A DNA stretch of 64,000 bases from Rhodoferax sp. Lineage in GTDB: Bacteria; Pseudomonadota; Gammaproteobacteria; Burkholderiales; Burkholderiaceae_C. The position numbers and the translations under genes were made by a program. Where the stretch lies: contig JARLJH010000052.1 in the NCBI GenBank assembly GCA_031291305.1, forward strand, positions 1-64,000, in the 5' to 3' direction. Below are positions 1 to 64,000 of this stretch, in pieces. The notes under the pieces were generated by a model that did not search any database, was not told the DNA's origin, and was given only the letters and a program-made list of their open reading frames with translations. The first letter of the stretch is position 1. Each line of letters begins with the position of its first letter.

Positions 1-32
1 ATTGCAAGCTGCGCGCGTTTCATGATCAGCAT
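1..32 (-). CDS. 5' end of a gene running off the left edge (partial, unidentified)
   Basis: An ATG on the minus strand at 32 opens a frame that stays open to the window edge (MLIMKRAQLA). An AAAGG Shine-Dalgarno-like sequence (39-43) sits six bases before it, and the AT-rich stretch further upstream (41-51) could be leader or promoter DNA. The ATG at 37 stops after three codons, so it is not the start. Only ten codons are visible, so no function can be assigned. The FNR-type box at 111-124 is placed correctly to activate this gene rather than ppk1. Confidence 0.35.
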   Translation of the reverse strand, partial: MLIMKRAQLA

Positions 33-110
33 TTCATACCTTTATATATTGGCCCATCGCCATGGGAACGGAAATGGGTGCCAAGGGTACAAGAACGCCA
101 ACTGAGTAAA

Positions 111-124
111 TTGATGCGCATCAA
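111..124. promoter_or_regulatory. Perfect FNR/ANR-type box
   Basis: TTGATGCGCATCAA is a 14-bp perfect palindrome matching the FNR consensus TTGAT-N4-ATCAA at every defined position. Its centre (117.5) is about 85 bp upstream of the leftward start at 32 and about 158 bp upstream of ppk1. A class II layout (centre at -41.5) on the minus strand would put transcription start near 76 and a weak -10 (TACCCT) at 84-89, which fits the leftward gene. I see no matching -10 on the plus strand. Confidence 0.6.
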
Positions 125-216
125 GCAAGCGCTTGAAACTTTTTCGCTTGGGTGTGGATGCGTCGCGAATATTTGGAGCCTGGGGTTTGTAGCTGGTTCT
201 TGTCGGCGACATAAAG

Positions 217-234
217 ATGTCATCAAAATGACAT
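217..234 (+). promoter_or_regulatory. Pho-box-like repeat upstream of ppk1
   Basis: ATGTCAT-CAAA-ATGACAT has the 7-4-7 layout and 11-bp period of a PhoB box (CTGTCAT-N4-CTGTCAT), with 6/7 and 5/7 matches. It is also a perfect inverted repeat. A further CTGTCAC lies at 241-247. It sits 41 bp before the ppk1 ATG, where an activator site would be. It could instead bind an unrelated palindrome-reading regulator. Confidence 0.4.
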
Positions 235-275
235 GTGAAACTGTCACACTTCATGGATTTCCGCCCTAGGCTTGC

Positions 276-2444
276 ATGAACGAAACCACTCCTACTCCAG
301 CCGCTGTTGCCGTCGCTGCTCCTGTGGCTGCCCCCACTGTCGCGCCCGCCAAGGCCAAAGCCAAACCAGCGCCAAAACCTGTGGATACCAGTTGGCTGGA
401 CCGCGATGTGAGCCTGCTGGCTTTCAACGCGCGCGTGCTGCACTGGGCCAAGAAGCCCGATGTGCCCTTGCTGGAGCGCATGCGCTACCTGAGCATTGTG
501 TCGTCCAATCTGGACGAGTTCTTTGAGGTGCGCGCGGCGCTGTACACCAGCCTGGCCAAGCCCAAGGCGGATCTGAGCGCCATTGATGCCCAGGCCCAGG
601 AATCCTTGAGCAAAGTGGCCCATGCGCTGGTCGACGAGCAGTACGCGCTGTACAACGATGTGCTGATTCCGGCGCTGGCCAAAGAAGGCATCCGCGTGGT
701 GCCGCATGGCGAACGCAATCTGGCTCAGCACCGCTGGGTCAAATCTTTCTTTGAGCGCGAGGTACGTCCGCTGCTGCTGCCGGTGGGGCTTGACCCGGCA
801 CATCCGTTCCCACAAGTGGCCAACAAGTCGCTCAATTTCATCGTGCGCCTGTCGGGTCAGGATGCCTTTGGGCGCGAGAACGAAATTGCGATTGTCAAAG
901 TGCCGCGCAGCCTGCCGCGCTTTATCCGCATGCCGGACAACCTGTCGGGCAAACGCACGCTGTTTGTGTCGATCTCCAGCGTCATCCGCAGTCACCTGAA
1001 AGACCTGTTTCCGGGCCGTACGGTGGGCAATTTTTCGCAGTTTCGCGTGACGCGCCACTCGGACCTGTCGGTCGATGAAGAGGATGTGAAAAACCTGCGC
1101 ACCGCCTTGCGCCAGGGTCTGGTGCACCGTAACTACGGTCAGGCCGTGCGTCTGGAAGTGTCAGCTGGCAGTGCGGAATATCTGTCGGACCTGCTGCTGC
1201 GCCAGTTCGAGCTGCCTGCCTCTGCCCTGTACCGGGTGCATGGGCCGGTCAACTTGGTGCGGCTGAACCAGCTCATTGACTTGGTGGACCAGCCCAAATG
1301 GTTGTGGCCACGGTATGAAGCCAGCTACCCGAGCCAACTTCCCTCCAACTCGTCGATTTTCGAGCGGCTTCAGGAGGGTGACGTGCTGATTCACCAACCC
1401 TACGAGAGCTTTGACGGTGTGCTGGCGTTTTTACGCGAAGCCGTGCTGGACCCCGCCGTGCTGGCCATCAAACAGACCATTTATCGCACCGGCTCTGACT
1501 CAGTGTTGATGGAGCTGCTGCGCCAAGCGGTGCAACGGGGCAAAGAGGTCACCGTGGTGGTGGAACTCAAGGCCCGCTTTGACGAAGAAGCCAACATCAA
1601 CTGGGCCGAAAAGCTGGAATACATCGGCGCGCAGGTGGTGTATGGCATCGTCGGCCTGAAAACACACGCCAAGATGCTGCTGGTGTCGCGCCGCGAAGGG
1701 CGCAACATCCGCCGCTACGCGCATCTGTCCACCGGCAACTACAACCCCAAAACGGCGCGCTTGTACACCGACATGAGCTACCTCACGGCCAATGCCAAGC
1801 TCACCCAGGACATGGAGGCGGTGTTTGGTCTGCTGGCCAACCAGAGCCGCATTCCGCGTCTGAACAAGCTGATCCTGGCGCCGTTTCAACTGCAGCGCAG
1901 CATGATCGACTGGATTGACAAAACTGCCAAGGCCGCTGCCGCTGGCGTGCCGTCTCGCATCATCCTGAAGATGAACAGCCTGACCGACGAGAAACTGATG
2001 GAGGCGTTGGTGCGTGCGGGCCAGGCTGGCGTCGAGGTGGAATTGATCGTGCGTGGTGCCTGCATGCTGCCCGCCCAGCGCCCAGGCTTCACCGAACACA
2101 TTCGGGTGCGCTCCATCATTGGGCGCTTTCTGGAACACTCGCGAGTGTTTTACTTCCAGACCGGTGCGGACGAAACCTTGTACCTGTCAAGTGCTGACTG
2201 GATGAACCGCAACATGCTGCGCCGTGTGGAGCTGGCTTGGCCGGTGGAAGACGCGGCCCTGCGCCAGCGCATCATCAGTGAGTGTCTGAGTACCTATCTG
2301 GCCGACAACGTGGATGCCTGGACGATGGGCGCCGACGGCCACTACAGCCAGGTGCAGTCCAACCGCCCACGCGCCGCAGACAAGCCCAAGGCCGCGCTTG
2401 GTGCGCAGGGCAAGTTGATGGCTAAATACTCGGCCAAGCCCTGA
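276..2444 (+). CDS. ppk1: Polyphosphate kinase 1
   Basis: Reversibly transfers the ATP gamma-phosphate onto polyphosphate, working as a membrane-associated homotetramer. The 722 residues cover the N-terminal, head and two phospholipase-D-like C-terminal domains of PPK1. The N domain is recognisable from about residue 38 (SWLDRDVSLLAFNARVL, then SSNLDEFFEVR). The autophosphorylated histidine is H464 (GLKTHAKML) and the second conserved histidine is H621 (LEHSRVFYF). An Ala/Pro/Lys-rich tail of about 35 residues precedes the fold. The ATG has only a weak AGG upstream, but the reading frame fixes the start within this tail. It is followed 20 bp later by sixA and tail-to-tail by ppx, so synthesis and breakdown of polyphosphate are encoded together. 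Confidence 0.97.
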   Translation: MNETTPTPAAVAVAAPVAAPTVAPAKAKAKPAPKPVDTSWLDRDVSLLAFNARVLHWAKKPDVPLLERMRYLSIVSSNLDEFFEVRAALYTSLAKPKADLSAIDAQAQESLSKVAHALVDEQYALYNDVLIPALAKEGIRVVPHGERNLAQHRWVKSFFEREVRPLLLPVGLDPAHPFPQVANKSLNFIVRLSGQDAFGRENEIAIVKVPRSLPRFIRMPDNLSGKRTLFVSISSVIRSHLKDLFPGRTVGNFSQFRVTRHSDLSVDEEDVKNLRTALRQGLVHRNYGQAVRLEVSAGSAEYLSDLLLRQFELPASALYRVHGPVNLVRLNQLIDLVDQPKWLWPRYEASYPSQLPSNSSIFERLQEGDVLIHQPYESFDGVLAFLREAVLDPAVLAIKQTIYRTGSDSVLMELLRQAVQRGKEVTVVVELKARFDEEANINWAEKLEYIGAQVVYGIVGLKTHAKMLLVSRREGRNIRRYAHLSTGNYNPKTARLYTDMSYLTANAKLTQDMEAVFGLLANQSRIPRLNKLILAPFQLQRSMIDWIDKTAKAAAAGVPSRIILKMNSLTDEKLMEALVRAGQAGVEVELIVRGACMLPAQRPGFTEHIRVRSIIGRFLEHSRVFYFQTGADETLYLSSADWMNRNMLRRVELAWPVEDAALRQRIISECLSTYLADNVDAWTMGADGHYSQVQSNRPRAADKPKAALGAQGKLMAKYSAKP

Positions 2445-2464
2445 TAAAACAAGGAGGTTTCGCT

Positions 2465-2941
2465 ATGGATTTAATACTTTGGCGGCACGCTCAGGCGCAC
2501 GAAGCCGAGCCGGGTTGCGACGACCTGTCGCGCGCCCTGACCGCCAAGGGCGAAGGCCAGGCGGCGCGCGTGGGCAAATGGCTGGACCGCCAGTTGCCTG
2601 AGAGCACCCGCGTGCTGGTCAGCCCGGCGCGGCGGGCCGAGCAGACCGCCCGTGCCTTGGGGCGTAAATTCAAGTTCCGTGATGAACTTGGCACCGAAGG
2701 CTCCGCCGAGGAGGCGCTGGCTTACATCAAGTGGACGACCGAGAATGGTCCGCCACACAAGGGTGCCGTTCTGCTGGTGGGCCACCAGCCTATGCTGGGA
2801 CAAATCGCCGCGCGCCTGCTGAATATGAACGAAGCCGCTTGCGACATACGCAAAGGCGCGGTGTGGTGGCTGCGCAGTCGCCAGCGCGACGATGTCGTGC
2901 AGGTGTCACTGCTGACGGTGATCAGCCCGGAGCTGATCTAA
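2465..2941 (+). CDS. sixA: SixA-type phosphohistidine phosphatase
   Basis: Small histidine-phosphatase-superfamily enzyme (158 aa, the usual SixA length) that removes phosphate from phosphohistidine proteins such as HPt or PTS domains. The catalytic RHA motif is at the N-terminus (LILWRHAQAHE), followed by the second arginine (VLVSPARRAEQTA) and the late histidine (VLLVGHQPMLGQIA). A strong AAGGAGG Shine-Dalgarno stands before the ATG. It lies 20 bp after ppk1 and is almost certainly co-transcribed with it; a link to phosphate or polyphosphate control is inference from position. Confidence 0.92.
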   Translation: MDLILWRHAQAHEAEPGCDDLSRALTAKGEGQAARVGKWLDRQLPESTRVLVSPARRAEQTARALGRKFKFRDELGTEGSAEEALAYIKWTTENGPPHKGAVLLVGHQPMLGQIAARLLNMNEAACDIRKGAVWWLRSRQRDDVVQVSLLTVISPELI

Positions 2942-2950
2942 GGCGCTTGC

Positions 2951-4444
2951 TTACTGCACCACGAACTCAAAGCTCCACAGCATTTTTTGCCAGGCAATGT
3001 TTTCCTGGCGCAGCAGGTGTGCTGATTGCGGGTAATCGTCTGCCCAGGCCTCGTCTGCGGTGAGGGTGAAACGCTGGCGCTTGGTGTTGAAGGCCAATGT
3101 GAGATTCTGGTCTTGCGGGTCTTGCCGGGCGTGGCACAAGATGACAGCCAGGCGCAGTGCCAGCAGCAACATCACAAAACCGGGTTCCTCAAAGTCGGCC
3201 TCCAGCTTTCTGAGCTTGCCGCGGTGGCCCAGCACCAACAGGCCCAGCCGTTGTAGTTCGGGCAGGCTGAAGCCTACCGTGTCGGCGTTTTCCAGAATGT
3301 AGGCACCGTGCTTGTGGTAATCGCTGGCAGAGATGGCCATGCCGACCTCATGCAAACTGGTCGCCCAGCGTAGTTTGCGGTGCAGCGCTGCAGTCTCTGC
3401 CGTTCGCGACGGCACCAGTTGGGCAAGCAGCCGCTCGGCGACCGCGCCGACCCGTTCGGCCTGCGCCGCATCCACGGCAAATTTCTGTGCCAGCCGCTGC
3501 ACCGACACATCGCGTGCATCTGTGGCGTGGTCCTCGCGCTCCACCATTTCCAGCAGCACCCCAAGGCGCAGGGCACCGTCGGCGACTTGCAGGGTGTCGA
3601 TCTGCAACAGGTCCATCAGGCCGCGCAATACGCTCACACCGCCGCCCAGCACGGCGCGGCGGTCGTCTTTCAGGCCCGCCAGCTGCACCAGATTGACGTT
3701 ACCGGCGCGCAGCAGGCACTTGACCAGCCAGTGCAGCCCCTCGCTGCTGATCTGGCCTTCAGGCCAGCCCGCCAGCGCCAGAATGTCAGCCACGGCACCG
3801 ACGGTGCCCGATGCGCCATAAGCGGCGTCCCACTGCTGGCGCGGGTAGTTGGTCAAAGCCTCGTCTAGCACGGCCTGCGCGGCGATCTCGGCGCGGTACA
3901 GGGTTTGCTCGGTGAATTCGCCGTTGGGGAAATATTTCATCGACCAGGCCACGCTGCCGACGCGGTACGAGGCCGTTTGGAGAGGTTCGATGCCGCAGCC
4001 CAGCACCAGTTCGGTCGAGCGCCCGCCAATGTCGATCACCAGGCGGCGCTCGTCGCTCTGTGGCAGCAGATGAGAAACACCTTGGTAGATCAGCCGTGCT
4101 TCTTCTGTGCCAGCGATGACTTCAATGGGAAAACCCAGAATCTCGCAGCCCGGCTTGAGGAATTCGTCGCGGTTTTTGGCCTCGCGCAGGGTCTGCGTGG
4201 CCACGGCGCGTACCTGTGCCGGGCCAAAACCCGCCAGGCGTTCGGCAAAGCGCGCCAGGCAGTCCCAGCCGCGTGTCATCGCCTCGGCGGAAAGGTTGCG
4301 GTTCTCGTCGAAGCCGTTGCCCAGGCGAACGGTCTCCTTGAGGTAATCGACCCGTTGAATCTGACCGTGGTCGTACTGACCAATTTCAAGCCGAAAGCTG
4401 TTGGAGCCCAAGTCGATGGCTGCCAGGAAAGTGCCGTTGTTCAT
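2951..4444 (-). CDS. ppx: Exopolyphosphatase, Ppx/GppA family
   Basis: Processively releases phosphate from polyphosphate ends, and may also hydrolyse pppGpp. The 497-residue protein opens with the ASKHA phosphate-binding loop (AAIDLGSNSFRLEIGQ). A second nucleotide-binding stretch (LVIDIGGRSTELVLG) lies near residue 140. The C-terminal half carries the HD-like helical domain of long Ppx proteins. Its stop is nine bases from the sixA stop, so the two transcripts collide. A Pho-box-like repeat lies 36-53 bp upstream of its ATG. Ppx and GppA are hard to separate by sequence alone; the polyphosphate neighbourhood favours Ppx. Confidence 0.93.
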   Translation of the reverse strand: MNNGTFLAAIDLGSNSFRLEIGQYDHGQIQRVDYLKETVRLGNGFDENRNLSAEAMTRGWDCLARFAERLAGFGPAQVRAVATQTLREAKNRDEFLKPGCEILGFPIEVIAGTEEARLIYQGVSHLLPQSDERRLVIDIGGRSTELVLGCGIEPLQTASYRVGSVAWSMKYFPNGEFTEQTLYRAEIAAQAVLDEALTNYPRQQWDAAYGASGTVGAVADILALAGWPEGQISSEGLHWLVKCLLRAGNVNLVQLAGLKDDRRAVLGGGVSVLRGLMDLLQIDTLQVADGALRLGVLLEMVEREDHATDARDVSVQRLAQKFAVDAAQAERVGAVAERLLAQLVPSRTAETAALHRKLRWATSLHEVGMAISASDYHKHGAYILENADTVGFSLPELQRLGLLVLGHRGKLRKLEADFEEPGFVMLLLALRLAVILCHARQDPQDQNLTLAFNTKRQRFTLTADEAWADDYPQSAHLLRQENIAWQKMLWSFEFVVQ

Positions 4445-4479
4445 GGAAACTGACTATACCCTTTTGGTGTGACAACTTG

Positions 4480-4497
4480 ATGTCAAAACTGTGTCAT
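4480..4497 (+). promoter_or_regulatory. Pho-box-like direct repeat upstream of ppx
   Basis: ATGTCAA-AACT-GTGTCAT is a 7-4-7 direct repeat with the 11-bp period of a PhoB box. It lies in the ppx upstream region but reads on the plus strand, away from ppx. Orientation is therefore not ideal, and this is a suggestion only. Confidence 0.35.
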
Positions 4498-4545
4498 GCC
4501 TTGCCTTATCAGGGCAGTGGCGTGCAGATTTGTGACGGATGTTTT

Positions 4546-4606
4546 ATATAAGAAAATGGCCTCTAGCCCCCGTATCTAAAGGGCTATAAGCTACATAAAA
4601 CGTAGT
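4546..4606 (+). repeat. AT-rich hairpin repeat, copy A
   Basis: About 60 bp: an A-rich lead, TAGCCC (4564-4569), a short loop, GGGCTA (4581-4586), then AGCTAC and an A-rich tail. It lies between the 3' end of the CDF gene and the upstream region of ppx. It aligns closely with the copies at 48296 and 63214. Confidence 0.85.
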
Positions 4607-4609
4607 CGC

Positions 4610-5542
4610 CTATTGACAGGAGGCACCGGTTCTCTGTGCGCATTGCAGCGCATAGCTGGGGGATTCGAGTTGCAGGGTCGCGTGGCGAATCTCAAAATGG
4701 TCGTGCAAGGCGTGTTCGGCCTCATGCAGCAGCGCATTCGTGTCGGTCACCTGCTGGGTCAGCACCAGATGCGCGGTCAGCGCAATGTCGCTGGTGCCCA
4801 TGGCCCACACATGCAGGTCGTGCACGTCAGCCACGTCGGGCAGGTCCAGTAGCAGGCGGCGCACGGCTACCAAATCGACCGAATCAGGCACGCCGTCAAA
4901 CAACAGGTGCAAGGATTGACGCATCAGATTCCAGGTGCCCAGCACAATCACCACCGCAATCACCAGACTCATCACCGGGTCAATCCAGGCCCAGCCCTGC
5001 CACAGGTACAGCGCGCCGCCCAGCACCACGCCCAGCGACACCAGCGCATCCGCCGCCATGTGCAAGTAGGCGCCACGAATGTTCAGGTCGCCCTGGCTGC
5101 CACGCATGAACATCAGCGCCGTCGCCGTGTTGATAACAATGCCCACACCGGCCACCGCGATGATGGTGGCACCTTGTGTGGCCGCAGGGTGCTGCAAGCG
5201 GCCCAGCGCTTCCCAGCCCAGCGAGCCCATCGCCAGCAGCAACACCACCGCGTTGACAAACGCCGCCAGGATCGATGCGCGTTTGAAGCCATAGGTATAG
5301 CGCGCATCCGGGCGGCGCTGGCCTGCCAGTGCGCCGCCCCAAGCCAGTATCAGACCTGCCACATCGCTCAGGTTGTGGCCTGCGTCTGCCAATAGCGCCA
5401 GTGAATTGATTTTCCAGCCGTAAAAACCCTCGATGATGACAAAGGCCGTGTTCAGTGCGATGCCAATCGCAAACGCCTGGTTGAATTCGGCAGGGGCGTG
5501 GTTGTGGCTGTGAGAGTGGTTGTGAGTGTGTTCTGAACTCAT
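4610..5542 (-). CDS. Cation diffusion facilitator (Zn/Co/Cd exporter, CzcD/ZitB type)
   Basis: Inner-membrane proton/metal antiporter of 310 aa that exports Zn2+ and similar divalent cations. It starts with a histidine-rich metal-binding tail (HTHNHSHSHNHAP). Six membrane helices follow, with the transport-site motif LLADAGHNLSDVAGL in helix 2 and HMAADALVSLGV in helix 5, both carrying the H/D pairs that bind metal. A cytoplasmic C-terminal domain of about 85 residues is present (VHDLHVWAMGTSDIALTAH). It is a single gene with no metal regulator beside it; the exact metal cannot be told from sequence. Confidence 0.92.
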   Translation of the reverse strand: MSSEHTHNHSHSHNHAPAEFNQAFAIGIALNTAFVIIEGFYGWKINSLALLADAGHNLSDVAGLILAWGGALAGQRRPDARYTYGFKRASILAAFVNAVVLLLAMGSLGWEALGRLQHPAATQGATIIAVAGVGIVINTATALMFMRGSQGDLNIRGAYLHMAADALVSLGVVLGGALYLWQGWAWIDPVMSLVIAVVIVLGTWNLMRQSLHLLFDGVPDSVDLVAVRRLLLDLPDVADVHDLHVWAMGTSDIALTAHLVLTQQVTDTNALLHEAEHALHDHFEIRHATLQLESPSYALQCAQRTGASCQ

Positions 5543-5688
5543 GGCGTGAACGGTGGTCTGGGCAGCCCATTTTGCAATAGTTGGCGGTACACAGGTTGTT
5601 TGAGGGGTGTCATGCCAGCGTCATTGAAACGCCATCAATGCGTCATTCTGGGTCGGCACCATTCATCCAATAACAACGGAGGTCACAT

Positions 5689-6534
5689 ATGAATGAATTG
5701 CCCAACCCCACGTTTGCCTTTTCCCCGGTTTCCTTGCCCAGGGGGTCACTTCATCGACCTGACCTACGCCAGCCTGAGCCGTCGTCCAACGTGGCAAAGA
5801 TTGAGCGCGGTGGTCTGCAGGTATCGTGGGCGCGCCACGCGGACGAAGTCCGCCAGGCCCAACGCCTGAGGTATCAGGTTTTCGCCGACGAGATGGGCGC
5901 ACGCCTGAGCACCAGCGTGGCTGGTCATGACGTGGACCTGTTTGACAACTACTGCGAACACCTGTTGGTGCGCGACGAGGCTACCCAGCAAGTGGTCGGC
6001 ACCTACCGAGTGCTGACGCCCGCACAGGCCAAACGCATTGGCAGCACCTACAGCGATACCGAATTTGACCTGGTGCGCCTGCGCTCCCTGCGCGAGCGCA
6101 TGGTCGAGTTGGGCCGCAGCTGCGTGCACCCGGAGCATCGCCATGGTGGTGTGATCATGGCGCTGTGGGGTGCACTGGCAGAGTTCATGGTGCGCAACCA
6201 GTTGGACACCATGGTCGGCTGCGCCAGCATTCCGATGCTGCACAACGGCGTGGTCAGTGGCGATGTTGCCGCCAGCATCTGGCGGCAACTGCAGGCCACC
6301 CACATGGCGCCGATCGAATTTCATGTGCGCCCGCGTCTGCCGCTGCCGGTGGACGAGCTCAATAGCGAGCTGCTGGTGGAGCCGCCAGCGTTGATCAAGG
6401 GCTACCTGCGCTTGGGGGCCAAAGTGCTGGGTGCGCCAGCCTGGGACCCGGACTTCAACACGGCCGATTTGCCCATGCTGATGCGTATTCAGGACTTGCC
6501 AGCGCGCTACCGCAAGCATTTTCTGGGTAACTGA
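5689..6534 (+). CDS. GNAT-fold N-acyltransferase, OlsB-like (acyl-ACP dependent)
   Basis: A 281-residue protein of the acyltransferase family that includes OlsB (3-hydroxyacyl-ACP to ornithine) and hemolysin-like GNATs. Recognisable blocks are the start of the fold (RHADEVRQAQRLRYQVFADE), DLFDNYCEHLLV, the AcylCoA/ACP-loop region (VGTYRVL), LGRSCVHPEHR and the MVGCASI strand. The first about 45 residues are not part of the fold. A good ACGGAGG site precedes the ATG. It converges with a PlsC-type acyltransferase. An OlsB/OlsA ornithine-lipid pair is an inference; an autoinducer or other N-acyl amino acid product is also possible. Confidence 0.78.
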   Translation: MNELPNPTFAFSPVSLPRGSLHRPDLRQPEPSSNVAKIERGGLQVSWARHADEVRQAQRLRYQVFADEMGARLSTSVAGHDVDLFDNYCEHLLVRDEATQQVVGTYRVLTPAQAKRIGSTYSDTEFDLVRLRSLRERMVELGRSCVHPEHRHGGVIMALWGALAEFMVRNQLDTMVGCASIPMLHNGVVSGDVAASIWRQLQATHMAPIEFHVRPRLPLPVDELNSELLVEPPALIKGYLRLGAKVLGAPAWDPDFNTADLPMLMRIQDLPARYRKHFLGN

Positions 6535-6544
6535 GTAGTTTGGC

Positions 6545-6571
6545 TTGGCGGCGTCAGACCGACGCCGCCAA
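6545..6571. terminator. Hairpin between convergent genes
   Basis: TTGGCGGCGTC and GACGCCGCCAA form perfect 11-bp arms around a five-base loop. It lies between the 3' ends of two convergent acyltransferase genes. No U-run follows on either strand, so it may end transcription by stalling or protect 3' ends rather than act as a classical intrinsic terminator. Confidence 0.6.
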
Positions 6572-6577
6572 ACTTGA

Positions 6578-7318
6578 TCAAGTGGCCTTGCGCAGCGCCT
6601 CGACGGCGGCTTGTGTCTCCCGCGCCAAAGCCCGGCGGTCACGCCCGCAGGGTCGCTGTGGCTCGCCAAAACTCACCACGGCACATAAGGGCGGTGCCTT
6701 CAGCGTACGCCAGAGTGATTGCAACAGCGTGTCATCGTTGATGTAGCACGGCGCCAGGCTGGTCAGTCCGCTAGAAACGTCTGAGAACTGCAAGGCTACC
6801 GGCTGAACCGGTGCGTTGGCAGAAATGGCAGCCTGAAACAAATTGGCGTGGAACGGCAGCAACTGCACGCCATTGCTGGTGGTGCCCTCGGGGAAGATGG
6901 TCAGCACCTCGTCCGCTTTCAAATGCTCGGCCATCTGGTGCACCACACGCACCGCATCGCGCGGCGATTCGCGGGTCACAAACAAGGTGCCGGTGGCCGC
7001 AGCTAACCCACCCAGCAGGGGCCAGCGGCGCACCTCGGCTTTGGCAACGAAACGGTTGGGGCAACTCGCCATCAGAGCGATCATGTCCAGCCATGAAATG
7101 TGATTGGCTGCCAGCAGTACCGGGCCGTGCCCTGGGGGCGTGCCTTTTACTATCAAATTTATATCAATTAGCTTAAGTAAATCAAGGGCCCAAGCCTTGA
7201 TGGTGTGTTCTTTTTGCGCGGCGCTGAACTTCGGGAAACCAAAGGCCACCGTCCACTGGCCCTGGGCGATATGTGCTGCCAATCGGGCGAGCTTCCAGGT
7301 GGCTAGGGCAGTTTTCAT
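6578..7318 (-). CDS. 1-acyl-sn-glycerol-3-phosphate acyltransferase family (PlsC/OlsA-like)
   Basis: Membrane-bound acyltransferase (246 aa) that esterifies lysophospholipid-type substrates. The catalytic HX4D motif is NHISWLDM, with the downstream substrate motif FPEGTTSNG and a third block (APVQPVALQF). The chosen start is the ATG at 7318 (MKTALATW); a GTG three codons earlier is possible. The coding strand around 7146-7192 is markedly AT-rich compared with the rest of the gene. The product could be phosphatidic acid, or ornithine lipid if it works with the convergent OlsB-like gene; the sequence does not decide. Confidence 0.87.
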   Translation of the reverse strand: MKTALATWKLARLAAHIAQGQWTVAFGFPKFSAAQKEHTIKAWALDLLKLIDINLIVKGTPPGHGPVLLAANHISWLDMIALMASCPNRFVAKAEVRRWPLLGGLAAATGTLFVTRESPRDAVRVVHQMAEHLKADEVLTIFPEGTTSNGVQLLPFHANLFQAAISANAPVQPVALQFSDVSSGLTSLAPCYINDDTLLQSLWRTLKAPPLCAVVSFGEPQRPCGRDRRALARETQAAVEALRKAT

Positions 7319-7414
7319 CAGACTCACAATAGGTAAACCAGCCAGTTTGCCGATGGCATGTGTCGGTTTGATGACGGTTGGGGTACGGTGTGTGGATACC
7401 TTGTTCGTCTGAAT

Positions 7415-7807
7415 TTATGTGGCTTGAACCGTCACCGCACCGCCTCGCAGCAGGTGGTGCTTCTGAAGCTGTCCCGGCGCAAACAGGGCGCTCAACTCAT
7501 CCATCAGCGCCTGCGCCTTGGCGGAGTGGTCGCCGCCAAAGTTGCACACATACACGTCCAGCGTCACCGCACGCTGCTCGGGCCAGGTATGCACACACAG
7601 GTGAGATTCTGCTAGCAATACTGTAGCTGTTACCCCGCCTGGACCCTGGGCGGAGGCGGGAAAAGTATGAAATAGCTGTGCCACCGCCTGCAGCCCTGCA
7701 CGCACCACTGCCTGCAGGCACCGTGCCCCCAGTGCATCGGCGTCGAGCAACCAACGTGTGTCGCAACCGCAATCATGCAAATCAGCGGTCAGGTGAAGGC
7801 CTTGCAT
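7415..7807 (-). CDS. speD: S-adenosylmethionine decarboxylase proenzyme, class 1b
   Basis: Makes decarboxylated AdoMet, the aminopropyl donor for spermidine. The 130-residue proenzyme cleaves itself before S68 (AESHLCVHTWPE), turning that serine into the pyruvoyl cofactor. The companion residues H73 and C88 (VYVCNF) are present, as in the short bacterial/archaeal SpeD form. It starts nine bases after the stop of the upstream flavin reductase, suggesting co-transcription. No spermidine synthase gene lies nearby. Confidence 0.93.
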   Translation of the reverse strand: MQGLHLTADLHDCGCDTRWLLDADALGARCLQAVVRAGLQAVAQLFHTFPASAQGPGGVTATVLLAESHLCVHTWPEQRAVTLDVYVCNFGGDHSAKAQALMDELSALFAPGQLQKHHLLRGGAVTVQAT

Positions 7808-7816
7808 GCTCAGGCC

Positions 7817-8938
7817 TCAACGCATGCCGATGGATACCTTGCCAAAGGCCGCTTGAGCTTCGCGTGGCAGGCAGCGCCAGTAGGCCGGGTTGGCTTGCAC
7901 CGTGCCGCCCAGCGCGGCGGCAGCGTGCCAGCCCCAGCGTGGCTCGTACAAAAAGGCGCGTGCCAGTGCGATCAGATCGGCATCACCGGCCTGCAAAATG
8001 GCTTCGGCCTGGTGCGCGTCGGTGATCAAGCCAACGGCTGTGGTCGGCATGCCGCTGGTGGCGCGAATGGCGCGGGCGAACGGCACCTGATAGCCGGCGC
8101 CCAGCGTGATTTTTTGCTGTGGCGACACGCCACCTGAAGACACGTGGATGAAGTCGCAACCGGCGGCCTTGAGTAGCTGGCAAAAAACCTCGCTTTGTGG
8201 CAGGTCCCAGCCGCCTTCGACCCAGTCAGATGCCGACAGACGCATGCCCAGCACCCCGTCATAGGCGGTGCGTACCGCCTTGAAGACTTCCAGTGGAAAG
8301 CGGATGCGGTTCTCGAATGAGCCACCATAGGCGTCGGCGCGCTGGTTTGCCAGCGGCGACAAAAACTGGTGCAGCAGGTAGCCGTGCGCGCCATGCAGCT
8401 CGACGGCGTCCACGCCGATGCGCTGGACGCGTTGGGCAGCGCTCACAAAGGCGTCGCGGATGCGCACCAGCTCAAACGCGCTGATTTCGGTGGGCGGCGC
8501 CTCGCTAGGCAACTGCGGCAAGGCTGATGGCCCCACGGGTTGCCAGCCGCCTTGCCCAGGTGCGAGCAACTGCCCACCCTCCCACGGCACAGCGCTGGAG
8601 GCCTTGCGTCCGGCGTGCGCAAGTTGGATGCACACGGCTGTTGGTGGTGCCAGGGCGCGGGCGCGGTGCAGGTGGTCTGCCAGCGCCGCCTCGGTCACGT
8701 CATCCCACATGCCCAGGCAGTTCGGCGTGATGCGGCCCTCGGGCAGCACGGCGGTGGCTTCGATGGTGAACATCGCCGCGCCGCTGTTGAGCAGGTTGCC
8801 CCAGTGCATCAGGTGCCAGTCAGTGGCGCAGCCATTGCTGGCGGAATATTGGCACATGGGGGCGACCACCACCCGGTTGGGCAAGGTGATGCCACCCCGT
8901 GGCGAGGGCAGATGCAGGGGCGAAAAAAGCAGGCTCAT
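7817..8938 (-). CDS. NADH:flavin oxidoreductase, old yellow enzyme family (YqjM/NamA-like)
   Basis: FMN-dependent TIM-barrel ene-reductase of about 373 aa that reduces activated C=C bonds with NAD(P)H. Family marks are LPNRVVVAPMCQYSA near the N-terminus, IQLAHAGRKAS, the active-site pair in VELHGAHGYLLHQFLSP, and AYGGSFENRIRFPLE. The active-site Cys in APMCQYS is typical of the thermophilic-like/YqjM subgroup. The start is set at MSLLFSPL rather than an in-frame ATG 17 codons earlier, because family homology begins there. Physiological substrate unknown. Confidence 0.92.
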   Translation of the reverse strand: MSLLFSPLHLPSPRGGITLPNRVVVAPMCQYSASNGCATDWHLMHWGNLLNSGAAMFTIEATAVLPEGRITPNCLGMWDDVTEAALADHLHRARALAPPTAVCIQLAHAGRKASSAVPWEGGQLLAPGQGGWQPVGPSALPQLPSEAPPTEISAFELVRIRDAFVSAAQRVQRIGVDAVELHGAHGYLLHQFLSPLANQRADAYGGSFENRIRFPLEVFKAVRTAYDGVLGMRLSASDWVEGGWDLPQSEVFCQLLKAAGCDFIHVSSGGVSPQQKITLGAGYQVPFARAIRATSGMPTTAVGLITDAHQAEAILQAGDADLIALARAFLYEPRWGWHAAAALGGTVQANPAYWRCLPREAQAAFGKVSIGMR

Positions 8939-9099
8939 GATGTGTGGGTGCGTTGGCTGTGCAAAACACAAGCATAGCCCAGACGGCATGACCTGTTACC
9001 ACGCTGTATCCCGTGCCATCAGGCGCCAGTAAAATGGCGAGTGACCCACTTGAAACATGACCCCGCCGGCCCTGAGTGCCGTGCAAGCCACAGGTTGGT

Positions 9100-10230
<1,131 letters not shown>

Positions 10231-10247
10231 CCGCGACCTAGTGACAT

Positions 10248-10284
10248 AAAAAAGGCCCGGCTGCATTGCAGCACGGGCCTTTTT
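10248..10284. terminator. Bidirectional intrinsic terminator between gap and glgC
   Basis: Perfect 11-bp arms AAAAAGGCCCG (10249-10259) and CGGGCCTTTTT (10274-10284) around a 14-base loop. The A-run and T-run make it work for gap on the plus strand and for convergent glgC on the minus strand. Confidence 0.9.
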
Positions 10285-10297
10285 GATGGGTGCTTGT

Positions 10298-11614
10298 TTA
10301 TCGGGCTATATGGGTATCCTGGCCCAGCATTTTGGTCGTGACCAGCGTGATGCCTGACTCGGTCACATGGAAGCGCTTACGGTCCTCTGCCGGGTTCACG
10401 CCTATTTGTGTGCCTTCTGGCAAGTGGCAGTCTCTGTCCAGAATGCATTTCTTGACGATGCAGTTGCGGCCAATCTGGACGTTGGGCAAAAGAATTGAGT
10501 CCTCGACGGTCGAAAAGCTGTGGACCCGAACGCCAGAGAACAACATGGAATGGCGCACGGTGGCGCCACTGATGATGCAACCGCCCGACACGGTGGAGTC
10601 CACCGCTGTACCGCGCCGATTGTCGTCATCAAAAACGAACTTCGCCGGTGGTCGTTGCTCCTGCCAGGTCCAGATGGGCCAGTTGTCGTCGTACAGGTTG
10701 AGGTCAGGCGTCACCTCCACCAGGTCCATGTTGGCTGCCCAATAGGCGTCCAGCGTACCTACATCGCGCCAGTAGGCTGATTTGCCTGGCTCCTCGTGTA
10801 CACAACTGTCGGCGAAGTTCTGCGCAAAGGTGCGATAGCGCTTGACGCAGTGCGGGATTACGTCCTTGCCGAAGTCATGATTGGATTTTGGATCGTCGGC
10901 GTCACGCTTGAGCTGCTCAAACAGAAAACGGGTGTTGAACACATAAATGCCCATGCTGGCCAGCGCCATGTCAGGGTTGCCAGGAATGTGCTTGGGCTGC
11001 GCAGGCTTTTCCTGGAACTCGACCACACGGCCGTCGTCATTGACCGCCATCACGCCAAAACCTGTGGCGTCCTTGATGGGCATTTCGATACAGGCTACCG
11101 TCATGTCAGCCTTGTTCTCGACGTGGGCCAGCAGCAGGCGACCATAGTCCATGCGGTAAATGTGGTCGCCTGACAGGATCAGCACGTATTCCGGGTTGGC
11201 GTGGCGGATCTCACGCAGGTTCTGGTACACCGCATCTGCGGTGCCACGGTACCACTGCGTTTCGTCCACCTGCTGTTGTGCTGGCATGATTTCGATGAAC
11301 TCACCCAGTCGGCCATCCAGAAAACTCCATCCCAGTTGCAGGTGTCGGATCAGGCTTTGCGACTTGTACTGTGTGGCCACCCCCACCCGTCGTACACCGG
11401 AGTTCACGCAATTGGACAGGGTGAAGTCAATGATGCGGAATTTGCCGCCAAACGGCACAGCGGGCTTGGATCGCCAATCGGTGAGTTCAAAAAGGCGACT
11501 GCCACGTCCACCGGCCAGCACCATGGCAAAGGTATTGCGTGTTAAGGTACTGACCAGTCTGGGGTCGTGCCCGGGAGCTCGTCTTTCACTGACGGCTGCT
11601 TGAATATCGGTCAT
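10298..11614 (-). CDS. glgC: Glucose-1-phosphate adenylyltransferase
   Basis: Makes ADP-glucose for glycogen synthesis. The nucleotidyltransferase signature is [20 protein letters not shown], then [14 protein letters not shown], and [13 protein letters not shown] left-handed beta-helix C-terminal domain gives repeated hexapeptides ([19 protein letters not shown]). The ATG at 11614 is preferred over one 11 codons earlier because GGGGAG lies six bases before it; this gives 438 aa. No other glg gene is nearby. Confidence 0.96.
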
Positions 11615-11642
11615 ATCCTGCTCCCCAAAAAGTTCTACGAAA

Positions 11643-11651
11643 ATCATATCA
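11643..11651 (-). promoter_or_regulatory. Extended -10 promoter element of glgC
   Basis: On the minus strand TGATATGAT reads as an extended -10 (TG-N-TATGAT), 29 bases before the glgC start codon. The -35 region is poor, as is common with an extended -10. Confidence 0.45.
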
Positions 11652-11708
11652 CCCGAATGGGCTGCAAACAGCAGGTTTACAAGCTTTCTGGAGCTTTGAA
11701 CAAGCCAC

Positions 11709-12701
11709 CTACTCAGGTACGCAGATCTGCCCTCGCATCACGGCGATGATGGTGCGCACACTGATCACCGACACCAGCAGCACCAGCGCGGTCAGCAACA
11801 CCGGAAATAGCGTGGCAAAGAAGCCGCCGCCCACTTTTTCAGCCATGACTGATGTGGCAATTGTTAAAGCCGCAACCGGGAACGTATACGCCCACCACGG
11901 CAGGGCAAATGACACCTTTACGAAATACTTGGCTTGCGCAAGAAGCAGCAGCATGATGAACAGGCCGAAGTAGTAGAGGATGCGAGCCATGTCATCCACT
12001 ACGCCACCGTGCAGTTTGACCCACGAGATAAAGCCCACGGCGGGTGGAGCGATCAGGATGAAGAGCGTGGGCAACAGCTTGTCAGGAATCATCGGGTGGA
12101 AGAAAAAGCGATTGAACAATACTGCGAGCAGCGGTGTCCACATCATCAGCCCAACGCTGAAGTAAAACCACGATATTTCCTGATAGCCCAGTGGCACACC
12201 GGCAATAGGCACCAGAATGTTGCCCACGATCGGGATGAACCAGGCCGGGTTGCTGTGCTGCACCTGAAACTTCTCGTGGTGCATCCAGTTAGACAGAATG
12301 GCCAGGGTAAAGAGCAGTTGCACCGTGGCACCTGTCGTCCACAGGTAAAGCGAAATGTCGGAAAAGTGCCCCAAGGCAGCAATGGCTAGCAGCAGCATGC
12401 CAATCGACATGGTTGGGAAGAAGCTCAGCCTGATGGGGTTATTGAATTCGGCTACCACCTGCTCGTGGTGCAAGATGAATTTGCTCAGATGCGCCAGACT
12501 GATCAGTACAAAGACCGCCGCCGTGACGGCCAGCAAAACCGAGCTTGGCGAGACCGACCAGGCCCACCGATGTTCGGCTTTTTCCAGGGCAATGGTGGTG
12601 CCAGCCAGGCCCATGACAATGGAAAACATTGACACCGGCATGTGTTCGAGGCGGCCGTTGGGGGCTGCGGGTGCCGCGGCGGACGCTATGGGGGTGCTCA
12701 T
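11709..12701 (-). CDS. TDT/SLAC1-family transporter (TehA-like)
   Basis: Integral membrane protein of about 330 aa with ten hydrophobic segments and the fold of the tellurite-resistance/dicarboxylate transporter family, which includes TehA and SLAC1 anion channels. Recognisable stretches are [18 protein letters not shown] at the first helix, [15 protein letters not shown] in the middle, and [15 protein letters not shown] near the end. The start at MSTPIAS has a GGAG eight bases upstream, and the in-frame ATG 23 codons earlier is less likely. Substrate (small anion, malate or tellurite) cannot be told. A CRP-like palindrome lies upstream. Confidence 0.85.
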
Positions 12702-12762
12702 ATAGACGATCTCCAGCAAATGGCTCAGCAAATCATGATATGTGCTCCGGTACCCATTGCAA

Positions 12763-12778
12763 GGTGACAAGAGTCACA
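12763..12778. promoter_or_regulatory. CRP-like palindrome upstream of the TDT transporter gene
   Basis: GGTGA-CAAGAG-TCACA matches the CRP half-sites TGTGA-N6-TCACA at 9 of 10 positions. It sits about 62-77 bp upstream of the transporter start. Confidence 0.4.
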
Positions 12779-12809
12779 CCGTGCTGGCACCTGGCTGCGA
12801 TGTGTGTTA

Positions 12810-14777
12810 TTACTGCCGTTGGGTGTGGGGACTTGCCACGTGCGGCAGGGCGCGGGCATCGCGCACCAACTGCCCACAATCGCTGTCCTGGCCGGGGCCA
12901 GCATCGATCAGTGGCAGCAAGGCCAGTATCGGGTTGACCAGGCCCAGCGCCACCGCACCTGCGGCACGCGCGGCCACCTGACCTTTGTCGATGCTCAGCT
13001 GCGGTTGCGCAAAGCTGCCGCGCACATAAATGGGGCTGCGCAAGGCCACCGGGCTGGTTGCTTTGGTCTTGGGCGTCAGCGTCAGGTCGAGCTTTTCATG
13101 CGCCAGGTCGATGCTGCCGCTGCCCAGCAGGGTGGTGACCTGGGTGTCAAACACCAGGGCCTCGGTCTGCATCACCCCGGCTTTCACATTGAAGTCGGCC
13201 ACCGCGCAGCGTAGCTTCACCTGCTTGTCGCCGGTCAGGCTCAGGGTCAGGATTTCCCACAAATGCAGGCCGGCTTTCTCCAACATCAGTTTGCTGATCT
13301 GGCCGCCCGCCACCATCAGACCGAGCTTACCGTTGGAACTGGCCAGCATGCCGCCCACCGAGTTGCCACTGCCGGTCAGATCGAACTCACCGTTGATCTG
13401 ACCAATGCTGGTCTGGTTCAGATCCACGGTGGGGAACAGCTTGGCCAACAGCAGCTTGTGTGCCCGCACCTGGGCCGTCGCCTGGATCGGCGAACTGCGG
13501 CCATCGAGCGTGATGCGGGTCTGAAGCTGCCCACCGGCCAGACCAAAATTGAGCGGGTCCAGCGTCAGCACCGAGTCGCGCAGGTTCAGATGCACCGTGA
13601 GGTCTTCCAGCGGCAGCGCCTCGGCGCGGCGCAGGGTCTTGGCGCTGAGCTGCACGTCTGCGTCCACCGAGTCCCAGCGCTCGGCATTGAATGGCAGATC
13701 GGGCAACACCCGCTTTTGCGCCAGCGGGTCTTTCACTGCCTGCGCGACGCTGCCACTGCGTGCACCAATCATCGGGCCAAGGTCGTCCAGCGCCAGCAGG
13801 TGTGAGGTCACGGCAGCGCTCAAGGCAGGGCGTTTGCCGCCGGTATTAACTTCGACAAAGCCGACGATGTCGCTGGCGCCCACGCGACCAGTGAACTTCT
13901 CAAAGCGCCAGCGCTTGTCGGTATGCAGCAAATGGCCCTCTGCGGTATAGCCCCGCGTAACCGGGAAAGCGATGCCAAGCAACGGGTAAAGCTGCTCCAG
14001 ACTGCCGCCACGCAGCGCCATCTGCACGTCCACCGCCGACAAAGCCAGCAAGCCGGTGATCGTGCCATCCACTTGCACGTCGGTCGGGCCCACGCTGGCG
14101 GTCAGCTTCAGCGGATATGGCTGGCTGGTGTCGCGCAGCGCCAGCACTGGCCCGCCGCTGCCTTGCACCTTGACCGGCATGCCTTTGAATTGGCCCGTCA
14201 CCGAATAGCTCAGATCAAGCCCGGGCGCGCTGTTTGCCGTGCCAGATGCCGTGGAGAGTTCTGCGCGCAGGCTGGTTTTTTGGCCCGCATCGTCATAACC
14301 CAGCGTGCCGTGGTCCAGCGCCACACGCCCGATGTGGATGCGTGCGCTTTCGTCCTGCTGGTTGGTGTCGAGCAACCAACTCTTGCGCTTGTCGGTGGAC
14401 TGTTCCAGATAAATCGCGGCATGGTCCAGCCGCACTTCGGTGAAGCTCATGCTGCGTTGCAGCAGTGTGGATAAATCCAGGCTGACTTCCACTCCCTCTG
14501 CTGTCACCATTTGCTTTTCTTTGGCCCAGGCCGGGTTGGCAAAGCTGACACCGGCGGCATGCAGGCGCGCAACCGGCCAGCCAAAGCCCACCGTCAAATC
14601 ACCACTCACCACCAGCGCGCGCCCAGTTTTTTGCAGCGTCATACGCTCAATGGGTGCTCGCAACCAGTTCCAGCCGAAAAGTGCGACGGCCAGCACCACC
14701 AGCAACAGCCCGGTCAGCAGGGCAGCACCGGTCCACAGCAAAAATCGCCGCAGCACCGAGGAAGAAGGAAAAACCAT
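12810..14777 (-). CDS. AsmA-family membrane-anchored protein
   Basis: Envelope protein of about 655 aa in the AsmA/TamB-like family, thought to handle phospholipid movement between inner and outer membrane. One N-terminal transmembrane helix (LLWTGAALLTGLLLVVLAV) is followed by a long periplasmic beta-rich region. The C-terminal AsmA domain is recognisable (GQINGEFDLTGSGNSVGGML, then MQTEALVFDTQVTTLLGSG). The start at MVFPSSSVLRR is chosen because the anchor follows directly. An earlier in-frame ATG would add 25 residues without family character. The TDT transporter gene follows 108 bp downstream. Confidence 0.88.
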   Translation of the reverse strand: MVFPSSSVLRRFLLWTGAALLTGLLLVVLAVALFGWNWLRAPIERMTLQKTGRALVVSGDLTVGFGWPVARLHAAGVSFANPAWAKEKQMVTAEGVEVSLDLSTLLQRSMSFTEVRLDHAAIYLEQSTDKRKSWLLDTNQQDESARIHIGRVALDHGTLGYDDAGQKTSLRAELSTASGTANSAPGLDLSYSVTGQFKGMPVKVQGSGGPVLALRDTSQPYPLKLTASVGPTDVQVDGTITGLLALSAVDVQMALRGGSLEQLYPLLGIAFPVTRGYTAEGHLLHTDKRWRFEKFTGRVGASDIVGFVEVNTGGKRPALSAAVTSHLLALDDLGPMIGARSGSVAQAVKDPLAQKRVLPDLPFNAERWDSVDADVQLSAKTLRRAEALPLEDLTVHLNLRDSVLTLDPLNFGLAGGQLQTRITLDGRSSPIQATAQVRAHKLLLAKLFPTVDLNQTSIGQINGEFDLTGSGNSVGGMLASSNGKLGLMVAGGQISKLMLEKAGLHLWEILTLSLTGDKQVKLRCAVADFNVKAGVMQTEALVFDTQVTTLLGSGSIDLAHEKLDLTLTPKTKATSPVALRSPIYVRGSFAQPQLSIDKGQVAARAAGAVALGLVNPILALLPLIDAGPGQDSDCGQLVRDARALPHVASPHTQRQ

Positions 14778-15001
14778 AAACGCGTGACTTTCACAGTGGC
14801 TGGGTGCGGGTGCACCCAATGTCTTACGCGATTGTCCGCGCAACCGGTGCACGAGGCTGTGCGTCAGCGCACCCGATGGTAGGTGCAGCCCGAGGGGACG
14901 CCGATTGGGTCTGTCGCAGTGGCCGCCGGGGCGACGAAGACAGGCCGACGCCGATCAGGCATAGTTGGTCCCTTGCGTACTCCCGAAGAAAAGACACTCC
15001 C

Positions 15002-16168
15002 ATGACGACCGACACGCGGGCAGACATCCGACTGGCCCAGCTCCATCTCTATGTGGATATTCATCTGCATGACCGCTACCTGGCGCCACCGCTGGCCCTG
15101 GTGGCCGCCGCGATGCTCACCAACTGGGTACCGATCAGCTGGGCGGTCACCTTTGTCGGCGCCGAGCTGCTGATCATTGCCAACTACATCCGTGTCTATC
15201 AAGCCTTCAAGCGAAGCAACGCCGGGCCGTCCGACGAGCCACACTGGGCCAGGCGTATCGCCCTGGCCCACGGCGCGCACATGCTGGCCTGGTCGTCGCT
15301 GGTGTTCTGGGCCTGGCGGCATGACAACTTTTCCAGTCTGGTGTTCATCATGCTGGTGCACATCGCGCTGATCGCCATGACCACCACCATGAGCAATGCC
15401 CATTTGCGCACGCTCGGATTCGACATGATCTTTCCCGTGCTCGCCCTGCTTGGCCTGCCCTTGCTCGAACTCAGCTGGTTCAATGTGGGCCTGAGCCTGC
15501 TTGGACTCGGCTTCAGTGTCTTGATGATCCTGGTTGCGCGACAAATCAATGCTTATTCGACCGAGGCTCTGCAACTGCGCCAGCGCAACGAGGTATTGAT
15601 TAAAGAACTGGAATCACAGGCCTCACGCGATTCGCTGACCGGCCTGGTCAACCGCCGCTATTTCCTGGCTGAGGCCAACCAACAACTCCTGGCGGCACAT
15701 CGCTCCTCACGTGTGCTGGCCCTGCTGATCATTGATCTTGACCACTTCAAGCAGATCAATGACCAATACGGCCACCTGGGCGGCGACGAGGTACTGGTTG
15801 CTGTGGTTGATGCCCTTAAACAGCACCTACGCACGGGCGACTGCCTTGGGCGACTCGGCGGCGAGGAGTTCGCGCTGCTCATGCCCGGGACGACGCAGGC
15901 CGAAGCGACCGAGACGGCTGAGCGCCTGCGCCAGGCGGTCGCAGCCCTGCGCCTGAACCTGCAGGGGCACCCGGTGCGCCAGAGCGTCAGCATCGGCATT
16001 GCCTTGCTGCAAAAGGAAGATGTCAGTCTGCCCGGCCTGATGCATCGGGCCGACCTGGCGATGTACGCGGCCAAGGAACAAGGCCGAAACCGCGTCGTCT
16101 GCGAGCTGCCAACCACCCCGCCAGAGCGCCAAAACCTGAGCGCAGAGACAGCCATCCAACGCGCCTGA
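15002..16168 (+). CDS. Membrane diguanylate cyclase (GGEEF) with an uncharacterised sensor region
   Basis: Makes c-di-GMP from GTP. The N-terminal about 190 residues contain around six hydrophobic helices (for example LALVAAAMLTNWVPISWAV) resembling MASE-type sensors. The cyclase domain has SRDSLTGLVNRRYF, the metal site DLDHFKQINDQYGH, and an active GGEEF at residues 286-290. An RxxD inhibitory site (RTGD, 277-280) lies five residues before it, so product inhibition is expected. The ATG at 15002 is preceded by GAAGAAAAG; earlier in-frame ATGs lack family character. It is divergent from the AsmA gene. Confidence 0.9.
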   Translation: MTTDTRADIRLAQLHLYVDIHLHDRYLAPPLALVAAAMLTNWVPISWAVTFVGAELLIIANYIRVYQAFKRSNAGPSDEPHWARRIALAHGAHMLAWSSLVFWAWRHDNFSSLVFIMLVHIALIAMTTTMSNAHLRTLGFDMIFPVLALLGLPLLELSWFNVGLSLLGLGFSVLMILVARQINAYSTEALQLRQRNEVLIKELESQASRDSLTGLVNRRYFLAEANQQLLAAHRSSRVLALLIIDLDHFKQINDQYGHLGGDEVLVAVVDALKQHLRTGDCLGRLGGEEFALLMPGTTQAEATETAERLRQAVAALRLNLQGHPVRQSVSIGIALLQKEDVSLPGLMHRADLAMYAAKEQGRNRVVCELPTTPPERQNLSAETAIQRA

Positions 16169-16200
16169 TTCAGGCTGATTGCCGCGCAGAATTTGCGCCA

Positions 16201-16252
16201 TATTGGCCTATAGCCCAGGTTTAACCTGGACTTATTGCTATCTAAAATATAC
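16201..16252 (+). repeat. AT-rich hairpin repeat, copy B
   Basis: Contains TAGCCCAGGT, then ACCTGG (a 6-bp stem at 16215-16229), then TTGCTATCTAAAATATA. It lies between the convergent 3' ends of the diguanylate cyclase and the glutathione transferase genes. It is a divergent member of the family. Confidence 0.7.
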
Positions 16253-16297
16253 TCTTCGGTGAAGCAGCCAAGCGCTGCCCGCCAGCCACCATGCCGT

Positions 16298-17008
16298 CTA
16301 CACCGGGCTGCGTTGCGGCACCAACAAACCACGCGCTACTGCGGGCCGGGCCACAAAGGCCGCCAGCGCGCGCGTCACATGGGTGAAGTCGGCCATGCCC
16401 ACCAAGTCAGCAGCCTGGTAGCGCTCGATCAGGTTGCGCACCCACGGCAGGATGGCGATGTCCGCGATGGTGTAGACGTCACCCATGACCCAGGCGCGTG
16501 TCGCCAGGCGCTGGTTCAGCACACCCAGCAGGCGCCGGGATTCGGCCACGTAACGGTCACGTGGGCGCTTGTCTTCATAATCCTTGCCACCAAACACGTT
16601 GAAAAAGCCCAACTGGCCAAACATCGGGCCGATGCCACCCATCTGGAACATCAGCCACTGGATGGTCTCGTAGCGCGCTGCTGCGTTTTGCGGGATGAAT
16701 TGGCCGGTCTTGTCGGCCAGGTACATCAGAATGGCGCCCGATTCAAACAGGGCGAAAGGCTCGCCACCGGGGCCATTCGGGTCAATGATCGCGGGAATCT
16801 TGTTGTTGGGAAACGTGCCGACAAATTCCGGCGACAACTGGTCGTAGGTCTCAAAGCTGACCAGATGCGCTTCATACGGCAGGCCGGTTTCTTCGAACAT
16901 GATGGACACTTTCACGCCATTGGGCGTGGGCAGTGAATACAACTGCAGCCGGTCCGGGTGCTGGGCGGGCCATTTTTGGGTCACGGTAAAGTCAGAGAGT
17001 GCGGTCAT
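16298..17008 (-). CDS. Glutathione S-transferase, YghU/YfcG type
   Basis: About 236 aa. The thioredoxin-fold N-domain reads LYSLPTPNGVKVSIMFEETG, with the glutathione-binding NNKIPAIIDPNG and the conserved FALFESGAILMYLAD. The helical C-domain follows (GVLNQRLATRAWVMGDVYTIADIAI). This subgroup acts as a disulfide-bond oxidoreductase binding two glutathiones and using a Thr-Pro-Asn stretch instead of a catalytic Cys. The start is placed at MTALSDFTVTQ; the open frame runs 68 codons further upstream through repeat C and is not coding there. Confidence 0.9.
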   Translation of the reverse strand: MTALSDFTVTQKWPAQHPDRLQLYSLPTPNGVKVSIMFEETGLPYEAHLVSFETYDQLSPEFVGTFPNNKIPAIIDPNGPGGEPFALFESGAILMYLADKTGQFIPQNAAARYETIQWLMFQMGGIGPMFGQLGFFNVFGGKDYEDKRPRDRYVAESRRLLGVLNQRLATRAWVMGDVYTIADIAILPWVRNLIERYQAADLVGMADFTHVTRALAAFVARPAVARGLLVPQRSPV

Positions 17009-17110
17009 GACGTTTTTCGGGTTGGTTGGCTTTGGGTTGGTTTGCAGGCTGCGCCATTCAACGCATGCCCGCCCACGGTGTGATGAGCGATTTGGGGCGG
17101 ATAATGGATG

Positions 17111-17160
17111 CCAAATTGGCTTATAGCCCAGATAACACGTGCATATGCTGCTATAAAACC
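17111..17160 (+). repeat. AT-rich hairpin repeat, copy C
   Basis: ATTGGCTTATAGCCCAGATA followed by a loop and GCTGCTATAAAACC. The left half matches copy B and the GGGCTA arm is decayed. It lies in the divergent gap between the glutathione transferase and penicillin-binding protein genes. Confidence 0.6.
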
Positions 17161-17204
17161 AGAAGCGATACTCCCTGCAATGTAGCTTTCTCTGTGATTT
17201 TTGC

Positions 17205-19574
17205 ATGATCAAAATACCCCAGCTCCCACCAGGGTGGGCCGACAGGCTGCACCGCCTTCGGCGCCCAACCCGACGCGAACTGGCATGGGCCTTGGGTACC
17301 CTGCCAGCACTGTTTCTGGCCTATGTGCTGGTGCTGATCCCGTTCACCCCGGCCATCAGCGACATCCGCAAAGCCAAGGTGGAGCAGCCCGCGCAGGTGC
17401 TGTCTGCAGACGGCAAGCTGCTGGCCGAATTCAAATGGGCCAACCGCGAATGGGTGCCGCTGGATGCCATTGCCCCCTCGGTGGTGAATGCGCTGATCGC
17501 CACCGAAGACCACCGCTTTTATGAACACTTCGGCATCGACTGGCGGCGTACGGCATCGGCCGCGCTGCATACGTTTTCGGGCGAGCGCCAGGGTGGATCG
17601 ACGCTGACGCAGCAACTCGCGCGTAACCTCTACCCCGAGGAGATTGGCCGCGCACCCACGCTCACCCGCAAGCTCAAGGAAGCCATTACTGCGTTCAAAA
17701 TTGAGGCGCTGTACACCAAACCCGAGATTCTGGAAACCTACCTCAACACCGTGCCCTTTCTCTACAACGCCTGGGGCATCGAGATGGCTGCGCGCACCTA
17801 TTTTGACAAATCGGCTGACAAACTGAGCGTGTTGGAAAGCGCCACGCTGGTCGGCATGCTCAAAGGCAACAGCTACTACAACCCGGTGCTGAACCCCGAG
17901 CGCGCAGTACAGCGCCGCAACACCGTGCTGGCGCAAATGGTCAAGTTTGGCAAGCTTGATTCAGCCCAGTACGAGTCCCTGATCAAACGGCCACTGCGCG
18001 TCGAGTTCGAGCGCCAGCTGGAAGCGCCAGGCCCGGCGCCTCACTTTGCGTTGCAACTGCGTAAATGGCTCATTAGCTGGGCTGACAAGCATGACTACAA
18101 CATTTATGCAGATGGTCTGCTAGTGCACACCACCATCGACTCGCGCTTGCAGGCAGAGGCCAACCAGGCCGTGGCCCGCCAAGGGCGGCACCTGCAAGGT
18201 ATTGCCGATGCAGCCTGGGCATCGCGCGCCGCCTGGGGGCCAGGCAACGATCTGGTTCAAACTTTTGTGCGTGACACGCCCGAGTTCAAAACTACCCGTG
18301 ACAGCGGCTTGACCGAGGGTGCTGCCTTGAAGCAACTGATGGCCGACGCGAGCTTCATGCGCCGTCTGCGTGAGCAAAAAACCCGGGTGCAAGCGGGTTT
18401 CATGGCGCTGGACCCGCGCACCAGCCAGATCCGCGCCTGGGTTGGCAGCCGAGATTTCGCGGTGGACCCGTTTGACCACGTGCAGCAGGCCCGTCGCCAG
18501 CCGGGCTCCACCTTCAAGCCTTTTGTCTATGGTGCGGCTTTTGACAAAGGTGCCAGCCCGGACGACACCTTCATGGATCAGGCGGTGGACATTGCGCTGC
18601 CAGGTGGCGAGGTCTGGCACCCCACTGACGAAGGTCCGCCGAGCGGGCGCGCGACCAGCCTGCGCGATGGGCTGGCGTATTCCAAAAACACCATCACCGC
18701 GCAGCTCATGCAAACCGTGGGCCCTGCGCGGGTGGTCAAGTTGGCGCAAGCCATGGGCGTGCGGCAAAGCAAGTTGGAGGCGGTCCCGTCGCTGGCGCTG
18801 GGCACCAGCCCTGTCACCTTGTTCGAGATGGTCAACGCTTACGGCACCATTGCCAACGGCGGGGTCTACCGCGAGCCGACAATGGTCACACGCATCGACA
18901 ACGCGCAGGGCGAGGTGTTGGCTGAGTTTGCGCCGGCAGATGCTGAGCCAGCGCTGTCTGCTCAGACCGACTACACCTTGCTGGATGTCATGCGTGGCGT
19001 GATCGACAAAGGCACGGGCAACGCCATCCGCAGCCGCTACGGCATCCGCGCCGATGTGGCGGGCAAAACCGGCACCACGCAAGACAACGCCGATGGCTGG
19101 TTCATTCTGATGCACCCAGAACTAGTGGCCGGTGCCTGGGTGGGGTTCAACGATGGCCGAGTGACCTTGCGCAGCGACTACTGGGGTCAGGGCGCCCACA
19201 GCGCACTGCCCATCGTCGGCGACGTGACCGCGCAAGCCCTGCGCAGCCGGGTGATTGATCCACGTGTCAAATTTGCGCCACCGCCGGACGGGTTTTTCCG
19301 TACGCTGATCAACCGCGTGCAGGATTGGTTGACCGGTCTGCTGGCCCCGAAACCTCCGGCCAAACGCCCGCGCCCAGTACCACCGCCATCACCAGCTGCG
19401 CTTCCACCCGAACCCGTTCTGCCAGCTAGTACTCCGGCTGATCTGCCCATTCCAGAAGATGCGGAGCAAGCTGCCAGCGCACCTGCAGAGCCCGCGTCTG
19501 ACACGCGGCCCTTTGTGCCTTTCGTGCCAAACGCACCGTCTGATCCGGATTTTTCCACCTATCGAGGCCGGTGA
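17205..19574 (+). CDS. Class A penicillin-binding protein (PBP1 family)
   Basis: Bifunctional cell-wall synthase, 789 aa. After a membrane anchor (about 28-48) comes the GT51 glycosyltransferase with catalytic E101 (ATEDHRFYEHFGID) and GGSTLTQQLARNLY. The transpeptidase has the nucleophile in RQPGSTFKPF, the SxN box in YSKNTITAQ and the KTG box in AGKTGTTQDNADGWF. The tail of about 80 residues is Pro/Ala rich and probably unstructured. An ATG directly after repeat C is the only start giving the anchor. Convergent with a D,D-carboxypeptidase gene, so both cell-wall genes share a 3' junction. Confidence 0.94.
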   Translation: MIKIPQLPPGWADRLHRLRRPTRRELAWALGTLPALFLAYVLVLIPFTPAISDIRKAKVEQPAQVLSADGKLLAEFKWANREWVPLDAIAPSVVNALIATEDHRFYEHFGIDWRRTASAALHTFSGERQGGSTLTQQLARNLYPEEIGRAPTLTRKLKEAITAFKIEALYTKPEILETYLNTVPFLYNAWGIEMAARTYFDKSADKLSVLESATLVGMLKGNSYYNPVLNPERAVQRRNTVLAQMVKFGKLDSAQYESLIKRPLRVEFERQLEAPGPAPHFALQLRKWLISWADKHDYNIYADGLLVHTTIDSRLQAEANQAVARQGRHLQGIADAAWASRAAWGPGNDLVQTFVRDTPEFKTTRDSGLTEGAALKQLMADASFMRRLREQKTRVQAGFMALDPRTSQIRAWVGSRDFAVDPFDHVQQARRQPGSTFKPFVYGAAFDKGASPDDTFMDQAVDIALPGGEVWHPTDEGPPSGRATSLRDGLAYSKNTITAQLMQTVGPARVVKLAQAMGVRQSKLEAVPSLALGTSPVTLFEMVNAYGTIANGGVYREPTMVTRIDNAQGEVLAEFAPADAEPALSAQTDYTLLDVMRGVIDKGTGNAIRSRYGIRADVAGKTGTTQDNADGWFILMHPELVAGAWVGFNDGRVTLRSDYWGQGAHSALPIVGDVTAQALRSRVIDPRVKFAPPPDGFFRTLINRVQDWLTGLLAPKPPAKRPRPVPPPSPAALPPEPVLPASTPADLPIPEDAEQAASAPAEPASDTRPFVPFVPNAPSDPDFSTYRGR

Positions 19575-19715
19575 ACCAGTCGCCATAGACCCGCAATCAA
19601 CGCTCAACAATTGATTCTGCGACACCAGACGGGCTGCTTTATGGTGGGCGTGACAGCCTCATCTGTGTGATCGCTGGCGTGGTAAGTCCTGACCAACCAG
19701 CGTACACCTTCCGAG

Positions 19716-20948
19716 CTACTTGACCAGGTGCTGCCACATGCGCTGCAGCAGGCCCGCGCGCTCCACATCAGCTTGCGCGACGAGCGGGGCTTCGCCAACT
19801 GGTTTGCCGTTCGAGGTTGCGACCACCTTGCCGATCACAGCGCCCTTGGTCACCGGCGCCTCCAGGCCCGGCTTGAGCTCCACCGAGGTCTGCACTTGCT
19901 GGCCGCGCGGCACGGTCAACATCCACGGTGCTCCCAGACCTGCGGCGACCGTATCTACTTTGCCGAAGCTGACCTTGGCTGTCGTGACCACCGCGTTCGG
20001 CTGAATCGGGGTGGCCTTCTCGAAGGTGCTGAAGCCCCAACCGAGAAGTTCTCGCGACTCGTCGGCACGGGCTTGAGCGCTGTTGGTGTTGAGGATGACC
20101 GAGATCAGGCGCATCTCGTTGCGCTTGGATGAGGTGACCAGGCAGTAGCCGGCCGCTTCGGTGTGGCCAGTCTTCAGTCCGTCAACGGTGGGGTCGGTGT
20201 AGAGCAGAGCATTGCGGTTGCCTTGCTTGATGCCGTTGTACTTGAACTCGCGTTCCGCGTAGATCGGGTAATAGTCAGCGCTGTCGTGGATGATGGCGCG
20301 CGCCAGGATGGCGAGGTCATGCGCAGACGACTTGTGCTCCGGGTCGGGCAGGCCCGTGGGATTCACGAAATGCGTGTGCGTCATGCCCAGGCGCTGGGCT
20401 TCGGCATTCATCAGCTTGGCAAAGCCCTCTTCGGAGCCTGCCATGTGCTCGGCAATCGCTTTGGATGCGTCGTTGCCCGACTGGATGATGATGCCGCGCA
20501 GGATGTCGATCACCGTAGCCTGACTGTTCAGCGGCAGATACATGCACGACTCGGTGCTCGACCCTCGGCACCAAGCGTTCTGACTGACCGAGACCAGGTC
20601 GGTTTGCTTGAGCTTGCCGGAGCGCAGCGCCTGCTCGACGATGTAGCTGGTCATCATCTTGGTGAGCGAAGCCGGCGGCAGCGGCTCATCAGCGTTGGCC
20701 GAAGCGAGCACCTCGCCAGAGTCGAAGTCCATCAACAGCCACGCTTTGGCGGGCAGCGCCGGTGGGCTACCCGCCAAAGCGGTTTGCGCAGCAAGTGGCG
20801 GCATGGCGTTCACGGCGGCCTCGGCCTTCTTGTGAGACGCGGGCTTGATTGCGTGGTGTTTAGCCGCGAAGGATGGCGAGTAGGGAGCCAGTGTGCCAGC
20901 GGCGATGGCGATGAGGAGAGGGAGGCGGGAGAAAGTTTTGGTTTGCAT
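19716..20948 (-). CDS. D-alanyl-D-alanine carboxypeptidase, PBP5/6 type
   Basis: Trims the terminal D-Ala of peptidoglycan stem peptides. About 410 aa starting MQTKTFSRLPLLIAIAAG, a Sec signal peptide ending around SFAAK. Catalytic boxes are PPASLTKMM (SxxK), IQSGNDA (SxN) and VDGLKTGHTE (KTG). A C-terminal PBP5-like beta domain follows, and the last residues form an amphipathic tail (AGLLQRMWQHLVK) that would hold it to the membrane. An in-frame ATG 46 codons upstream lacks a signal peptide and is rejected. Confidence 0.93.
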   Translation of the reverse strand: MQTKTFSRLPLLIAIAAGTLAPYSPSFAAKHHAIKPASHKKAEAAVNAMPPLAAQTALAGSPPALPAKAWLLMDFDSGEVLASANADEPLPPASLTKMMTSYIVEQALRSGKLKQTDLVSVSQNAWCRGSSTESCMYLPLNSQATVIDILRGIIIQSGNDASKAIAEHMAGSEEGFAKLMNAEAQRLGMTHTHFVNPTGLPDPEHKSSAHDLAILARAIIHDSADYYPIYAEREFKYNGIKQGNRNALLYTDPTVDGLKTGHTEAAGYCLVTSSKRNEMRLISVILNTNSAQARADESRELLGWGFSTFEKATPIQPNAVVTTAKVSFGKVDTVAAGLGAPWMLTVPRGQQVQTSVELKPGLEAPVTKGAVIGKVVATSNGKPVGEAPLVAQADVERAGLLQRMWQHLVK

Positions 20949-21212
20949 GGTGTTTTCGGGTGGAGCGCCGATTGTTCCGTATTGGCGTCGATTTCCTATC
21001 GAGCGATGTTGCCGCTCGGACTGAAAATGACCCATACGATCAGAAAAGTCTGACCGCAAGTCTACCTGCTTAGTGCAAAAGGCCATCTCTGCCTCAAGGG
21101 CTTGCCCTCCAAGTCAGCAGGTTACTCATTGACGGCCACACAATCGCATCGTCGTTTCCATTTGTGTAAAGCGATTTCCAGTCATACCCAACAATACGCC
21201 AAAGGAGCAAAC

Positions 21213-21719
21213 ATGATCAAAGTAGGTGACACCCTTCCCGCAACCGTTCTGATGGAATTTTCGGAGGTCGAAGGTGAAGGCTGCAGCATTGGACCCAACC
21301 CCGTGGACGTGGCCAAGGCCTCTGCTGGCAAGACCATCGCGCTGTTCGCGTTACCCGGTGCCTTTACCCCCACCTGCTCCGCCAAGCACGTTCCTGGCTA
21401 CGTTGAAAACGCAGCCGCCTTCAAGGCCGCAGGTGTGGATGAGATCTGGTGTGTGAGCGTCAACGACGCCTTCGTCATGGGCGCATGGGCGCGTGACCAG
21501 AAGACCCATGGCAAGGTGCGCATGCTGGCCGACGGCAGCGCCGAATTTGCGAAAGCCACCGGCTTGACCCTTGATCTGACAGCCAAAGGAATGGGCTTGC
21601 GCAGCAACCGTTACTCCATGCTGGTCAAAGACGGCAAGGTGGTCTCGTTGAATGTCGAAGGTCCTGGAAAGTTTGAAGTCAGTGACGCGGACACGCTGCT
21701 GGCGCAGGCTAAAGCGTAA
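21213..21719 (+). CDS. Peroxiredoxin, Prx5 type
   Basis: Thiol peroxidase of 168 aa that reduces H2O2 and organic peroxides using glutathione/glutaredoxin or thioredoxin. The peroxidatic C55 lies in LPGAFTPTCSAKHVPGY; T52 and the conserved Arg in LRSNRYSMLVKDG complete the active site. A strong AAAGGAG precedes the ATG at 21213, so the in-frame ATG 37 codons earlier is not used. It is divergent from the carboxypeptidase gene across 264 bp in which I find no convincing regulator site. Confidence 0.94.
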   Translation: MIKVGDTLPATVLMEFSEVEGEGCSIGPNPVDVAKASAGKTIALFALPGAFTPTCSAKHVPGYVENAAAFKAAGVDEIWCVSVNDAFVMGAWARDQKTHGKVRMLADGSAEFAKATGLTLDLTAKGMGLRSNRYSMLVKDGKVVSLNVEGPGKFEVSDADTLLAQAKA

Positions 21720-21734
21720 CTTTTACATCCCAGG

Positions 21735-22634
21735 CTACGACGCCAGTGCCGCCATGCGCAGACGTCGCGCCGCATCTTCGGCGCGGGCATCGTCAATTTC
21801 GCGCAGCACGGCCTGCATGTCCACGTCGGCGTGCGCGCGTTCATAGTGGCCGGTGAGGACTGTTTCATTGCCCAACAGCCCGGCCTGGTACAGGCTCCAC
21901 ATCTCCGGGCCGTATTGGGTGGCCAGCAATTCCGGCGCAAACTGGCCAAAGAAGTCGCGCAGATTGCCCACGTCGCGCAACAGCATGCGCTGCGCGTGGT
22001 TGTTGCCAGCGGCATCCACCGCCTGCGGCAGGTCGATGATCACCGGCTCGTCCACGCCATCGGCACCATCCACGCCAGCGGTATGCGCTAGCAGGATGTT
22101 GAACTCGGACAAATCGCCATGCACCACCCCGGCGCCGAGCATGCGCACCACTTCCTTGATGAGGGTGGCGTGGTGTTGGAGTGCCTGCTCGGGCGTGAAC
22201 GCCACATCGTTCAGGCGCGGGGCGGCATCGCCGTGGGCATCGGTCACCAGCTCCATCAGCAGCACACCGTCGCAAAAGTTGTAGGGCTGGGGCACCCGCA
22301 CCCCGGCGGCGGCCAGGCGGTATAGCGCATCGACCTCGGCGCTTTGCCAGGCGGCTTCCTGCTCTTGCCGGCCAAATTTGCTGCCTTTAGCCATGGCGCG
22401 GGCAGAACGCGAGTTTTTTACCTTGCGGTTTTCGGTGTAGTCCACGGCCTGGCGAAAGCTGCGCTGCGTGGCTTCCTTGTAGATCTTGGCGCAGCGGGTT
22501 TCATCCCCGCAACGCACCACAAACACCATGGCCTCTTTGCCGCTCATGAGCTGGCGCACCACGGTGTCGATCAGGCCTTCTTCGATGAGGGATTGCAGTC
22601 TGGCGGGTGGTTTCATCGGCGGATTGTCCGCCAT
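21735..22634 (-). CDS. RIO-type serine/threonine protein kinase
   Basis: A 299-residue bacterial RIO1-like kinase. Visible elements are the ATP-binding lysine region (GDETRCAKIYKEATQRSF), the catalytic loop GVVHGDLSEFNILL, and VIIDLPQAVD in place of the DFG metal-binding motif, typical for RIO. The RIO-specific insert NSRSARAMAKGSKFGRQEQE is also present. Bacterial RIO kinases are thinly studied; substrates unknown. It converges with the peroxiredoxin gene (15 bp between stops). Confidence 0.9.
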   Translation of the reverse strand: MADNPPMKPPARLQSLIEEGLIDTVVRQLMSGKEAMVFVVRCGDETRCAKIYKEATQRSFRQAVDYTENRKVKNSRSARAMAKGSKFGRQEQEAAWQSAEVDALYRLAAAGVRVPQPYNFCDGVLLMELVTDAHGDAAPRLNDVAFTPEQALQHHATLIKEVVRMLGAGVVHGDLSEFNILLAHTAGVDGADGVDEPVIIDLPQAVDAAGNNHAQRMLLRDVGNLRDFFGQFAPELLATQYGPEMWSLYQAGLLGNETVLTGHYERAHADVDMQAVLREIDDARAEDAARRLRMAALAS

Positions 22635-22795
22635 GCGCCTTAGTCAGGGATGTGTGGGGCTTACCAGCCAAGCTGTTTAATTTTCATCTAAGCAGCGCTT
22701 CCTAGAATCGTTGCATCCCGGTGAATGCCATTCGCTCACCCTGCGCCCGCAGGTGAGGTAGACGACATTCACACCTTGAACACAGGAGTCCTTGC

Positions 22796-23797
22796 ATGGA
22801 TATCGAGACACGCGTTTTGAAACAAGCTGGCAGCAGCGCCCTGGCGGCGTTCCAAGGCCTGCGCGACTACCTCAACACCCAGATTCTGGGCCAAGAGAAG
22901 CTGGTTGAAAGTCTGCTGATTGCCTTGCTGGCCGATGGCCATCTGCTTGTTGAAGGACCGCCCGGCCTGGCCAAGACGCGTGCCATCAAGGCGCTGGCGC
23001 AGGGGCTGGAGTGCGAGTTCCAGCGCGTGCAGTTCACCCCCGACATGCTGCCTGCCGACCTGACCGGCTCCGACATCTACCGCCCTGAAGAAGGCAGCTT
23101 CCAGTTCCAGCGCGGTCCGCTGTTTCACAACCTGGTGTTGGCTGACGAAATCAACCGCGCCCCGGCCAAGGTGCAGTCTGCCTTGCTGGAGGCCATGGGC
23201 GAACACCAGATCAGCGTTGGCATGACCACCTATGCGTTGCCGCACCTGTTTTTGGTGATGGCCACGCAAAACCCCATTGAGCACGAAGGCACCTACCCAC
23301 TGCCCGAAGCGCAGTTGGACCGTTTCATGCTGCACACCCTGGTGGATTACCCGGACCGGGCCACCACCCGCCGCATCATGGACCTGACCCGCCACGAGGC
23401 TTTGGGTGGGCGGCAGATGACGGCACCCACGGGCCACGTGACGCAAGACACCGTGTTTGTCGCGCGCCGCGAGGCCCTGGGGCTCACGCTGGCCGATTCG
23501 GTGGTCGACTACATTGCCGCGCTGGTGGATGCCACGCGCCATCCCGAAATCTATAGCGAACAACTCAAGCAATGGCTGCGCTGGGGAGCCAGTCCCCGTG
23601 CCGCCATGGCCATCGAACGTGGCGCCCGGGCACTGGCCTGGCTGGACGGGCGCGACTACGTCAGCCCCGAAGATGTGCAGGCCATCGCCCCCGACGCCTT
23701 GCGCCACCGTCTGCTGCTGGACTACACGGCGCAGGCGCGCGGCATCACCCCGCAAGCCTGCATTGACGAACTGTTGCGCCTCGTTCCGGCTCCATGA
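22796..23797 (+). CDS. MoxR-family AAA+ ATPase
   Basis: Chaperone-like ATPase (333 aa) opening a seven-gene MoxR/Bat operon; MoxR proteins help insert cofactors or assemble partners that carry von Willebrand A domains. Walker A is LVEGPPGLAKTRAIK, Walker B NLVLADEINRAP, sensor 1 LVMATQNPIEHEGTYPLPEAQLDRF. It overlaps the next gene by four bases (ATGA). Two short inverted repeats lie upstream (CTGCG-CC-CGCAG, and GGTGA...TCACC) but no recognised regulator site. Confidence 0.94.
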   Translation: MDIETRVLKQAGSSALAAFQGLRDYLNTQILGQEKLVESLLIALLADGHLLVEGPPGLAKTRAIKALAQGLECEFQRVQFTPDMLPADLTGSDIYRPEEGSFQFQRGPLFHNLVLADEINRAPAKVQSALLEAMGEHQISVGMTTYALPHLFLVMATQNPIEHEGTYPLPEAQLDRFMLHTLVDYPDRATTRRIMDLTRHEALGGRQMTAPTGHVTQDTVFVARREALGLTLADSVVDYIAALVDATRHPEIYSEQLKQWLRWGASPRAAMAIERGARALAWLDGRDYVSPEDVQAIAPDALRHRLLLDYTAQARGITPQACIDELLRLVPAP

Positions 23798-24696
23798 AAC
23801 TGCCCGAGCTGATCGACCTGGTGGTGCTGCGCGGCGCCGCACAGGGCCTGAGCCTGCACGCGCACCGCCCGGCGCTGGCACAGTTGTACGGCGGGCACCG
23901 CAGCGCCCAGCGCGGACGCGGTCTGGAATTTGAAGAGGTACGCCCCTACGCCGCCGGTGACGACGCACGCACCATCGACTGGCGTGTGACAGCGCGGCGC
24001 GGCAAGCCGCACACCAAGTTGTTTCGCGAGGAGCGTGAGCGCCCGGTCTGGCTCGTCGCCGATCTGCACCCCGGTCTGTTCTTTGGCAGCCGCCGCCAGT
24101 TCAAGTCAGCCGTGCTGCTGCAGGCGGCGGCGCTGCTGGGTTGGGTGGCGGCGTTGGGTGGCGACCGTGTTGGCGCGGTGATCGCCAGCGGCAGCGCTGC
24201 GCCACACATACTGCCGCCGCGCAGGCGAGAAGCCGGTGTGCTGCCGATCCTGCAAACGCTGGTGGAATGCCAGCCGCGTGCGCCTGGCGTCCCCGACGCG
24301 GTAGGGTTGTCGACCGCCCTGCAGACGCTGCGCCCGCTGTTGCAACCGGGCAGCCTGGTGCTGGTGCTGAGCGATTTCTCCAAGCTAGACACCGAGGCGG
24401 AGAACCTGCTCAGCGGCATCAGCACGCAGAACGACTGCCGCCTGCTGTGGGTCACCGACCCACTGGAGCGCTCGGGGTTGCCTGCGGGCACGCACCGCGT
24501 CGGTTTGCCCGAGCGGCTGTGGTGGCTGGACGGACAGGGCAGTCGACCCGCCTGGCAAGCCGCCTGGCGCCAACGCGAACAGGCTTTGACCGATCTCAGC
24601 ACCCGCCTGAATCTGCCTCTGGTGCGGCTGGACACGGCAGATGCCGTTCCCGACACCTTGGCAGCCTTGCTGAAGGAGCCACGATGGGCGGCATGA
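23794..24696 (+). CDS. DUF58 protein of the MoxR/Bat operon
   Basis: A 300-residue soluble protein with the DUF58 signature GRGLEFEEVRPYAAGDDART followed by IDWRVTARRGKPHTKLFREE. The rest resembles a vWA fold (VWLVADLHPGLFFGS, LVLVLSDFSKLD). The MIDAS serine pattern is degenerate (DLHPGLFFG), as is usual in this family. It overlaps moxR by 4 bp and its own end overlaps the next gene by 13 bp, so translation is coupled. Likely a partner of the ATPase. Confidence 0.92.
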   Translation: MKLPELIDLVVLRGAAQGLSLHAHRPALAQLYGGHRSAQRGRGLEFEEVRPYAAGDDARTIDWRVTARRGKPHTKLFREERERPVWLVADLHPGLFFGSRRQFKSAVLLQAAALLGWVAALGGDRVGAVIASGSAAPHILPPRRREAGVLPILQTLVECQPRAPGVPDAVGLSTALQTLRPLLQPGSLVLVLSDFSKLDTEAENLLSGISTQNDCRLLWVTDPLERSGLPAGTHRVGLPERLWWLDGQGSRPAWQAAWRQREQALTDLSTRLNLPLVRLDTADAVPDTLAALLKEPRWAA

Positions 24697-25145
24697 AACC
24701 CGACTGGCTGGCACAACTGGCCCCGTCCCACGCGCCACCGCCACCGGGCTGGTGGCCGCTGGCGCCGGGTTGGTGGGTGCTGGCGGTTCTGTTGATTCTG
24801 GGTGTGGTGGCCGTGTGGCTGTGGCAACGCCGCCTGCCGGTGCGCCTGCGCCGTGCCGCCTTGCGTGAATTGGTGCAACTTGAGAAAACCACCGCCAATG
24901 ATGCCGAACTGGCACGCGAGCTGACGCATCTGGTGCGCCGCTACGCGGTGGCGCGTTATGGCCGCGACACCGTGGCAACGCTCAGTGGCCGCCGGTGGAT
25001 CGATTTTGTGGTGGCCCATGGCGGTACGCCCTGGGCTGGTGATGTGGGCATGGACCTGCTGCGCGCTGCGTATGGCGGCCAGTGCCAGCCTGAGCGCGCG
25101 CGCTGGGTGGCGGGTGCCAAGGCATTTTTCAGGGGCAAAGCATGA
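24684..25145 (+). CDS. DUF4381 single-pass membrane protein
   Basis: A 153-residue protein with a Pro-rich N-terminus, one transmembrane helix (VLAVLLILGVVAVWLW) and a cytoplasmic helical region (ELTHLVRRYAVARYGRDTVA), matching DUF4381 proteins found between DUF58 and BatA genes. ATG 24684 has AAGGAG five bases upstream; the alternative ATG at 24693 makes an ATGA overlap but is too far from the ribosome site. Overlaps batA by 4 bp. Function unknown; presumably part of the Bat membrane complex. Confidence 0.85.
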   Translation: MGGMKPDWLAQLAPSHAPPPPGWWPLAPGWWVLAVLLILGVVAVWLWQRRLPVRLRRAALRELVQLEKTTANDAELARELTHLVRRYAVARYGRDTVATLSGRRWIDFVVAHGGTPWAGDVGMDLLRAAYGGQCQPERARWVAGAKAFFRGKA

Positions 25146-26107
25146 TCCACTTTGCCTGGCCCTGGATGCTGCTGTGCCTGCCCTTGCCCTGGCTGGTGGG
25201 CCGCTTGCTGCCGCCCGCCAAACCGCAAGGTGGTGCACTTTTTCTACCGTTTGCGGCCACCGTGTCCAGCGATTGGGTACCCAGCCTGCGCGCCCAGTCA
25301 CGATGGCGCGTGTGGCTGTTTGCGCTGATGTGGCTGCTGCTGGTGAGCGCCGCCACCCGCCCGCAGTGGCTGGGCGAGCCACAAGCTGTGCCCACCACCG
25401 GGCGGCGTTTGATGATGGCCGTGGACACCTCGGGCTCGATGCAGACGCAGGATATGGCTGGTGGCGCGTCACGATTGCAGGTGGTGCAGGCGGTGGGCGG
25501 GGACTTCATCCGCCACCGCACGGGCGACCAGGTCGGCCTGATCCTGTTTGGCACACGGCCCTACTTGCAAGCGCCACTGACCGCCGACCTGAGCACGGTG
25601 GGCCAGTTTTTGAACGAAGCGGTGATCGGCGTGGCTGGCCCGCAGACCGCCATTGGCGACGCCATTGGCTTGGGGATCAAGCGGCTGGAGGCACACCGCG
25701 CCCAGGCCGGCCCCAAGAGTGAGATGGTGCTGATCCTGCTGACCGACGGCGCCAACGACGCGGGTCTGATGGACCCGATCCAGGCCGCCAAAATGGCAGC
25801 CACAGCAGGACTGAAGATTTACACCATTGGTGTGGGTGCGGCCGTTCAACAAGGCTTTTTTGGCAATGGCGGCAATATGGACCTGGACGAAGCCACGCTC
25901 AAGTCCATTGCGCAAATCACTGGTGGTGCCTATTTCCGCGCCACCGATGTCAATGACCTGCGCGATGTGTACGCGCAGATCGACAAGATCGAACCCGCCA
26001 GCGGGCAGGCCCAGTGGTACCGCCCCAGCAGCGAATGGTTTGCCTGGCCGCTGGGCGCGGCGCTGCTGCTCAGTGTGCTGGTGGTCTTCATGCGGGAGCG
26101 CACATGA
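25142..26107 (+). CDS. batA: BatA: membrane-anchored von Willebrand A protein
   Basis: 321 aa with transmembrane segments at both ends (WMLLCLPLPWLVG; WFAWPLGAALLLSVLVVFM) and a vWA domain between. The metal-binding MIDAS motif DxSxS is intact (AVDTSGSMQT), with the conserved Thr in APLTADLS and Asp in LLTDGANDAG. Bat proteins are linked to aerotolerance and stress survival in Bacteroides and Leptospira; their exact task is open. Linked to its neighbours by 4-bp overlaps. Confidence 0.93.
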   Translation: MIHFAWPWMLLCLPLPWLVGRLLPPAKPQGGALFLPFAATVSSDWVPSLRAQSRWRVWLFALMWLLLVSAATRPQWLGEPQAVPTTGRRLMMAVDTSGSMQTQDMAGGASRLQVVQAVGGDFIRHRTGDQVGLILFGTRPYLQAPLTADLSTVGQFLNEAVIGVAGPQTAIGDAIGLGIKRLEAHRAQAGPKSEMVLILLTDGANDAGLMDPIQAAKMAATAGLKIYTIGVGAAVQQGFFGNGGNMDLDEATLKSIAQITGGAYFRATDVNDLRDVYAQIDKIEPASGQAQWYRPSSEWFAWPLGAALLLSVLVVFMRERT

Positions 26108-27117
26108 ACTTCCACACCTTGCTGCAAAACTTTCACTTCATTCGCCCGCTGTGGCTGCTGGCCTTGCCAGTCTTGTTAGCCATCGTGGTCTGGCTGGCGC
26201 GCCAGCGTGCGCGCGGTGAAGACTGGTCGGGTGTCATTGACGCGGAACTGCTGCCCGCTCTGCAACTCGACACTGACAGCAGTGCAGGCGGCAAAAGCGC
26301 CCGCCCCTGGCCGTGGCTGGCGCTGGCCTGGACGCTGACCGTGCTGGCCTTGGCGGGCCCGAGTTGGCAGCAAGACAGCGCACAGGCCTACCGTGCCCCG
26401 GCGGACTGGGTGCTGGTGCTGGACCTGTCGCCGTCCATGGACGCGGCAGACCTGTCGCCCAACCGGGTCACCCGCGCACGCTATGCGCTGGACGACATCT
26501 TGAGCGCCGCGCGTGATGCCCGTGTCGGCATGGTCGCCTTCAGCGATGAGCCTTACACGGTGACACCGCTCACGCAGGATGTGGCCACGGTGCGCGCCCT
26601 GATGCCCTCGCTGGCACCCGAGATGATGCCCAGTGCCGGTGACCACCTAGCCCCGGCGTTGGTACAGGCGCAACAACTACTCGGTGCTTCGGGTGCCCAC
26701 GACAAACGCATCGTGGTGGTGACCGACGGTTTTGACGACCCGGCTGCTGCGCTGCGCACCGCTGCCAAGCTCAAGGCGCAAGGCATCGCCATCAGCGTGG
26801 TTGGTGTGGGCACACCCGGCGGCGCGCCGCTGCGCAGTGCCTCGGGCGGTTTTGTCCAGGGCGCCAATGGCCAGGCCCAACTGGCCAAACTTAACGTCGA
26901 CCAACTGCAACAACTGGCCAGCAGCGGAGGCGGGCAGTATGTGGATGTGGCCAACACGGCCAGCCTGGTGTCGGGTTTGCAAAGCACCTCTGAGCGGCCC
27001 GGCGAAGCCATCGCCGCACAGGGCGTGGAAGTGGCCCACTGGCGTGACGCTGGCGCCTACCTGTTGCCAGCCTTGTTGCTGCTGGTGGCCTTGCTGACAC
27101 GCCGGAGGTGGCTATGA
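26104..27117 (+). CDS. batB: BatB: second membrane-anchored von Willebrand A protein
   Basis: 337 aa with N-terminal membrane helices (LWLLALPVLLAIVVWL; PWLALAWTLTVLALAG), a vWA domain with intact MIDAS (VLDLSPSMDAADLS) and VVVTDGFDDP, and a C-terminal helix (YLLPALLLLVALLT). The start at 26104 gives an ATGA overlap with batA; an upstream in-frame start is rejected. A second MIDAS protein beside BatA suggests a heteromeric complex. Confidence 0.93.
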   Translation: MNFHTLLQNFHFIRPLWLLALPVLLAIVVWLARQRARGEDWSGVIDAELLPALQLDTDSSAGGKSARPWPWLALAWTLTVLALAGPSWQQDSAQAYRAPADWVLVLDLSPSMDAADLSPNRVTRARYALDDILSAARDARVGMVAFSDEPYTVTPLTQDVATVRALMPSLAPEMMPSAGDHLAPALVQAQQLLGASGAHDKRIVVVTDGFDDPAAALRTAAKLKAQGIAISVVGVGTPGGAPLRSASGGFVQGANGQAQLAKLNVDQLQQLASSGGGQYVDVANTASLVSGLQSTSERPGEAIAAQGVEVAHWRDAGAYLLPALLLLVALLTRRRWL

Positions 27118-28100
27118 AGCGCCCATTTCTGATCGCTGCCCTGCTGGCCCTGGCGGCGCACGCCCCAGCCCAGACGAATTCATCGGCTCAGGCCCCCACT
27201 CAGGCAAAAACCGAATCCAGCGCGTCCACGCTGTGGTCGAGTCTGTGGCGCAATGCCGACCAGCGCGCCGAGGTACTGTTGCAGCAAGGCCATGCCAGCG
27301 ACGCCGCCAAACTCTATACCGACCCACGACGCAAGGCCTACGCGCAGATCAAAGCGGGTGACTATGCGGCAGCTGCAAGTGAACTCAAAGCCCTGAACGA
27401 TGCCGAGGCCCACTACAACCGGGGCAACGCTCTGGCGCAAGCGGGTGACCTGCAAGGCGCACTCGATGCGTATGACGCGGCCCTCAAACAGGACCCCAGC
27501 CACCAGGACGCCCGCCACAACCGCGATCTGGTGGCCAAGGCACTGCAAAAGCAGAAGGACGCGCAAAAGAACAAGCCTCAAGACGGCAAGTCCCAAGACA
27601 AGCCCCAGGATGGCAAGCCGCAGGACAAGAAGGACGGCAACCAGAACGGCCAGCAGAACAGCAAGCCCGGCGACCAACCCGACAAGCCCGACAGCGGCCA
27701 GGGCAACCAGCCTGATCACAAAGCGGGGGAAAAGACCAGTGACAAACCCGGTGACAAGCAGGATGCCCAGCAGGCAAGCAACCCCAACAACAAGCCGGGC
27801 GACAAAGCTCAGCCCAATCAGGCTTCGCCAAACCAGCCGGGCGCTCCTGGCAAGCCAGACGCCGCACAGCCCCAACCATCCGCCAGTGACGCCGAACAAG
27901 CCCGCCGCGATGTCAACGCCACGCTGCAGCCGAAGGCCCAGGACGCGACGGGTGACGCGGGCAACGCAACGCCCCCTTTAACCGAGAAACAAATCGCCCA
28001 AGAGCAATGGCTGCGCAGCATCCCCGACGACCCCGGAGGCCTGCTGCGCCGCAAATTCCTGATTGAGCACATGATGAGACAGCGAGACGCCAAACCATGA
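27114..28100 (+). CDS. batC: BatC: periplasmic TPR protein with a charged low-complexity tail
   Basis: 328 aa. Signal peptide MKRPFLIAALLALAAHAPAQ, then a TPR region (HYNRGNALAQAGDLQGALDA at about 100-120). From about residue 140 to 265 the chain is almost only Lys, Asp, Gln, Asn, Pro and Gly, which predicts disorder. It ends with a short conserved segment (EQWLRSIPDDPGGLLRRKF) seen in BatC/BatB-like TPR proteins. ATGA overlaps join it to batB and batD, and CGGAGG precedes the ATG. Confidence 0.9.
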   Translation: MKRPFLIAALLALAAHAPAQTNSSAQAPTQAKTESSASTLWSSLWRNADQRAEVLLQQGHASDAAKLYTDPRRKAYAQIKAGDYAAAASELKALNDAEAHYNRGNALAQAGDLQGALDAYDAALKQDPSHQDARHNRDLVAKALQKQKDAQKNKPQDGKSQDKPQDGKPQDKKDGNQNGQQNSKPGDQPDKPDSGQGNQPDHKAGEKTSDKPGDKQDAQQASNPNNKPGDKAQPNQASPNQPGAPGKPDAAQPQPSASDAEQARRDVNATLQPKAQDATGDAGNATPPLTEKQIAQEQWLRSIPDDPGGLLRRKFLIEHMMRQRDAKP

Positions 28101-29887
28101 AGAAGACGATCCATCATCTGGCCGTCGCCCTGCTCGCGGGCATATTGAGCCTGCCTGCGCTGGCCACAACCACCGCATCCCTTGACAGAACCCAGGTGGC
28201 TCTGGGTGACACTGTGCGGCTGCTGGTGCAAACCGACGCCAGCACCGACAAGCAGCCCGACATCGGCCCACTGCAGCAGGACTTTGCCGTGCTGGGCAGC
28301 AGCCACGGCTCCAGCACGCAGATCATCAATGGCCACATATCCTCGCAAACGCAGGTCACGCTGTTCCTGTCGCCCAAACACGAGGGCACGATCCGCATTC
28401 CGCCGCTGAGCTGGGGCGCCGAGCAGTCGGCAGCGCTGGAGCTGACGGTGGGCGGCAGTGGCAACGCGCCAGCGCAGGGCGACGCCGGGCAAGCCGGGGC
28501 CGCACCGGTGTCCATGTCGGCCACGCTCGACCAGAAACACCCCTATGTGCAATCGTCCGTGGTGCTGACACTGCGGCTGTCCGTGGGGGTGCCACTTACC
28601 CAGGCCAGCCTGGACATGCCCGGCAGCGCCGATGTGTTGGTTAAACAGCTGGGCGAAGACACGCAGACCACCGAGTCGCGCAACGGCCGCAATTACCAGG
28701 TGATCGAGCGTAAATACCTGCTGATCCCGCAGCGCAGCGGCCAGATCAACCTCAAAGGCCCGACGCTGGATGCCCAGGTGCAGGACAGCAACATGCCGGA
28801 CATCAATTCATTCTTCGGCAATGCGTTTGGCAACATCCCGCTGGGCCGCATGATGGGCAGCACGCGCCCGCTGCGCCTGTCGGCCGAGAGCATCGTGCTG
28901 AACGTACAGCCAAGACCCGCAGCCGCCACCGGGGCCGACTGGTTACCGGCGCAAAAAGTCACGCTGGACGAAAGCTGGCGGCCCGACAACGCCAGCGTGC
29001 ACGTCGGCGAACCGCTCACGCGCCACCTGCACCTCACAGCGCTGGGCCTCACCGGCACGCAACTGCCCGACCTGAGCAAGCTGATGACCGTGCCCGACGG
29101 CATCAAACCCTACCCCGACCAGGCCAAGACTGACGAAAGTGTGCGTAGCGGCACCATGCTGGGCAGCCGCGATCAGGACATCGCCTTGATCGCCAGCCAG
29201 CCCGGCCACTACGAGCTGCCCGCCCTGAAAGTCGCCTGGTGGGACACCGTGGCCAATGTGCAGCGTGAAGCCACGCTGCCTGCACGCTCGCTCGACGTGC
29301 TACCAGCGGCCGACGGCCAGGCCGCTCAAACTCCACCAGCGACCAACAACGCACCCGTAGCCCTGCCGACACAAGGCACGCCGGGCAATGCGCTGCATGT
29401 GGACTTGCCCCCAGGTAGCGCAATGGCGCGGGCCTCGGTGTGGCCATGGGTGAGCGCGGTGTTGGCGCTGCTGTGGTTGGGCACTGGTGTCGCCTGGTGG
29501 CGCGCGAGACATGCTCCGGCGCAATCAGCGCCAGTGCCTAGCACCGCTTCACCGGCACCCGCTGGTCGGCTGGCTGGTTTATCGAGTAGCAAAAGCCTGA
29601 GTGAGCTGCAGCGCGCCTGTCGCGACAACGACGCGCAAGCGGCGCGCCAGGCCGTGCTCAGCTGGGCGGCCAGTTTCTGGCCAGATTCCCCGCCGCGTGG
29701 CCTGAAAGCCGTGGCCCAGCGTCTGGCAGACCCGCGCTTCACCGAACCGCTGCAACAGCTGGACCGCGCCTGTTATGCCGGGTCAGCAGCGTGGCAGGGC
29801 GCGTCACTGGCGCAAGCCTTCGCCCAGTCGCCGCGCCAGGCCGCTGTTGACAAGGTCGCTCCGGTGATCCCTGATTTGTACGGCTAG
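28097..29887 (+). CDS. batD: BatD-family protein (oxygen tolerance)
   Basis: 596 aa, last gene of the operon. A signal peptide ends near LPALATTTA; beta-rich periplasmic repeats follow (for example HEGTIRIPPLSWG and SGQINLKGPTL). A transmembrane helix (VWPWVSAVLALLWLGTGVAWW) near residue 455 leads to a short cytoplasmic helical domain. This topology is typical of BatD. The operon closes here; a convergent minus-strand gene follows after nine bases. Confidence 0.92.
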   Translation: MKKTIHHLAVALLAGILSLPALATTTASLDRTQVALGDTVRLLVQTDASTDKQPDIGPLQQDFAVLGSSHGSSTQIINGHISSQTQVTLFLSPKHEGTIRIPPLSWGAEQSAALELTVGGSGNAPAQGDAGQAGAAPVSMSATLDQKHPYVQSSVVLTLRLSVGVPLTQASLDMPGSADVLVKQLGEDTQTTESRNGRNYQVIERKYLLIPQRSGQINLKGPTLDAQVQDSNMPDINSFFGNAFGNIPLGRMMGSTRPLRLSAESIVLNVQPRPAAATGADWLPAQKVTLDESWRPDNASVHVGEPLTRHLHLTALGLTGTQLPDLSKLMTVPDGIKPYPDQAKTDESVRSGTMLGSRDQDIALIASQPGHYELPALKVAWWDTVANVQREATLPARSLDVLPAADGQAAQTPPATNNAPVALPTQGTPGNALHVDLPPGSAMARASVWPWVSAVLALLWLGTGVAWWRARHAPAQSAPVPSTASPAPAGRLAGLSSSKSLSELQRACRDNDAQAARQAVLSWAASFWPDSPPRGLKAVAQRLADPRFTEPLQQLDRACYAGSAAWQGASLAQAFAQSPRQAAVDKVAPVIPDLYG

Positions 29888-29896
29888 CGTGCAACA

Positions 29897-30313
29897 CTAG
29901 GCGGTCGGCACAATGACCATCCAACCGACGCCAAAGCGATCTTTCAGCATGCCGAAACAGGGGGAGAAAAAGGTCTGCCCCAAGGGCATGGTCACCTTGC
30001 CGTCCACCTGCAGCGCCTGAAAGACACGCTGCGCTTCTGGCGCGTCAGCCACGCCCAGCGACAGACAGAAACCATTGAAGTCGCTCGGCTTGGCAGAGTC
30101 GCCATCAGACATCATCAACAAGGTTTCGCCAATCCGCAGGGTGGCATGCATGATCTTGTGTTCGAAACCCGGTGGCGTCATGCCCGGCGGAGGAGGTTGA
30201 GGGCTCTCGTCCATGCGCATTTGCATGACCACTTCGGCGCCCAACACCGCCTTGTAAAAGGCGATGGCTTCTTCACAGCGACCGTTATAAAACAAGTAGG
30301 GTTCAACTTTCAT
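29897..30313 (-). CDS. VOC-superfamily protein, PhnB-like
   Basis: 138 aa with the two beta-alpha-beta-beta-beta modules of the glyoxalase/bleomycin-resistance fold. Signature stretches are VEPYLFYNGRCEEAIAFYKA at the start, MHATLRIGETLLMMSDG in the middle and WMVIVPTA at the end. This is the PhnB/YjdN group; no enzyme activity is established for it. The next upstream gene on the same strand is an AHSA1-type protein (50 bp away), and such pairs are commonly co-transcribed. Confidence 0.88.
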   Translation of the reverse strand: MKVEPYLFYNGRCEEAIAFYKAVLGAEVVMQMRMDESPQPPPPGMTPPGFEHKIMHATLRIGETLLMMSDGDSAKPSDFNGFCLSLGVADAPEAQRVFQALQVDGKVTMPLGQTFFSPCFGMLKDRFGVGWMVIVPTA

Positions 30314-30363
30314 GGCAACCTCACAGTCTAAAAAGTGAGCACTATGCTAAGGCTGATAAAGGG

Positions 30364-30810
30364 CTAATCGGGAATATCTGGCTCAACCAGCGTGGCCAGC
30401 TGCGCCAGAGATTCCTGCCAGCCCAGATAACACATCTCAACGGGAATGACCTCTGGCACGCCTTCCTGCGTGATGCTCATCTCGGTGCCGCACAACACCG
30501 GTTTGAAAGACACGGTGGTCTTCATGTCACCAGGCAGGTTGGGGTCGTCAAACTTGTCCGTGTAGCAAATTTTGCGGTCCGGCACGAGCTCCAGATACGC
30601 GCCGCCAAAACTGTGACCCTTGCCGGTCTTGAAATTGGTAAACGACATCTTGTAGCTGCCGCCCACTCTGGCGTCCATGTGGTCCACCTGGCAGGTGAAA
30701 CCATACGGCGGCATCCACTTGGCCATGGCATCCGCATTCAGAAACGCCCGGTAGACCCGTTCCACCGGGGCGCGCAACACGCGATGAAGCTGGATCGTCC
30801 CTGTCGCCAT
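30364..30810 (-). CDS. SRPBCC/AHSA1-family protein
   Basis: 148 aa with the helix-grip fold of the AHSA1/START-like group: VLRAPVERVYRAFLNADAM, WMPPYGF, GGSYKMSFTNF, and GWQESLAQLATLVEP at the C-terminus. Such proteins bind hydrophobic ligands; the ligand is unknown. A good GGAGAC site sits before the ATG. It is upstream of the PhnB-like gene on the same strand. Confidence 0.88.
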   Translation of the reverse strand: MATGTIQLHRVLRAPVERVYRAFLNADAMAKWMPPYGFTCQVDHMDARVGGSYKMSFTNFKTGKGHSFGGAYLELVPDRKICYTDKFDDPNLPGDMKTTVSFKPVLCGTEMSITQEGVPEVIPVEMCYLGWQESLAQLATLVEPDIPD

Positions 30811-30937
30811 GGTCAGTCTCCTTTTTCAGTTGAAACGCTGCACCACCGTCCTTGGCAGCTGACCAGCATGCGTCGTCCGGCGTCAACAGCGTATACAAAA
30901 AGAAAACCGGTCGCCAGCCCAGGCGGCCTCAACCCTA

Positions 30938-31198
30938 CTACGAGGCGGGTCGGCCCAGCACCGACCAACCGGCGTGGCGGTTGGTCTTGTCGTTCTCATA
31001 CTCCCAGATGGTTCCGCAGGCCTCGCAACGGTATCTGGTGATGGTGACCGACCCCTGCGTGTGCGCCACCGTGCGGTTGCTACCCTGCACCAGCTCAGCG
31101 TGGCCGCGTGCGCGACGCCAGTTTTGCTGAATGCCCGCGCAGGACGCGCACATGGTGGATTTGTCGGACTCTTCGTGGGAGGGCAGGTCTGTGGTCAT
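30938..31198 (-). CDS. Small zinc-ribbon protein next to TapT
   Basis: 86 aa with two CxxC knuckles (CASC near residue 17 and CEAC near residue 59), consistent with one structural zinc. The second knuckle is followed by GTIWEYENDK. It begins ten bases after the stop of the DTW-domain gene, so both are probably on one transcript. I recognise no named family. The start is taken at MTTDLPSHEE, not the in-frame ATG 14 codons earlier, which would overlap the neighbour. Confidence 0.65.
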   Translation of the reverse strand: MTTDLPSHEESDKSTMCASCAGIQQNWRRARGHAELVQGSNRTVAHTQGSVTITRYRCEACGTIWEYENDKTNRHAGWSVLGRPAS

Positions 31199-31208
31199 GG
31201 GGCTGTGC

Positions 31209-31967
31209 TTAAAGGGGGTGATTGTCGCTGTGCGGCACACACAACTCTCGCAAGCGCTGGTGCGCCGCGTCGTCCAGCTTCAGCGGCTGCTGGTTTTTGG
31301 CCAGCAGGTAGTGGTCGGTAAACACGTCCAGATAGGCGTCCAGCACCTGCGCGGCATGCGGCTCACCGGCCAGGGCCAGGCACAGAGCGCCGACCTCGGA
31401 GGTGCAAAAGTGGTCGCTGCGACTGGAGCGACGCAGACGGTAGTTGGAGATCTGCTCCGGCTGCAGGCTAAGCACCGGGAACGGGTCCAAATACGGGCTT
31501 TTGCGAAACATCTTGCTGGCTTCAGACCAGGTGCCATCCAGCAGCACAAACAACGGGCGTTTGGCGGGTTGTCCATCGGTGGCCAAGTCGGGCAGCAGCA
31601 CCGTGACCATGCGCTCCGGCGTCGCAAACTCTGCCGGAAACACCACATACGGCTGCCACTGCGGGTCGGCCAGCAGAGTCAGCAGAGCCGGGTCCACCTC
31701 GGTGCGCGCCCAGCCAAAGGCAAAGGTGTCGGCCACCACGTCGGCAATCAGCCAGCCGGTGTTGCTGGGTTTGAGCGGTTCAATGTCGGCCATCAGCAGG
31801 CACATGCCGGCGCTCGTGGGCACCACCGGGCGCAGGTCGCACAGGCAGTGGCTGGGCATCAAGCGGCAGCCGGGGCAGCGCCCGCCCTGCGGCCAACCGC
31901 GGGCGCGAAAGGGTTTGACGGCGCGCGCCAGGCGGGCGGTGCGCAATTGGGAGACGGCGTGGGGCAT
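31209..31967 (-). CDS. tapT: DTW-domain tRNA-uridine aminocarboxypropyltransferase
   Basis: 252 aa enzyme that would add the 3-amino-3-carboxypropyl group of S-adenosylmethionine to a uridine of tRNA (acp3U). The N-terminal metal motif is CPGCRLMPSHCLC. The hallmark DTW-like motif appears as LLDGTWSEASKMF, and YRLRRSSRSDHFCTSEVGA lies near the C-terminus. It is followed ten bases later by the small zinc-ribbon gene. Confidence 0.88.
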   Translation of the reverse strand: MPHAVSQLRTARLARAVKPFRARGWPQGGRCPGCRLMPSHCLCDLRPVVPTSAGMCLLMADIEPLKPSNTGWLIADVVADTFAFGWARTEVDPALLTLLADPQWQPYVVFPAEFATPERMVTVLLPDLATDGQPAKRPLFVLLDGTWSEASKMFRKSPYLDPFPVLSLQPEQISNYRLRRSSRSDHFCTSEVGALCLALAGEPHAAQVLDAYLDVFTDHYLLAKNQQPLKLDDAAHQRLRELCVPHSDNHPL

Positions 31968-31970
31968 GGG

Positions 31971-32106
31971 TCAGGATTCCGGGGTGGAGGGTTGGTGCCA
32001 GCCCGGCACGTTGATGGCGTAGCGCGTGGCCTTGCCCACGCCTTGCACCTGCAGCAGGCCTTTGGCCAGCAGGTTGGTTGGGCTTGAGGCGTATTTTAGG
32101 CAATAC
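31971..32106 (-). pseudogene. Remnant of a winged-helix C-terminus
   Basis: In the minus frame ending at the TGA 31971-31973, the last about 35 codons read like the end of a winged helix: NLLAKGLLQVQGVGKATRYA, then INVPGW. This resembles the ATRDL-type winged helices at the C-terminus of Fic-family and related proteins. Further upstream the frame loses any similarity and meets a TAG, and there is no start. It stops four bases before the TapT coding start. Probably a decayed gene end. Confidence 0.4.
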
Positions 32107-32304
32107 GGCTCAAAAACTGATGCGCATTCCCGGAGGCACGACGCCTAGCATGGAGCCACTGCTGATCAAGGCGCACGACCTTTCCCAGCTGGTCACCACG
32201 CTTGCAGCTTGGCGTGTGCCGCCAGAGCGGCGCGGCGTCGCCCTTGTGTGGTCCTCACAGATCAGGGCAGACTCAAGCGCCTTCACCGTGCATAATCGCG
32301 CCTC
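32107..32304 (+). other. Intergenic stretch with an unrecognised open frame
   Basis: An ORF from ATG 32117 (or 32150) to TGA 32308 would encode 51-63 aa (MEPLLIKAHDLSQLVTTLA...), with G/C-rich third positions. It resembles nothing I know and has no clear ribosome site. Its stop overlaps the ATG of the following short ORF (ATGA). It could be a small gene, the 5' leader of the EamA gene, or chance. A CATAAT -10-like hexamer at 32291-32296 would start transcription just before the short ORF. Confidence 0.25.
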
Positions 32305-32454
32305 ATGAACGCACTGACCACCCGCAACCCATACGCCGCTCACGTGGCCACGATTCGGGTCTGCGCCGGTGCTTGCTTTCCCCCTCCTGTGACACCGCCT
32401 CCCGGTATCACCGTGCCTGGCCTCTACCCACCGGTAGCGCGCCTCGCAGGTTGA
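32305..32454 (+). CDS. Candidate leader peptide with two Pro-Pro-Pro runs
   Basis: A 49-codon ORF (MNALTTRNPYAAHV...) 113 bp upstream of an EamA-family exporter. It holds two triple-proline runs (FPPPVT and PPPGI, residues 26-33) plus later PP, the pattern that stalls ribosomes unless EF-P acts. Short stems follow the ORF, e.g. TTGACC-aacgc-GGTCAG. No family is recognised. A regulatory upstream ORF that couples translation to exporter expression is an inference from layout. Confidence 0.35.
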   Translation: MNALTTRNPYAAHVATIRVCAGACFPPPVTPPPGITVPGLYPPVARLAG

Positions 32455-32567
32455 TTTCCCGGCTCTCCTATCTCTCCAGCTTGACGCCTTGACCAACGCG
32501 GTCAGGTATGTGCGCGTTTGTGCGCCCGCGCTGGGGAGTTTCATGGCTTTTGTTACAGGAATTTCTC

Positions 32568-33428
32568 ATGACTTTGCTTAAAACGGTCTGGACCGCCTAT
32601 GGTCCAACGGCCTTGTTCGTGCTGCTGTGGAGCAGTGGTGCACTCTTCGCCAAGTGGGGGCTTGCGCATGGCTCGGCCTTCGCCTTTCTGACCCTGCGCT
32701 TTGCGCTGGCCCTGCTGGTGTTGATGCTGGTGGGTGTCTGGCGCAGGCGTTGGTTGCCAGTACCAGGGACGCGTTTGCACGTGGCCGCCACCGGTTTGCT
32801 GCTGGTGGGCAGCTACTCGATCTGCTACCTGCTGGCGCTGGACCACGGGCTCACGCCGGGTGTGCTGGCCACAGTGCTGGGGGTGCAGCCCATGCTAACC
32901 TTGCTGCTGGGTGAGCGTCGCCTGGCCGCACGGCGTCTGCTGGGGCTGGCTTTGGCGCTGGGTGGCCTTTGCCTGGTGGTGTGGAACAGTTTGACGCAGG
33001 CCCGCGTCTCGGCCTTGGGCATGTTGTTCGCCTTCGCCGCCTTGGGCTGTATGACGGCGGGTGCGATGCTGCAAAAGCGCATCCACCAAGCTCCTGCTGA
33101 GGTGATGCCGCTGCAGTACGCTGTCAGCCTGCTGTTGTGTCTGGCCTTTTTGCCTTTTCAGCCGCACGGTTTTGAATGGGTGCCGGGCTTTGTGCTGCCA
33201 GTGGTCTGGATGGCGTTGGTGATTTCGGTACTGGCTACCTTGCTGCTGTATCGGCTGATCCAGACGGGCAATCTGGTCAACGTCACCAGCCTGTTTTACC
33301 TGGTGCCGGGCGGCACGGCGGCGCTGGACTGGCTGGTGTTTGGTAACACCATGGCCCCCACGGCGCTGATCGGCATGGGGGCCATTCTGCTGGGCTTGTT
33401 GCAGGTGTTCCGAACGCCCAGGGCATAG
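32568..33428 (+). CDS. EamA-family (DMT) exporter 1
   Basis: 286 aa with ten hydrophobic helices arranged as two EamA repeats (first repeat from FVLLWSSGALFAKWGLAHG; second from GMLFAFAALGCMTAGAMLQK). The EamA mark FYLVPGGTAALDWLVFGN near the end is intact. ATG 32568 has AGGA upstream. Substrate unknown: such proteins export amino acids and metabolites. The gene lies directly before an AraC-type regulator, which probably controls it or the second EamA gene. Confidence 0.9.
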   Translation: MTLLKTVWTAYGPTALFVLLWSSGALFAKWGLAHGSAFAFLTLRFALALLVLMLVGVWRRRWLPVPGTRLHVAATGLLLVGSYSICYLLALDHGLTPGVLATVLGVQPMLTLLLGERRLAARRLLGLALALGGLCLVVWNSLTQARVSALGMLFAFAALGCMTAGAMLQKRIHQAPAEVMPLQYAVSLLLCLAFLPFQPHGFEWVPGFVLPVVWMALVISVLATLLLYRLIQTGNLVNVTSLFYLVPGGTAALDWLVFGNTMAPTALIGMGAILLGLLQVFRTPRA

Positions 33429-33492
33429 GTCCGAGCATTGGCAACTGCGGGGCGGTCACGCATGCGCAGGTGTGGTGGCCATAATCGCTTTC

Positions 33493-34332
33493 ATGATCAC
33501 CCGCCCCATCCACCGCGCCCAGGTTTTCAGCTCGCCTTGGGCGGGTGTGTATGGCACGCATTTGGAGAGCGAGCGCCATTTCGGGCGGCACTGGCATGCG
33601 GTGTATGGCTTGGGTCTGCTGGAGGACGGCGCCCAGCGCTCGGCCAGTGGGCGGGGCACGGTGGCTGCCTACGCGGGGGATTTGATCTGCACCAACCCCG
33701 GTGAAGTGCATGACGGGCAAGCGCTGGGCGGTCTGTCACGGCGTTGGCGGATGGTCTATGTTGAGCCATCTGTCATGGCCACGATGGCCGGGCACCCAGA
33801 CGACACGCTTGCGCCGAATGTGGCGCTGACGCAGCCAGTCTTTCAGAACCCAGCGTTGCGCCAGGCCTTGCGCAGCCTGTTGGCAAGCGTGGAAAGCTGG
33901 AATACGGGTCTATTCGCCACCGCTGCTGACGCGCTGGCTTGTGAAGAGGCGTTGGTGGCCGTGTGCGCTGGTTTGCTCGCACAGCATTCGACGGCTGCGC
34001 CACAGCCGGAGGTCCGCGCCGATGTGCGCCTGGTGCGCGAGCGGCTGGCCGATAACCCGTTGCAGGCACCCACGCTGACCGAGTTGGCGGAGCTGGCTGG
34101 CATCAGCAAGTTTCAGGTGCTGCGGCGCTTTGAAAAGGTCCATGGCCTGACACCCTACGCCTGGCTGCTGCAACAGCGCACCGAGCTGGCGCGCCGCCAG
34201 ATTTGCGCCGGGGCCAGTCTGGCTGATGCGGCGGCCGCCAGCGGCTTTGCCGACCAGAGCCACATGACGCGCGTTTTCTCGCGCCAGTTTGGTTTCACGC
34301 CCGGAGTCCTGCGTCAGGCCACACAGGGTTGA
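33493..34332 (+). CDS. AraC-family transcriptional regulator
   Basis: 279 aa: a cupin-like N-terminal ligand domain (ERHFGRHWHAVYGLGLL..., GDLICTNPGEVHDG) and a C-terminal double helix-turn-helix (LTELAELAGISKFQVLRRFE; DAAAASGFADQSHMTRVFSR, ending FGFTPGVLRQA). The N-domain type is common in AraC regulators of amino-acid exporters. It sits between two EamA exporter genes in the same direction, which are the obvious targets. Confidence 0.92.
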   Translation: MITRPIHRAQVFSSPWAGVYGTHLESERHFGRHWHAVYGLGLLEDGAQRSASGRGTVAAYAGDLICTNPGEVHDGQALGGLSRRWRMVYVEPSVMATMAGHPDDTLAPNVALTQPVFQNPALRQALRSLLASVESWNTGLFATAADALACEEALVAVCAGLLAQHSTAAPQPEVRADVRLVRERLADNPLQAPTLTELAELAGISKFQVLRRFEKVHGLTPYAWLLQQRTELARRQICAGASLADAAAASGFADQSHMTRVFSRQFGFTPGVLRQATQG

Positions 34333-34411
34333 CCTTGCGTTGCAATAGCGTTCAAGACTTTCGAGAGCTGCCGCACGAGACTACGTGCTGGTTCAATACT
34401 CAAGGTCGCGT

Positions 34412-35335
34412 ATGTCGGAGTCTCTGAAAGGCCAGCTGCTGTGTAGCTTGGCGATGGTGCTGGTAGGCAGCACGGTGGTGGTCAGCAAGATCATTGGGCA
34501 AGACATCGAGCCCTTTTTGGCGACAGCCATGCGCCACGCGCTGGCATTGCCGGTATTTCTGCTGTTGATGCGCGGCACGCGGGCGCGGTTTGCCCGTGTC
34601 AGTCTGCATGATGCGGTGCTGTTGCTGGTTCAGGCGGCGGCGGGAAGCGTGGGCTATTCGGTGCTGTTGATTCAGGGCGTGCAGCTGTCCGGCGCGGCGG
34701 ATGCCAGTGTCATCGCGGGCACCTTGCCAGCCATGTCCGCGCTGTTTGCCATGGTGGCTCTGGGCGAGCGCCCGGGTGCGCGCATGCTGCTCTCCATGGC
34801 GCTGGCCACGGTGGGTGTCGTGATGGTTTCGCTATCACCCGACGCGGTGGCCCAGTCCAGCACCCGATTGAAAGGCATTGGCCTGGTGCTGGGAGCCATT
34901 GCCTGTGAATCAGGGTTTATTTTGGCCAACAAACGCCTGGCACAACCGATGCCTGCGCTGCAGATGTCCACGTTGATGTGCGCCGGTGGGCTGCTGCTGT
35001 CAGCTGTGGCGGCGTGGTGGGTGGCACCTGTTTCGGTATCCAAGGAGATGAGCACACCCGCATTGCTAGGCGTGGCCTACTACGCTTGGGTGCCTACCGT
35101 CGGCGGATTTTTGCTATGGTACGCGGGCAGCGCCAGAACCAGCGGCGCGCGCGCCTCGCTGGCAACTGTGTGGCTACCCGTTTCAGCGTTGTTGCTGTCG
35201 GCACTGTTCCTGGGTGAGATCATTCACCCTTGGCAGTGGCTGGGCTTTGCCTGTGTGGTGCTGGCCATCGTGATCACGTTTCGTGGGGATACCGATTCAG
35301 CGGGTTCCGCGAATCGTTGGAGAGAAGATGCATAG
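34412..35335 (+). CDS. EamA-family (DMT) exporter 2
   Basis: 307 aa with ten membrane helices in two EamA repeats (ending VLAIVITF). The start at MSESLKGQLL is chosen over a GTG nine codons earlier. It follows the AraC regulator by 79 bp. Sequence is clearly different from exporter 1, so this is not a recent tandem duplicate. Substrate unknown. Confidence 0.88.
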   Translation: MSESLKGQLLCSLAMVLVGSTVVVSKIIGQDIEPFLATAMRHALALPVFLLLMRGTRARFARVSLHDAVLLLVQAAAGSVGYSVLLIQGVQLSGAADASVIAGTLPAMSALFAMVALGERPGARMLLSMALATVGVVMVSLSPDAVAQSSTRLKGIGLVLGAIACESGFILANKRLAQPMPALQMSTLMCAGGLLLSAVAAWWVAPVSVSKEMSTPALLGVAYYAWVPTVGGFLLWYAGSARTSGARASLATVWLPVSALLLSALFLGEIIHPWQWLGFACVVLAIVITFRGDTDSAGSANRWREDA

Positions 35336-35396
35336 AAGAATATATCTCTAGCCCCCGTCTATATTGCATACATAGCTACCAAAAGCATAGTTTAGT
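35336..35396 (+). repeat. AT-rich hairpin repeat, copy D
   Basis: CTCTAGCCCCCGTCTATA followed by ATAGCTACCAAAAGCATAG. It starts right after the stop of exporter 2 and ends seven bases before the alkB ATG, so it forms nearly the whole gap between these genes. The GGGCTA arm has been lost. Confidence 0.75.
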
Positions 35397-35403
35397 AGTG
35401 ACC

Positions 35404-36066
35404 ATGGACTTGTTTGACGACCCACCGCCTGATACCACCCAAACACCCCTCGCCCCCGGTGCGGCGCTGCTGCACGGTTTTGCCCGAGAAGAGGCTGGCG
35501 CGCTGCTGCAAGCCGTTGAAACCGTCCTGACCCAAGCCCCTTTACGCCACATGCAAACCCCCGGCGGCTACACCATGTCGGTGGCGATGAGCAGTTGCGG
35601 CAAGCTGGGCTGGGTGTCTGACGCCAGCGGATATCGTTACGCCGCGTGCGACCCGCTAACCGGTCAGCCCTGGCCTACCATGCCCGCCTGCTTGCTGCAC
35701 CTGGCCCAGCGCGCCGCCGCGCAGGCGGGCTACGCCGACTTCATGCCCGATGCCTGCCTGATCAACCAATATGTGCCCGGCGCCAAACTCTCGCTGCACC
35801 AGGACAAGGACGAAAAAGACTTGCGCGCACCCATCGTCTCGCTGTCACTGGGGCTGCCTGCGGTGTTTCTGTTTGGCACGCCGAGTCGCAAAGACCGCCC
35901 GCAGCGCTGGCGGCTGGTGCATGGCGACGTGGTGGTGTGGGGTGGTCCGTCCCGGCTGGCCTACCATGGCGTGGCTGCCCTGGCTGACGGCGACCACGCG
36001 CTGCTGGGGCGCAGGCGGCTGAATCTGACGTTTCGGCAGGTGGCCCGGTCGATTTACATAAAATAG
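35404..36066 (+). CDS. alkB: AlkB DNA-repair dioxygenase
   Basis: 220 aa Fe(II)/2-oxoglutarate enzyme that removes 1-methyladenine and 3-methylcytosine lesions by oxidation. The facial triad is H132 and D134 (LHQDKD) with H188 (AYHGVAAL); the 2-oxoglutarate arginines are R205 and R211 (RRRLNLTFRQ). The spacing matches E. coli AlkB residue for residue. It lies seven bases after repeat D with no obvious Shine-Dalgarno site of its own. No ada or tag gene is near. Confidence 0.96.
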   Translation: MDLFDDPPPDTTQTPLAPGAALLHGFAREEAGALLQAVETVLTQAPLRHMQTPGGYTMSVAMSSCGKLGWVSDASGYRYAACDPLTGQPWPTMPACLLHLAQRAAAQAGYADFMPDACLINQYVPGAKLSLHQDKDEKDLRAPIVSLSLGLPAVFLFGTPSRKDRPQRWRLVHGDVVVWGGPSRLAYHGVAALADGDHALLGRRRLNLTFRQVARSIYIK

Positions 36067-36116
36067 AACTTTAGCCCAGGTGTTTATTGGGCTAATAGCT
36101 ATCTAAAACATAGCGT
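36066..36116 (+). repeat. AT-rich hairpin repeat, copy E
   Basis: TAGCCCA (36072-36078) pairs with TGGGCTA (36088-36094), followed by ATAGCTATCTAAAACATAG. It lies between the convergent 3' ends of alkB and the DUF1439 gene and could serve as a two-way terminator. Confidence 0.8.
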
Positions 36117-36154
36117 TTATTGCTTTGGAGAATCAGGCGCTGTGACGCGCAACG

Positions 36155-36766
36155 TCAGGGCTGGTCCAGCGGCTTGGGGACAAAGCCAATCACGAGTCCG
36201 GCGTCTGTCACGGTGATGCTGCCTGGCTGTAGGCCCAAGCTGTTGGGCAGCGTCAGGTCGCTTGGCTGGAGGCGGTGCAGCACCACCTCCAGCAGGGCGC
36301 GCTCGCTCAAAGCGGGGCCGTAGGTGTTGAGCAGCACAAGCACGCTGGGTTGCAGACTGGGCATTGTCAGACGCTGGAAACGCAGTTGGTAGGCGCGCAC
36401 CGTGAGGTCGCGGGCTTCATAACGCAGCGCAAAATCCAGCGCCAGCGTGCCTTGGTGGCTGCCCTGAAGCGCCGGGCCTGCCGCGACCAACCCGATCTCG
36501 GCACCCAAGCGGTTTTGCGTCGGCAACAGGCGCAGCTGCGGCACCTGCATATCCAGATCCATCAGTCCCGGCAAGCTGTAGCGCAGCGGAAAACGCTGCG
36601 CTACAGCTTGCTGCAAAAGTGTGGCAGACACCTTGTATTGCGGCAGCGGCTGCGGCGCGTCGTCAGGTGGCGCGTTGGTATCAGCGGACGCGGCCCAAGC
36701 GAGACCGCCAAATGGCAGGAAAAGGGGCGGACAAAGCGCAAGGGGAATCAAGTGTCGACGACGCAT
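36155..36766 (-). CDS. DUF1439 protein, YceB-like
   Basis: 203 aa with a Sec signal peptide (LIPLALCPPLFLPFGGLAWA) and no lipobox, followed by a DUF1439 domain: SATLLQQAVAQRFPLRY, MDLDMQVPQLRLLP, YEARDLTVRAYQLRF, and a closing GLVIGF. E. coli YceB is a lipoprotein of this fold with unknown role. Here the anchoring Cys is missing, so it is probably a soluble periplasmic protein. Confidence 0.82.
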   Translation of the reverse strand: MRRRHLIPLALCPPLFLPFGGLAWAASADTNAPPDDAPQPLPQYKVSATLLQQAVAQRFPLRYSLPGLMDLDMQVPQLRLLPTQNRLGAEIGLVAAGPALQGSHQGTLALDFALRYEARDLTVRAYQLRFQRLTMPSLQPSVLVLLNTYGPALSERALLEVVLHRLQPSDLTLPNSLGLQPGSITVTDAGLVIGFVPKPLDQP

Positions 36767-36869
36767 TCAGGGCTTCCTTTGGAAAGCCATTGTGCGCCAC
36801 GCATGTTGACCACAAGCACTAGACTCAGCCATCACCCCTCAACGCTCGCTACTTCGGCTCCCGTCATCT

Positions 36870-37751
36870 ATGAATCCTGGTTTGCTTTACGCCGCATTGG
36901 CCTACATGGCTTGGGGCATGTTCCCCATTTATTTCAAGCAGCTGATTGAGGTCAATGCATTGGAGGTGGTGATGCACCGCATGGTGTGGTCATTTGTGTT
37001 TCTGATGGGCGTGCTGGTGGTGCTCAAGCGTTGGGCCTGGTTGCGCGAGGTCGCCCGCCAACCTCGTGTGCTGCTGGCGTTTGGGTTGTCGGCTCTGCTG
37101 TTGTCTGCCAATTGGTCGGTGTACGTGTGGGCTGTGCAAAATGCCCATGTGGTGGACGCCAGTTTGGGCTATTTCATCTTGCCCCTGGTCAATGTGGCGA
37201 TGGGTTTTGCCTTTTTGCACGAACGTCCACGCCCGGCGCAGTGGCTGGCCGTGGCCATCGCAGCCAGCGGTGTGCTGTGGCTCACGGTGCAGGCGGGCCG
37301 ATTACCTTGGGTGGCGCTGGTGCTGGCTTGTACGTTTGGTACCTATGGCTTGCTGCGCAAGGTGGCCAAGCTGGGCGCGCTGGAAGGCCTGACGCTGGAG
37401 ACCTTGCTGCTGCTGCCCATGGCCGTTGGGTTGTTGGGGTGGTGGACCTGGCACGGGCAAGGCGCGCTGGTGCAGGGCAACCCGGTGACCTTGGGCTGGT
37501 TGCTGCTGGGCGGGCCGCTGACGGCCATCCCTTTATTGCTGTTCGCCGCGGGTGCCCGGCGCATCCCACTGGCCACGATGGGACTCCTGCAGTACATCTC
37601 ACCCAGCCTTCAGATGCTGGTGGGCGTGTGGCTGTACGGTGAACCCTTCGAGCCGTCGCGCGCCATTGGCTTCTATCTGATTTGGGCCGCTTTGCTGATT
37701 TACAGCTCGGAAAGCTTATGGATCATGCGCATGCGGCTGTCAAAGCAATAA
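36870..37751 (+). CDS. rarD: RarD, EamA-family transporter
   Basis: 293 aa with ten membrane segments. The RarD-type N-terminus YAALAYMAWGMFPIYFKQL and block VYVWAVQNAHVVDASLGYF separate it from other EamA proteins, and GLLQYISPSLQMLVGVWLYG lies near the end. E. coli RarD affects chloramphenicol sensitivity; the true substrate is unknown. It is the third EamA-type exporter within 5.2 kb. Confidence 0.92.
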   Translation: MNPGLLYAALAYMAWGMFPIYFKQLIEVNALEVVMHRMVWSFVFLMGVLVVLKRWAWLREVARQPRVLLAFGLSALLLSANWSVYVWAVQNAHVVDASLGYFILPLVNVAMGFAFLHERPRPAQWLAVAIAASGVLWLTVQAGRLPWVALVLACTFGTYGLLRKVAKLGALEGLTLETLLLLPMAVGLLGWWTWHGQGALVQGNPVTLGWLLLGGPLTAIPLLLFAAGARRIPLATMGLLQYISPSLQMLVGVWLYGEPFEPSRAIGFYLIWAALLIYSSESLWIMRMRLSKQ

Positions 37752-37810
37752 TATGTAAAAACAGCATGTAGCCCTTGTGTGTAAAGGGCTGATAGCTATA
37801 TTTTTATATC
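37752..37810 (+). repeat. AT-rich hairpin repeat, copy F
   Basis: AAAACAGCATGTAGCCCTTG, a short loop, AAAGGGCTGATAGCTATATT. The stem AGCCCTT/AAGGGCT is intact. It lies between the convergent 3' ends of rarD and the cytochrome c' gene. Confidence 0.85.
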
Positions 37811-37878
37811 AACAAATAGCCTTCAACGTTGAGCACCTTGCCAAAGCTGACTGGTCGCGGGCGACACCCGAATCAAGG

Positions 37879-38343
37879 TCAATGCTCGTTGCGGAACTGA
37901 TCATGGCAGCTCTTGCAGTTCTTTTGCACCGCATCAACAGCCGCTCCCATGGCCGTCATATCAGCGCTGTCTGAGACTTCCACCAGTTTGTCCACGCTGG
38001 CCAGGTACTTGTTCTGCGCCTGTTTGAACTCGTCAGGCTTGCTCCAGACCTCGGGTTTGGCGCGGGTCGGCGGGTAGTTGCCGTCCGCCGTGAAAAACGC
38101 CCAAGGCTGGGTGGAGAGATCCTTCAGCGTCTGGGCACCTTCGACGAACTCACTCTTGATGTAATCCTGGTGACCGCGCACCACCAGCCCCAGCGGTTCA
38201 AGCGTTTTGGTCATTTTTTTGAAGATGGTGACACGTTTGGTCAGCAACTGCTTCGGATTGGTGTCCTTGGGACCTTCACTGCAGGCTCCCAGAAAAGCGG
38301 TAGAGGCGATCAGTGACAGAGCGAGGGAGAGTAATTTGGACAT
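37879..38343 (-). CDS. Cytochrome c' family lipoprotein
   Basis: 154 aa. A lipoprotein signal ends in the lipobox LGAC (about residues 18-21), so the protein is anchored to a membrane leaflet. The four-helix cytochrome c' fold is closed by a single haem motif CKSCH near the C-terminus, as in cytochromes c' and c-556. Family members bind NO or transfer electrons. The start is at MSKLLSLALSL. Being a lipoprotein is less common than the usual soluble form. Confidence 0.85.
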   Translation of the reverse strand: MSKLLSLALSLIASTAFLGACSEGPKDTNPKQLLTKRVTIFKKMTKTLEPLGLVVRGHQDYIKSEFVEGAQTLKDLSTQPWAFFTADGNYPPTRAKPEVWSKPDEFKQAQNKYLASVDKLVEVSDSADMTAMGAAVDAVQKNCKSCHDQFRNEH

Positions 38344-38427
38344 GTAAGAGAGAAGTTGGACTAAGAAAAAAGTAAGAGTATTCAGGCCTGAGGGTGACAC
38401 CACTGGCCATAGTGGTGCTGATGATGA

Positions 38428-41127
38428 TCAACAATCAAAGACAGAGTTCCATAAAGTCAAGATGGCGTGGCGCTCAGCTTGCAGTTCATCCGGGCCGACT
38501 TGGGGCGATTCTTCGTTCAGACGGGCACGGTGTTGCCATTGGCGCAAGCTGCGGTAAGCACTGGCGGCAGAGTGTCCCACACCTTCGGGTAGCAAGCCCA
38601 GAACTTCAGCGCGCTCCAGCAAGGCAATGTTGCCGGCATTGGCCATCAGCTCCGGATGCACCCGGGACTGTGACAACACCAGAAACTGCATCACAAACTC
38701 CGCGTCCATCATGCCACCGGGGCTGAATTTGACGTCAAATTTGTCGGCGCTGACCGGGTGCGCGCCGGTCACACGAGTGCGCATGGCACGGATCTCGGTG
38801 CACAACGCATCCACATCGCGCTCAGCCGTGATCACGGCGGTGCGAACGGCCTCGAACCGCGCATGCAGCGAGGCATCGCCCAGCACGCAGCGTGCACGGG
38901 TGATGGCCTGGTGCTCCCAGGTCCAGGCGGTGTTGGAGCCGCGGCGTTGCTGGTAGTTTTCGTAAGACGAAAAACTGGTGATCAGCAACCCGGCGTTGCC
39001 ATTGGGGCGCAAGGCGGTGTCGATCTCGTACAGGTCGCCTTCGCCGGTCTTCACGGTCAGCCAGTTGATCAGCTTGCGCACCAGGTTGGCATAGACCTCC
39101 GGGGCACGGTCATCGTCGTCGTCAAAGACAAATACCAGGTCCAGATCGCTGCCGTAGCCCAGCTCCTTGCCGCCAAGCTTGCCGTAGGCAATGATGCCGA
39201 ACTGGGGGTGCTCGCGATGGATATTCTTGAGTCGGCTCCAGCACCAGCGGGTGGTGACACGCAATACGACATCAGCCAGGGCACTCAAATCATCCGCCAC
39301 CTGTTCGACCGTCAGCTTGCCTTCAATGTCGCGTGCCAGTGTGCGAAACACCTCGGCATGGTGGGCGCGGCGCAACAGGTTCAGCAGGGCTTCGTCATCG
39401 TCCTCCCCCGCTGCCTGCAAAGCCAGACGACGGTGGTCGAGTTCGGTCTCAAAACTGGCCGGGTCAAAGCGTTCATCCAGCATGGTGGCCGCAGCCAGCT
39501 CATCAATGACACCCGGATGCAGCAGCAGATAACGCGCTGGCCAGCGGGCAGCACCCAGCAGACGCAACAGCCTCTCGTGCACGTTAGGCCGCTCCAGCAA
39601 CAGCGCCAGGTAACTTTCACGCCGCAAGAGCGGTTCCATCCAGTCCACCAGACCGACAGCGGCAGCCTCGGTGACACGCTTTTCACGCACCCACCGGGCG
39701 GTGCGCGACAGCAGACGCATCAGACGCGTTCTGGCTTCCTCGCGCAGGGCCAGCACGCGCGGGTGCTCCAGCCAGGATTGCAGCCGCTGGCGGAAATCGG
39801 CATCCAATTGGGGCAATAGCTCGGCCATGCTGACGCTGGTTTCTGCCGCTTTGCCGTTGTGGCAGCCCTTGCATTCGGGTGCACCACCACCGAGCAGCTT
39901 GTCGAACTCCTGGGCCACTCCTTCGCGGTAGGTATCAAGCTGATTGAGCAAGGCTTGGGTTGACGCGATACCCATGGTGCTGGCAATCCAGGCCAGGTCG
40001 GTGTCCTGCGTCGGCAGAATGTGCGTCTGCTGGTCGTCCAGATATTGGATGCGGTGCTCCACGCGCCGCAAAAACTCGTACGCTGCAGCGAGCATTCTGG
40101 CGGTGTCGGCGGGCATCAGGTTGGCTTTCACCAGCCGGTGTAATGCGTTGAGGGTCGGGCGAGTGCGCAGCTCCGGGTACTGGCCACCGCGCACGACCTG
40201 CAGCAACTGGACAATGAACTCGATCTCGCGGATGCCACCGCGCGACAGTTTGACATCGTTGGCGCGCTCTGGCCGTCCGGCGCTGCGTTTGCTGGCATGG
40301 TCGCGGATCTGATGGTGCAGCAGGCGCAGTGCGTCAAAAACGCTGTAATCCAGATAGCGCCTGAAGACAAACGGGATCACCACTTGACGCAAGGCCAATG
40401 TGGCGCCGCTCTCCACACTGGCGCGTGGCGCCACCACCCGGCTTTTGAGCCAGGCAAAGCGTTCCCACTCACGGCCCTGCACGTGCAGATATTGCTCCAG
40501 CGCATCCAGCGACACGGCCGCTGGCCCTGAGTTGCCGTTGGGTCGCAGGGCCAGATCAACCCGAAAAACAAACCCGTATTCGGTGCTGTCGCCGACCAAG
40601 CCGTAGACCGCACGCACAGCCTTGCCAAAGTACTCGTGGTTGGTGATACGGCCATGACCCATCGCGTCACCAGCGGTGTCGCCATCTTCGTCATAGACGT
40701 AGATCAGGTCGATGTCGCTGGACACATTGAGCTCCCTGGCACCCAACTTGCCCATGCCGACGATCCACAATTCGGCGCGTTCACCGGCGGGCGTCTTTGG
40801 CGCTCCGTGAATTTGGTCCAGTGCGCAAAGAACTTCCACCAGCGCCTGGTTCAGGGCAAATTCCGCCAGGTCGGTCATCGCCTGTGTGATACCTGACAGA
40901 CTGGCCTGGGCATCGCAGTCCAGACACAGCAGCCGCTCCAGCACCAGGGCACGGGTAATACGCAATGCGCTGCCCGTGTCCTGCCCCGAAGCCTTCAACG
41001 CCACAAAGGTGGCTTGTAGATGCCCGGGCGTGGGGACACCAGGCGCCAGGAGTGGCAGTTGGTGTTCGAAACGGCGGTGGACGCGCTGCGCAAAACGGGA
41101 GTAGGGGGCGAGAGGGGGGCGGGTCAT
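38428..41127 (-). CDS. glnE: Glutamine synthetase adenylyltransferase/deadenylase
   Basis: 899 aa bifunctional regulator of glutamine synthetase: an N-terminal deadenylylating and a C-terminal adenylylating nucleotidyltransferase domain. Both catalytic cores are intact (SSDIDLIYVYDEDGD near residue 170; GSDLDLVFVFDDDDD near 650). The linker near residue 410-420 contains CKGCHNGK, a CxxCH pattern. GlnE is cytoplasmic, so this is not a haem site; a metal or chance motif is more likely. The ATG at 41127 leaves 32 bp to the divergent yhdP start, so the promoters overlap. Confidence 0.96.
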   Translation of the reverse strand: MTRPPLAPYSRFAQRVHRRFEHQLPLLAPGVPTPGHLQATFVALKASGQDTGSALRITRALVLERLLCLDCDAQASLSGITQAMTDLAEFALNQALVEVLCALDQIHGAPKTPAGERAELWIVGMGKLGARELNVSSDIDLIYVYDEDGDTAGDAMGHGRITNHEYFGKAVRAVYGLVGDSTEYGFVFRVDLALRPNGNSGPAAVSLDALEQYLHVQGREWERFAWLKSRVVAPRASVESGATLALRQVVIPFVFRRYLDYSVFDALRLLHHQIRDHASKRSAGRPERANDVKLSRGGIREIEFIVQLLQVVRGGQYPELRTRPTLNALHRLVKANLMPADTARMLAAAYEFLRRVEHRIQYLDDQQTHILPTQDTDLAWIASTMGIASTQALLNQLDTYREGVAQEFDKLLGGGAPECKGCHNGKAAETSVSMAELLPQLDADFRQRLQSWLEHPRVLALREEARTRLMRLLSRTARWVREKRVTEAAAVGLVDWMEPLLRRESYLALLLERPNVHERLLRLLGAARWPARYLLLHPGVIDELAAATMLDERFDPASFETELDHRRLALQAAGEDDDEALLNLLRRAHHAEVFRTLARDIEGKLTVEQVADDLSALADVVLRVTTRWCWSRLKNIHREHPQFGIIAYGKLGGKELGYGSDLDLVFVFDDDDDRAPEVYANLVRKLINWLTVKTGEGDLYEIDTALRPNGNAGLLITSFSSYENYQQRRGSNTAWTWEHQAITRARCVLGDASLHARFEAVRTAVITAERDVDALCTEIRAMRTRVTGAHPVSADKFDVKFSPGGMMDAEFVMQFLVLSQSRVHPELMANAGNIALLERAEVLGLLPEGVGHSAASAYRSLRQWQHRARLNEESPQVGPDELQAERHAILTLWNSVFDC

Positions 41128-41159
41128 AATTCTGCTGTGCAACTTCACTTCCAAAAAAC

Positions 41160-44100
41160 TTGTCTCCCCTATCCGTCAACTTACTGAGAACCTGGTCCGC
41201 CTTGACCCGCGGGCTGCTGCTCATCGCGCTGCTGGTCTGGCTGGCGTTTGGTCTGACCTGGGCTGCCCTGCACTGGTGGATTGTGCCGCGAATTGGCGAA
41301 TTCCGCCCGCAGCTGGAAGCTCGGGCCAGTCAGGCCTTGGGCGTGCCGGTTCGCCTGGGTGCGATCACGGCCCAATCTGGCGGCTTGATGCCCACGCTGG
41401 CGCTGACCGACGTGGAGATGCTGGATGCCCAGGGCCGGGTGGCCTTGAGTTTGCCGCGTATCCTGGTGACTTTGTCGCCACGCTCTGTCTGGCACCTTGG
41501 TTTTGAGCAGCTTTATATAGATCAGCCCAAGCTGGATGTGCGTCGCGACACTGCGGGAAGGATTACTGTGGCGGGCCTGGATTTTTCCAGCGGCGGGAGG
41601 ACTAACCCGGACGCGTTGAACTGGGTTTTCTCGCAACCCGAACTGGTGATTCACGGCGGCGCTGTGCGCTGGACCGACGAAATGCGGCAAGCCGAGCCAG
41701 TGGTGATGCAGCGGGTGGACGTGGTCATGCGCAACCATGGGCGGCACCACGACCTGCGGGTCGATGCAACGCCGCCAGAGAACTGGGGGAACCGCTTTGC
41801 TGTGCAGGGACGGTTTGAACAACCTTTGCTGACACGCCAGCCGGGCCACTGGCAAGACTGGGACGGACAGATTTTTGCCGACTTTGATCGCATTGACCTG
41901 GCCGAATTGCGCCGCTACGCCAGCCTCGGATTTGATTTGCAACAAGGCCGGGGGGCGCTGCGCGCCTGGGGTGACGTGAGTCAAGGGCAACTCACCGGCG
42001 CGACGGCCGATTTGGCCCTGGCTCAGGTAACCGTCACGCTGGGGCATGATCTGCGCCCCCTGTCCTTGCAACAGATCCAGGGCCGGGTATCGGGACGTTT
42101 GCTGGCCAATGGTTTTGAGCTGTCCTCCGAGTCGCTGGGGTTTGACACTGCCGAAGGGCTGCACTGGCAGGGCGGCAATGTCCGGCTGATGTCCATGGGC
42201 GCCGAGGGCAGAATACCCGCGCGTGGCGAGTTGCAAGCGGATCGGCTCGACCTGGCAGCCCTGGCGCAGATCGCTGATCGCCTGCCGCTGGAGGCGCAGC
42301 TGCGCGATCAGTTGCTGCACTATGCGCCGCAAGGCCTGGTCGAGTCGCTCAATGCCAGTTGGCAAGGGCCGGTATCTTCGCCCGAACAATACAAGGTGAC
42401 GGGTCGTTTGCGGCAATTTGCGCTGGCGGCCGTAGGGCAGGTGCCGGGCGTCCAGAGTCTGGATGCAGAGGTGCAACTGGACCAGCGATCCGGTCACGCC
42501 AAACTGTCCATCGATCATGGCAGCGTGGACTTGCCGGGTATTTTCGAGGAAGGGTCCATTCCCATCGACCGGTTTTCGGCCGACGCCTCGTGGCAACTGA
42601 AAGACGACCAGATATCGGTGGACCTGGCCAATGCCAAGTTCAGCAACGCTGATGCAGAAGGGGTGGCCCACGTTCGTTGGCACACGAGCGACCCCGCCAA
42701 GTCGGCCACGCACAACCGTTTCCCCGGCGTGCTTGACCTGCAAGCCACCTTGAGCCGTGCCGATGGTCGGCGGGTGTATCGGTATCTGCCACTGGTGATT
42801 GATGCCGAGGCGCGTAACTATGTCCGTGATGCGGTGCAGGGTGGCAGCGCCAAAAATGTCCAGTTTGTCGTCAAGGGCAATATCGACGACATACCCGCCA
42901 CCAAACCGGCCCAAGGCGAGTTCCGAATCAGCGCGGATGTCAGCAACGCCCGGCTGGCTTACCTGCCCAAGAGCCTGCAAAATGCTGGTGAATTGCCTTG
43001 GCCAGTGCTCTCAGATGTCAGTGGACGGCTGCTCATTCAAGGCTTGCAGTTGCAGGTAAAGGATGCGAAGGCCAAGCTGGGAGAGGGATCCTTGCTACAA
43101 ATTCTGAAAGCCGACGCATCCATTGCAGACCTGACACACACCAAGGTTGTGGTTGACGCCGACATGAAGGGCCCTTTGAAAGACGCTTTGCGCGAGGTCA
43201 ATACCTCGGCGCTGTCCGACCTGCTTGGGCAGGCGCTCGCTGGCACGGTGGCCTCTGGCAATGCAGACTTCAAGCTGAAGCTGGTGTTGCCCATCGCCGA
43301 TATCAACAAGTCGACGGTGCAGGGCAGCGTGACGCTGGCGGGCAATGATATTCAGATGAGCCCGGATACGCCCAAATTGACTCGCGCTCGCGGCGTGGTG
43401 AACTACACCCAGACCGGATTCAGCGTAGCGGGCGTACAGGTGCACCTGCTCGGTGGTGACGCAAAACTGGAAGGGGGCTGGGTATTGGCGCCTGGTGCGC
43501 CGGCTGGTAATGCACCTACCACGCTGCGCACCACCGGCGTGGCCAGTGCTGAAGGGCTGCGTCAGGCCAAAGAACTCGGCTTGCTCTCGCGCCTGGCGCA
43601 AAACTTGACAGGCAGCACGGCTTACAGCGCCACCGTGGGTTGGCATAACGGCTCACCGGATATCCTGGTAACCAGCAACTTGCAGGGCATGGCTTCGACC
43701 TTGCCTGCACCCTTGCAAAAGGAGGCGCAGACCCGATTGCCGATGCGCTACCAAACCTCCATGCTGGCGGCCAATTCTGATGCAGGCAGCACACCCACAA
43801 CCTCTGCACGCGACCGCATGGCGTTGAATCTGGACGGTGTTGGTCGAATCGTCTACGAGCGCGATGTCTCCAAGCCCGAGCCGCGTGTGCTGCGCGGCCT
43901 GATTGCGGTCGGGGCTGAGCCAGACGGGGCATCAGCATTGCCGTCTCAAGGGGTCAGCGCCAATGTCAATGTGGCGCATCTCGATGCCGATGCCTGGTCC
44001 GATGTGCTGCAGCAGTTCACCGGCAAGTCACAACTGTCGACCGTATTGAGCACCGGCGCGGCGGCAGAGACCGCCTATTTGCCGTCCTCGCTGACCCTGC

Positions 44101-45254
44101 ATTCAGGCAGTCTGACGCTGGGTGGGCGTGTCTTCAACCATATTGTGGCCAGTGCGCACCGCGAAGGCTCACTCTGGCGTGGCAACGTTGATGGCACCGA
44201 ACTCAGCGGGTACATGGAATACCGGCCTGCGAGCGACAACTCGGTGGCTGGCAGCGGGGGCAAGGTGTTTGCCCGTCTGGCACGGCTGACTTTGACGCCC
44301 AGTGCCAGCAATGACTTTGAAACCTTGCTAGATACCCAGCCCGCCAGCCTGCCGGCGCTGGACATCGTGGTCGACGACTTTGAAATGCATGACAAGCACC
44401 TGGGTCGCCTGGAGGTTGATGCCGTGAACCGTTCTGCCGGCGCATCCCCTGCGGTGGCCGCCACACGTGAGTGGCGCTTGAACAAGCTCAACCTGATTAC
44501 CCCCGAGGCCACCTTGACCACCACCGGGAACTGGGCGCGCATCAACGCCCAGGCGCCGACAACAGGCAGCACCAGTGCAAGCAGGGTGTCTGAACGAATG
44601 CGTACGGTGCTGAATTTCAAGCTGGACATGGTGGATGGTGGCAAATTGCTGAGTCGTTTTGGCATGCACGACGTGGTCCGCCAGGCCAGCGGCAAGATCG
44701 AAGGTCAGGCATCGTGGATCGGCTCACCGCTCAAACCTGATTACCCGACGCTGGGTGGCGCATTTACCGTGAATGTGGCCTCTGGCCAGTTTCTCAAAGC
44801 GGACCCCGGTCTGGCCAAGCTGCTGGGAGTACTCAGCTTGCAGGCCCTGCCACGCCGCTTGACACTGGATTTTCGTGACGTGTTCAGTGAAGGCTTTGTC
44901 TTTGACTTTCTGCGTGGTGATGTAACTGTCGATAAAGGGCTGGCACGCACCAACAACCTGCAGATGAAAGGTGTCAACGCCGCCGTGCTGATGGAAGGCT
45001 CGGCCGATATCGCCAACGAGACACAAGACATCAAGGTGGTGGTGGTTCCCGAGCTCAATGCGGGCACAGCCTCGCTCATCGCCACGGTGATCAACCCCGC
45101 TGTCGGCTTGGGCTCGTTTCTGGCGCAGATGTTCCTGCGCCGCCCCCTGATGGCGTCGGCCACTCAGGAATTTCACGTCACCGGTCCCTGGGCTGACCCC
45201 AAGGTCACCAAAATTGACAGTTCCAGCGTCACCAGCAAGGAGAAAAAACCATGA
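41160..45254 (+). CDS. yhdP: YhdP-family AsmA-like envelope protein
   Basis: 1364 aa. One N-terminal membrane helix (GLLLIALLVWLAFGLTWAAL), a very long periplasmic beta-rich body with DUF3971 and repeating units, and a C-terminal AsmA_2 domain (QFLKADPGLAKLLGVLSLQ, then LRGDVTVDKGLARTNNLQM). E. coli YhdP moves phospholipid to the outer membrane together with TamB and YdbH. The only suitable start is TTG at 41160, which has no strong ribosome site; an internal TTG is possible. It overlaps the next gene by 4 bp. Confidence 0.92.
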   Translation: MSPLSVNLLRTWSALTRGLLLIALLVWLAFGLTWAALHWWIVPRIGEFRPQLEARASQALGVPVRLGAITAQSGGLMPTLALTDVEMLDAQGRVALSLPRILVTLSPRSVWHLGFEQLYIDQPKLDVRRDTAGRITVAGLDFSSGGRTNPDALNWVFSQPELVIHGGAVRWTDEMRQAEPVVMQRVDVVMRNHGRHHDLRVDATPPENWGNRFAVQGRFEQPLLTRQPGHWQDWDGQIFADFDRIDLAELRRYASLGFDLQQGRGALRAWGDVSQGQLTGATADLALAQVTVTLGHDLRPLSLQQIQGRVSGRLLANGFELSSESLGFDTAEGLHWQGGNVRLMSMGAEGRIPARGELQADRLDLAALAQIADRLPLEAQLRDQLLHYAPQGLVESLNASWQGPVSSPEQYKVTGRLRQFALAAVGQVPGVQSLDAEVQLDQRSGHAKLSIDHGSVDLPGIFEEGSIPIDRFSADASWQLKDDQISVDLANAKFSNADAEGVAHVRWHTSDPAKSATHNRFPGVLDLQATLSRADGRRVYRYLPLVIDAEARNYVRDAVQGGSAKNVQFVVKGNIDDIPATKPAQGEFRISADVSNARLAYLPKSLQNAGELPWPVLSDVSGRLLIQGLQLQVKDAKAKLGEGSLLQILKADASIADLTHTKVVVDADMKGPLKDALREVNTSALSDLLGQALAGTVASGNADFKLKLVLPIADINKSTVQGSVTLAGNDIQMSPDTPKLTRARGVVNYTQTGFSVAGVQVHLLGGDAKLEGGWVLAPGAPAGNAPTTLRTTGVASAEGLRQAKELGLLSRLAQNLTGSTAYSATVGWHNGSPDILVTSNLQGMASTLPAPLQKEAQTRLPMRYQTSMLAANSDAGSTPTTSARDRMALNLDGVGRIVYERDVSKPEPRVLRGLIAVGAEPDGASALPSQGVSANVNVAHLDADAWSDVLQQFTGKSQLSTVLSTGAAAETAYLPSSLTLHSGSLTLGGRVFNHIVASAHREGSLWRGNVDGTELSGYMEYRPASDNSVAGSGGKVFARLARLTLTPSASNDFETLLDTQPASLPALDIVVDDFEMHDKHLGRLEVDAVNRSAGASPAVAATREWRLNKLNLITPEATLTTTGNWARINAQAPTTGSTSASRVSERMRTVLNFKLDMVDGGKLLSRFGMHDVVRQASGKIEGQASWIGSPLKPDYPTLGGAFTVNVASGQFLKADPGLAKLLGVLSLQALPRRLTLDFRDVFSEGFVFDFLRGDVTVDKGLARTNNLQMKGVNAAVLMEGSADIANETQDIKVVVVPELNAGTASLIATVINPAVGLGSFLAQMFLRRPLMASATQEFHVTGPWADPKVTKIDSSSVTSKEKKP

Positions 45255-46075
45255 AAGTTGCTGCCATCCAGATGGTGTCGTCAACCAGCGTCCAGGCCAA
45301 TGTGGCCCAGGCCCGGGACCTGCTGGGCCAGGCTGCCAAGAGCGGTGCCGAGTTGGCCGTGTTGCCGGAGTACTTTTGCCTGATGGGGCAGCGCGATGCC
45401 GACAAACTGGCGATTGCCGAGACCTTGGGCCAGGGGCCACTGCAACAGTTCCTGTCAGATACCGCACGGGAGCTGGGCTTGTGGCTGGTCGGCGGGACGA
45501 TTCCGCTGCGGCCCGACTCCGGTGCCGATGCCGGGCGCGTTTTCAACAGCAGTTTGGCCTTTTCCCCAGATGGAATCTGCGTTGCGCGCTATCACAAAAT
45601 ACATTTGTTTCGATTTGACAACGGTGTCGAGCGCTATGACGAATCTGCGGTTCTGCTGGCAGGCAGCGAGCCCGTGACTTTTGACCTGAACTCGCGTGAC
45701 GGCCATAGCTGGCGTGTCGGTATGAGCGTGTGTTACGACCTGCGCTTTGCCGAACTCTACCGGACCTACGCCAGCGCAGGCGCGCACCTGCTACTGGCGC
45801 CCAGCGCCTTCACTTACACCACTGGAGAAGCGCACTGGGAGGTCTTGCTGCGGGCGCGCGCCATTGAGAACCTGGCGTATGTGGCAGCCGCAGCGCAGGG
45901 TGGCTTGCATGACAACGGACGCAAGACCTGGGGTCACGCCATGCTGATTGACCCTTGGGGACAGGTGCTGGCTCAGCGCGAGCAGCAGGCCGGCGTGGTG
46001 CTGGCCGACCTGGACTTTGATCTGTTGAGTGCCTGCCGCAGCCGCTTGCCAGCCTTGTCGCATCGCGTCTTATGA
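45251..46075 (+). CDS. Carbon-nitrogen hydrolase (Nit1/deaminated-glutathione amidase type)
   Basis: 274 aa nitrilase-superfamily amidase. The catalytic triad is visible as Glu in AVLPEYFCLMG, Lys in YHKIHLF and Cys in SVCYDLRFAELYR. The closest known group hydrolyses deaminated glutathione, a metabolite-repair reaction; that is inference. Its ATG overlaps the yhdP stop (ATGA), and its end overlaps mltA, so the three are translated as a unit. Confidence 0.9.
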   Translation: MKVAAIQMVSSTSVQANVAQARDLLGQAAKSGAELAVLPEYFCLMGQRDADKLAIAETLGQGPLQQFLSDTARELGLWLVGGTIPLRPDSGADAGRVFNSSLAFSPDGICVARYHKIHLFRFDNGVERYDESAVLLAGSEPVTFDLNSRDGHSWRVGMSVCYDLRFAELYRTYASAGAHLLLAPSAFTYTTGEAHWEVLLRARAIENLAYVAAAAQGGLHDNGRKTWGHAMLIDPWGQVLAQREQQAGVVLADLDFDLLSACRSRLPALSHRVL

Positions 46076-47268
46076 GCACGGTATCCACGCTGCGTTTTCT
46101 GCGGCTTTTTGTGGGCCGCCCGATGGCGGCGGGGATGCTCGCCCTGCTGGGTGCTTGCAGCAGCGTGCCCCTGATGGCACCGGGCACAAGCGGCACTCAG
46201 GGCTGGCCCGCATCCGCGCCCTCAGCCACCTCGCCCGAAGCTACGTCGACGGCCGCGGGTGCAACAGGGCCCGTCCTGTTGCAGCGCAACAGCCGCTGGG
46301 TGCCGGTGCCGTGGAGCGACTTGCCGGGTGTTGACCAGGATGCCCTGTATGAAGCCTGGAACGCCTGGATAAAAAGTTGCGAGCGCCCGGGGCCGGTATT
46401 TGCGCCCCTGTGCCCAGAAGTGCGGCGCCTGAGCATCGCCGATGCCGAAGCTCAACGCGCCTGGATGCTGTCGCGCTTACAGCCTTACCGCGTCGAGCCC
46501 TTGCAGGGTGGCCCGGCGCCGGGACTACTGACCGCCTATTACGAACCTGAATTTGCTGCACGCCGCTTGCCTGGCGACGGTTTCAACACGCCTTTGTACC
46601 AACCCCCTGCGGGGCTGATTCCCGGCAAACCGTGGTTCACGCGCCGCGAGGCTGACACCCTGCCCCAGGCGCAGGCGGCGCTGCGTGGCCGCGAACTGCT
46701 GTACCTGGCCGACCCGGTGGATGCCATGCTGCTGCAGATTCAGGGGTCGGGCCGCCTGCGCGTGACCGAACCCGATGGCCGCCAGCATCTGGTGCGTCTG
46801 TCCTATGCCGGCAACAACGGGCAAGCCTATCAAAGCATCGGGCGCTGGTTGCTTGACCAAGGCGCATTGCGTGACGCCACGTGGCCTGGCATTCGTGCCT
46901 GGATTAGCCAGAATCCGCAGCGACAGGCGGAACTGTTGTGGCAAAACCCGCGGCTGGTCTTTTTCAAAGAAGAGGTCTTGAGCGACTTTGATGCGGCCTT
47001 CGGACCGCGCGGTGCGCAAGGCGTGCCCCTGACGCCGGGGCGTTCCATCGCCGTGGATCCGCAGAGCATTCCGTACGGTACTCCGGTCTGGCTCGCCTCC
47101 GAGGGCGCCAATCTGTCGCTGCAGCGTCTGGTGCTGGCGCAAGACACCGGCAGCGCCATTGTGGGTCCGACGCGGGCAGACTATTTTGCGGGCTGGGGCG
47201 CGCAAGCTGGCGAGTTGGCAGGCCGACTGAAACAGCCACTTAGACTCTGGGCGCTGTGGCCCAAATAG
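46072..47268 (+). CDS. mltA: Membrane-bound lytic murein transglycosylase A
   Basis: 398 aa outer-membrane lipoprotein that cleaves peptidoglycan to 1,6-anhydro products. The lipobox is LLGAC (about 25-29). The MltA domain has GLLTAYYEPEF and LQIQGSGRLRV, and the C-terminal 3D domain has the catalytic Asp in LVLAQDTGSAIVGPTRAD. It is the last gene of the yhdP-nitrilase-mltA overlap chain, an envelope-maintenance grouping. Confidence 0.95.
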   Translation: MSTVSTLRFLRLFVGRPMAAGMLALLGACSSVPLMAPGTSGTQGWPASAPSATSPEATSTAAGATGPVLLQRNSRWVPVPWSDLPGVDQDALYEAWNAWIKSCERPGPVFAPLCPEVRRLSIADAEAQRAWMLSRLQPYRVEPLQGGPAPGLLTAYYEPEFAARRLPGDGFNTPLYQPPAGLIPGKPWFTRREADTLPQAQAALRGRELLYLADPVDAMLLQIQGSGRLRVTEPDGRQHLVRLSYAGNNGQAYQSIGRWLLDQGALRDATWPGIRAWISQNPQRQAELLWQNPRLVFFKEEVLSDFDAAFGPRGAQGVPLTPGRSIAVDPQSIPYGTPVWLASEGANLSLQRLVLAQDTGSAIVGPTRADYFAGWGAQAGELAGRLKQPLRLWALWPK

Positions 47269-47324
47269 CGGCAATCGCGTTACCATTCAAGCTGATTTAC
47301 CGATCACCCCAACGAAGACACACC

Positions 47325-48275
47325 ATGAACAAATCATCCATGCATGACATTGACGAGCGGACCAATCTGACAAGCAACAGCATGTTTGAGTTGCTGTTGT
47401 TCCGACTGGGTGAGGCACCGGGCACCGACCGACGTGAGCTGTTTGGCATCAATGTGTTCAAGGTGCGGGAGATTCTGGTGATGCCCGAGATCACTGCCAT
47501 GGTGAACTCGCCACCGTCAGTGATGGGCGTAGCCAACATCCGTGGCCAGATGATCACGGTGATCAATCTGCCGCAAATCGTTGGCACTAACCCCACCAAA
47601 GGCCTGGGCATCCTGCTGGTGACTGAGTTTGCCCGCACCACGCAGGCGTTCGCGGTCGAAGAAGTCAACGAAATCGTGCGTCTGGAGTGGAAGCAAGTGT
47701 TGTCTGCCGAAGGCCGGGGTGGTGGCCTGGTCACCAGCATCGCACGACTGGACGGCAACGCCGAAAACACCCGTCTGGCACAAGTGCTGGACGTGGAGCA
47801 GATACTGCGCGATGTGTTCCCAGAGCAGCAGCCCGGTGAGTTGGAGGTCAATGACAAGCTGCACCTGCCACCCGGCACGGTGATCCTGGCTGCTGACGAT
47901 TCGGCTGTGGCGCGCATGATGATTGAGCAGGGCCTCAAATCCATGGACGTGTCCTACATCATGACCAAAACCGGCCAGGAGGCGTGGGACCGACTTAAAG
48001 CCATGGCCGCAGAAGCTGAAGCGCAGGGTAAGACCATTCGTGACAAAGTGGCCCTGGTGCTGACCGACCTGGAAATGCCCGAGATGGACGGCTTTACCCT
48101 GACACGCAATATCAAGCAAGATCCACGCTTCAGTAGTTTGCCCGTTGTGATTCACTCGTCACTGACCGGTGCTACCAACGAAGATCACGTGCGCAAGGTC
48201 GGTGCCGATGGTTACGTGGCCAAATTTGTGGCAGAAGAGCTGGCACAAGCCATTCGCAAGGTGCTCACCCGCTGA
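47325..48275 (+). CDS. cheV: CheV chemotaxis coupling protein
   Basis: 316 aa: a CheW-like domain at about 25-165 (FGINVFKVREILVMPEI, GVANIRGQMITVINLPQ) linking receptors to CheA, joined to a receiver domain at about 185-310. The receiver has the acidic pair AADDSAVARMM and the phospho-acceptor in LTDLEMPEMDGFTL. It stands alone here with no other che genes, so it works in trans. The ATG is preceded only by a weak site (AACGAAGACACACC). Confidence 0.94.
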   Translation: MNKSSMHDIDERTNLTSNSMFELLLFRLGEAPGTDRRELFGINVFKVREILVMPEITAMVNSPPSVMGVANIRGQMITVINLPQIVGTNPTKGLGILLVTEFARTTQAFAVEEVNEIVRLEWKQVLSAEGRGGGLVTSIARLDGNAENTRLAQVLDVEQILRDVFPEQQPGELEVNDKLHLPPGTVILAADDSAVARMMIEQGLKSMDVSYIMTKTGQEAWDRLKAMAAEAEAQGKTIRDKVALVLTDLEMPEMDGFTLTRNIKQDPRFSSLPVVIHSSLTGATNEDHVRKVGADGYVAKFVAEELAQAIRKVLTR

Positions 48276-48295
48276 GGTCTTTGTGGAATTTTCTT

Positions 48296-48357
48296 TGTAT
48301 GAAAATAGGCTCTAGCCCCCGCAGATAAAGGGCTATCTACTTCTATAAAGATAGTAA
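48296..48357 (+). repeat. AT-rich hairpin repeat, copy G
   Basis: GAAAATAGGCTCTAGCCCCC, then ATAAAGGGCTAT and CTATAAAGATAGTAAG. The TAGCCC/GGGCTA stem is intact. It lies between the convergent 3' ends of cheV and the ALDH7 gene. It is one of the least decayed copies and is useful as a reference. Confidence 0.88.
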
Positions 48358-48405
48358 GAGAAGCCATGGCCGTCCGGACAGCAGGTGACTGTCCGGCACC
48401 TTGGC

Positions 48406-49917
48406 TTAGATGTCAAACCTCACCCCTTGTGCCAGTGGCAGGGCATTGGAATAGTTGATGGTGTTGGTGGCCCGGCGCATATAGGCCTTCCAGGCGTCCG
48501 AGCCCGACTCGCGGCCACCGCCGGTTTCTTTTTCCCCGCCAAACGCGCCGCCGATCTCGGCCCCAGATGTGCCGATGTTCACATTGGCTATGCCGCAGTC
48601 TGACCCGGTGGCCGACATGAAGGTTTCTGCCTCGCGCAAATCGGTGGTGAAGATGGCTGATGACAAACCTTGTGGCACGTCGTTGTTCAGCGCCACAGCC
48701 TCAGCCAGCGTCTGGTATTTCAGGGCATACAGAATCGGCGCAAACGTTTCATGGCGGACCACACCGGTCTGCGCAGGCATCTCCACCAGTGCTGCCCGCA
48801 CGTAAAAAGCGTCAGGGTAACGGTCTTGCAGCACCCGTTCGCCGCCGGTGATGGTTCCACCTTCATCGCGCGCCTTTGCCAAGGCCTGCTGCATGGCGTC
48901 AAACGCTGCCCTGTCGATCAGCGGCCCCAAGAGCGTGCCGGGTTCGGTCGGCAAGCCTATCGTGAAACTGGTGTACGCCTTTTTGAGTCGGCCAACCAGG
49001 TCGTCGTAAACCGAGGCATGCACGATGAGGCGTCGTGCACTGGTGCAACGCTGCCCCGCCGTACCGGCTGCAGCAAACGCCACTGCACGCACCGCCATGT
49101 CCAGATCTGCCGATGGTGCGACGATGATGGCGTTGTTGCCACCCAGCTCCAGCAAACAGCGGCCAAAACGGGTCGCCACACTGGCACCCACGCTGCGGCC
49201 CATGCGGGTGCTGCCGGTGGCCGATACCAGTGCCACTTGGGGGCTGTCCACCAAGGCCTGGCCCACATCGGCGTGACCCAGCACCACCTGGCACAAGTCG
49301 CGCGTGAGCTCTGGCTGGACAAAACGTGCGCAGGCCCGCTCAAACAGCGCCTGCACCGCCAGCGCGCACAGCGGCGCTTTTTCGGACGGTTTCCAGATCA
49401 CCGCGTCGCCACACACCAGCGCCAGCGCGGCGTTCCAGGCCCAGACCGCTACCGGAAAGTTGAAAGCGGTGATGACACCCACCACGCCCAGCGGGTGCCA
49501 GGTTTCCATCATGCGGTGGCCGGGGCGTTCGCTGGCCATCGTCAGGCCATGCAGTTGGCGCGACAGACCGACCGCGAAGTCGCAGATGTCGATCATCTCC
49601 TGCACTTCACCCAGGCCTTCGGAGCTGACTTTGCCAACCTCCAGCGTCACCAGTTCGCCCAAGGCCTGCTTGTGGGCACGCAACTCATCACCCAGAAGCC
49701 GCACCAGCTCGCCGCGTTGCGGCCCGGGCACCGTGCGCCAGCGAAGAAACGCGGCTTGGGTGCGCTCGACGCTATGGGCCACGTCCGTCAGCTGGGCGGT
49801 GTGAACCTGGGCCAGCACCTGGCCGTCCAGTGGCGACAGGGTGGCCAGATCACCGCCTTGCAGCGCCTGGGGCGCCACGCCCAATGAGGCCATCAATGCT
49901 GTCACAGATGTTTGCAT
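48406..49917 (-). CDS. amaB: ALDH7-type aldehyde dehydrogenase (L-aminoadipate-semialdehyde dehydrogenase)
   Basis: 503 aa. Catalytic C in TAGQRCTSARRL, the Glu base in LLELGGNNAI, and the ALDH7/antiquitin-specific C-terminal region KETGGGRESGSDAWKAYMRR. Antiquitin-type enzymes oxidise aminoadipate semialdehyde (or its cyclic piperideine form) to L-2-aminoadipate in lysine breakdown. The neighbouring saccharopine-dehydrogenase gene and the Lrp regulator support that role. Confidence 0.9.
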   Translation of the reverse strand: MQTSVTALMASLGVAPQALQGGDLATLSPLDGQVLAQVHTAQLTDVAHSVERTQAAFLRWRTVPGPQRGELVRLLGDELRAHKQALGELVTLEVGKVSSEGLGEVQEMIDICDFAVGLSRQLHGLTMASERPGHRMMETWHPLGVVGVITAFNFPVAVWAWNAALALVCGDAVIWKPSEKAPLCALAVQALFERACARFVQPELTRDLCQVVLGHADVGQALVDSPQVALVSATGSTRMGRSVGASVATRFGRCLLELGGNNAIIVAPSADLDMAVRAVAFAAAGTAGQRCTSARRLIVHASVYDDLVGRLKKAYTSFTIGLPTEPGTLLGPLIDRAAFDAMQQALAKARDEGGTITGGERVLQDRYPDAFYVRAALVEMPAQTGVVRHETFAPILYALKYQTLAEAVALNNDVPQGLSSAIFTTDLREAETFMSATGSDCGIANVNIGTSGAEIGGAFGGEKETGGGRESGSDAWKAYMRRATNTINYSNALPLAQGVRFDI

Positions 49918-49933
49918 GCTTGCTCCTGAAAAA

Positions 49934-49990
49934 GATGCTGTATACCCATATTACATAAGGGCTGCAGCCTGTTTTTGTCTAAAAATAATC
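49934..49990 (-). repeat. AT-rich hairpin repeat, copy H (minus orientation)
   Basis: On the minus strand it reads ACAAAAACAGGCTGCAGCCC, then TTATGTAATATGGGTATACA. The first half matches copy F. It separates amaB from the upstream saccharopine-dehydrogenase gene. Confidence 0.65.
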
Positions 49991-50024
49991 GGGTCGGCAT
50001 GCCAGCCATGTGTGTAACACTGGA

Positions 50025-51119
50025 CTAGCCGATCGACTCCACCTGGCGCGACTGCTGGTAAGCGCTGCCAAAGCGGTTGGACAGCAAGTCCGGCAGGGCC
50101 ACCTGCTCTTGCTTGATGAAACCGCTTTGCGGCAATTTTCTCTCACGGAACAGATCCACGGCAGCGCAGACGCCAGCGGCCGTGGTGATCTGGATCGCGC
50201 TCATTGGATGCTCTTCGGAGCGGTCGGCAAAAATCTTGCGGGCAAACACCTCCTGCATGAACTTGCCGTCGCACTCGCCGCTGACGGTGACAAACACCAG
50301 CACCACATCCTGCATGGTCAGCGGGATGGATTTGCGCAGGATCGCCTTCAGGGTTCCCTGATCGTGCTGCATGCCCAGTTCTTGCAACAGCATTTTCATG
50401 ATGGCGCCGTGGCCGGGGTAACGCACGGTTTTGTAGTCCAGCGTCTGCACCTTGCCCTTGAGCGTGTCGCACAGGGTGCCCAGACCGCCGGAGGTGTTGA
50501 AGGCTTCGTACTCGGTGCCGTCCAGGCTGAAATGCTCCATGCCTTCGAGCGGCAGCACCTCGATCACGTTGCCGTCACGGATGGCTTCGCAGGGGTGGCA
50601 GTATTCGTTGATCAGGCCGTCCACGCTCCAGGTCAGGTTGTATTTGAGCGAGTTGGTGGGAAACGCCGGCAAGGCACCCACGCGCATCTTGACCTCATGC
50701 AAGCTGCTGAACTTCTGGCTCAGGTGGTGCGCCACGATGCCGATGAAGCCCGGCGCCAGCCCGCACTGCGGCATAAAGGCAGTTTTGGCACCCTCGGCCA
50801 GCGCCATGATGCCGCGCGTGGCGGCCACGTCCTCGGTCAGGTCGAAATAGTGGCAACCGGCCGCCTTGGCTTGCGTGGCCACCGTGAGTGCCAAGTGGTA
50901 CGGCAAGGCGTTGATGACGGCGTCAAACCCCTGCATGCTGGCACGCAGTTCCGCCACGTCCGAGGTGTCGATCAGCGCTGTCTCGACCGGCAAATGCGCT
51001 ATCGCCTTGAGCGCTACCACGCTGCAATCCACCACCTTGACCTGGTAGTCCCCGCTTTGTGACAACAACGCGGCGATGGTTTGGCCGATGTGACCGGCAC
51101 CCATTAAAACGATACGCAT
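50025..51119 (-). CDS. Saccharopine-dehydrogenase-family oxidoreductase
   Basis: 364 aa with an N-terminal NAD(P)-binding fold (MRIVLMGAGHIGQTIAALL) and the catalytic saccharopine-dehydrogenase region (YHLALTVATQAKAAGCHYFD; QCGLAPGFIGIVAHHL). An AAGGAG site is nine bases before the ATG. Together with amaB this suggests oxidation of lysine through aminoadipate semialdehyde, either forming it from saccharopine or another lysine derivative; the exact substrate is not settled by sequence. Divergent from an Lrp gene across 139 bp. Confidence 0.87.
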   Translation of the reverse strand: MRIVLMGAGHIGQTIAALLSQSGDYQVKVVDCSVVALKAIAHLPVETALIDTSDVAELRASMQGFDAVINALPYHLALTVATQAKAAGCHYFDLTEDVAATRGIMALAEGAKTAFMPQCGLAPGFIGIVAHHLSQKFSSLHEVKMRVGALPAFPTNSLKYNLTWSVDGLINEYCHPCEAIRDGNVIEVLPLEGMEHFSLDGTEYEAFNTSGGLGTLCDTLKGKVQTLDYKTVRYPGHGAIMKMLLQELGMQHDQGTLKAILRKSIPLTMQDVVLVFVTVSGECDGKFMQEVFARKIFADRSEEHPMSAIQITTAAGVCAAVDLFRERKLPQSGFIKQEQVALPDLLSNRFGSAYQQSRQVESIG

Positions 51120-51186
51120 GACTTTTCTCCTTGGTGGCTTGAAGTTGGTAGTCAGTCTAGTGGCGGGTGTTGTCAAAAAGCATGGT

Positions 51187-51201
51187 TATTTCGACGAAAT
51201 A
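51187..51201. promoter_or_regulatory. Palindromic Lrp-type operator
   Basis: TATTTCG-A-CGAAATA is a 15-bp perfect palindrome in the divergent region between the saccharopine-dehydrogenase and Lrp genes. A second half-site, TCATTTCGTCAA, lies at 51235-51246. Paired sites of this kind fit an Lrp/AsnC regulator that controls itself and its divergent target. Confidence 0.6.
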
Positions 51202-51258
51202 TACATTTAAAAAGTCACTATGATGCATTACTTGTCATTTCGTCAATAGAGCTTCCTC

Positions 51259-51717
51259 ATGACCTCCACGCCCCTACCCCCTGCCTTGCGCGACGCGCTG
51301 GACCGCGAACTGCTGGCGCTGTTGCAAATCAACGCGCGCGAGTCTGCGGCCAATCTAGCGCGAAAGCTGGGCACGGCGCGAACCACCGTGCTATCGCGTC
51401 TGAGCCGACTAGAGCGTGATGGCGTCATTGCCGGCTACACCGTGCGCCTGGCGCAGGATATGCTCAACCAGGGCTTGCAGGCCTTTGTTGGCCTGACCGT
51501 GCAGCCCAAAGCCGGGCGCAGCATCGAAGAGCGCCTGCAGCGCATGCCCGAGGTGCGCCAGTTGTGCGCGGTTAGCGGTGAGTTCGACTATGTGCTGCTG
51601 CTGCGGGCAGAGTCTGCGGTGCGGTTAAACACGCTGTTGGACGAGATTCGCAACCTCGAAGGCGTCGTCAAAACCACCACGTCGGTGGCATTGGCTTGGA
51701 AGATTGAGCGAACTTGA
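51259..51717 (+). CDS. Lrp/AsnC-family transcriptional regulator
   Basis: 152 aa: N-terminal winged helix (LLALLQINARESAANLARKL, then TARTTVLSRLSRLERDGVIA) and a C-terminal RAM ligand-binding domain (AFVGLTVQPKAG; VSGEFDYVLLLRAES). It is divergent from the saccharopine-dehydrogenase/amaB genes and probably senses lysine or an amino acid of that pathway. The palindrome at 51187 is its likely binding site. Confidence 0.93.
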   Translation: MTSTPLPPALRDALDRELLALLQINARESAANLARKLGTARTTVLSRLSRLERDGVIAGYTVRLAQDMLNQGLQAFVGLTVQPKAGRSIEERLQRMPEVRQLCAVSGEFDYVLLLRAESAVRLNTLLDEIRNLEGVVKTTTSVALAWKIERT

Positions 51718-51858
51718 CGGTAGCAGCCAAGCCAAGAGGCGCAAGACCCGCAGCAGTAGGCAAGGTGCTGCCGGGGTCATATCGACGTACCCATTTGGTA
51801 CCGCGCGACACCATGGATCGGTAAGCAGTCGCCAACCTTCATCGTGTTGACTATTTCC

Positions 51859-51883
51859 AAATATACTGCCAGCCAGTATATTT
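51859..51883. promoter_or_regulatory. FrmR operator overlapping the frm promoter
   Basis: AAATATACTG-ccagc-CAGTATATTT is an inverted repeat with perfect 10-bp arms. A promoter fits inside it: -35 TTTCCA (51854-51859), 17-bp spacer, -10 TATATT (51877-51882), 21 bp before the frmR ATG. A repressor bound here would block RNA polymerase, as expected for FrmR-type formaldehyde-sensing repressors. Confidence 0.72.
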
Positions 51884-51903
51884 AACTCACCGCCATCCAG
51901 AGC

Positions 51904-52191
51904 ATGCCGCATTCACCGCAAGAGAAAAAGAAAGCGATTTCGCGCCTGCGCCGCATCCGGGGCCAAGCCGAGGCCCTGGAACGCGCCATCGAAACCGGCA
52001 CCGAATGCGGTCCGTTGCTGCAGCAGTTGGCGGCTTTGCGCGGTGCCGTCAACGGGCTCGTCTATGAAGTGCTGGAAGGCCATTTACGCGAGACCTTCGG
52101 GCAAAACGCCACAGGCGACGAGCCGCCAAAACAGATTCCAGACGCAGAGATCGACCAGACCATTGCGTTGATTCGTTCCTATCTCAAATAG
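51904..52191 (+). CDS. frmR: FrmR formaldehyde-responsive repressor (CsoR/RcnR family)
   Basis: 95 aa all-helical repressor. The FrmR sensing residues are present: Pro2 (MPHSP) and Cys35 (TGTEC), which in E. coli FrmR become cross-linked by formaldehyde so that DNA is released. The family helix KKAISRLRRIRGQAEALERA follows. It lies 18 bp before frmA in the same direction, under the palindrome at 51859. Confidence 0.95.
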   Translation: MPHSPQEKKKAISRLRRIRGQAEALERAIETGTECGPLLQQLAALRGAVNGLVYEVLEGHLRETFGQNATGDEPPKQIPDAEIDQTIALIRSYLK

Positions 52192-53319
<1,128 letters not shown>

Positions 53320-53334
53320 CCGTCGGAAGCACCC

Positions 53335-54174
53335 ATGAACCGCATCGAAAAACACGCCTGTTTTGGCGGGCAACAAGAAGTCTGGGCTCACACGTCCAGC
53401 GTGTTGGGCTGTGAAATGCGCGTCGGCGTCTACCTGCCACCGCAGGCGCAGGCTGGTCAGTGTCCGGTGCTCTACTGGTTGTCGGGCCTGACGTGCAACG
53501 AGCAAAACTTCATTACCAAGGCGGGCGCGCAGCGTTTTGCCGCCGAACATGGTCTGATTCTGGTGGCACCCGACACCAGCCCCCGTGGCAGTAATGTGGC
53601 CGATGACGCGCAGAGCTACGACCTCGGTCAAGGCGCGGGCTTCTATGTCAACGCCACGCAAGCGCCCTGGTCATCGCATTACCGCATGCATGACTACGTG
53701 GTGCACGAACTGCCCGCGCTGGTGGAGTCGCACTTTCCAGCCAGTGCGATGCGCGCCATCAGCGGCCATTCGATGGGAGGCCACGGCGCCCTGATTTGTG
53801 CGCTGAGAAACCCAGGGCGTTATCGCAGTGTTTCTGCGTTTTCACCCATCGTCGCGCCCAGCCAGGTGCCGTGGGGCGAAAGGGCGCTGACGGCGTATCT
53901 GGGCCCGGACAAGTCAACTTGGCAAGCCTGGGATGCCTGCGCCCTGGTGCAATCTGTCAGCGAACGCCTGCCGCTATTGATTGACCAAGGCGAAGCCGAT
54001 GAGTTTTTGCCTGTGCAACTCAAACCCCATTTGCTGCAGCAGGCTTGCGATGCCGTTGGGCACCCGCTGCAACTGCGCATGCGCCCTGGTTATGACCATA
54101 GCTACTACTTCATCAGCAGTTTTATCGACGAGCACATCGCGCACCACGCGAATGCCTTGCGAAGCGAGCCCTGA
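53335..54174 (+). CDS. fghA: S-formylglutathione hydrolase
   Basis: 279 aa alpha/beta hydrolase that splits S-formylglutathione into formate and glutathione, completing formaldehyde detoxification. The nucleophile is S146 (SGHSMGGHGAL), with the oxyanion region YWLSGLTCNEQNFI and the late Asp/His (QGEADEFLP; GYDHSYYFIS). It lies 15 bp after frmA, the operon end; a hairpin follows at 54207. Confidence 0.96.
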   Translation: MNRIEKHACFGGQQEVWAHTSSVLGCEMRVGVYLPPQAQAGQCPVLYWLSGLTCNEQNFITKAGAQRFAAEHGLILVAPDTSPRGSNVADDAQSYDLGQGAGFYVNATQAPWSSHYRMHDYVVHELPALVESHFPASAMRAISGHSMGGHGALICALRNPGRYRSVSAFSPIVAPSQVPWGERALTAYLGPDKSTWQAWDACALVQSVSERLPLLIDQGEADEFLPVQLKPHLLQQACDAVGHPLQLRMRPGYDHSYYFISSFIDEHIAHHANALRSEP

Positions 54175-54206
54175 AAGCAAGCTGCGGCTCGGTTAACATG
54201 CGCGCG

Positions 54207-54226
54207 GGCCAGCCTTTCTGCTGGCC
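54207..54226 (+). terminator. Hairpin after fghA / before alaC
   Basis: GGCCAGC-ctttct-GCTGGCC has perfect 7-bp arms. There is no U-run, so it may be a weak terminator of the frm operon or a leader structure of alaC. Confidence 0.4.
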
Positions 54227-54268
54227 ACGTCGCTCGGACGGTTCCGGGCGCTTACGTGAAAGTTCACC

Positions 54269-55480
54269 ATGACTGCATCCTCCGCAGGCAAGCGCCGTTT
54301 TGCGCGCATTGACCGCCTCCCCCCCTACGTTTTCAACATCACCGCCGAGCTCAAACTCGCCGCGCGCCGCCGTGGCGAAGACATCATCGACATGAGCATG
54401 GGCAACCCCGACGGGGCGACACCGGCGCACATCGTGGCCAAGCTCACCGAGGTGGCGCAGCGCCCCGACACGCATGGTTATTCGGCCAGCAAAGGCATCC
54501 CGCGCCTGCGCCGTGCCATCGCCAAGTGGTACCAGGACCGCTACGCGGTGGACATCAACCCCGACACCGAGGCCATCGTCACCATCGGCTCCAAAGAAGG
54601 TTTGGCGCACCTGATGCTGGCCACGCTGGACCGGGGCGACACCGTGCTGGTGCCCGACCCGAGTTATCCGATCCACATCTATGGCGCCGTCATCGCCGGG
54701 GCCGACATCCGCAGCGTGCCGTTGACCGAGGGTGTAGACTTTTTTTCCGAGCTGGAAAAAGCCATTCGTGGCAGCTATCCCAAGCCCAAGATGATGGTGT
54801 TGGGTTTCCCGAGCAACCCGACCGCGCAATGCGTCGAGCTGGAGTTTTTTGAACGGGTGGTTGCGCTGGCCAAAAAACACGACATCTTTGTCGTGCACGA
54901 CCTGGCTTATGCTGACATCACCTTTGACGGCTGGAAAGCCCCCAGCATCATGCAGGTGCCCGGTGCCAAAGACATTGCGGTGGAGTTTTTCACCCTGTCC
55001 AAAAGCTACAACATGGCGGGCTGGCGCATCGGTTTTATGGTCGGCAACCCCGACTTGGTGGCGGCGCTGGCGCGCATCAAGAGTTACCACGACTACGGAA
55101 CGTTCACGCCCTTGCAGGTGGCTGCCATTGCTGCACTGGAAGGCGATCAGACCTGTGTCAAAGACATCGCCGCTACCTACCAAAGTCGCCGCGACGTGCT
55201 CTACAAAGGTTTGATCGAAGCAGGCTGGCAGGTGGAATGCCCCAAAGCCAGCATGTACATCTGGGCACGCATTCCAGAACCCTACCGGGCGCTCGGTTCA
55301 CTGGAATTTGCCAAGCAACTGCTGAGCAAGGCCAAAGTCTCCGTGTCTCCCGGCATCGGCTTTGGTGACCACGGTGATGACCATGTGCGCTTTGCCCTGA
55401 TCGAGAACGAAGCCCGTATCCGCCAAGCGGTGCGCGGCATCAAGCAGATGTTCAAAGCGGATGGTGTGATGGGTTTGTAA
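54269..55480 (+). CDS. alaC: Alanine transaminase-type aminotransferase
   Basis: 403 aa class I PLP aminotransferase of the AlaC group. The PLP lysine is K245 ([15 protein letters not shown]). Cofactor contacts are in [18 protein letters not shown] and [13 protein letters not shown]. AlaC makes alanine from pyruvate and glutamate; related members act on other amino acids. It lies 39 bp before rocF in the same direction, so both may be on one transcript. Confidence 0.92.
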
Positions 55481-55519
55481 AGGCGCAGGGTTTTTAGCCA
55501 AATACCTACACTTGGCCCC

Positions 55520-56443
55520 ATGAATCAACACATCTCCCTCATTGGTGCCCCCACCGACATCGGTGCCGGCAGTCGCGGCGCCAGCATGGGCCCTGAGGCC
55601 TTGCGCGTGGCAAACATCGTGACGGCATTGGAAAGCCATGGCCTGAACGTGCAGGACCTTGGCAACCTGAACGGTCCGAGCAATCCCGGGCTGCCACCCG
55701 AGAATGGTTATCGGCATCTGGATGAAGTGGCCGCCTGGAACCAGAACGTGCATGACGCCGTGTATGCGGAGCTTATGCGCAATCGCTTGCCGATTCTTCT
55801 CGGTGGCGACCACTGCCTGGGCTTGGGCTCGATCAGCGCCGTGGCGCGCCACTGTCGTGAGGTCGGTAAAAAGCTGCGCGTGTTATGGCTCGACGCCCAT
55901 GCCGACTTCAACACCGCAGCACTTACCCCCAGCGGGAACATTCATGGCATGCCTGTGGCCTGTCTGTGTGGCCACGGGCCCGATGTGTTGACGCACATCG
56001 GTGGCCAGGTCCCCGCCATCAATCCCAAATGGGTGCGTCAGATTGGCATCCGCAGCGTGGACGCGGGTGAAAAACGTCTGGTTCATGAAGCTGGTCTGGA
56101 AGTGTTTGACATGCGTTACATCGACGAAATGGGCATGCGCGCCGCGATGGAAATGGCTCTGGCCCTGGTTGACAGCAATACGCACCTGCATGTGAGTTTT
56201 GACGTGGATTTCCTCGATCCCGATATTGCTCCCGGCGTGGGTACCACGGTACGTGGCGGCCCGACCTACCGTGAAGCGCAACTGTGCATGGAAATGATTG
56301 GCGACACCGGCCGCCTGGGATCGCTGGACGTGATGGAGCTCAATCCGGCTTTTGATGTGTGTAACCGCACCGCCGAGGTGGCGGTAGACCTGATCGAATC
56401 CTTGTTCGGCAAGAGCACCTTGATGCGCAAATCGGCCACATAA
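55520..56443 (+). CDS. rocF: Arginase
   Basis: 307 aa manganese enzyme turning arginine into ornithine and urea. The binuclear Mn ligands are visible in LGGDHCLGLGS, WLDAHADFNTAA and SFDVDFLDPDIAPG; the substrate Glu is in SLDVMELNPAFD. The N-terminus ISLIGAPTDIGAGSRGASMG is typical of arginase rather than agmatinase. No urease or ornithine aminotransferase gene is nearby. Confidence 0.94.
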   Translation: MNQHISLIGAPTDIGAGSRGASMGPEALRVANIVTALESHGLNVQDLGNLNGPSNPGLPPENGYRHLDEVAAWNQNVHDAVYAELMRNRLPILLGGDHCLGLGSISAVARHCREVGKKLRVLWLDAHADFNTAALTPSGNIHGMPVACLCGHGPDVLTHIGGQVPAINPKWVRQIGIRSVDAGEKRLVHEAGLEVFDMRYIDEMGMRAAMEMALALVDSNTHLHVSFDVDFLDPDIAPGVGTTVRGGPTYREAQLCMEMIGDTGRLGSLDVMELNPAFDVCNRTAEVAVDLIESLFGKSTLMRKSAT

Positions 56444-56475
56444 AAAAGCGTCTTGTCAGCCTGGACGATGACGCC
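56442..56475 (-). terminator. Intrinsic terminator of the sensor diguanylate cyclase gene
   Basis: On the minus strand an imperfect stem (GCGTC-at-CGTC ... GAC-aa-GACGC) is followed by TTTTTTA. It lies 25 bp after the stop of the minus-strand gene and overlaps the last bases of rocF. Confidence 0.65.
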
Positions 56476-56499
56476 CGTCTAAGAGAGGCAGATGGGGGC

Positions 56500-58512
56500 T
56501 CAATCGTCTTGCCACGGCTGAAAGAGGCAAACCTGATTGCGGCCATGTTCTTTGGCCTGGTACATGGCCAAGTCAGCGTGTTTCGCCAGAGTGATCTCGT
56601 CCTGTCCATGCTCTGGAAAAAGCGCGACACCCACGCTGCATGAGATCAGCAATTCATGCCCATCCAGCTGAAAAGGGCGCTCCAGACTGCTGCGGATTTT
56701 TTCAGCAACCACCAGAGTATTGGGAATGCCGCACGCTCCGCGCAGCAAAACCACCAATTCGTCACCCCCGATGCGTGCCACCGTGTCGGAGTCGCGTACA
56801 CACTGGAGCATGCGCCGCGCCACCTCTTGCAGTAGCCGGTCGCCAACCGCGTGCCCATAGGTGTCGTTGACGGGTTTGAACTTGTCAAGGTCAATGAATA
56901 GGAGTGCCAGGCCGGTTTTGTCCCGGACGGCGTTGGCAATGGCGCGCTGCAGCCGGTCGCTGAACAAGGCTCGGTTGGCCAGGCCGGTCAGGGGGTCGTG
57001 CTGGGCCATGTGGCGAATGCGTTGCTCGGTCTTTTTGCGCTCACTGATGTCGCGCACCACAAAAATCAGGCCACTGGGCTGCCCCTGCGCATCACGCACA
57101 ATTTCAGCGTTGATTTCGGTGTCGAGCGTACTGCCATCCAGGCGGATCAAGCGGTAGTCTTCGGCGCCGTTGTAAACACCTTCGAACATGGCCGCGATAT
57201 TGGCGGTGGCACGCTCTGAATCTGCCGGGTCGCGAAATTCCGCAACATTTCGACCCAGCAGCTGGTCTTCGGTTTCACAGCCCAACATGGACACCGCAAC
57301 GGGTGAGACATGACGGATGCTCCCCTGCAGATCACTGACCACCACCGCATCCGGGGAGGCCTGAAGAATGGACTGGTATAGCTGCTGGCTTTCAGTGAGG
57401 GCTTGTTGGGCCAGCCTCTGACTGGCCAGACTGGCTGCCAAACGCCGGTTGGCCCACAAAATATAGCTCGCCAGCATGCTTATGCATAGCAATAAGGCCA
57501 GTGCACCCCCCAAATACGGGCTCCAGACACTAGGCGTTGGCGTGGTGTCATACAAAAAACCGTCCAGTGAGATGTTTGCAGGCAACAGGCCCAATGAAGC
57601 ATAGGTATTGGCGATGTGCCGCCAGCGCCCCGGATTCATGTAGCCGACCTCGATCAGGCTGCTTTGCAGCAAGGGCGCCATCTGCTGCGCCTCAAACTGG
57701 TAGAACGCGCGCGAGTGTTGTGTGGCGTAGTGCGTCAAGATGAGATCAATGACCTCGTCCGGGTGCGCCATCGCGTATTGCCAGCCGTTCAGGCTGGCCG
57801 CGCGAAACGCTGCCACTCGCGCCGGGTGCGCCTTGATCTGTTGCTCGGTGGTGAACAGGTTGTCGCCATAAAAATCGATGGCGACCTCACGCGGTGAATA
57901 CATCTGGTAGGCAAACCCGGCCTGATTCAGCTCAAACAATTCGTTGGTCGAATACGCTGTCATGGCATCCACACGTCCTTCGATCAGGTCACGCGTGTTG
58001 AAACTGTGCCGCATGACCTGGATGTCCTTCGCTTCCAGCCCTTCCTGTCGCAGGTAGGCAAACAGTTCTGCGGACTGAGTCTCAAACATGACGCGCTTGC
58101 CTTTGAGGTCGTGTACGCTTTGCACGGCTTTGGTTTGATGGGCCATCAGAACCAGCGGCGAGTGCTGAAAGATCACCGCCAGTGCCACCACCGGGGCGCC
58201 AGCCTGGCGCTCCAGCAACAGGTTGCTGTTGCCCACACCAAACTCAGCTTTGCCACTCAGCACTGTTTTGACCGGGTCAGTGCCGGGTTGCGCTTCCAAC
58301 AATCTGACCTCAAGCCCGGCTTGCCGGTAGTAACCCTTTTCTATCGCGACGTAATACCCGGCGAACTGGAAGGCGTGCGTCCATTTGAGCTGCAGGGCCA
58401 CGGACTCCAGAGCCTGGGCTGCTGTAGTCCCCAATAGACAACAGACCATCATGGCCCAAACGTGCCATTGCCGGATCAGTCCTGAATTGAGCCTCCACAT
58501 ACTGCGGTCCAT
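56500..58512 (-). CDS. Diguanylate cyclase with periplasmic NMT1/THI5-like sensor and PAS domain
   Basis: About 670 aa. A signal/anchor helix (WAMMVCCLLGTTAAQA) precedes a periplasmic substrate-binding domain of the NMT1/THI5 (ThiY-like) family (LQLKWTHAFQFAGYYVAIEKG) at about 40-330. A transmembrane helix (YLGGALALLLCISMLASYIL) follows, then a PAS domain (QSILQASPDAVVVSDLQGSI) and a GGDEF domain with an active GGDEL and an upstream RxxD inhibitory site (RDSD). No EAL domain. It probably senses a pyrimidine-like or amine ligand outside the cell and makes c-di-GMP. The start is uncertain; ATGs at 58512 and 58500 are both plausible. Confidence 0.88.
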   Translation of the reverse strand: MDRSMWRLNSGLIRQWHVWAMMVCCLLGTTAAQALESVALQLKWTHAFQFAGYYVAIEKGYYRQAGLEVRLLEAQPGTDPVKTVLSGKAEFGVGNSNLLLERQAGAPVVALAVIFQHSPLVLMAHQTKAVQSVHDLKGKRVMFETQSAELFAYLRQEGLEAKDIQVMRHSFNTRDLIEGRVDAMTAYSTNELFELNQAGFAYQMYSPREVAIDFYGDNLFTTEQQIKAHPARVAAFRAASLNGWQYAMAHPDEVIDLILTHYATQHSRAFYQFEAQQMAPLLQSSLIEVGYMNPGRWRHIANTYASLGLLPANISLDGFLYDTTPTPSVWSPYLGGALALLLCISMLASYILWANRRLAASLASQRLAQQALTESQQLYQSILQASPDAVVVSDLQGSIRHVSPVAVSMLGCETEDQLLGRNVAEFRDPADSERATANIAAMFEGVYNGAEDYRLIRLDGSTLDTEINAEIVRDAQGQPSGLIFVVRDISERKKTEQRIRHMAQHDPLTGLANRALFSDRLQRAIANAVRDKTGLALLFIDLDKFKPVNDTYGHAVGDRLLQEVARRMLQCVRDSDTVARIGGDELVVLLRGACGIPNTLVVAEKIRSSLERPFQLDGHELLISCSVGVALFPEHGQDEITLAKHADLAMYQAKEHGRNQVCLFQPWQDD

Positions 58513-58728
58513 GATATCCGTTGGTAGATACAACGGCGCCAAAAACAATGATGCCCCAGTCAAGATAGACATGCGGCAATGCCGGGGTGACAAGCACGCC
58601 AAAGTAGAACCACACCATCCCAAGTGCACACCTGATGACCTCTTGAAAACGCGATTTCTGAAGGCAGCGCTTTTTACAATGGTGGTATCAGCACAAATCG
58701 CCGCCACACCATCACCTTGAGACGTTAC

Positions 58729-59559
58729 ATGTTGAAACTCACATTATTGATAGCAGCGGCAAATCTCATGATCTCGTCTCCCGTCCTGGCCGCAGAGCCA
58801 GTTGGTTTGTCCGCACAGGGCCTGCAAGACTACCGGCAATTTCTGGCAGCGACCCCTCACCGGGCTTTTGCCATGGCGCCCGGTGGTGCCTGGGGCTGGA
58901 GTGCCGAAGCCGAATCAGCCGAAGCCGCCTTTGACAAGGCCCTGAGCGCCTGCCAGGGTGGCACACCGCAAAAATGCGTCCCTTATCAGGTGGACTCACA
59001 CGTTGTGTTTGATGCCAAAGCCTGGCCGCTGCTGTGGGGGCCTTATGTCAGCGCGGCAGCGGCAGGAAAAGCCGCCACGGGAACATTGCCCGGTCAGCGC
59101 ATGTTCAACCTGACCTACCACGACGCCCAGGGCCACGCTGCGCGACTGAGCGACCTGAAAGGCAAGGTCGTGGTCCTGCACATCTGGGGCAGTTGGTGTC
59201 CGCCTTGTCGGCTTGAAATGCCTGACCTGGCCCGGTTGGCCAAGTCGCTGGATGACCGCAAGGATGTCGCCTTTGTGCTGCTGCAGACGCGTGAGCCGTT
59301 TGACAAGGCACAGCGATGGGCAGAAAGCCAGAAGATCAGCTTGGCACTGTCAGACTCTGGCACACGCGGCTCTGGCGACACACACCTCAGTTTGGCTGAT
59401 GGCTCAATGGTGTCGGACCGGGACATTGCCCACAACTTCCCCAGCAGCTACGTGCTGGATAAGCATGGTCTGGTGGTCTTTGCCCAGTCTGGCCCGGTGC
59501 CGGACTGGCCTCAGTACGAGGCTTTTATCCGGGATGTCGTGAAACGGGCTGCCAAATAG
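58729..59559 (+). CDS. TlpA-like periplasmic thioredoxin-fold protein with an N-terminal extra domain
   Basis: About 276 aa. Signal peptide (LTLLIAAANLMISSPVLA), then about 110 residues with a Cys pair (SACQGGTPQKCVPYQ), then a thioredoxin/TlpA domain with the active site WGSWCPPCRLEMPDL. TlpA-type proteins reduce disulfides, for example in apo-cytochromes c, so a link to the haem-rich operon that converges on it is reasonable. Starts at the ATG 58729; the TTG four codons earlier is possible. Confidence 0.85.
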   Translation: MLKLTLLIAAANLMISSPVLAAEPVGLSAQGLQDYRQFLAATPHRAFAMAPGGAWGWSAEAESAEAAFDKALSACQGGTPQKCVPYQVDSHVVFDAKAWPLLWGPYVSAAAAGKAATGTLPGQRMFNLTYHDAQGHAARLSDLKGKVVVLHIWGSWCPPCRLEMPDLARLAKSLDDRKDVAFVLLQTREPFDKAQRWAESQKISLALSDSGTRGSGDTHLSLADGSMVSDRDIAHNFPSSYVLDKHGLVVFAQSGPVPDWPQYEAFIRDVVKRAAK

Positions 59560-59568
59560 ACCGAAAGT

Positions 59569-60207
59569 TCAAGCCTTGTGGGCTGAAGCAGGCTCCTCGT
59601 CCACCTCTTCCCAGCCAGTGACCATGGCTTTGATGTGAGCCAGTACCGTGTGCCCCGTGGTGGCCAGGTACACGTGAACGATCACAAAGGTCAGCATCAT
59701 GAAGGCGCCCGCCGTGTGGGCCCAGGCCACCGCTTCAATGCCCAGGTAGCGGTCCAGCCCGAAGTCTTTCCAATAGGCAAAGAAAAGGTACAGGATGCCC
59801 GAGCCCCAAACCAGTGGTGACACCATGGCCAGCAGCGCGATGTAGGCCAGGCGCTGCAGCGGGTTGTGCTTTTTGACGGCAGTTTTTGCAAATGGATGGC
59901 TCGCACCGACAAAAATGCCGTACGCGTAGTAAATGGCCATCGCCGCCACCTTGTTCAGGGTCGGAATGTACTGCCGCCATTCTCCGGTGGTGAATTGCCA
60001 GAAGATCGTGAACGCCCATAGCGTGAGCAAGGCCCAGGCTGTGTAGGTGTGGTACTGCACGGCTTTTTGAAAGCCGAAATTGCTGTAAACGCCATGAATT
60101 TCAAAGCCGGTCAATAACATGAATAGCACCATGACGGCCTGCGACCAGTGCCAGAAACGCTCGTAGCGCTTGTACAGATAAATGCGATTTGCAGTTGCCA
60201 TGATCAT
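59569..60207 (-). CDS. Cytochrome b561-type quinol:cytochrome subunit
   Basis: 212 aa integral membrane protein with four helices that bind two b haems: His in ERFWHWSQAVMVLFMLLTG, YHTYTAWALLTLWAF, and AWAHTAGAFMMLTFVIVHVYL. This is the thiosulfate-reductase/hydrogenase-type cytochrome b561 and would pass electrons from quinol to the octaheme protein. Its ATG overlaps the stop of that gene (ATGA), so translation is coupled. Confidence 0.9.
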   Translation of the reverse strand: MIMATANRIYLYKRYERFWHWSQAVMVLFMLLTGFEIHGVYSNFGFQKAVQYHTYTAWALLTLWAFTIFWQFTTGEWRQYIPTLNKVAAMAIYYAYGIFVGASHPFAKTAVKKHNPLQRLAYIALLAMVSPLVWGSGILYLFFAYWKDFGLDRYLGIEAVAWAHTAGAFMMLTFVIVHVYLATTGHTVLAHIKAMVTGWEEVDEEPASAHKA

Positions 60208-61886
60208 TTGCCTTTGCGTCGTGTGTGGGTGTAGATGCGAACGCTGGCGTGAATCATCACCCCCAGCATGCTCAGCAGGGCAACCGCCCAGCCGATCATG
60301 TCGATCCAGCGGTTGTTGTCGCGCCCAGGCATGTAAATACCGGTGATGCCTTCCAGCCGTCCGTTCTTGGCATGGCATTGGGCGCAGTTCAACGCATCCG
60401 TCTTGGGCGCCACCATGTGAGCAATGGGCCAGCTCATCTCGGTGCTGACAAAGCCATATTTGCCGCTGTAGGGCAGGCCTGCAGCCTTCATGCCGGTTTC
60501 AATCGCCTTGGGCCAGTCGTAATTGACCCACAGGGCCGTCTTGTCCTCTGGCTCTCCGGCGGTATGAACGATCAACAGATAGTTGTTGACAGTGTCGTAG
60601 GCCTGCTTGCCGCGGTGGATTTTGAAGGGCCAGATGCGGGAGTTCGGGTCGCCGGATGCACCGTCTGGGTGGTTGATCTCGACCACTTTGGTCGGGTCAA
60701 TCTTGTCGCCATTGGTCTTGTAGGTGAAGTGCCCGTTGGACCAACGGTATTCGGGAACCAGGTAGGAGTCCCAGACCCAATTGCCTTTTTTGGAGTCAAA
60801 CCCGCGATGCCCCGCACTGTCCTTTCTGGACATCGGTTTGCCGTCTGGCCCCATGGTGGCGGCGGTGGACCAGTCCCAGGACTTTTCGGTGCCCACACTG
60901 TCGCGGGCCATCTCGGGGATGTGGCAGGTCTCGCACGCCAGGACATCGGTGTGGGCGTTGAGCTGCTCGGCTTGCAGGAAGTTCTGCTTGTGCGGCTTGT
61001 CGCTGTGGCACGACTGGCAGGCCTCAGGCGAGGCGTCTTTCTTGCCGCGCATGTGCGATGGGCCGGTCATGGCGGCGGGCAGGTTGTAGCGGCTGCCTGG
61101 CACCTCGTGTGCGCGGGTTTCGTGGCAGGTGACACAACTGAAGTTCAAGCCCTTGGCATCCATGTGCACGTCAAGGTACTTGCCAGGCTTCTTCAGGCTG
61201 CTGTCCATGTCGCCGTGCTTGGTGCCGTCGCTACCCGCACCATAAAAGTGGCAGGAACCGCAATTGCTACGGCTGGGCATGGCCACGCTTTGAGCTGCTT
61301 TAGCCAGGTCCACCGGCTCGACGAACTTGCCGGAGCCGTGGGGGTACTCTTTGCGTTCGTAGATTGGGTGTCCGGCGTCGCCCGGCAGCTTGCGGTAGGT
61401 GCCGGTGCTTTCATGGCACACCAGACAGTCCACGTTCTCTTCGACCTTGAAGTCAAAGGTGTTGTCTTTCCACCCGTATCCGGCATGGCAGGCCATGCAG
61501 TCGTTCTCGTTGGAGATGGTGGTGGTGCAGTAGTTGTTGATGATGTTGCGCTTGCCGAGCTTCTTGCCGGTGACGGGGTCGGTGTAATTCCAGGTCCAGT
61601 GCTTGGTGTGCTGCACCTGTTTGGCCGCCTCGGTGTGGCAACTCAGGCAGGCTTTGGTGACCTCCGGGCCGGAGGTGAATTTTTTCTGCAGCTCTTTGAA
61701 CTTGCTGTGATCAGCCGTGCTGCCGCTGGTCTTGGCGACGGTCGCGACCGTTGCACTTGCTGGTGTGGCCGGGGCCACTGCCGCGCTGGCAGCAGCTTGC
61801 ACGGGTGTCATCACACCCCAGGCGGCGCCCCAGCTCAACACGGTGCCCAACAGGCCAACGAGCAGCAGTTTTTTCTTGTGATTCAT
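60204..61886 (-). CDS. Octaheme c-type cytochrome, tetrathionate-reductase (OTR) family
   Basis: About 560 aa with a signal peptide (LLLVGLLGTVLSWGAAWG) and eight CxxCH haem motifs (CLSCH, CMACH, CLVCH, CGSCH, CVTCH, CQSCH, CETCH, CAQCH). The length and motif order match Shewanella OTR, which reduces tetrathionate and, in vitro, nitrite and hydroxylamine. A C-terminal membrane helix (MIGWAVALLSMLGVMIHAS) follows, so it is membrane tethered. Start 61886 has AAGGAG six bases upstream. It lies between a DUF302 gene and a cytochrome b561 gene. Confidence 0.93.
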   Translation of the reverse strand: MNHKKKLLLVGLLGTVLSWGAAWGVMTPVQAAASAAVAPATPASATVATVAKTSGSTADHSKFKELQKKFTSGPEVTKACLSCHTEAAKQVQHTKHWTWNYTDPVTGKKLGKRNIINNYCTTTISNENDCMACHAGYGWKDNTFDFKVEENVDCLVCHESTGTYRKLPGDAGHPIYERKEYPHGSGKFVEPVDLAKAAQSVAMPSRSNCGSCHFYGAGSDGTKHGDMDSSLKKPGKYLDVHMDAKGLNFSCVTCHETRAHEVPGSRYNLPAAMTGPSHMRGKKDASPEACQSCHSDKPHKQNFLQAEQLNAHTDVLACETCHIPEMARDSVGTEKSWDWSTAATMGPDGKPMSRKDSAGHRGFDSKKGNWVWDSYLVPEYRWSNGHFTYKTNGDKIDPTKVVEINHPDGASGDPNSRIWPFKIHRGKQAYDTVNNYLLIVHTAGEPEDKTALWVNYDWPKAIETGMKAAGLPYSGKYGFVSTEMSWPIAHMVAPKTDALNCAQCHAKNGRLEGITGIYMPGRDNNRWIDMIGWAVALLSMLGVMIHASVRIYTHTRRKGK

Positions 61887-61912
61887 CATGGTCTCCTTGG
61901 TACACATGACGA

Positions 61913-62464
61913 TCAGCAACCCGCCGCAGCGCCAGCGCCACCACCACTTCCACCTTCACCACCCATCTTGGGAATGATCAGTGCAGGTGCCGGCTTGCTG
62001 GGGTCCATGATCAGGAACTTCTTCTGATCAGCCACCACCTTGTCCATGATGGCACCCACTTCAGAGCCGAATAGCTTGGCGACGAAACCCGCATTGAGCA
62101 GCCCAATGTAGACCTTGCCATCGTTCTTCTTGTAAACGGATATTTTGCAAGGCATCAGCAGCGAGAGAAAGCGCACATCGTCCATCTTCAGGATTGGCCC
62201 GGAATAGACTGTGCTGCAAGCCTCGATCAGCAGCACTGGCAGCACATTGCCACCGTCAGCTTCCACAGGTTTAGCCGGATTGCGCAGGCCAGATATGGAC
62301 CAACCATTGCCTGCCGCCTGAATGTTTTGCTGAATGCGGGCGGCAGTTTCCTCGACCGAGTAGGGGCTGGGAACCTCTGAAAACACCATGCCGCCGATGA
62401 GCTTCCAGGCGAGCAATACGCTCAAGGCTACCCCGGCGATGACACCGCCAATAACTTTTATCAT
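61913..62464 (-). CDS. DUF302 protein, first gene of the octaheme cytochrome operon
   Basis: 183 aa. An N-terminal membrane anchor (VIGGVIAGVALSVLLAWKLI) is followed by a DUF302 domain (YSVEETAARIQQNIQAAGNG; LPVLLIEACSTVYSGPIL; LMPCKISVYKKNDGKVYIG). The C-terminus is Gly-rich and ends in Cys (GGGAGAAAGC). DUF302 proteins often sit beside sulfur- and haem-related oxidoreductases; role unknown. A GGAGAC site precedes the ATG; the octaheme gene follows 26 bp later. Confidence 0.85.
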   Translation of the reverse strand: MIKVIGGVIAGVALSVLLAWKLIGGMVFSEVPSPYSVEETAARIQQNIQAAGNGWSISGLRNPAKPVEADGGNVLPVLLIEACSTVYSGPILKMDDVRFLSLLMPCKISVYKKNDGKVYIGLLNAGFVAKLFGSEVGAIMDKVVADQKKFLIMDPSKPAPALIIPKMGGEGGSGGGAGAAAGC

Positions 62465-62524
62465 GTTTGTCTCCGTGCGCGAATCGTTAGAAACATCAGC
62501 GCAGAACGCACCGATGAATTGGTT

Positions 62525-62542
62525 AATAAGTATGTTCTTATT
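62525..62542. promoter_or_regulatory. AT-rich inverted repeat in the promoter of the octaheme operon
   Basis: AATAAG-tatgtt-CTTATT has 6-bp arms with a six-base spacer and lies 61-78 bp upstream of the DUF302 start. Its size and AT-rich arms resemble operators of ArsR-type sulfur or metal repressors. It may instead overlap the -10 region without being a binding site. Confidence 0.4.
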
Positions 62543-62580
62543 TAGTAATTTTTGCGCTAGGGAAAGCACCGCCCACACAA

Positions 62581-62594
62581 TTGACTTTAGTCAA
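62581..62594. promoter_or_regulatory. FNR-type box upstream of the octaheme operon
   Basis: TTGACTTTAGTCAA fits TTGA-N6-TCAA of the FNR/ANR/DNR family; with the flanking bases it is a 7-2-7 perfect palindrome (62580-62595). It lies 117-130 bp upstream of the DUF302 start and 38 bp before the AT-rich inverted repeat, a sensible place for an activator of an anaerobic respiratory operon. Confidence 0.6.
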
Positions 62595-62599
62595 TGGAT

Positions 62600-62818
62600 T
62601 TCGGTGATTTCTGATGCTGCGTTTGCCAACCAGATAGTTGACTGCAAGGCAATGGGACGGGCGGTGGCACCCGCCCTTGGCGCGAATCTGCGTGCGATGG
62701 ATTGCAATCGCTATTGGATCGGGACAGTTTTACATCGACGCCAAAAAGACGCACGTTGAATTCAACGTAAATAAAAGTCACTGCCCGCGCCCCGGATTCA
62801 GAGCGCGGTTGTCACCTC
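62600..62818. other. Intergenic region between the octaheme operon and putA
   Basis: About 220 bp with no gene that I can support. It holds a GC hairpin (GGGCGG/CCGCCC at 62659-62676) and a perfect 16-bp palindrome at 62753 listed separately. Nothing resembles a tRNA or a small RNA I know. Confidence 0.5.
62753..62768. repeat. Perfect 16-bp palindrome near the putA end
   Basis: ACGTTGAATTCAACGT reads the same on both strands without a spacer. It lies 51 bp beyond the putA stop. It could be a regulator site; I recognise no family for it. Confidence 0.5.
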
Positions 62819-64000
62819 TCACCCCGCCAACAACGCCGCGTTCCCCCCCGCCGCCGTGGTGTTGATGGTGACAGTCTGCTCGGCACAGAAGCGGTACAGG
62901 TAGCGCGGTCCGCCGGCTTTGGGGCCGGTGCCGCTCAGGCCTTCGCCGCCAAACGGTTGCACGCCAACCACAGCACCGATCTGGTTGCGGTTGATGTAGA
63001 CGTTGCCGATGTGCGCGGCACGCGCGAGTTGTTGCGCGCGGCTGTCGATGCGGGTCTGGATGCCAATCGTCAGGCCGTAGCCCAGCGCGTTGATCTGCGC
63101 GATGACGGCCAGCGGGTCGCCGCGCCAGCGCACGATGTGCAGCACCGGGCCGAAGATTTCTTCCTTCAGATCGCCGATCTGCGCCACTTCAAACGCCTGC
63201 GGTGCAATCAGGTTTGATATGCTTTGTGTAGCTGCCTGCCCTTTGTTATCCTGGGCTAGAAGGCTATTTTCCTTATAGGAATCCGCGCTTTGCGTTGCCT
63301 GTTGCGACTGACCCAGCAGATTCTTCGCCTGGGTTTGCAGACGGGTCAGGTGACGCTGGATGCCGTCAAACGCCTCGGCGTCGATCACCGGGCCGACATC
63401 GGTGGCCAGGTCCGCCGGGTTGCCCACCACCAGCTCGCGCGCCGCGCCGCAGACCATCTCGATCACATGGTCGGCAATGTCCTCGTGCACGCACAGCAGG
63501 CGCAATGCGGAACAGCGTTGCCCGGCGCTTCTGAAGGCGGACTGCATCACCGCGTCACACACCTGCTCGGGTAGCGCGGTGCTGTCCACCAACATGGCGT
63601 TGATGCCCCCGGTCTCCGCAATCAGCGGAACAATCGGGCCGTCTTTGGCGGCGAGCGTGCGGTTGATGATCTTGGCAACCTGCGTGCTGCCGGTAAACAC
63701 CACGCCAGCCACGCCGGGTGCTGCCACCAGCGCCGCGCCCACGGTTTCACCAGGACCGTGCAGCAATTGCAACGCGCCTTGTGGCACACCGGCGGCGTGC
63801 ATCAGCTTGACCGCTTCCCAGGCCACGCCGGGGGTTTGCTCGGCGGGTTTGGCCAGCACGGTGTTGCCGGTGGCCAGCGCGGCAGCAATTTGGCCGGTAA
63901 AGATGGCCAGCGGAAAGTTCCACGGACTGATGCAGACCCAGGGGCCACGTGCCGTGAGGCGTAACTCGTTGGTCTCGCCGGTGATGCCCAGCACGACATC
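62819..64000 (-). CDS. putA: PutA, C-terminal (P5C dehydrogenase) part, truncated by the window
   Basis: Proline-catabolic bifunctional enzyme; visible are about 393 codons of the aldehyde dehydrogenase half that oxidises glutamate semialdehyde to glutamate. Landmarks are ISPWNFPLAIFTGQIAAALA, FTGSTQVAKIIN, the Glu base in IAETGGINAM, the catalytic C in AFRSAGQRCSALRLL, and GGEGLSGTGPKAGGPRYLYR. Between IQRHLTRL and EIFGPVLH the protein is about 17 residues longer than E. coli PutA, because an AT-rich repeat (copy I) lies in frame there. The frame is open to 64000, so the proline dehydrogenase part is outside the window. Confidence 0.95.
   Translation of the reverse strand, partial: DVVLGITGETNELRLTARGPWVCISPWNFPLAIFTGQIAAALATGNTVLAKPAEQTPGVAWEAVKLMHAAGVPQGALQLLHGPGETVGAALVAAPGVAGVVFTGSTQVAKIINRTLAAKDGPIVPLIAETGGINAMLVDSTALPEQVCDAVMQSAFRSAGQRCSALRLLCVHEDIADHVIEMVCGAARELVVGNPADLATDVGPVIDAEAFDGIQRHLTRLQTQAKNLLGQSQQATQSADSYKENSLLAQDNKGQAATQSISNLIAPQAFEVAQIGDLKEEIFGPVLHIVRWRGDPLAVIAQINALGYGLTIGIQTRIDSRAQQLARAAHIGNVYINRNQIGAVVGVQPFGGEGLSGTGPKAGGPRYLYRFCAEQTVTINTTAAGGNAALLAG
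63214..63279 (-). repeat. AT-rich hairpin repeat, copy I, inside putA
   Basis: On the coding strand it reads CTATAAGGAAAATAGCCTTC, TAGCCCAGGATAACAAAGGGC, AGCTACACAAAGCATATC (three consecutive pieces), aligning with copies A and G over about 60 bases. It is read through in frame and encodes the YKENSLLAQDNKGQAATQS segment. Every other copy in the window lies outside genes. Confidence 0.85.

Follow-up and report, generated by a model that had tools for sequence, protein, structure and literature searches.

An intergenic hairpin repeat that probably entered putA in frame in Rhodoferax, and its copies in other genes

The DNA analysed here, which we refer to as the window, is a stretch of 64,000 nucleotides from a contig of Rhodoferax sp., and it ends within putA. 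The open reading frame (ORF) that carries the repeat described below was identified as PutA by the TIGR01238 model (above its cut-off), and it stays open across the repeat, as a previous reading of the sequence alone had stated. On the reverse strand, the segment inside putA consists of a lead, CTAGCCC, a spacer, AAAGGGC, AGCTAC and an A-rich tail, as do the two sister copies elsewhere in the window (Table 1). The claim of the sequence-only reading that the segment aligns through the whole element with intergenic copies at 4546 and 48296 is thus borne out by the letters, and also by a score of 47.9 bits (E 1.0e-7 genome-wide) with a covariance model built from 30 copies. The putA copy belonged to the training set of that model; at the same place in putA, relatives outside the training set scored 55.8 (G024), 52.0 (G005) and 45.6 bits (G060). 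No Rfam family matched positions 62401-64000 of the window up to an E-value of 0.1. As a separate observation, the linker preceding the element resembles a partial duplicate of the element's own tail (CAGGCAACGCAAAGC versus CAGGCAGCTACACAAAGC).

Table 1. Features of the window, with the other genes of the genome that carry internal copies of the repeat
Feature	Position in window	Strand	Basis
Repeat of about 66 bp, in frame inside putA	63212..63278	-	cmsearch, 47.9 bits; limits from 140 aligned copies; letters
Core of the putA repeat copy, peptide YKENSLLAQDNKGQAATQ	63225-63275	-	cmsearch, letters
3' part of putA (P5C dehydrogenase domain) with stop codon, open at the window end	62819..64000	-	TIGR01238, NF008869, PDB homologues
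Variable linker before the element, GQSQQATQSAD, part of the extra length	63281..63313	-	letters, loop alignments
Sister copy, 59.4 bits, without a long ORF across it	4547..4597	+	covariance model
Sister copy, 41.4 bits, without a long ORF across it	48296..48346	+	covariance model
Further copy, 54.7 bits	37752..37802	+	covariance model, core pattern
Further copy, 37.5 bits	36055..36105	+	covariance model
Weaker copy, 25.6 bits	16194..16244	+	covariance model
Weaker copy, 24.4 bits	49931..49981	-	covariance model
Host genes: asparaginase, recB (twice), recC, mutS, hrpA, metallo-beta-lactamase-fold protein, ygiQ			Pfam
Host genes: FAD/Fe-S oxidase, proA, HGSNAT-like protein, purL, ribD, aminopeptidase, FtsX permease			Pfam
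Host genes: patatin, pgi, nadE, aroE, NIF3, gluQRS, enoyl-CoA hydratase			Pfam

The window contains three instances of the pattern CTAGCCC-N{4,16}-AAGGGC, compared with a mean of 0.01 in 100 shuffles, and a looser core gave 48 forward and 52 reverse matches genome-wide versus 4 and 1 for a reversed control pattern, palindromic copies being counted on both strands and hence twice. The 30-copy covariance model placed the repeat at no fewer than 148 distinct, mostly intergenic places among the best 150 of 2128 scored candidates; a second whole-genome list of copies comprised the best 150 of 2017. The number 148 is a lower bound, because only three of the seven distinct places found at E <0.001 when the window was searched alone appear among the 150 genome-wide matches listed. 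In an alignment of 140 copies of this quasi-palindromic repeat, conservation extends over about 66 bases, that is, 22 codons, with identical limits in intergenic and intragenic copies, and the parts follow the order A-rich lead, GGCCTCTAGCCC, variable spacer, AAAGGGCTAGNAGCTAT and tail; the copies in the window have a GC content of 33-47%. The commonest open frame of the element reads Y-x-K/E-N-x-P-L-A-x-x-x-K-G-Q-x-A-I. Since the element amounts to 22 codons with an open frame, a full copy leaves the frame that it enters unshifted and without a stop. With gene context assigned by a simple gene caller, 64 of the 148 copies lie between same-direction genes (at a median of 18 bases from the end of the upstream gene), 37 are flanked by convergent and 15 by divergent genes, and one lies at an edge; the 31 that lie inside called genes are a depletion, given that 88% of the sequence is coding according to the same caller.

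The sequence-only reading had put PutA at about 17 residues longer than the E. coli protein. Extra length is indeed present, but its size was underestimated: between the flanking blocks there are 37 residues here versus 11 in the solved PutA structures 4q72 and 3haz, which served as reference instead of E. coli PutA, so that 26 residues are extra, the share of the element being 22 codons. Within the genus, the segment has 88 residues here versus 64 in the shortest relatives (five genomes among 40 parsed loops), a difference of 24; loops left unparsed numbered 7 of 59 in one set (6 of which were tried again) and 7 of 53 in another. We placed these loops on a PutA tree of 94 sequences (39 of the 40 parsed genus loops, 47 from the family and 8 named loci) built from 292 columns that excluded the loop itself. 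Carriers make up 15 of the 16 members of one clade, three of these (G061, G079 and G004, 18.8-21.2 bits) being weak; the carrier classes are our own labels, and loci outside the genus were never given the carrier label despite some likeness.

Whether close relatives possess the extra residues without the repeat, a question raised by the sequence-only reading, has a mixed answer. On the one hand, the repeat is found in nearly the whole clade and there are relatives with shorter segments. On the other hand, the sixteenth member of the clade, G085, has a segment of 78 residues, equal to that of its sister G024, without repeat likeness, and G098 has 83 residues with only 11.5 bits; the loop can therefore be long without a clear repeat. 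The same holds for its second question, whether the extra length is ancestral: shorter homologues and the concentration of carriers in one clade speak against this, but at the loop G311, from another genus, scored 22.1 bits, on a par with the weakest members of the clade, and G211 16.7 bits, and the loops of 69 residues in Polaromonas and others retain a tail-like GCAGCTAT..TCAATAGCAAA. The score of G311 and the tail-like stretch suggest that part of the insert may predate the clade. Taken at the level of sequence, the copies across the genome, the near-consensus copies in relatives, the shorter homologues and the largely clade-limited presence support the claim that a repeat normally found between genes has probably become translated in PutA. 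In an AlphaFold model (mean pLDDT 78.4), pLDDT falls below 50 at residues 233-259, between a helix (208-224) and a strand (268-271), although these low values may partly reflect the few aligned sequences (32) there. The loop probably lies on the surface, and PutA presumably remains active.

Other lineages carry repeat-like inserts of unrelated sequence in the same PutA loop. We distinguished six kinds, which fall in about 10 groups on the tree: a CGTCATTGCGAG type, in both orientations and also paired (G015, G072, G026, G112, G284 and G426); a GGATCCCGG..CCGGGATGAC type (G001, G034, G017, G102 and G073); a related GTCATGCCGGACTTGATCCGGCATCCA pair in G501; CTCTCCCGC..GCGGGAGAGGG in G385; CCCTCCCC..GGGGAGGG in G157; and a GCTGAGCCTGTCGAAG type in G433. 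CGTC-like sequences are found among them, and presumably these inserts belong to repeat families known elsewhere. In the 20-40 kb sampled per genome, the G501 insert has a perfect second copy, those of G073 and G157 have one near copy each (the two listed matches of G157 being one place), the G112 insert has three near copies at two places and the G385 insert one poor match, while the G284 insert has no second copy; ten shuffles of each of seven queries produced a single match in all. In the coding loop of G073 (L185), tandem units like TATCGGGACCGGGATGAC can also be seen.

The sequence-only reading had left open whether the family also moves into other genes. The family is indeed present in them: another 22 copies are internal to 21 further genes recognised by Pfam (Table 1), which together with putA makes 23 internal copies in 22 genes. 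A copy is spanned by 74 ORF candidates, 25 of which, including putA, passed a codon-composition filter; 37 ORFs were listed as likely genes, and of these 27 besides putA were scanned with Pfam, 25 of them giving a match, with nine left out of the scan. Three N-terminal copies (in an S49 peptidase, YgjP and a flavin monooxygenase) were excluded from the count of internal copies, because such a copy may precede the true start. Of 25 Pfam-supported copies (a set with the S49 peptidase and YgjP but not the flavin monooxygenase), 16 are read in one sense frame, which is open in 36% of 110 intergenic copies, and none in a second common sense frame, which is open in 23%. The latter is read by the excluded flavin monooxygenase copy and, by eye, by a second copy in putA, and is therefore rare rather than absent. 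This second putA copy lies upstream in the gene, just beyond the window (C17:64226-64276 in the same genome, 21.9 bits), at a site common to other genera (L035:1225-1275, 42.9 bits; L208:1237-1287, 39.5 bits), and is length-neutral by eye.

The copy in proA resembles that in the PutA loop in adding length. ProA has 25 residues more than 4ghk (a gap of 30 on the query side and of 5 on the chain side); within the genus, the site comprises 41-52 residues at 28 of 30 loci and 29 residues at another, one locus being unparsed, and the repeat was detected at E up to 0.01 in 21 of the 30. Among ten short relatives, nine have 23-25 residues (one unparsed), and none has the repeat. For enoyl-CoA hydratase, lengths over the whole alignment differ by +17 from 4olq, +19 from 3h81 and +8 from 6ijk, a gain that is unplaced relative to the element, at which the best alignment stops. 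Three further observations concern these host genes. A second, weaker match near the start of proA scores 22-29 bits in 11 of 30 loci (e.g. L481:1560-1610 and L489:1549-1598); recC has one copy and the neighbouring recB two (L256:13034-13084, L256:15602-15652 and L257:2501-2551); and YgiQ (L252:1490-4087) exceeds its NCBIfam model by about 125 residues in the part of the protein that bears the repeat.

At six intragenic sites, namely in mutS, asparaginase, NIF3, ribD, pgi and the second putA site, there is no clear net insertion. MutS has one residue more than 5yk4, and none of the 30 genus sequences has a gap at that point; outside the genus, the same 47 residues are found in 24 of the best 29 loci (one unparsed), and only two of the 29 have the repeat at the site at E <0.01. 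Asparaginase is longer by 3 residues, NIF3 by about none, RibD is shorter than 2g6v, Pgi shows +6 followed by -7, and AroE about +2 to +5. The copies in mutS, asparaginase, NIF3 and ribD add almost no length, and therefore the residues that they encode appear to have replaced native ones; we read the length-neutral copies as replacement of native residues or as insertion with compensating loss. In the MutS proteins of G191, G192 and G229 (L428-L430), split matches with about 27-35 extra residues were seen at the repeat site.

Conservation at the level of DNA was assessed in the clade taken from the putA tree, which was not chosen by repeat score. Amino-acid identity in the putA loop is 0.39, compared with a gene mean of 0.83, and its synonymous-codon identity is 0.845; draws of the same residues from other parts of the gene gave 0.626 (0 of 2000). 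A synonymous excess is also clear at the second putA site (4 of 2000) and in asparaginase (5 of 2000), weak in proA (117 of 2000) and absent in mutS (1195 of 2000), that is, clear at three of five sites.

Simple insertion leaves the six sites without clear net insertion unexplained, and these sites bear on the rival readings. It is conceivable, although we think it unlikely, that the repeat acts as a template, a copy overwriting an equal length of native codons through a template switch or through annealing of the single-stranded repeat at the fork, with later conversions keeping the coding copies family-like. The element-encoded residues without change of length at the six sites agree with this, as does the combination of low amino-acid and high synonymous conservation at the putA loop, the second putA site and asparaginase. 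However, this excess is missing in mutS and weak in proA, no pair of close relatives revealed a recent gain, and insertion plus compensating deletion reaches the same end state.

A less probable explanation, to which we give little credence, is that the repeat is a selected DNA site, such as an uptake or chromosome-organising signal, that evolved in place by point mutation and was never copied in. It would account for the length-neutral copies in mutS, asparaginase, NIF3 and ribD and for the synonymous excess at three of five sites, and the match to the consensus is in some genes highest at third codon positions (0.61, 0.72 and 0.89 at positions 1, 2 and 3 in ribD; 0.67, 0.67 and 0.89 in proA). 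Yet this match is nearly equal over the three positions in mutS (0.78, 0.79, 0.78) and pgi (0.78, 0.72, 0.74), and six length-neutral copies pooled give 0.67, 0.71 and 0.73, a pool that includes the copy in aroE, which is out of register (a hit of 52 bases with a match of 0.38). Furthermore, about 66 conserved positions are probably more than a binding site needs, and putA and proA show net insertions. The chromosome-organising site found no support in a complete relative, where, with the origin taken to be at base 1, 67 of the best 150 matches listed fall on the presumed leading strand (p 0.22), so that orientation is unbiased, and where spacing is Poisson-like (CV 1.08). Finally, that the extra length is native hypervariable sequence with a chance likeness to the repeat is hardly credible: the loop does vary in length and sequence in all relatives, and in G085 and G098 it is long despite the lack of a clear repeat, but the genome-wide score and E-value of the putA copy speak against it, as do the copies close to consensus that G024 and G005, both outside the model, have at the same place.

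We therefore consider it likely that the PutA segment derives from a REP-like hairpin of 66 bp, a copy of which entered the gene in frame in an ancestor of one clade of the genus, or somewhat earlier, and that this copy survived because it had been placed in a flexible loop tolerating extra residues. According to this proposal, the hairpin would be copied around the genome and retained in genes only where open frames fit; the putA copy would have fallen in a flexible loop of the P5C dehydrogenase domain, between a helix and a strand, in which the addition of 14-25 mostly polar residues may do little harm, and in structured segments presumably only equal-length replacements would survive. As to how copies move, they may arrive by replication-linked or REP-transposase-linked copying. 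A single gene for a REP-associated tyrosine transposase (RAYT; NF047646) was found at L062:1123-1893, beside an ORF that we take to be gltB, and a copy of the repeat begins at its stop codon. A copy is present at the 3' end of the RAYT gene in three strong cases and one weak case among 15 loci that we classed as RAYT-type, compared with 1 of 16 other Y1 loci. These copies are all at the same place, and one inherited event may therefore explain them. There was no sign of a target-site duplication: across 140 copies, duplications of 2-6, 8 or 9 bp were no more frequent than with permuted flanks.

A wider reading, which we put forward as speculation and regard as improbable on present evidence, is that the hairpin family serves as a template that rewrites protein segments, overwriting in structured regions and inserting in loops, that DNA-level processes keep the coding copies family-like, and that the PutA loop is a landing pad for many repeats. 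If this were true, stretches of PutA, asparaginase and others would share the evolution of an intergenic repeat rather than that of the protein to which they belong. Under the preferred reading, a hairpin repeat in PutA and about 20 other proteins would be a natural example of noncoding DNA turned into protein, here palindromic DNA on a large scale outside the intracellular Rickettsiales, and the proteins affected include central and repair enzymes (PutA, ProA, PurL, MutS, RecB and RecC). The PutA loop, with inserts that differ by lineage, amounts to a natural experiment, carried out repeatedly, on the places at which a protein tolerates foreign segments, and the length-neutral copies pose the testable question of how such repeats are written into genes.

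Rickettsia palindromic elements (RPE) are repeats found in frame in Rickettsia proteins. The sequence-only reading had noted a resemblance to them, and this stands as far as mode of action is concerned, without a claim of family membership: in both cases a palindromic repeat is found in intergenic DNA as well as, in frame, in many proteins that are unrelated to one another. Unlike the RPE, the present element has 66 bp, or 22 codons, its host is not an intracellular Rickettsia and several of its copies are length-neutral; the two were likened by description, not by sequence. According to the accessible part of one report, in-frame palindromic repeats are known both from Rickettsia and as intragenic REPs, many of them in repair genes, and different REPs occur at about the same recB site in two Xanthomonas species (PMC3733652). 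Like the GTAG/CGTC REPs described there, our repeat lies mostly 3' of genes with an intragenic minority, here including recB, recC and mutS. It differs from them at the foot of the hairpin, where, in the consensus of 140 copies inspected by eye, GTAG and CGTC are absent and the arms are preceded by GGCCT and followed by AGTAGCTAT.

Other repeats of related bacteria can also be compared, as far as the accessible parts of their descriptions go. The betaproteobacterial repeat BRE, of about 90 bp with 69% GC in Bordetella, often in tandem and also present in Polaromonas and Rhodoferax, likewise has some copies inside coding sequences (PMC3110155); the shorter and less GC-rich repeat studied here is set apart from it by description, not by sequence. 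The enterobacterial mobile repeats RU-1 to RU-3 are similarly intergenic and keep open frames inside genes, but they are MITE-like units of 103-168 bp in other hosts (PMC2759123), and the target-site duplication that is a feature of MITEs was absent from our 140 copies. A further counterpart is a motif pair of Polaromonas naphthalenivorans CJ2, ATAGCT(N)22CAAAAG, with 125 copies, of which 101 are intergenic, 18 are in genes and 34 are between convergent genes (PMC5217627). The antisense consensus of our repeat reads ATAGCT, 22 bases, CTAGAG, and the family is probably the same as this motif, which is unnamed and for which no translation is described in the accessible part of that report. As far as our literature searches show, what is new in comparison with these systems is the convergence of inserts on one PutA loop, together with the length-neutral copies.
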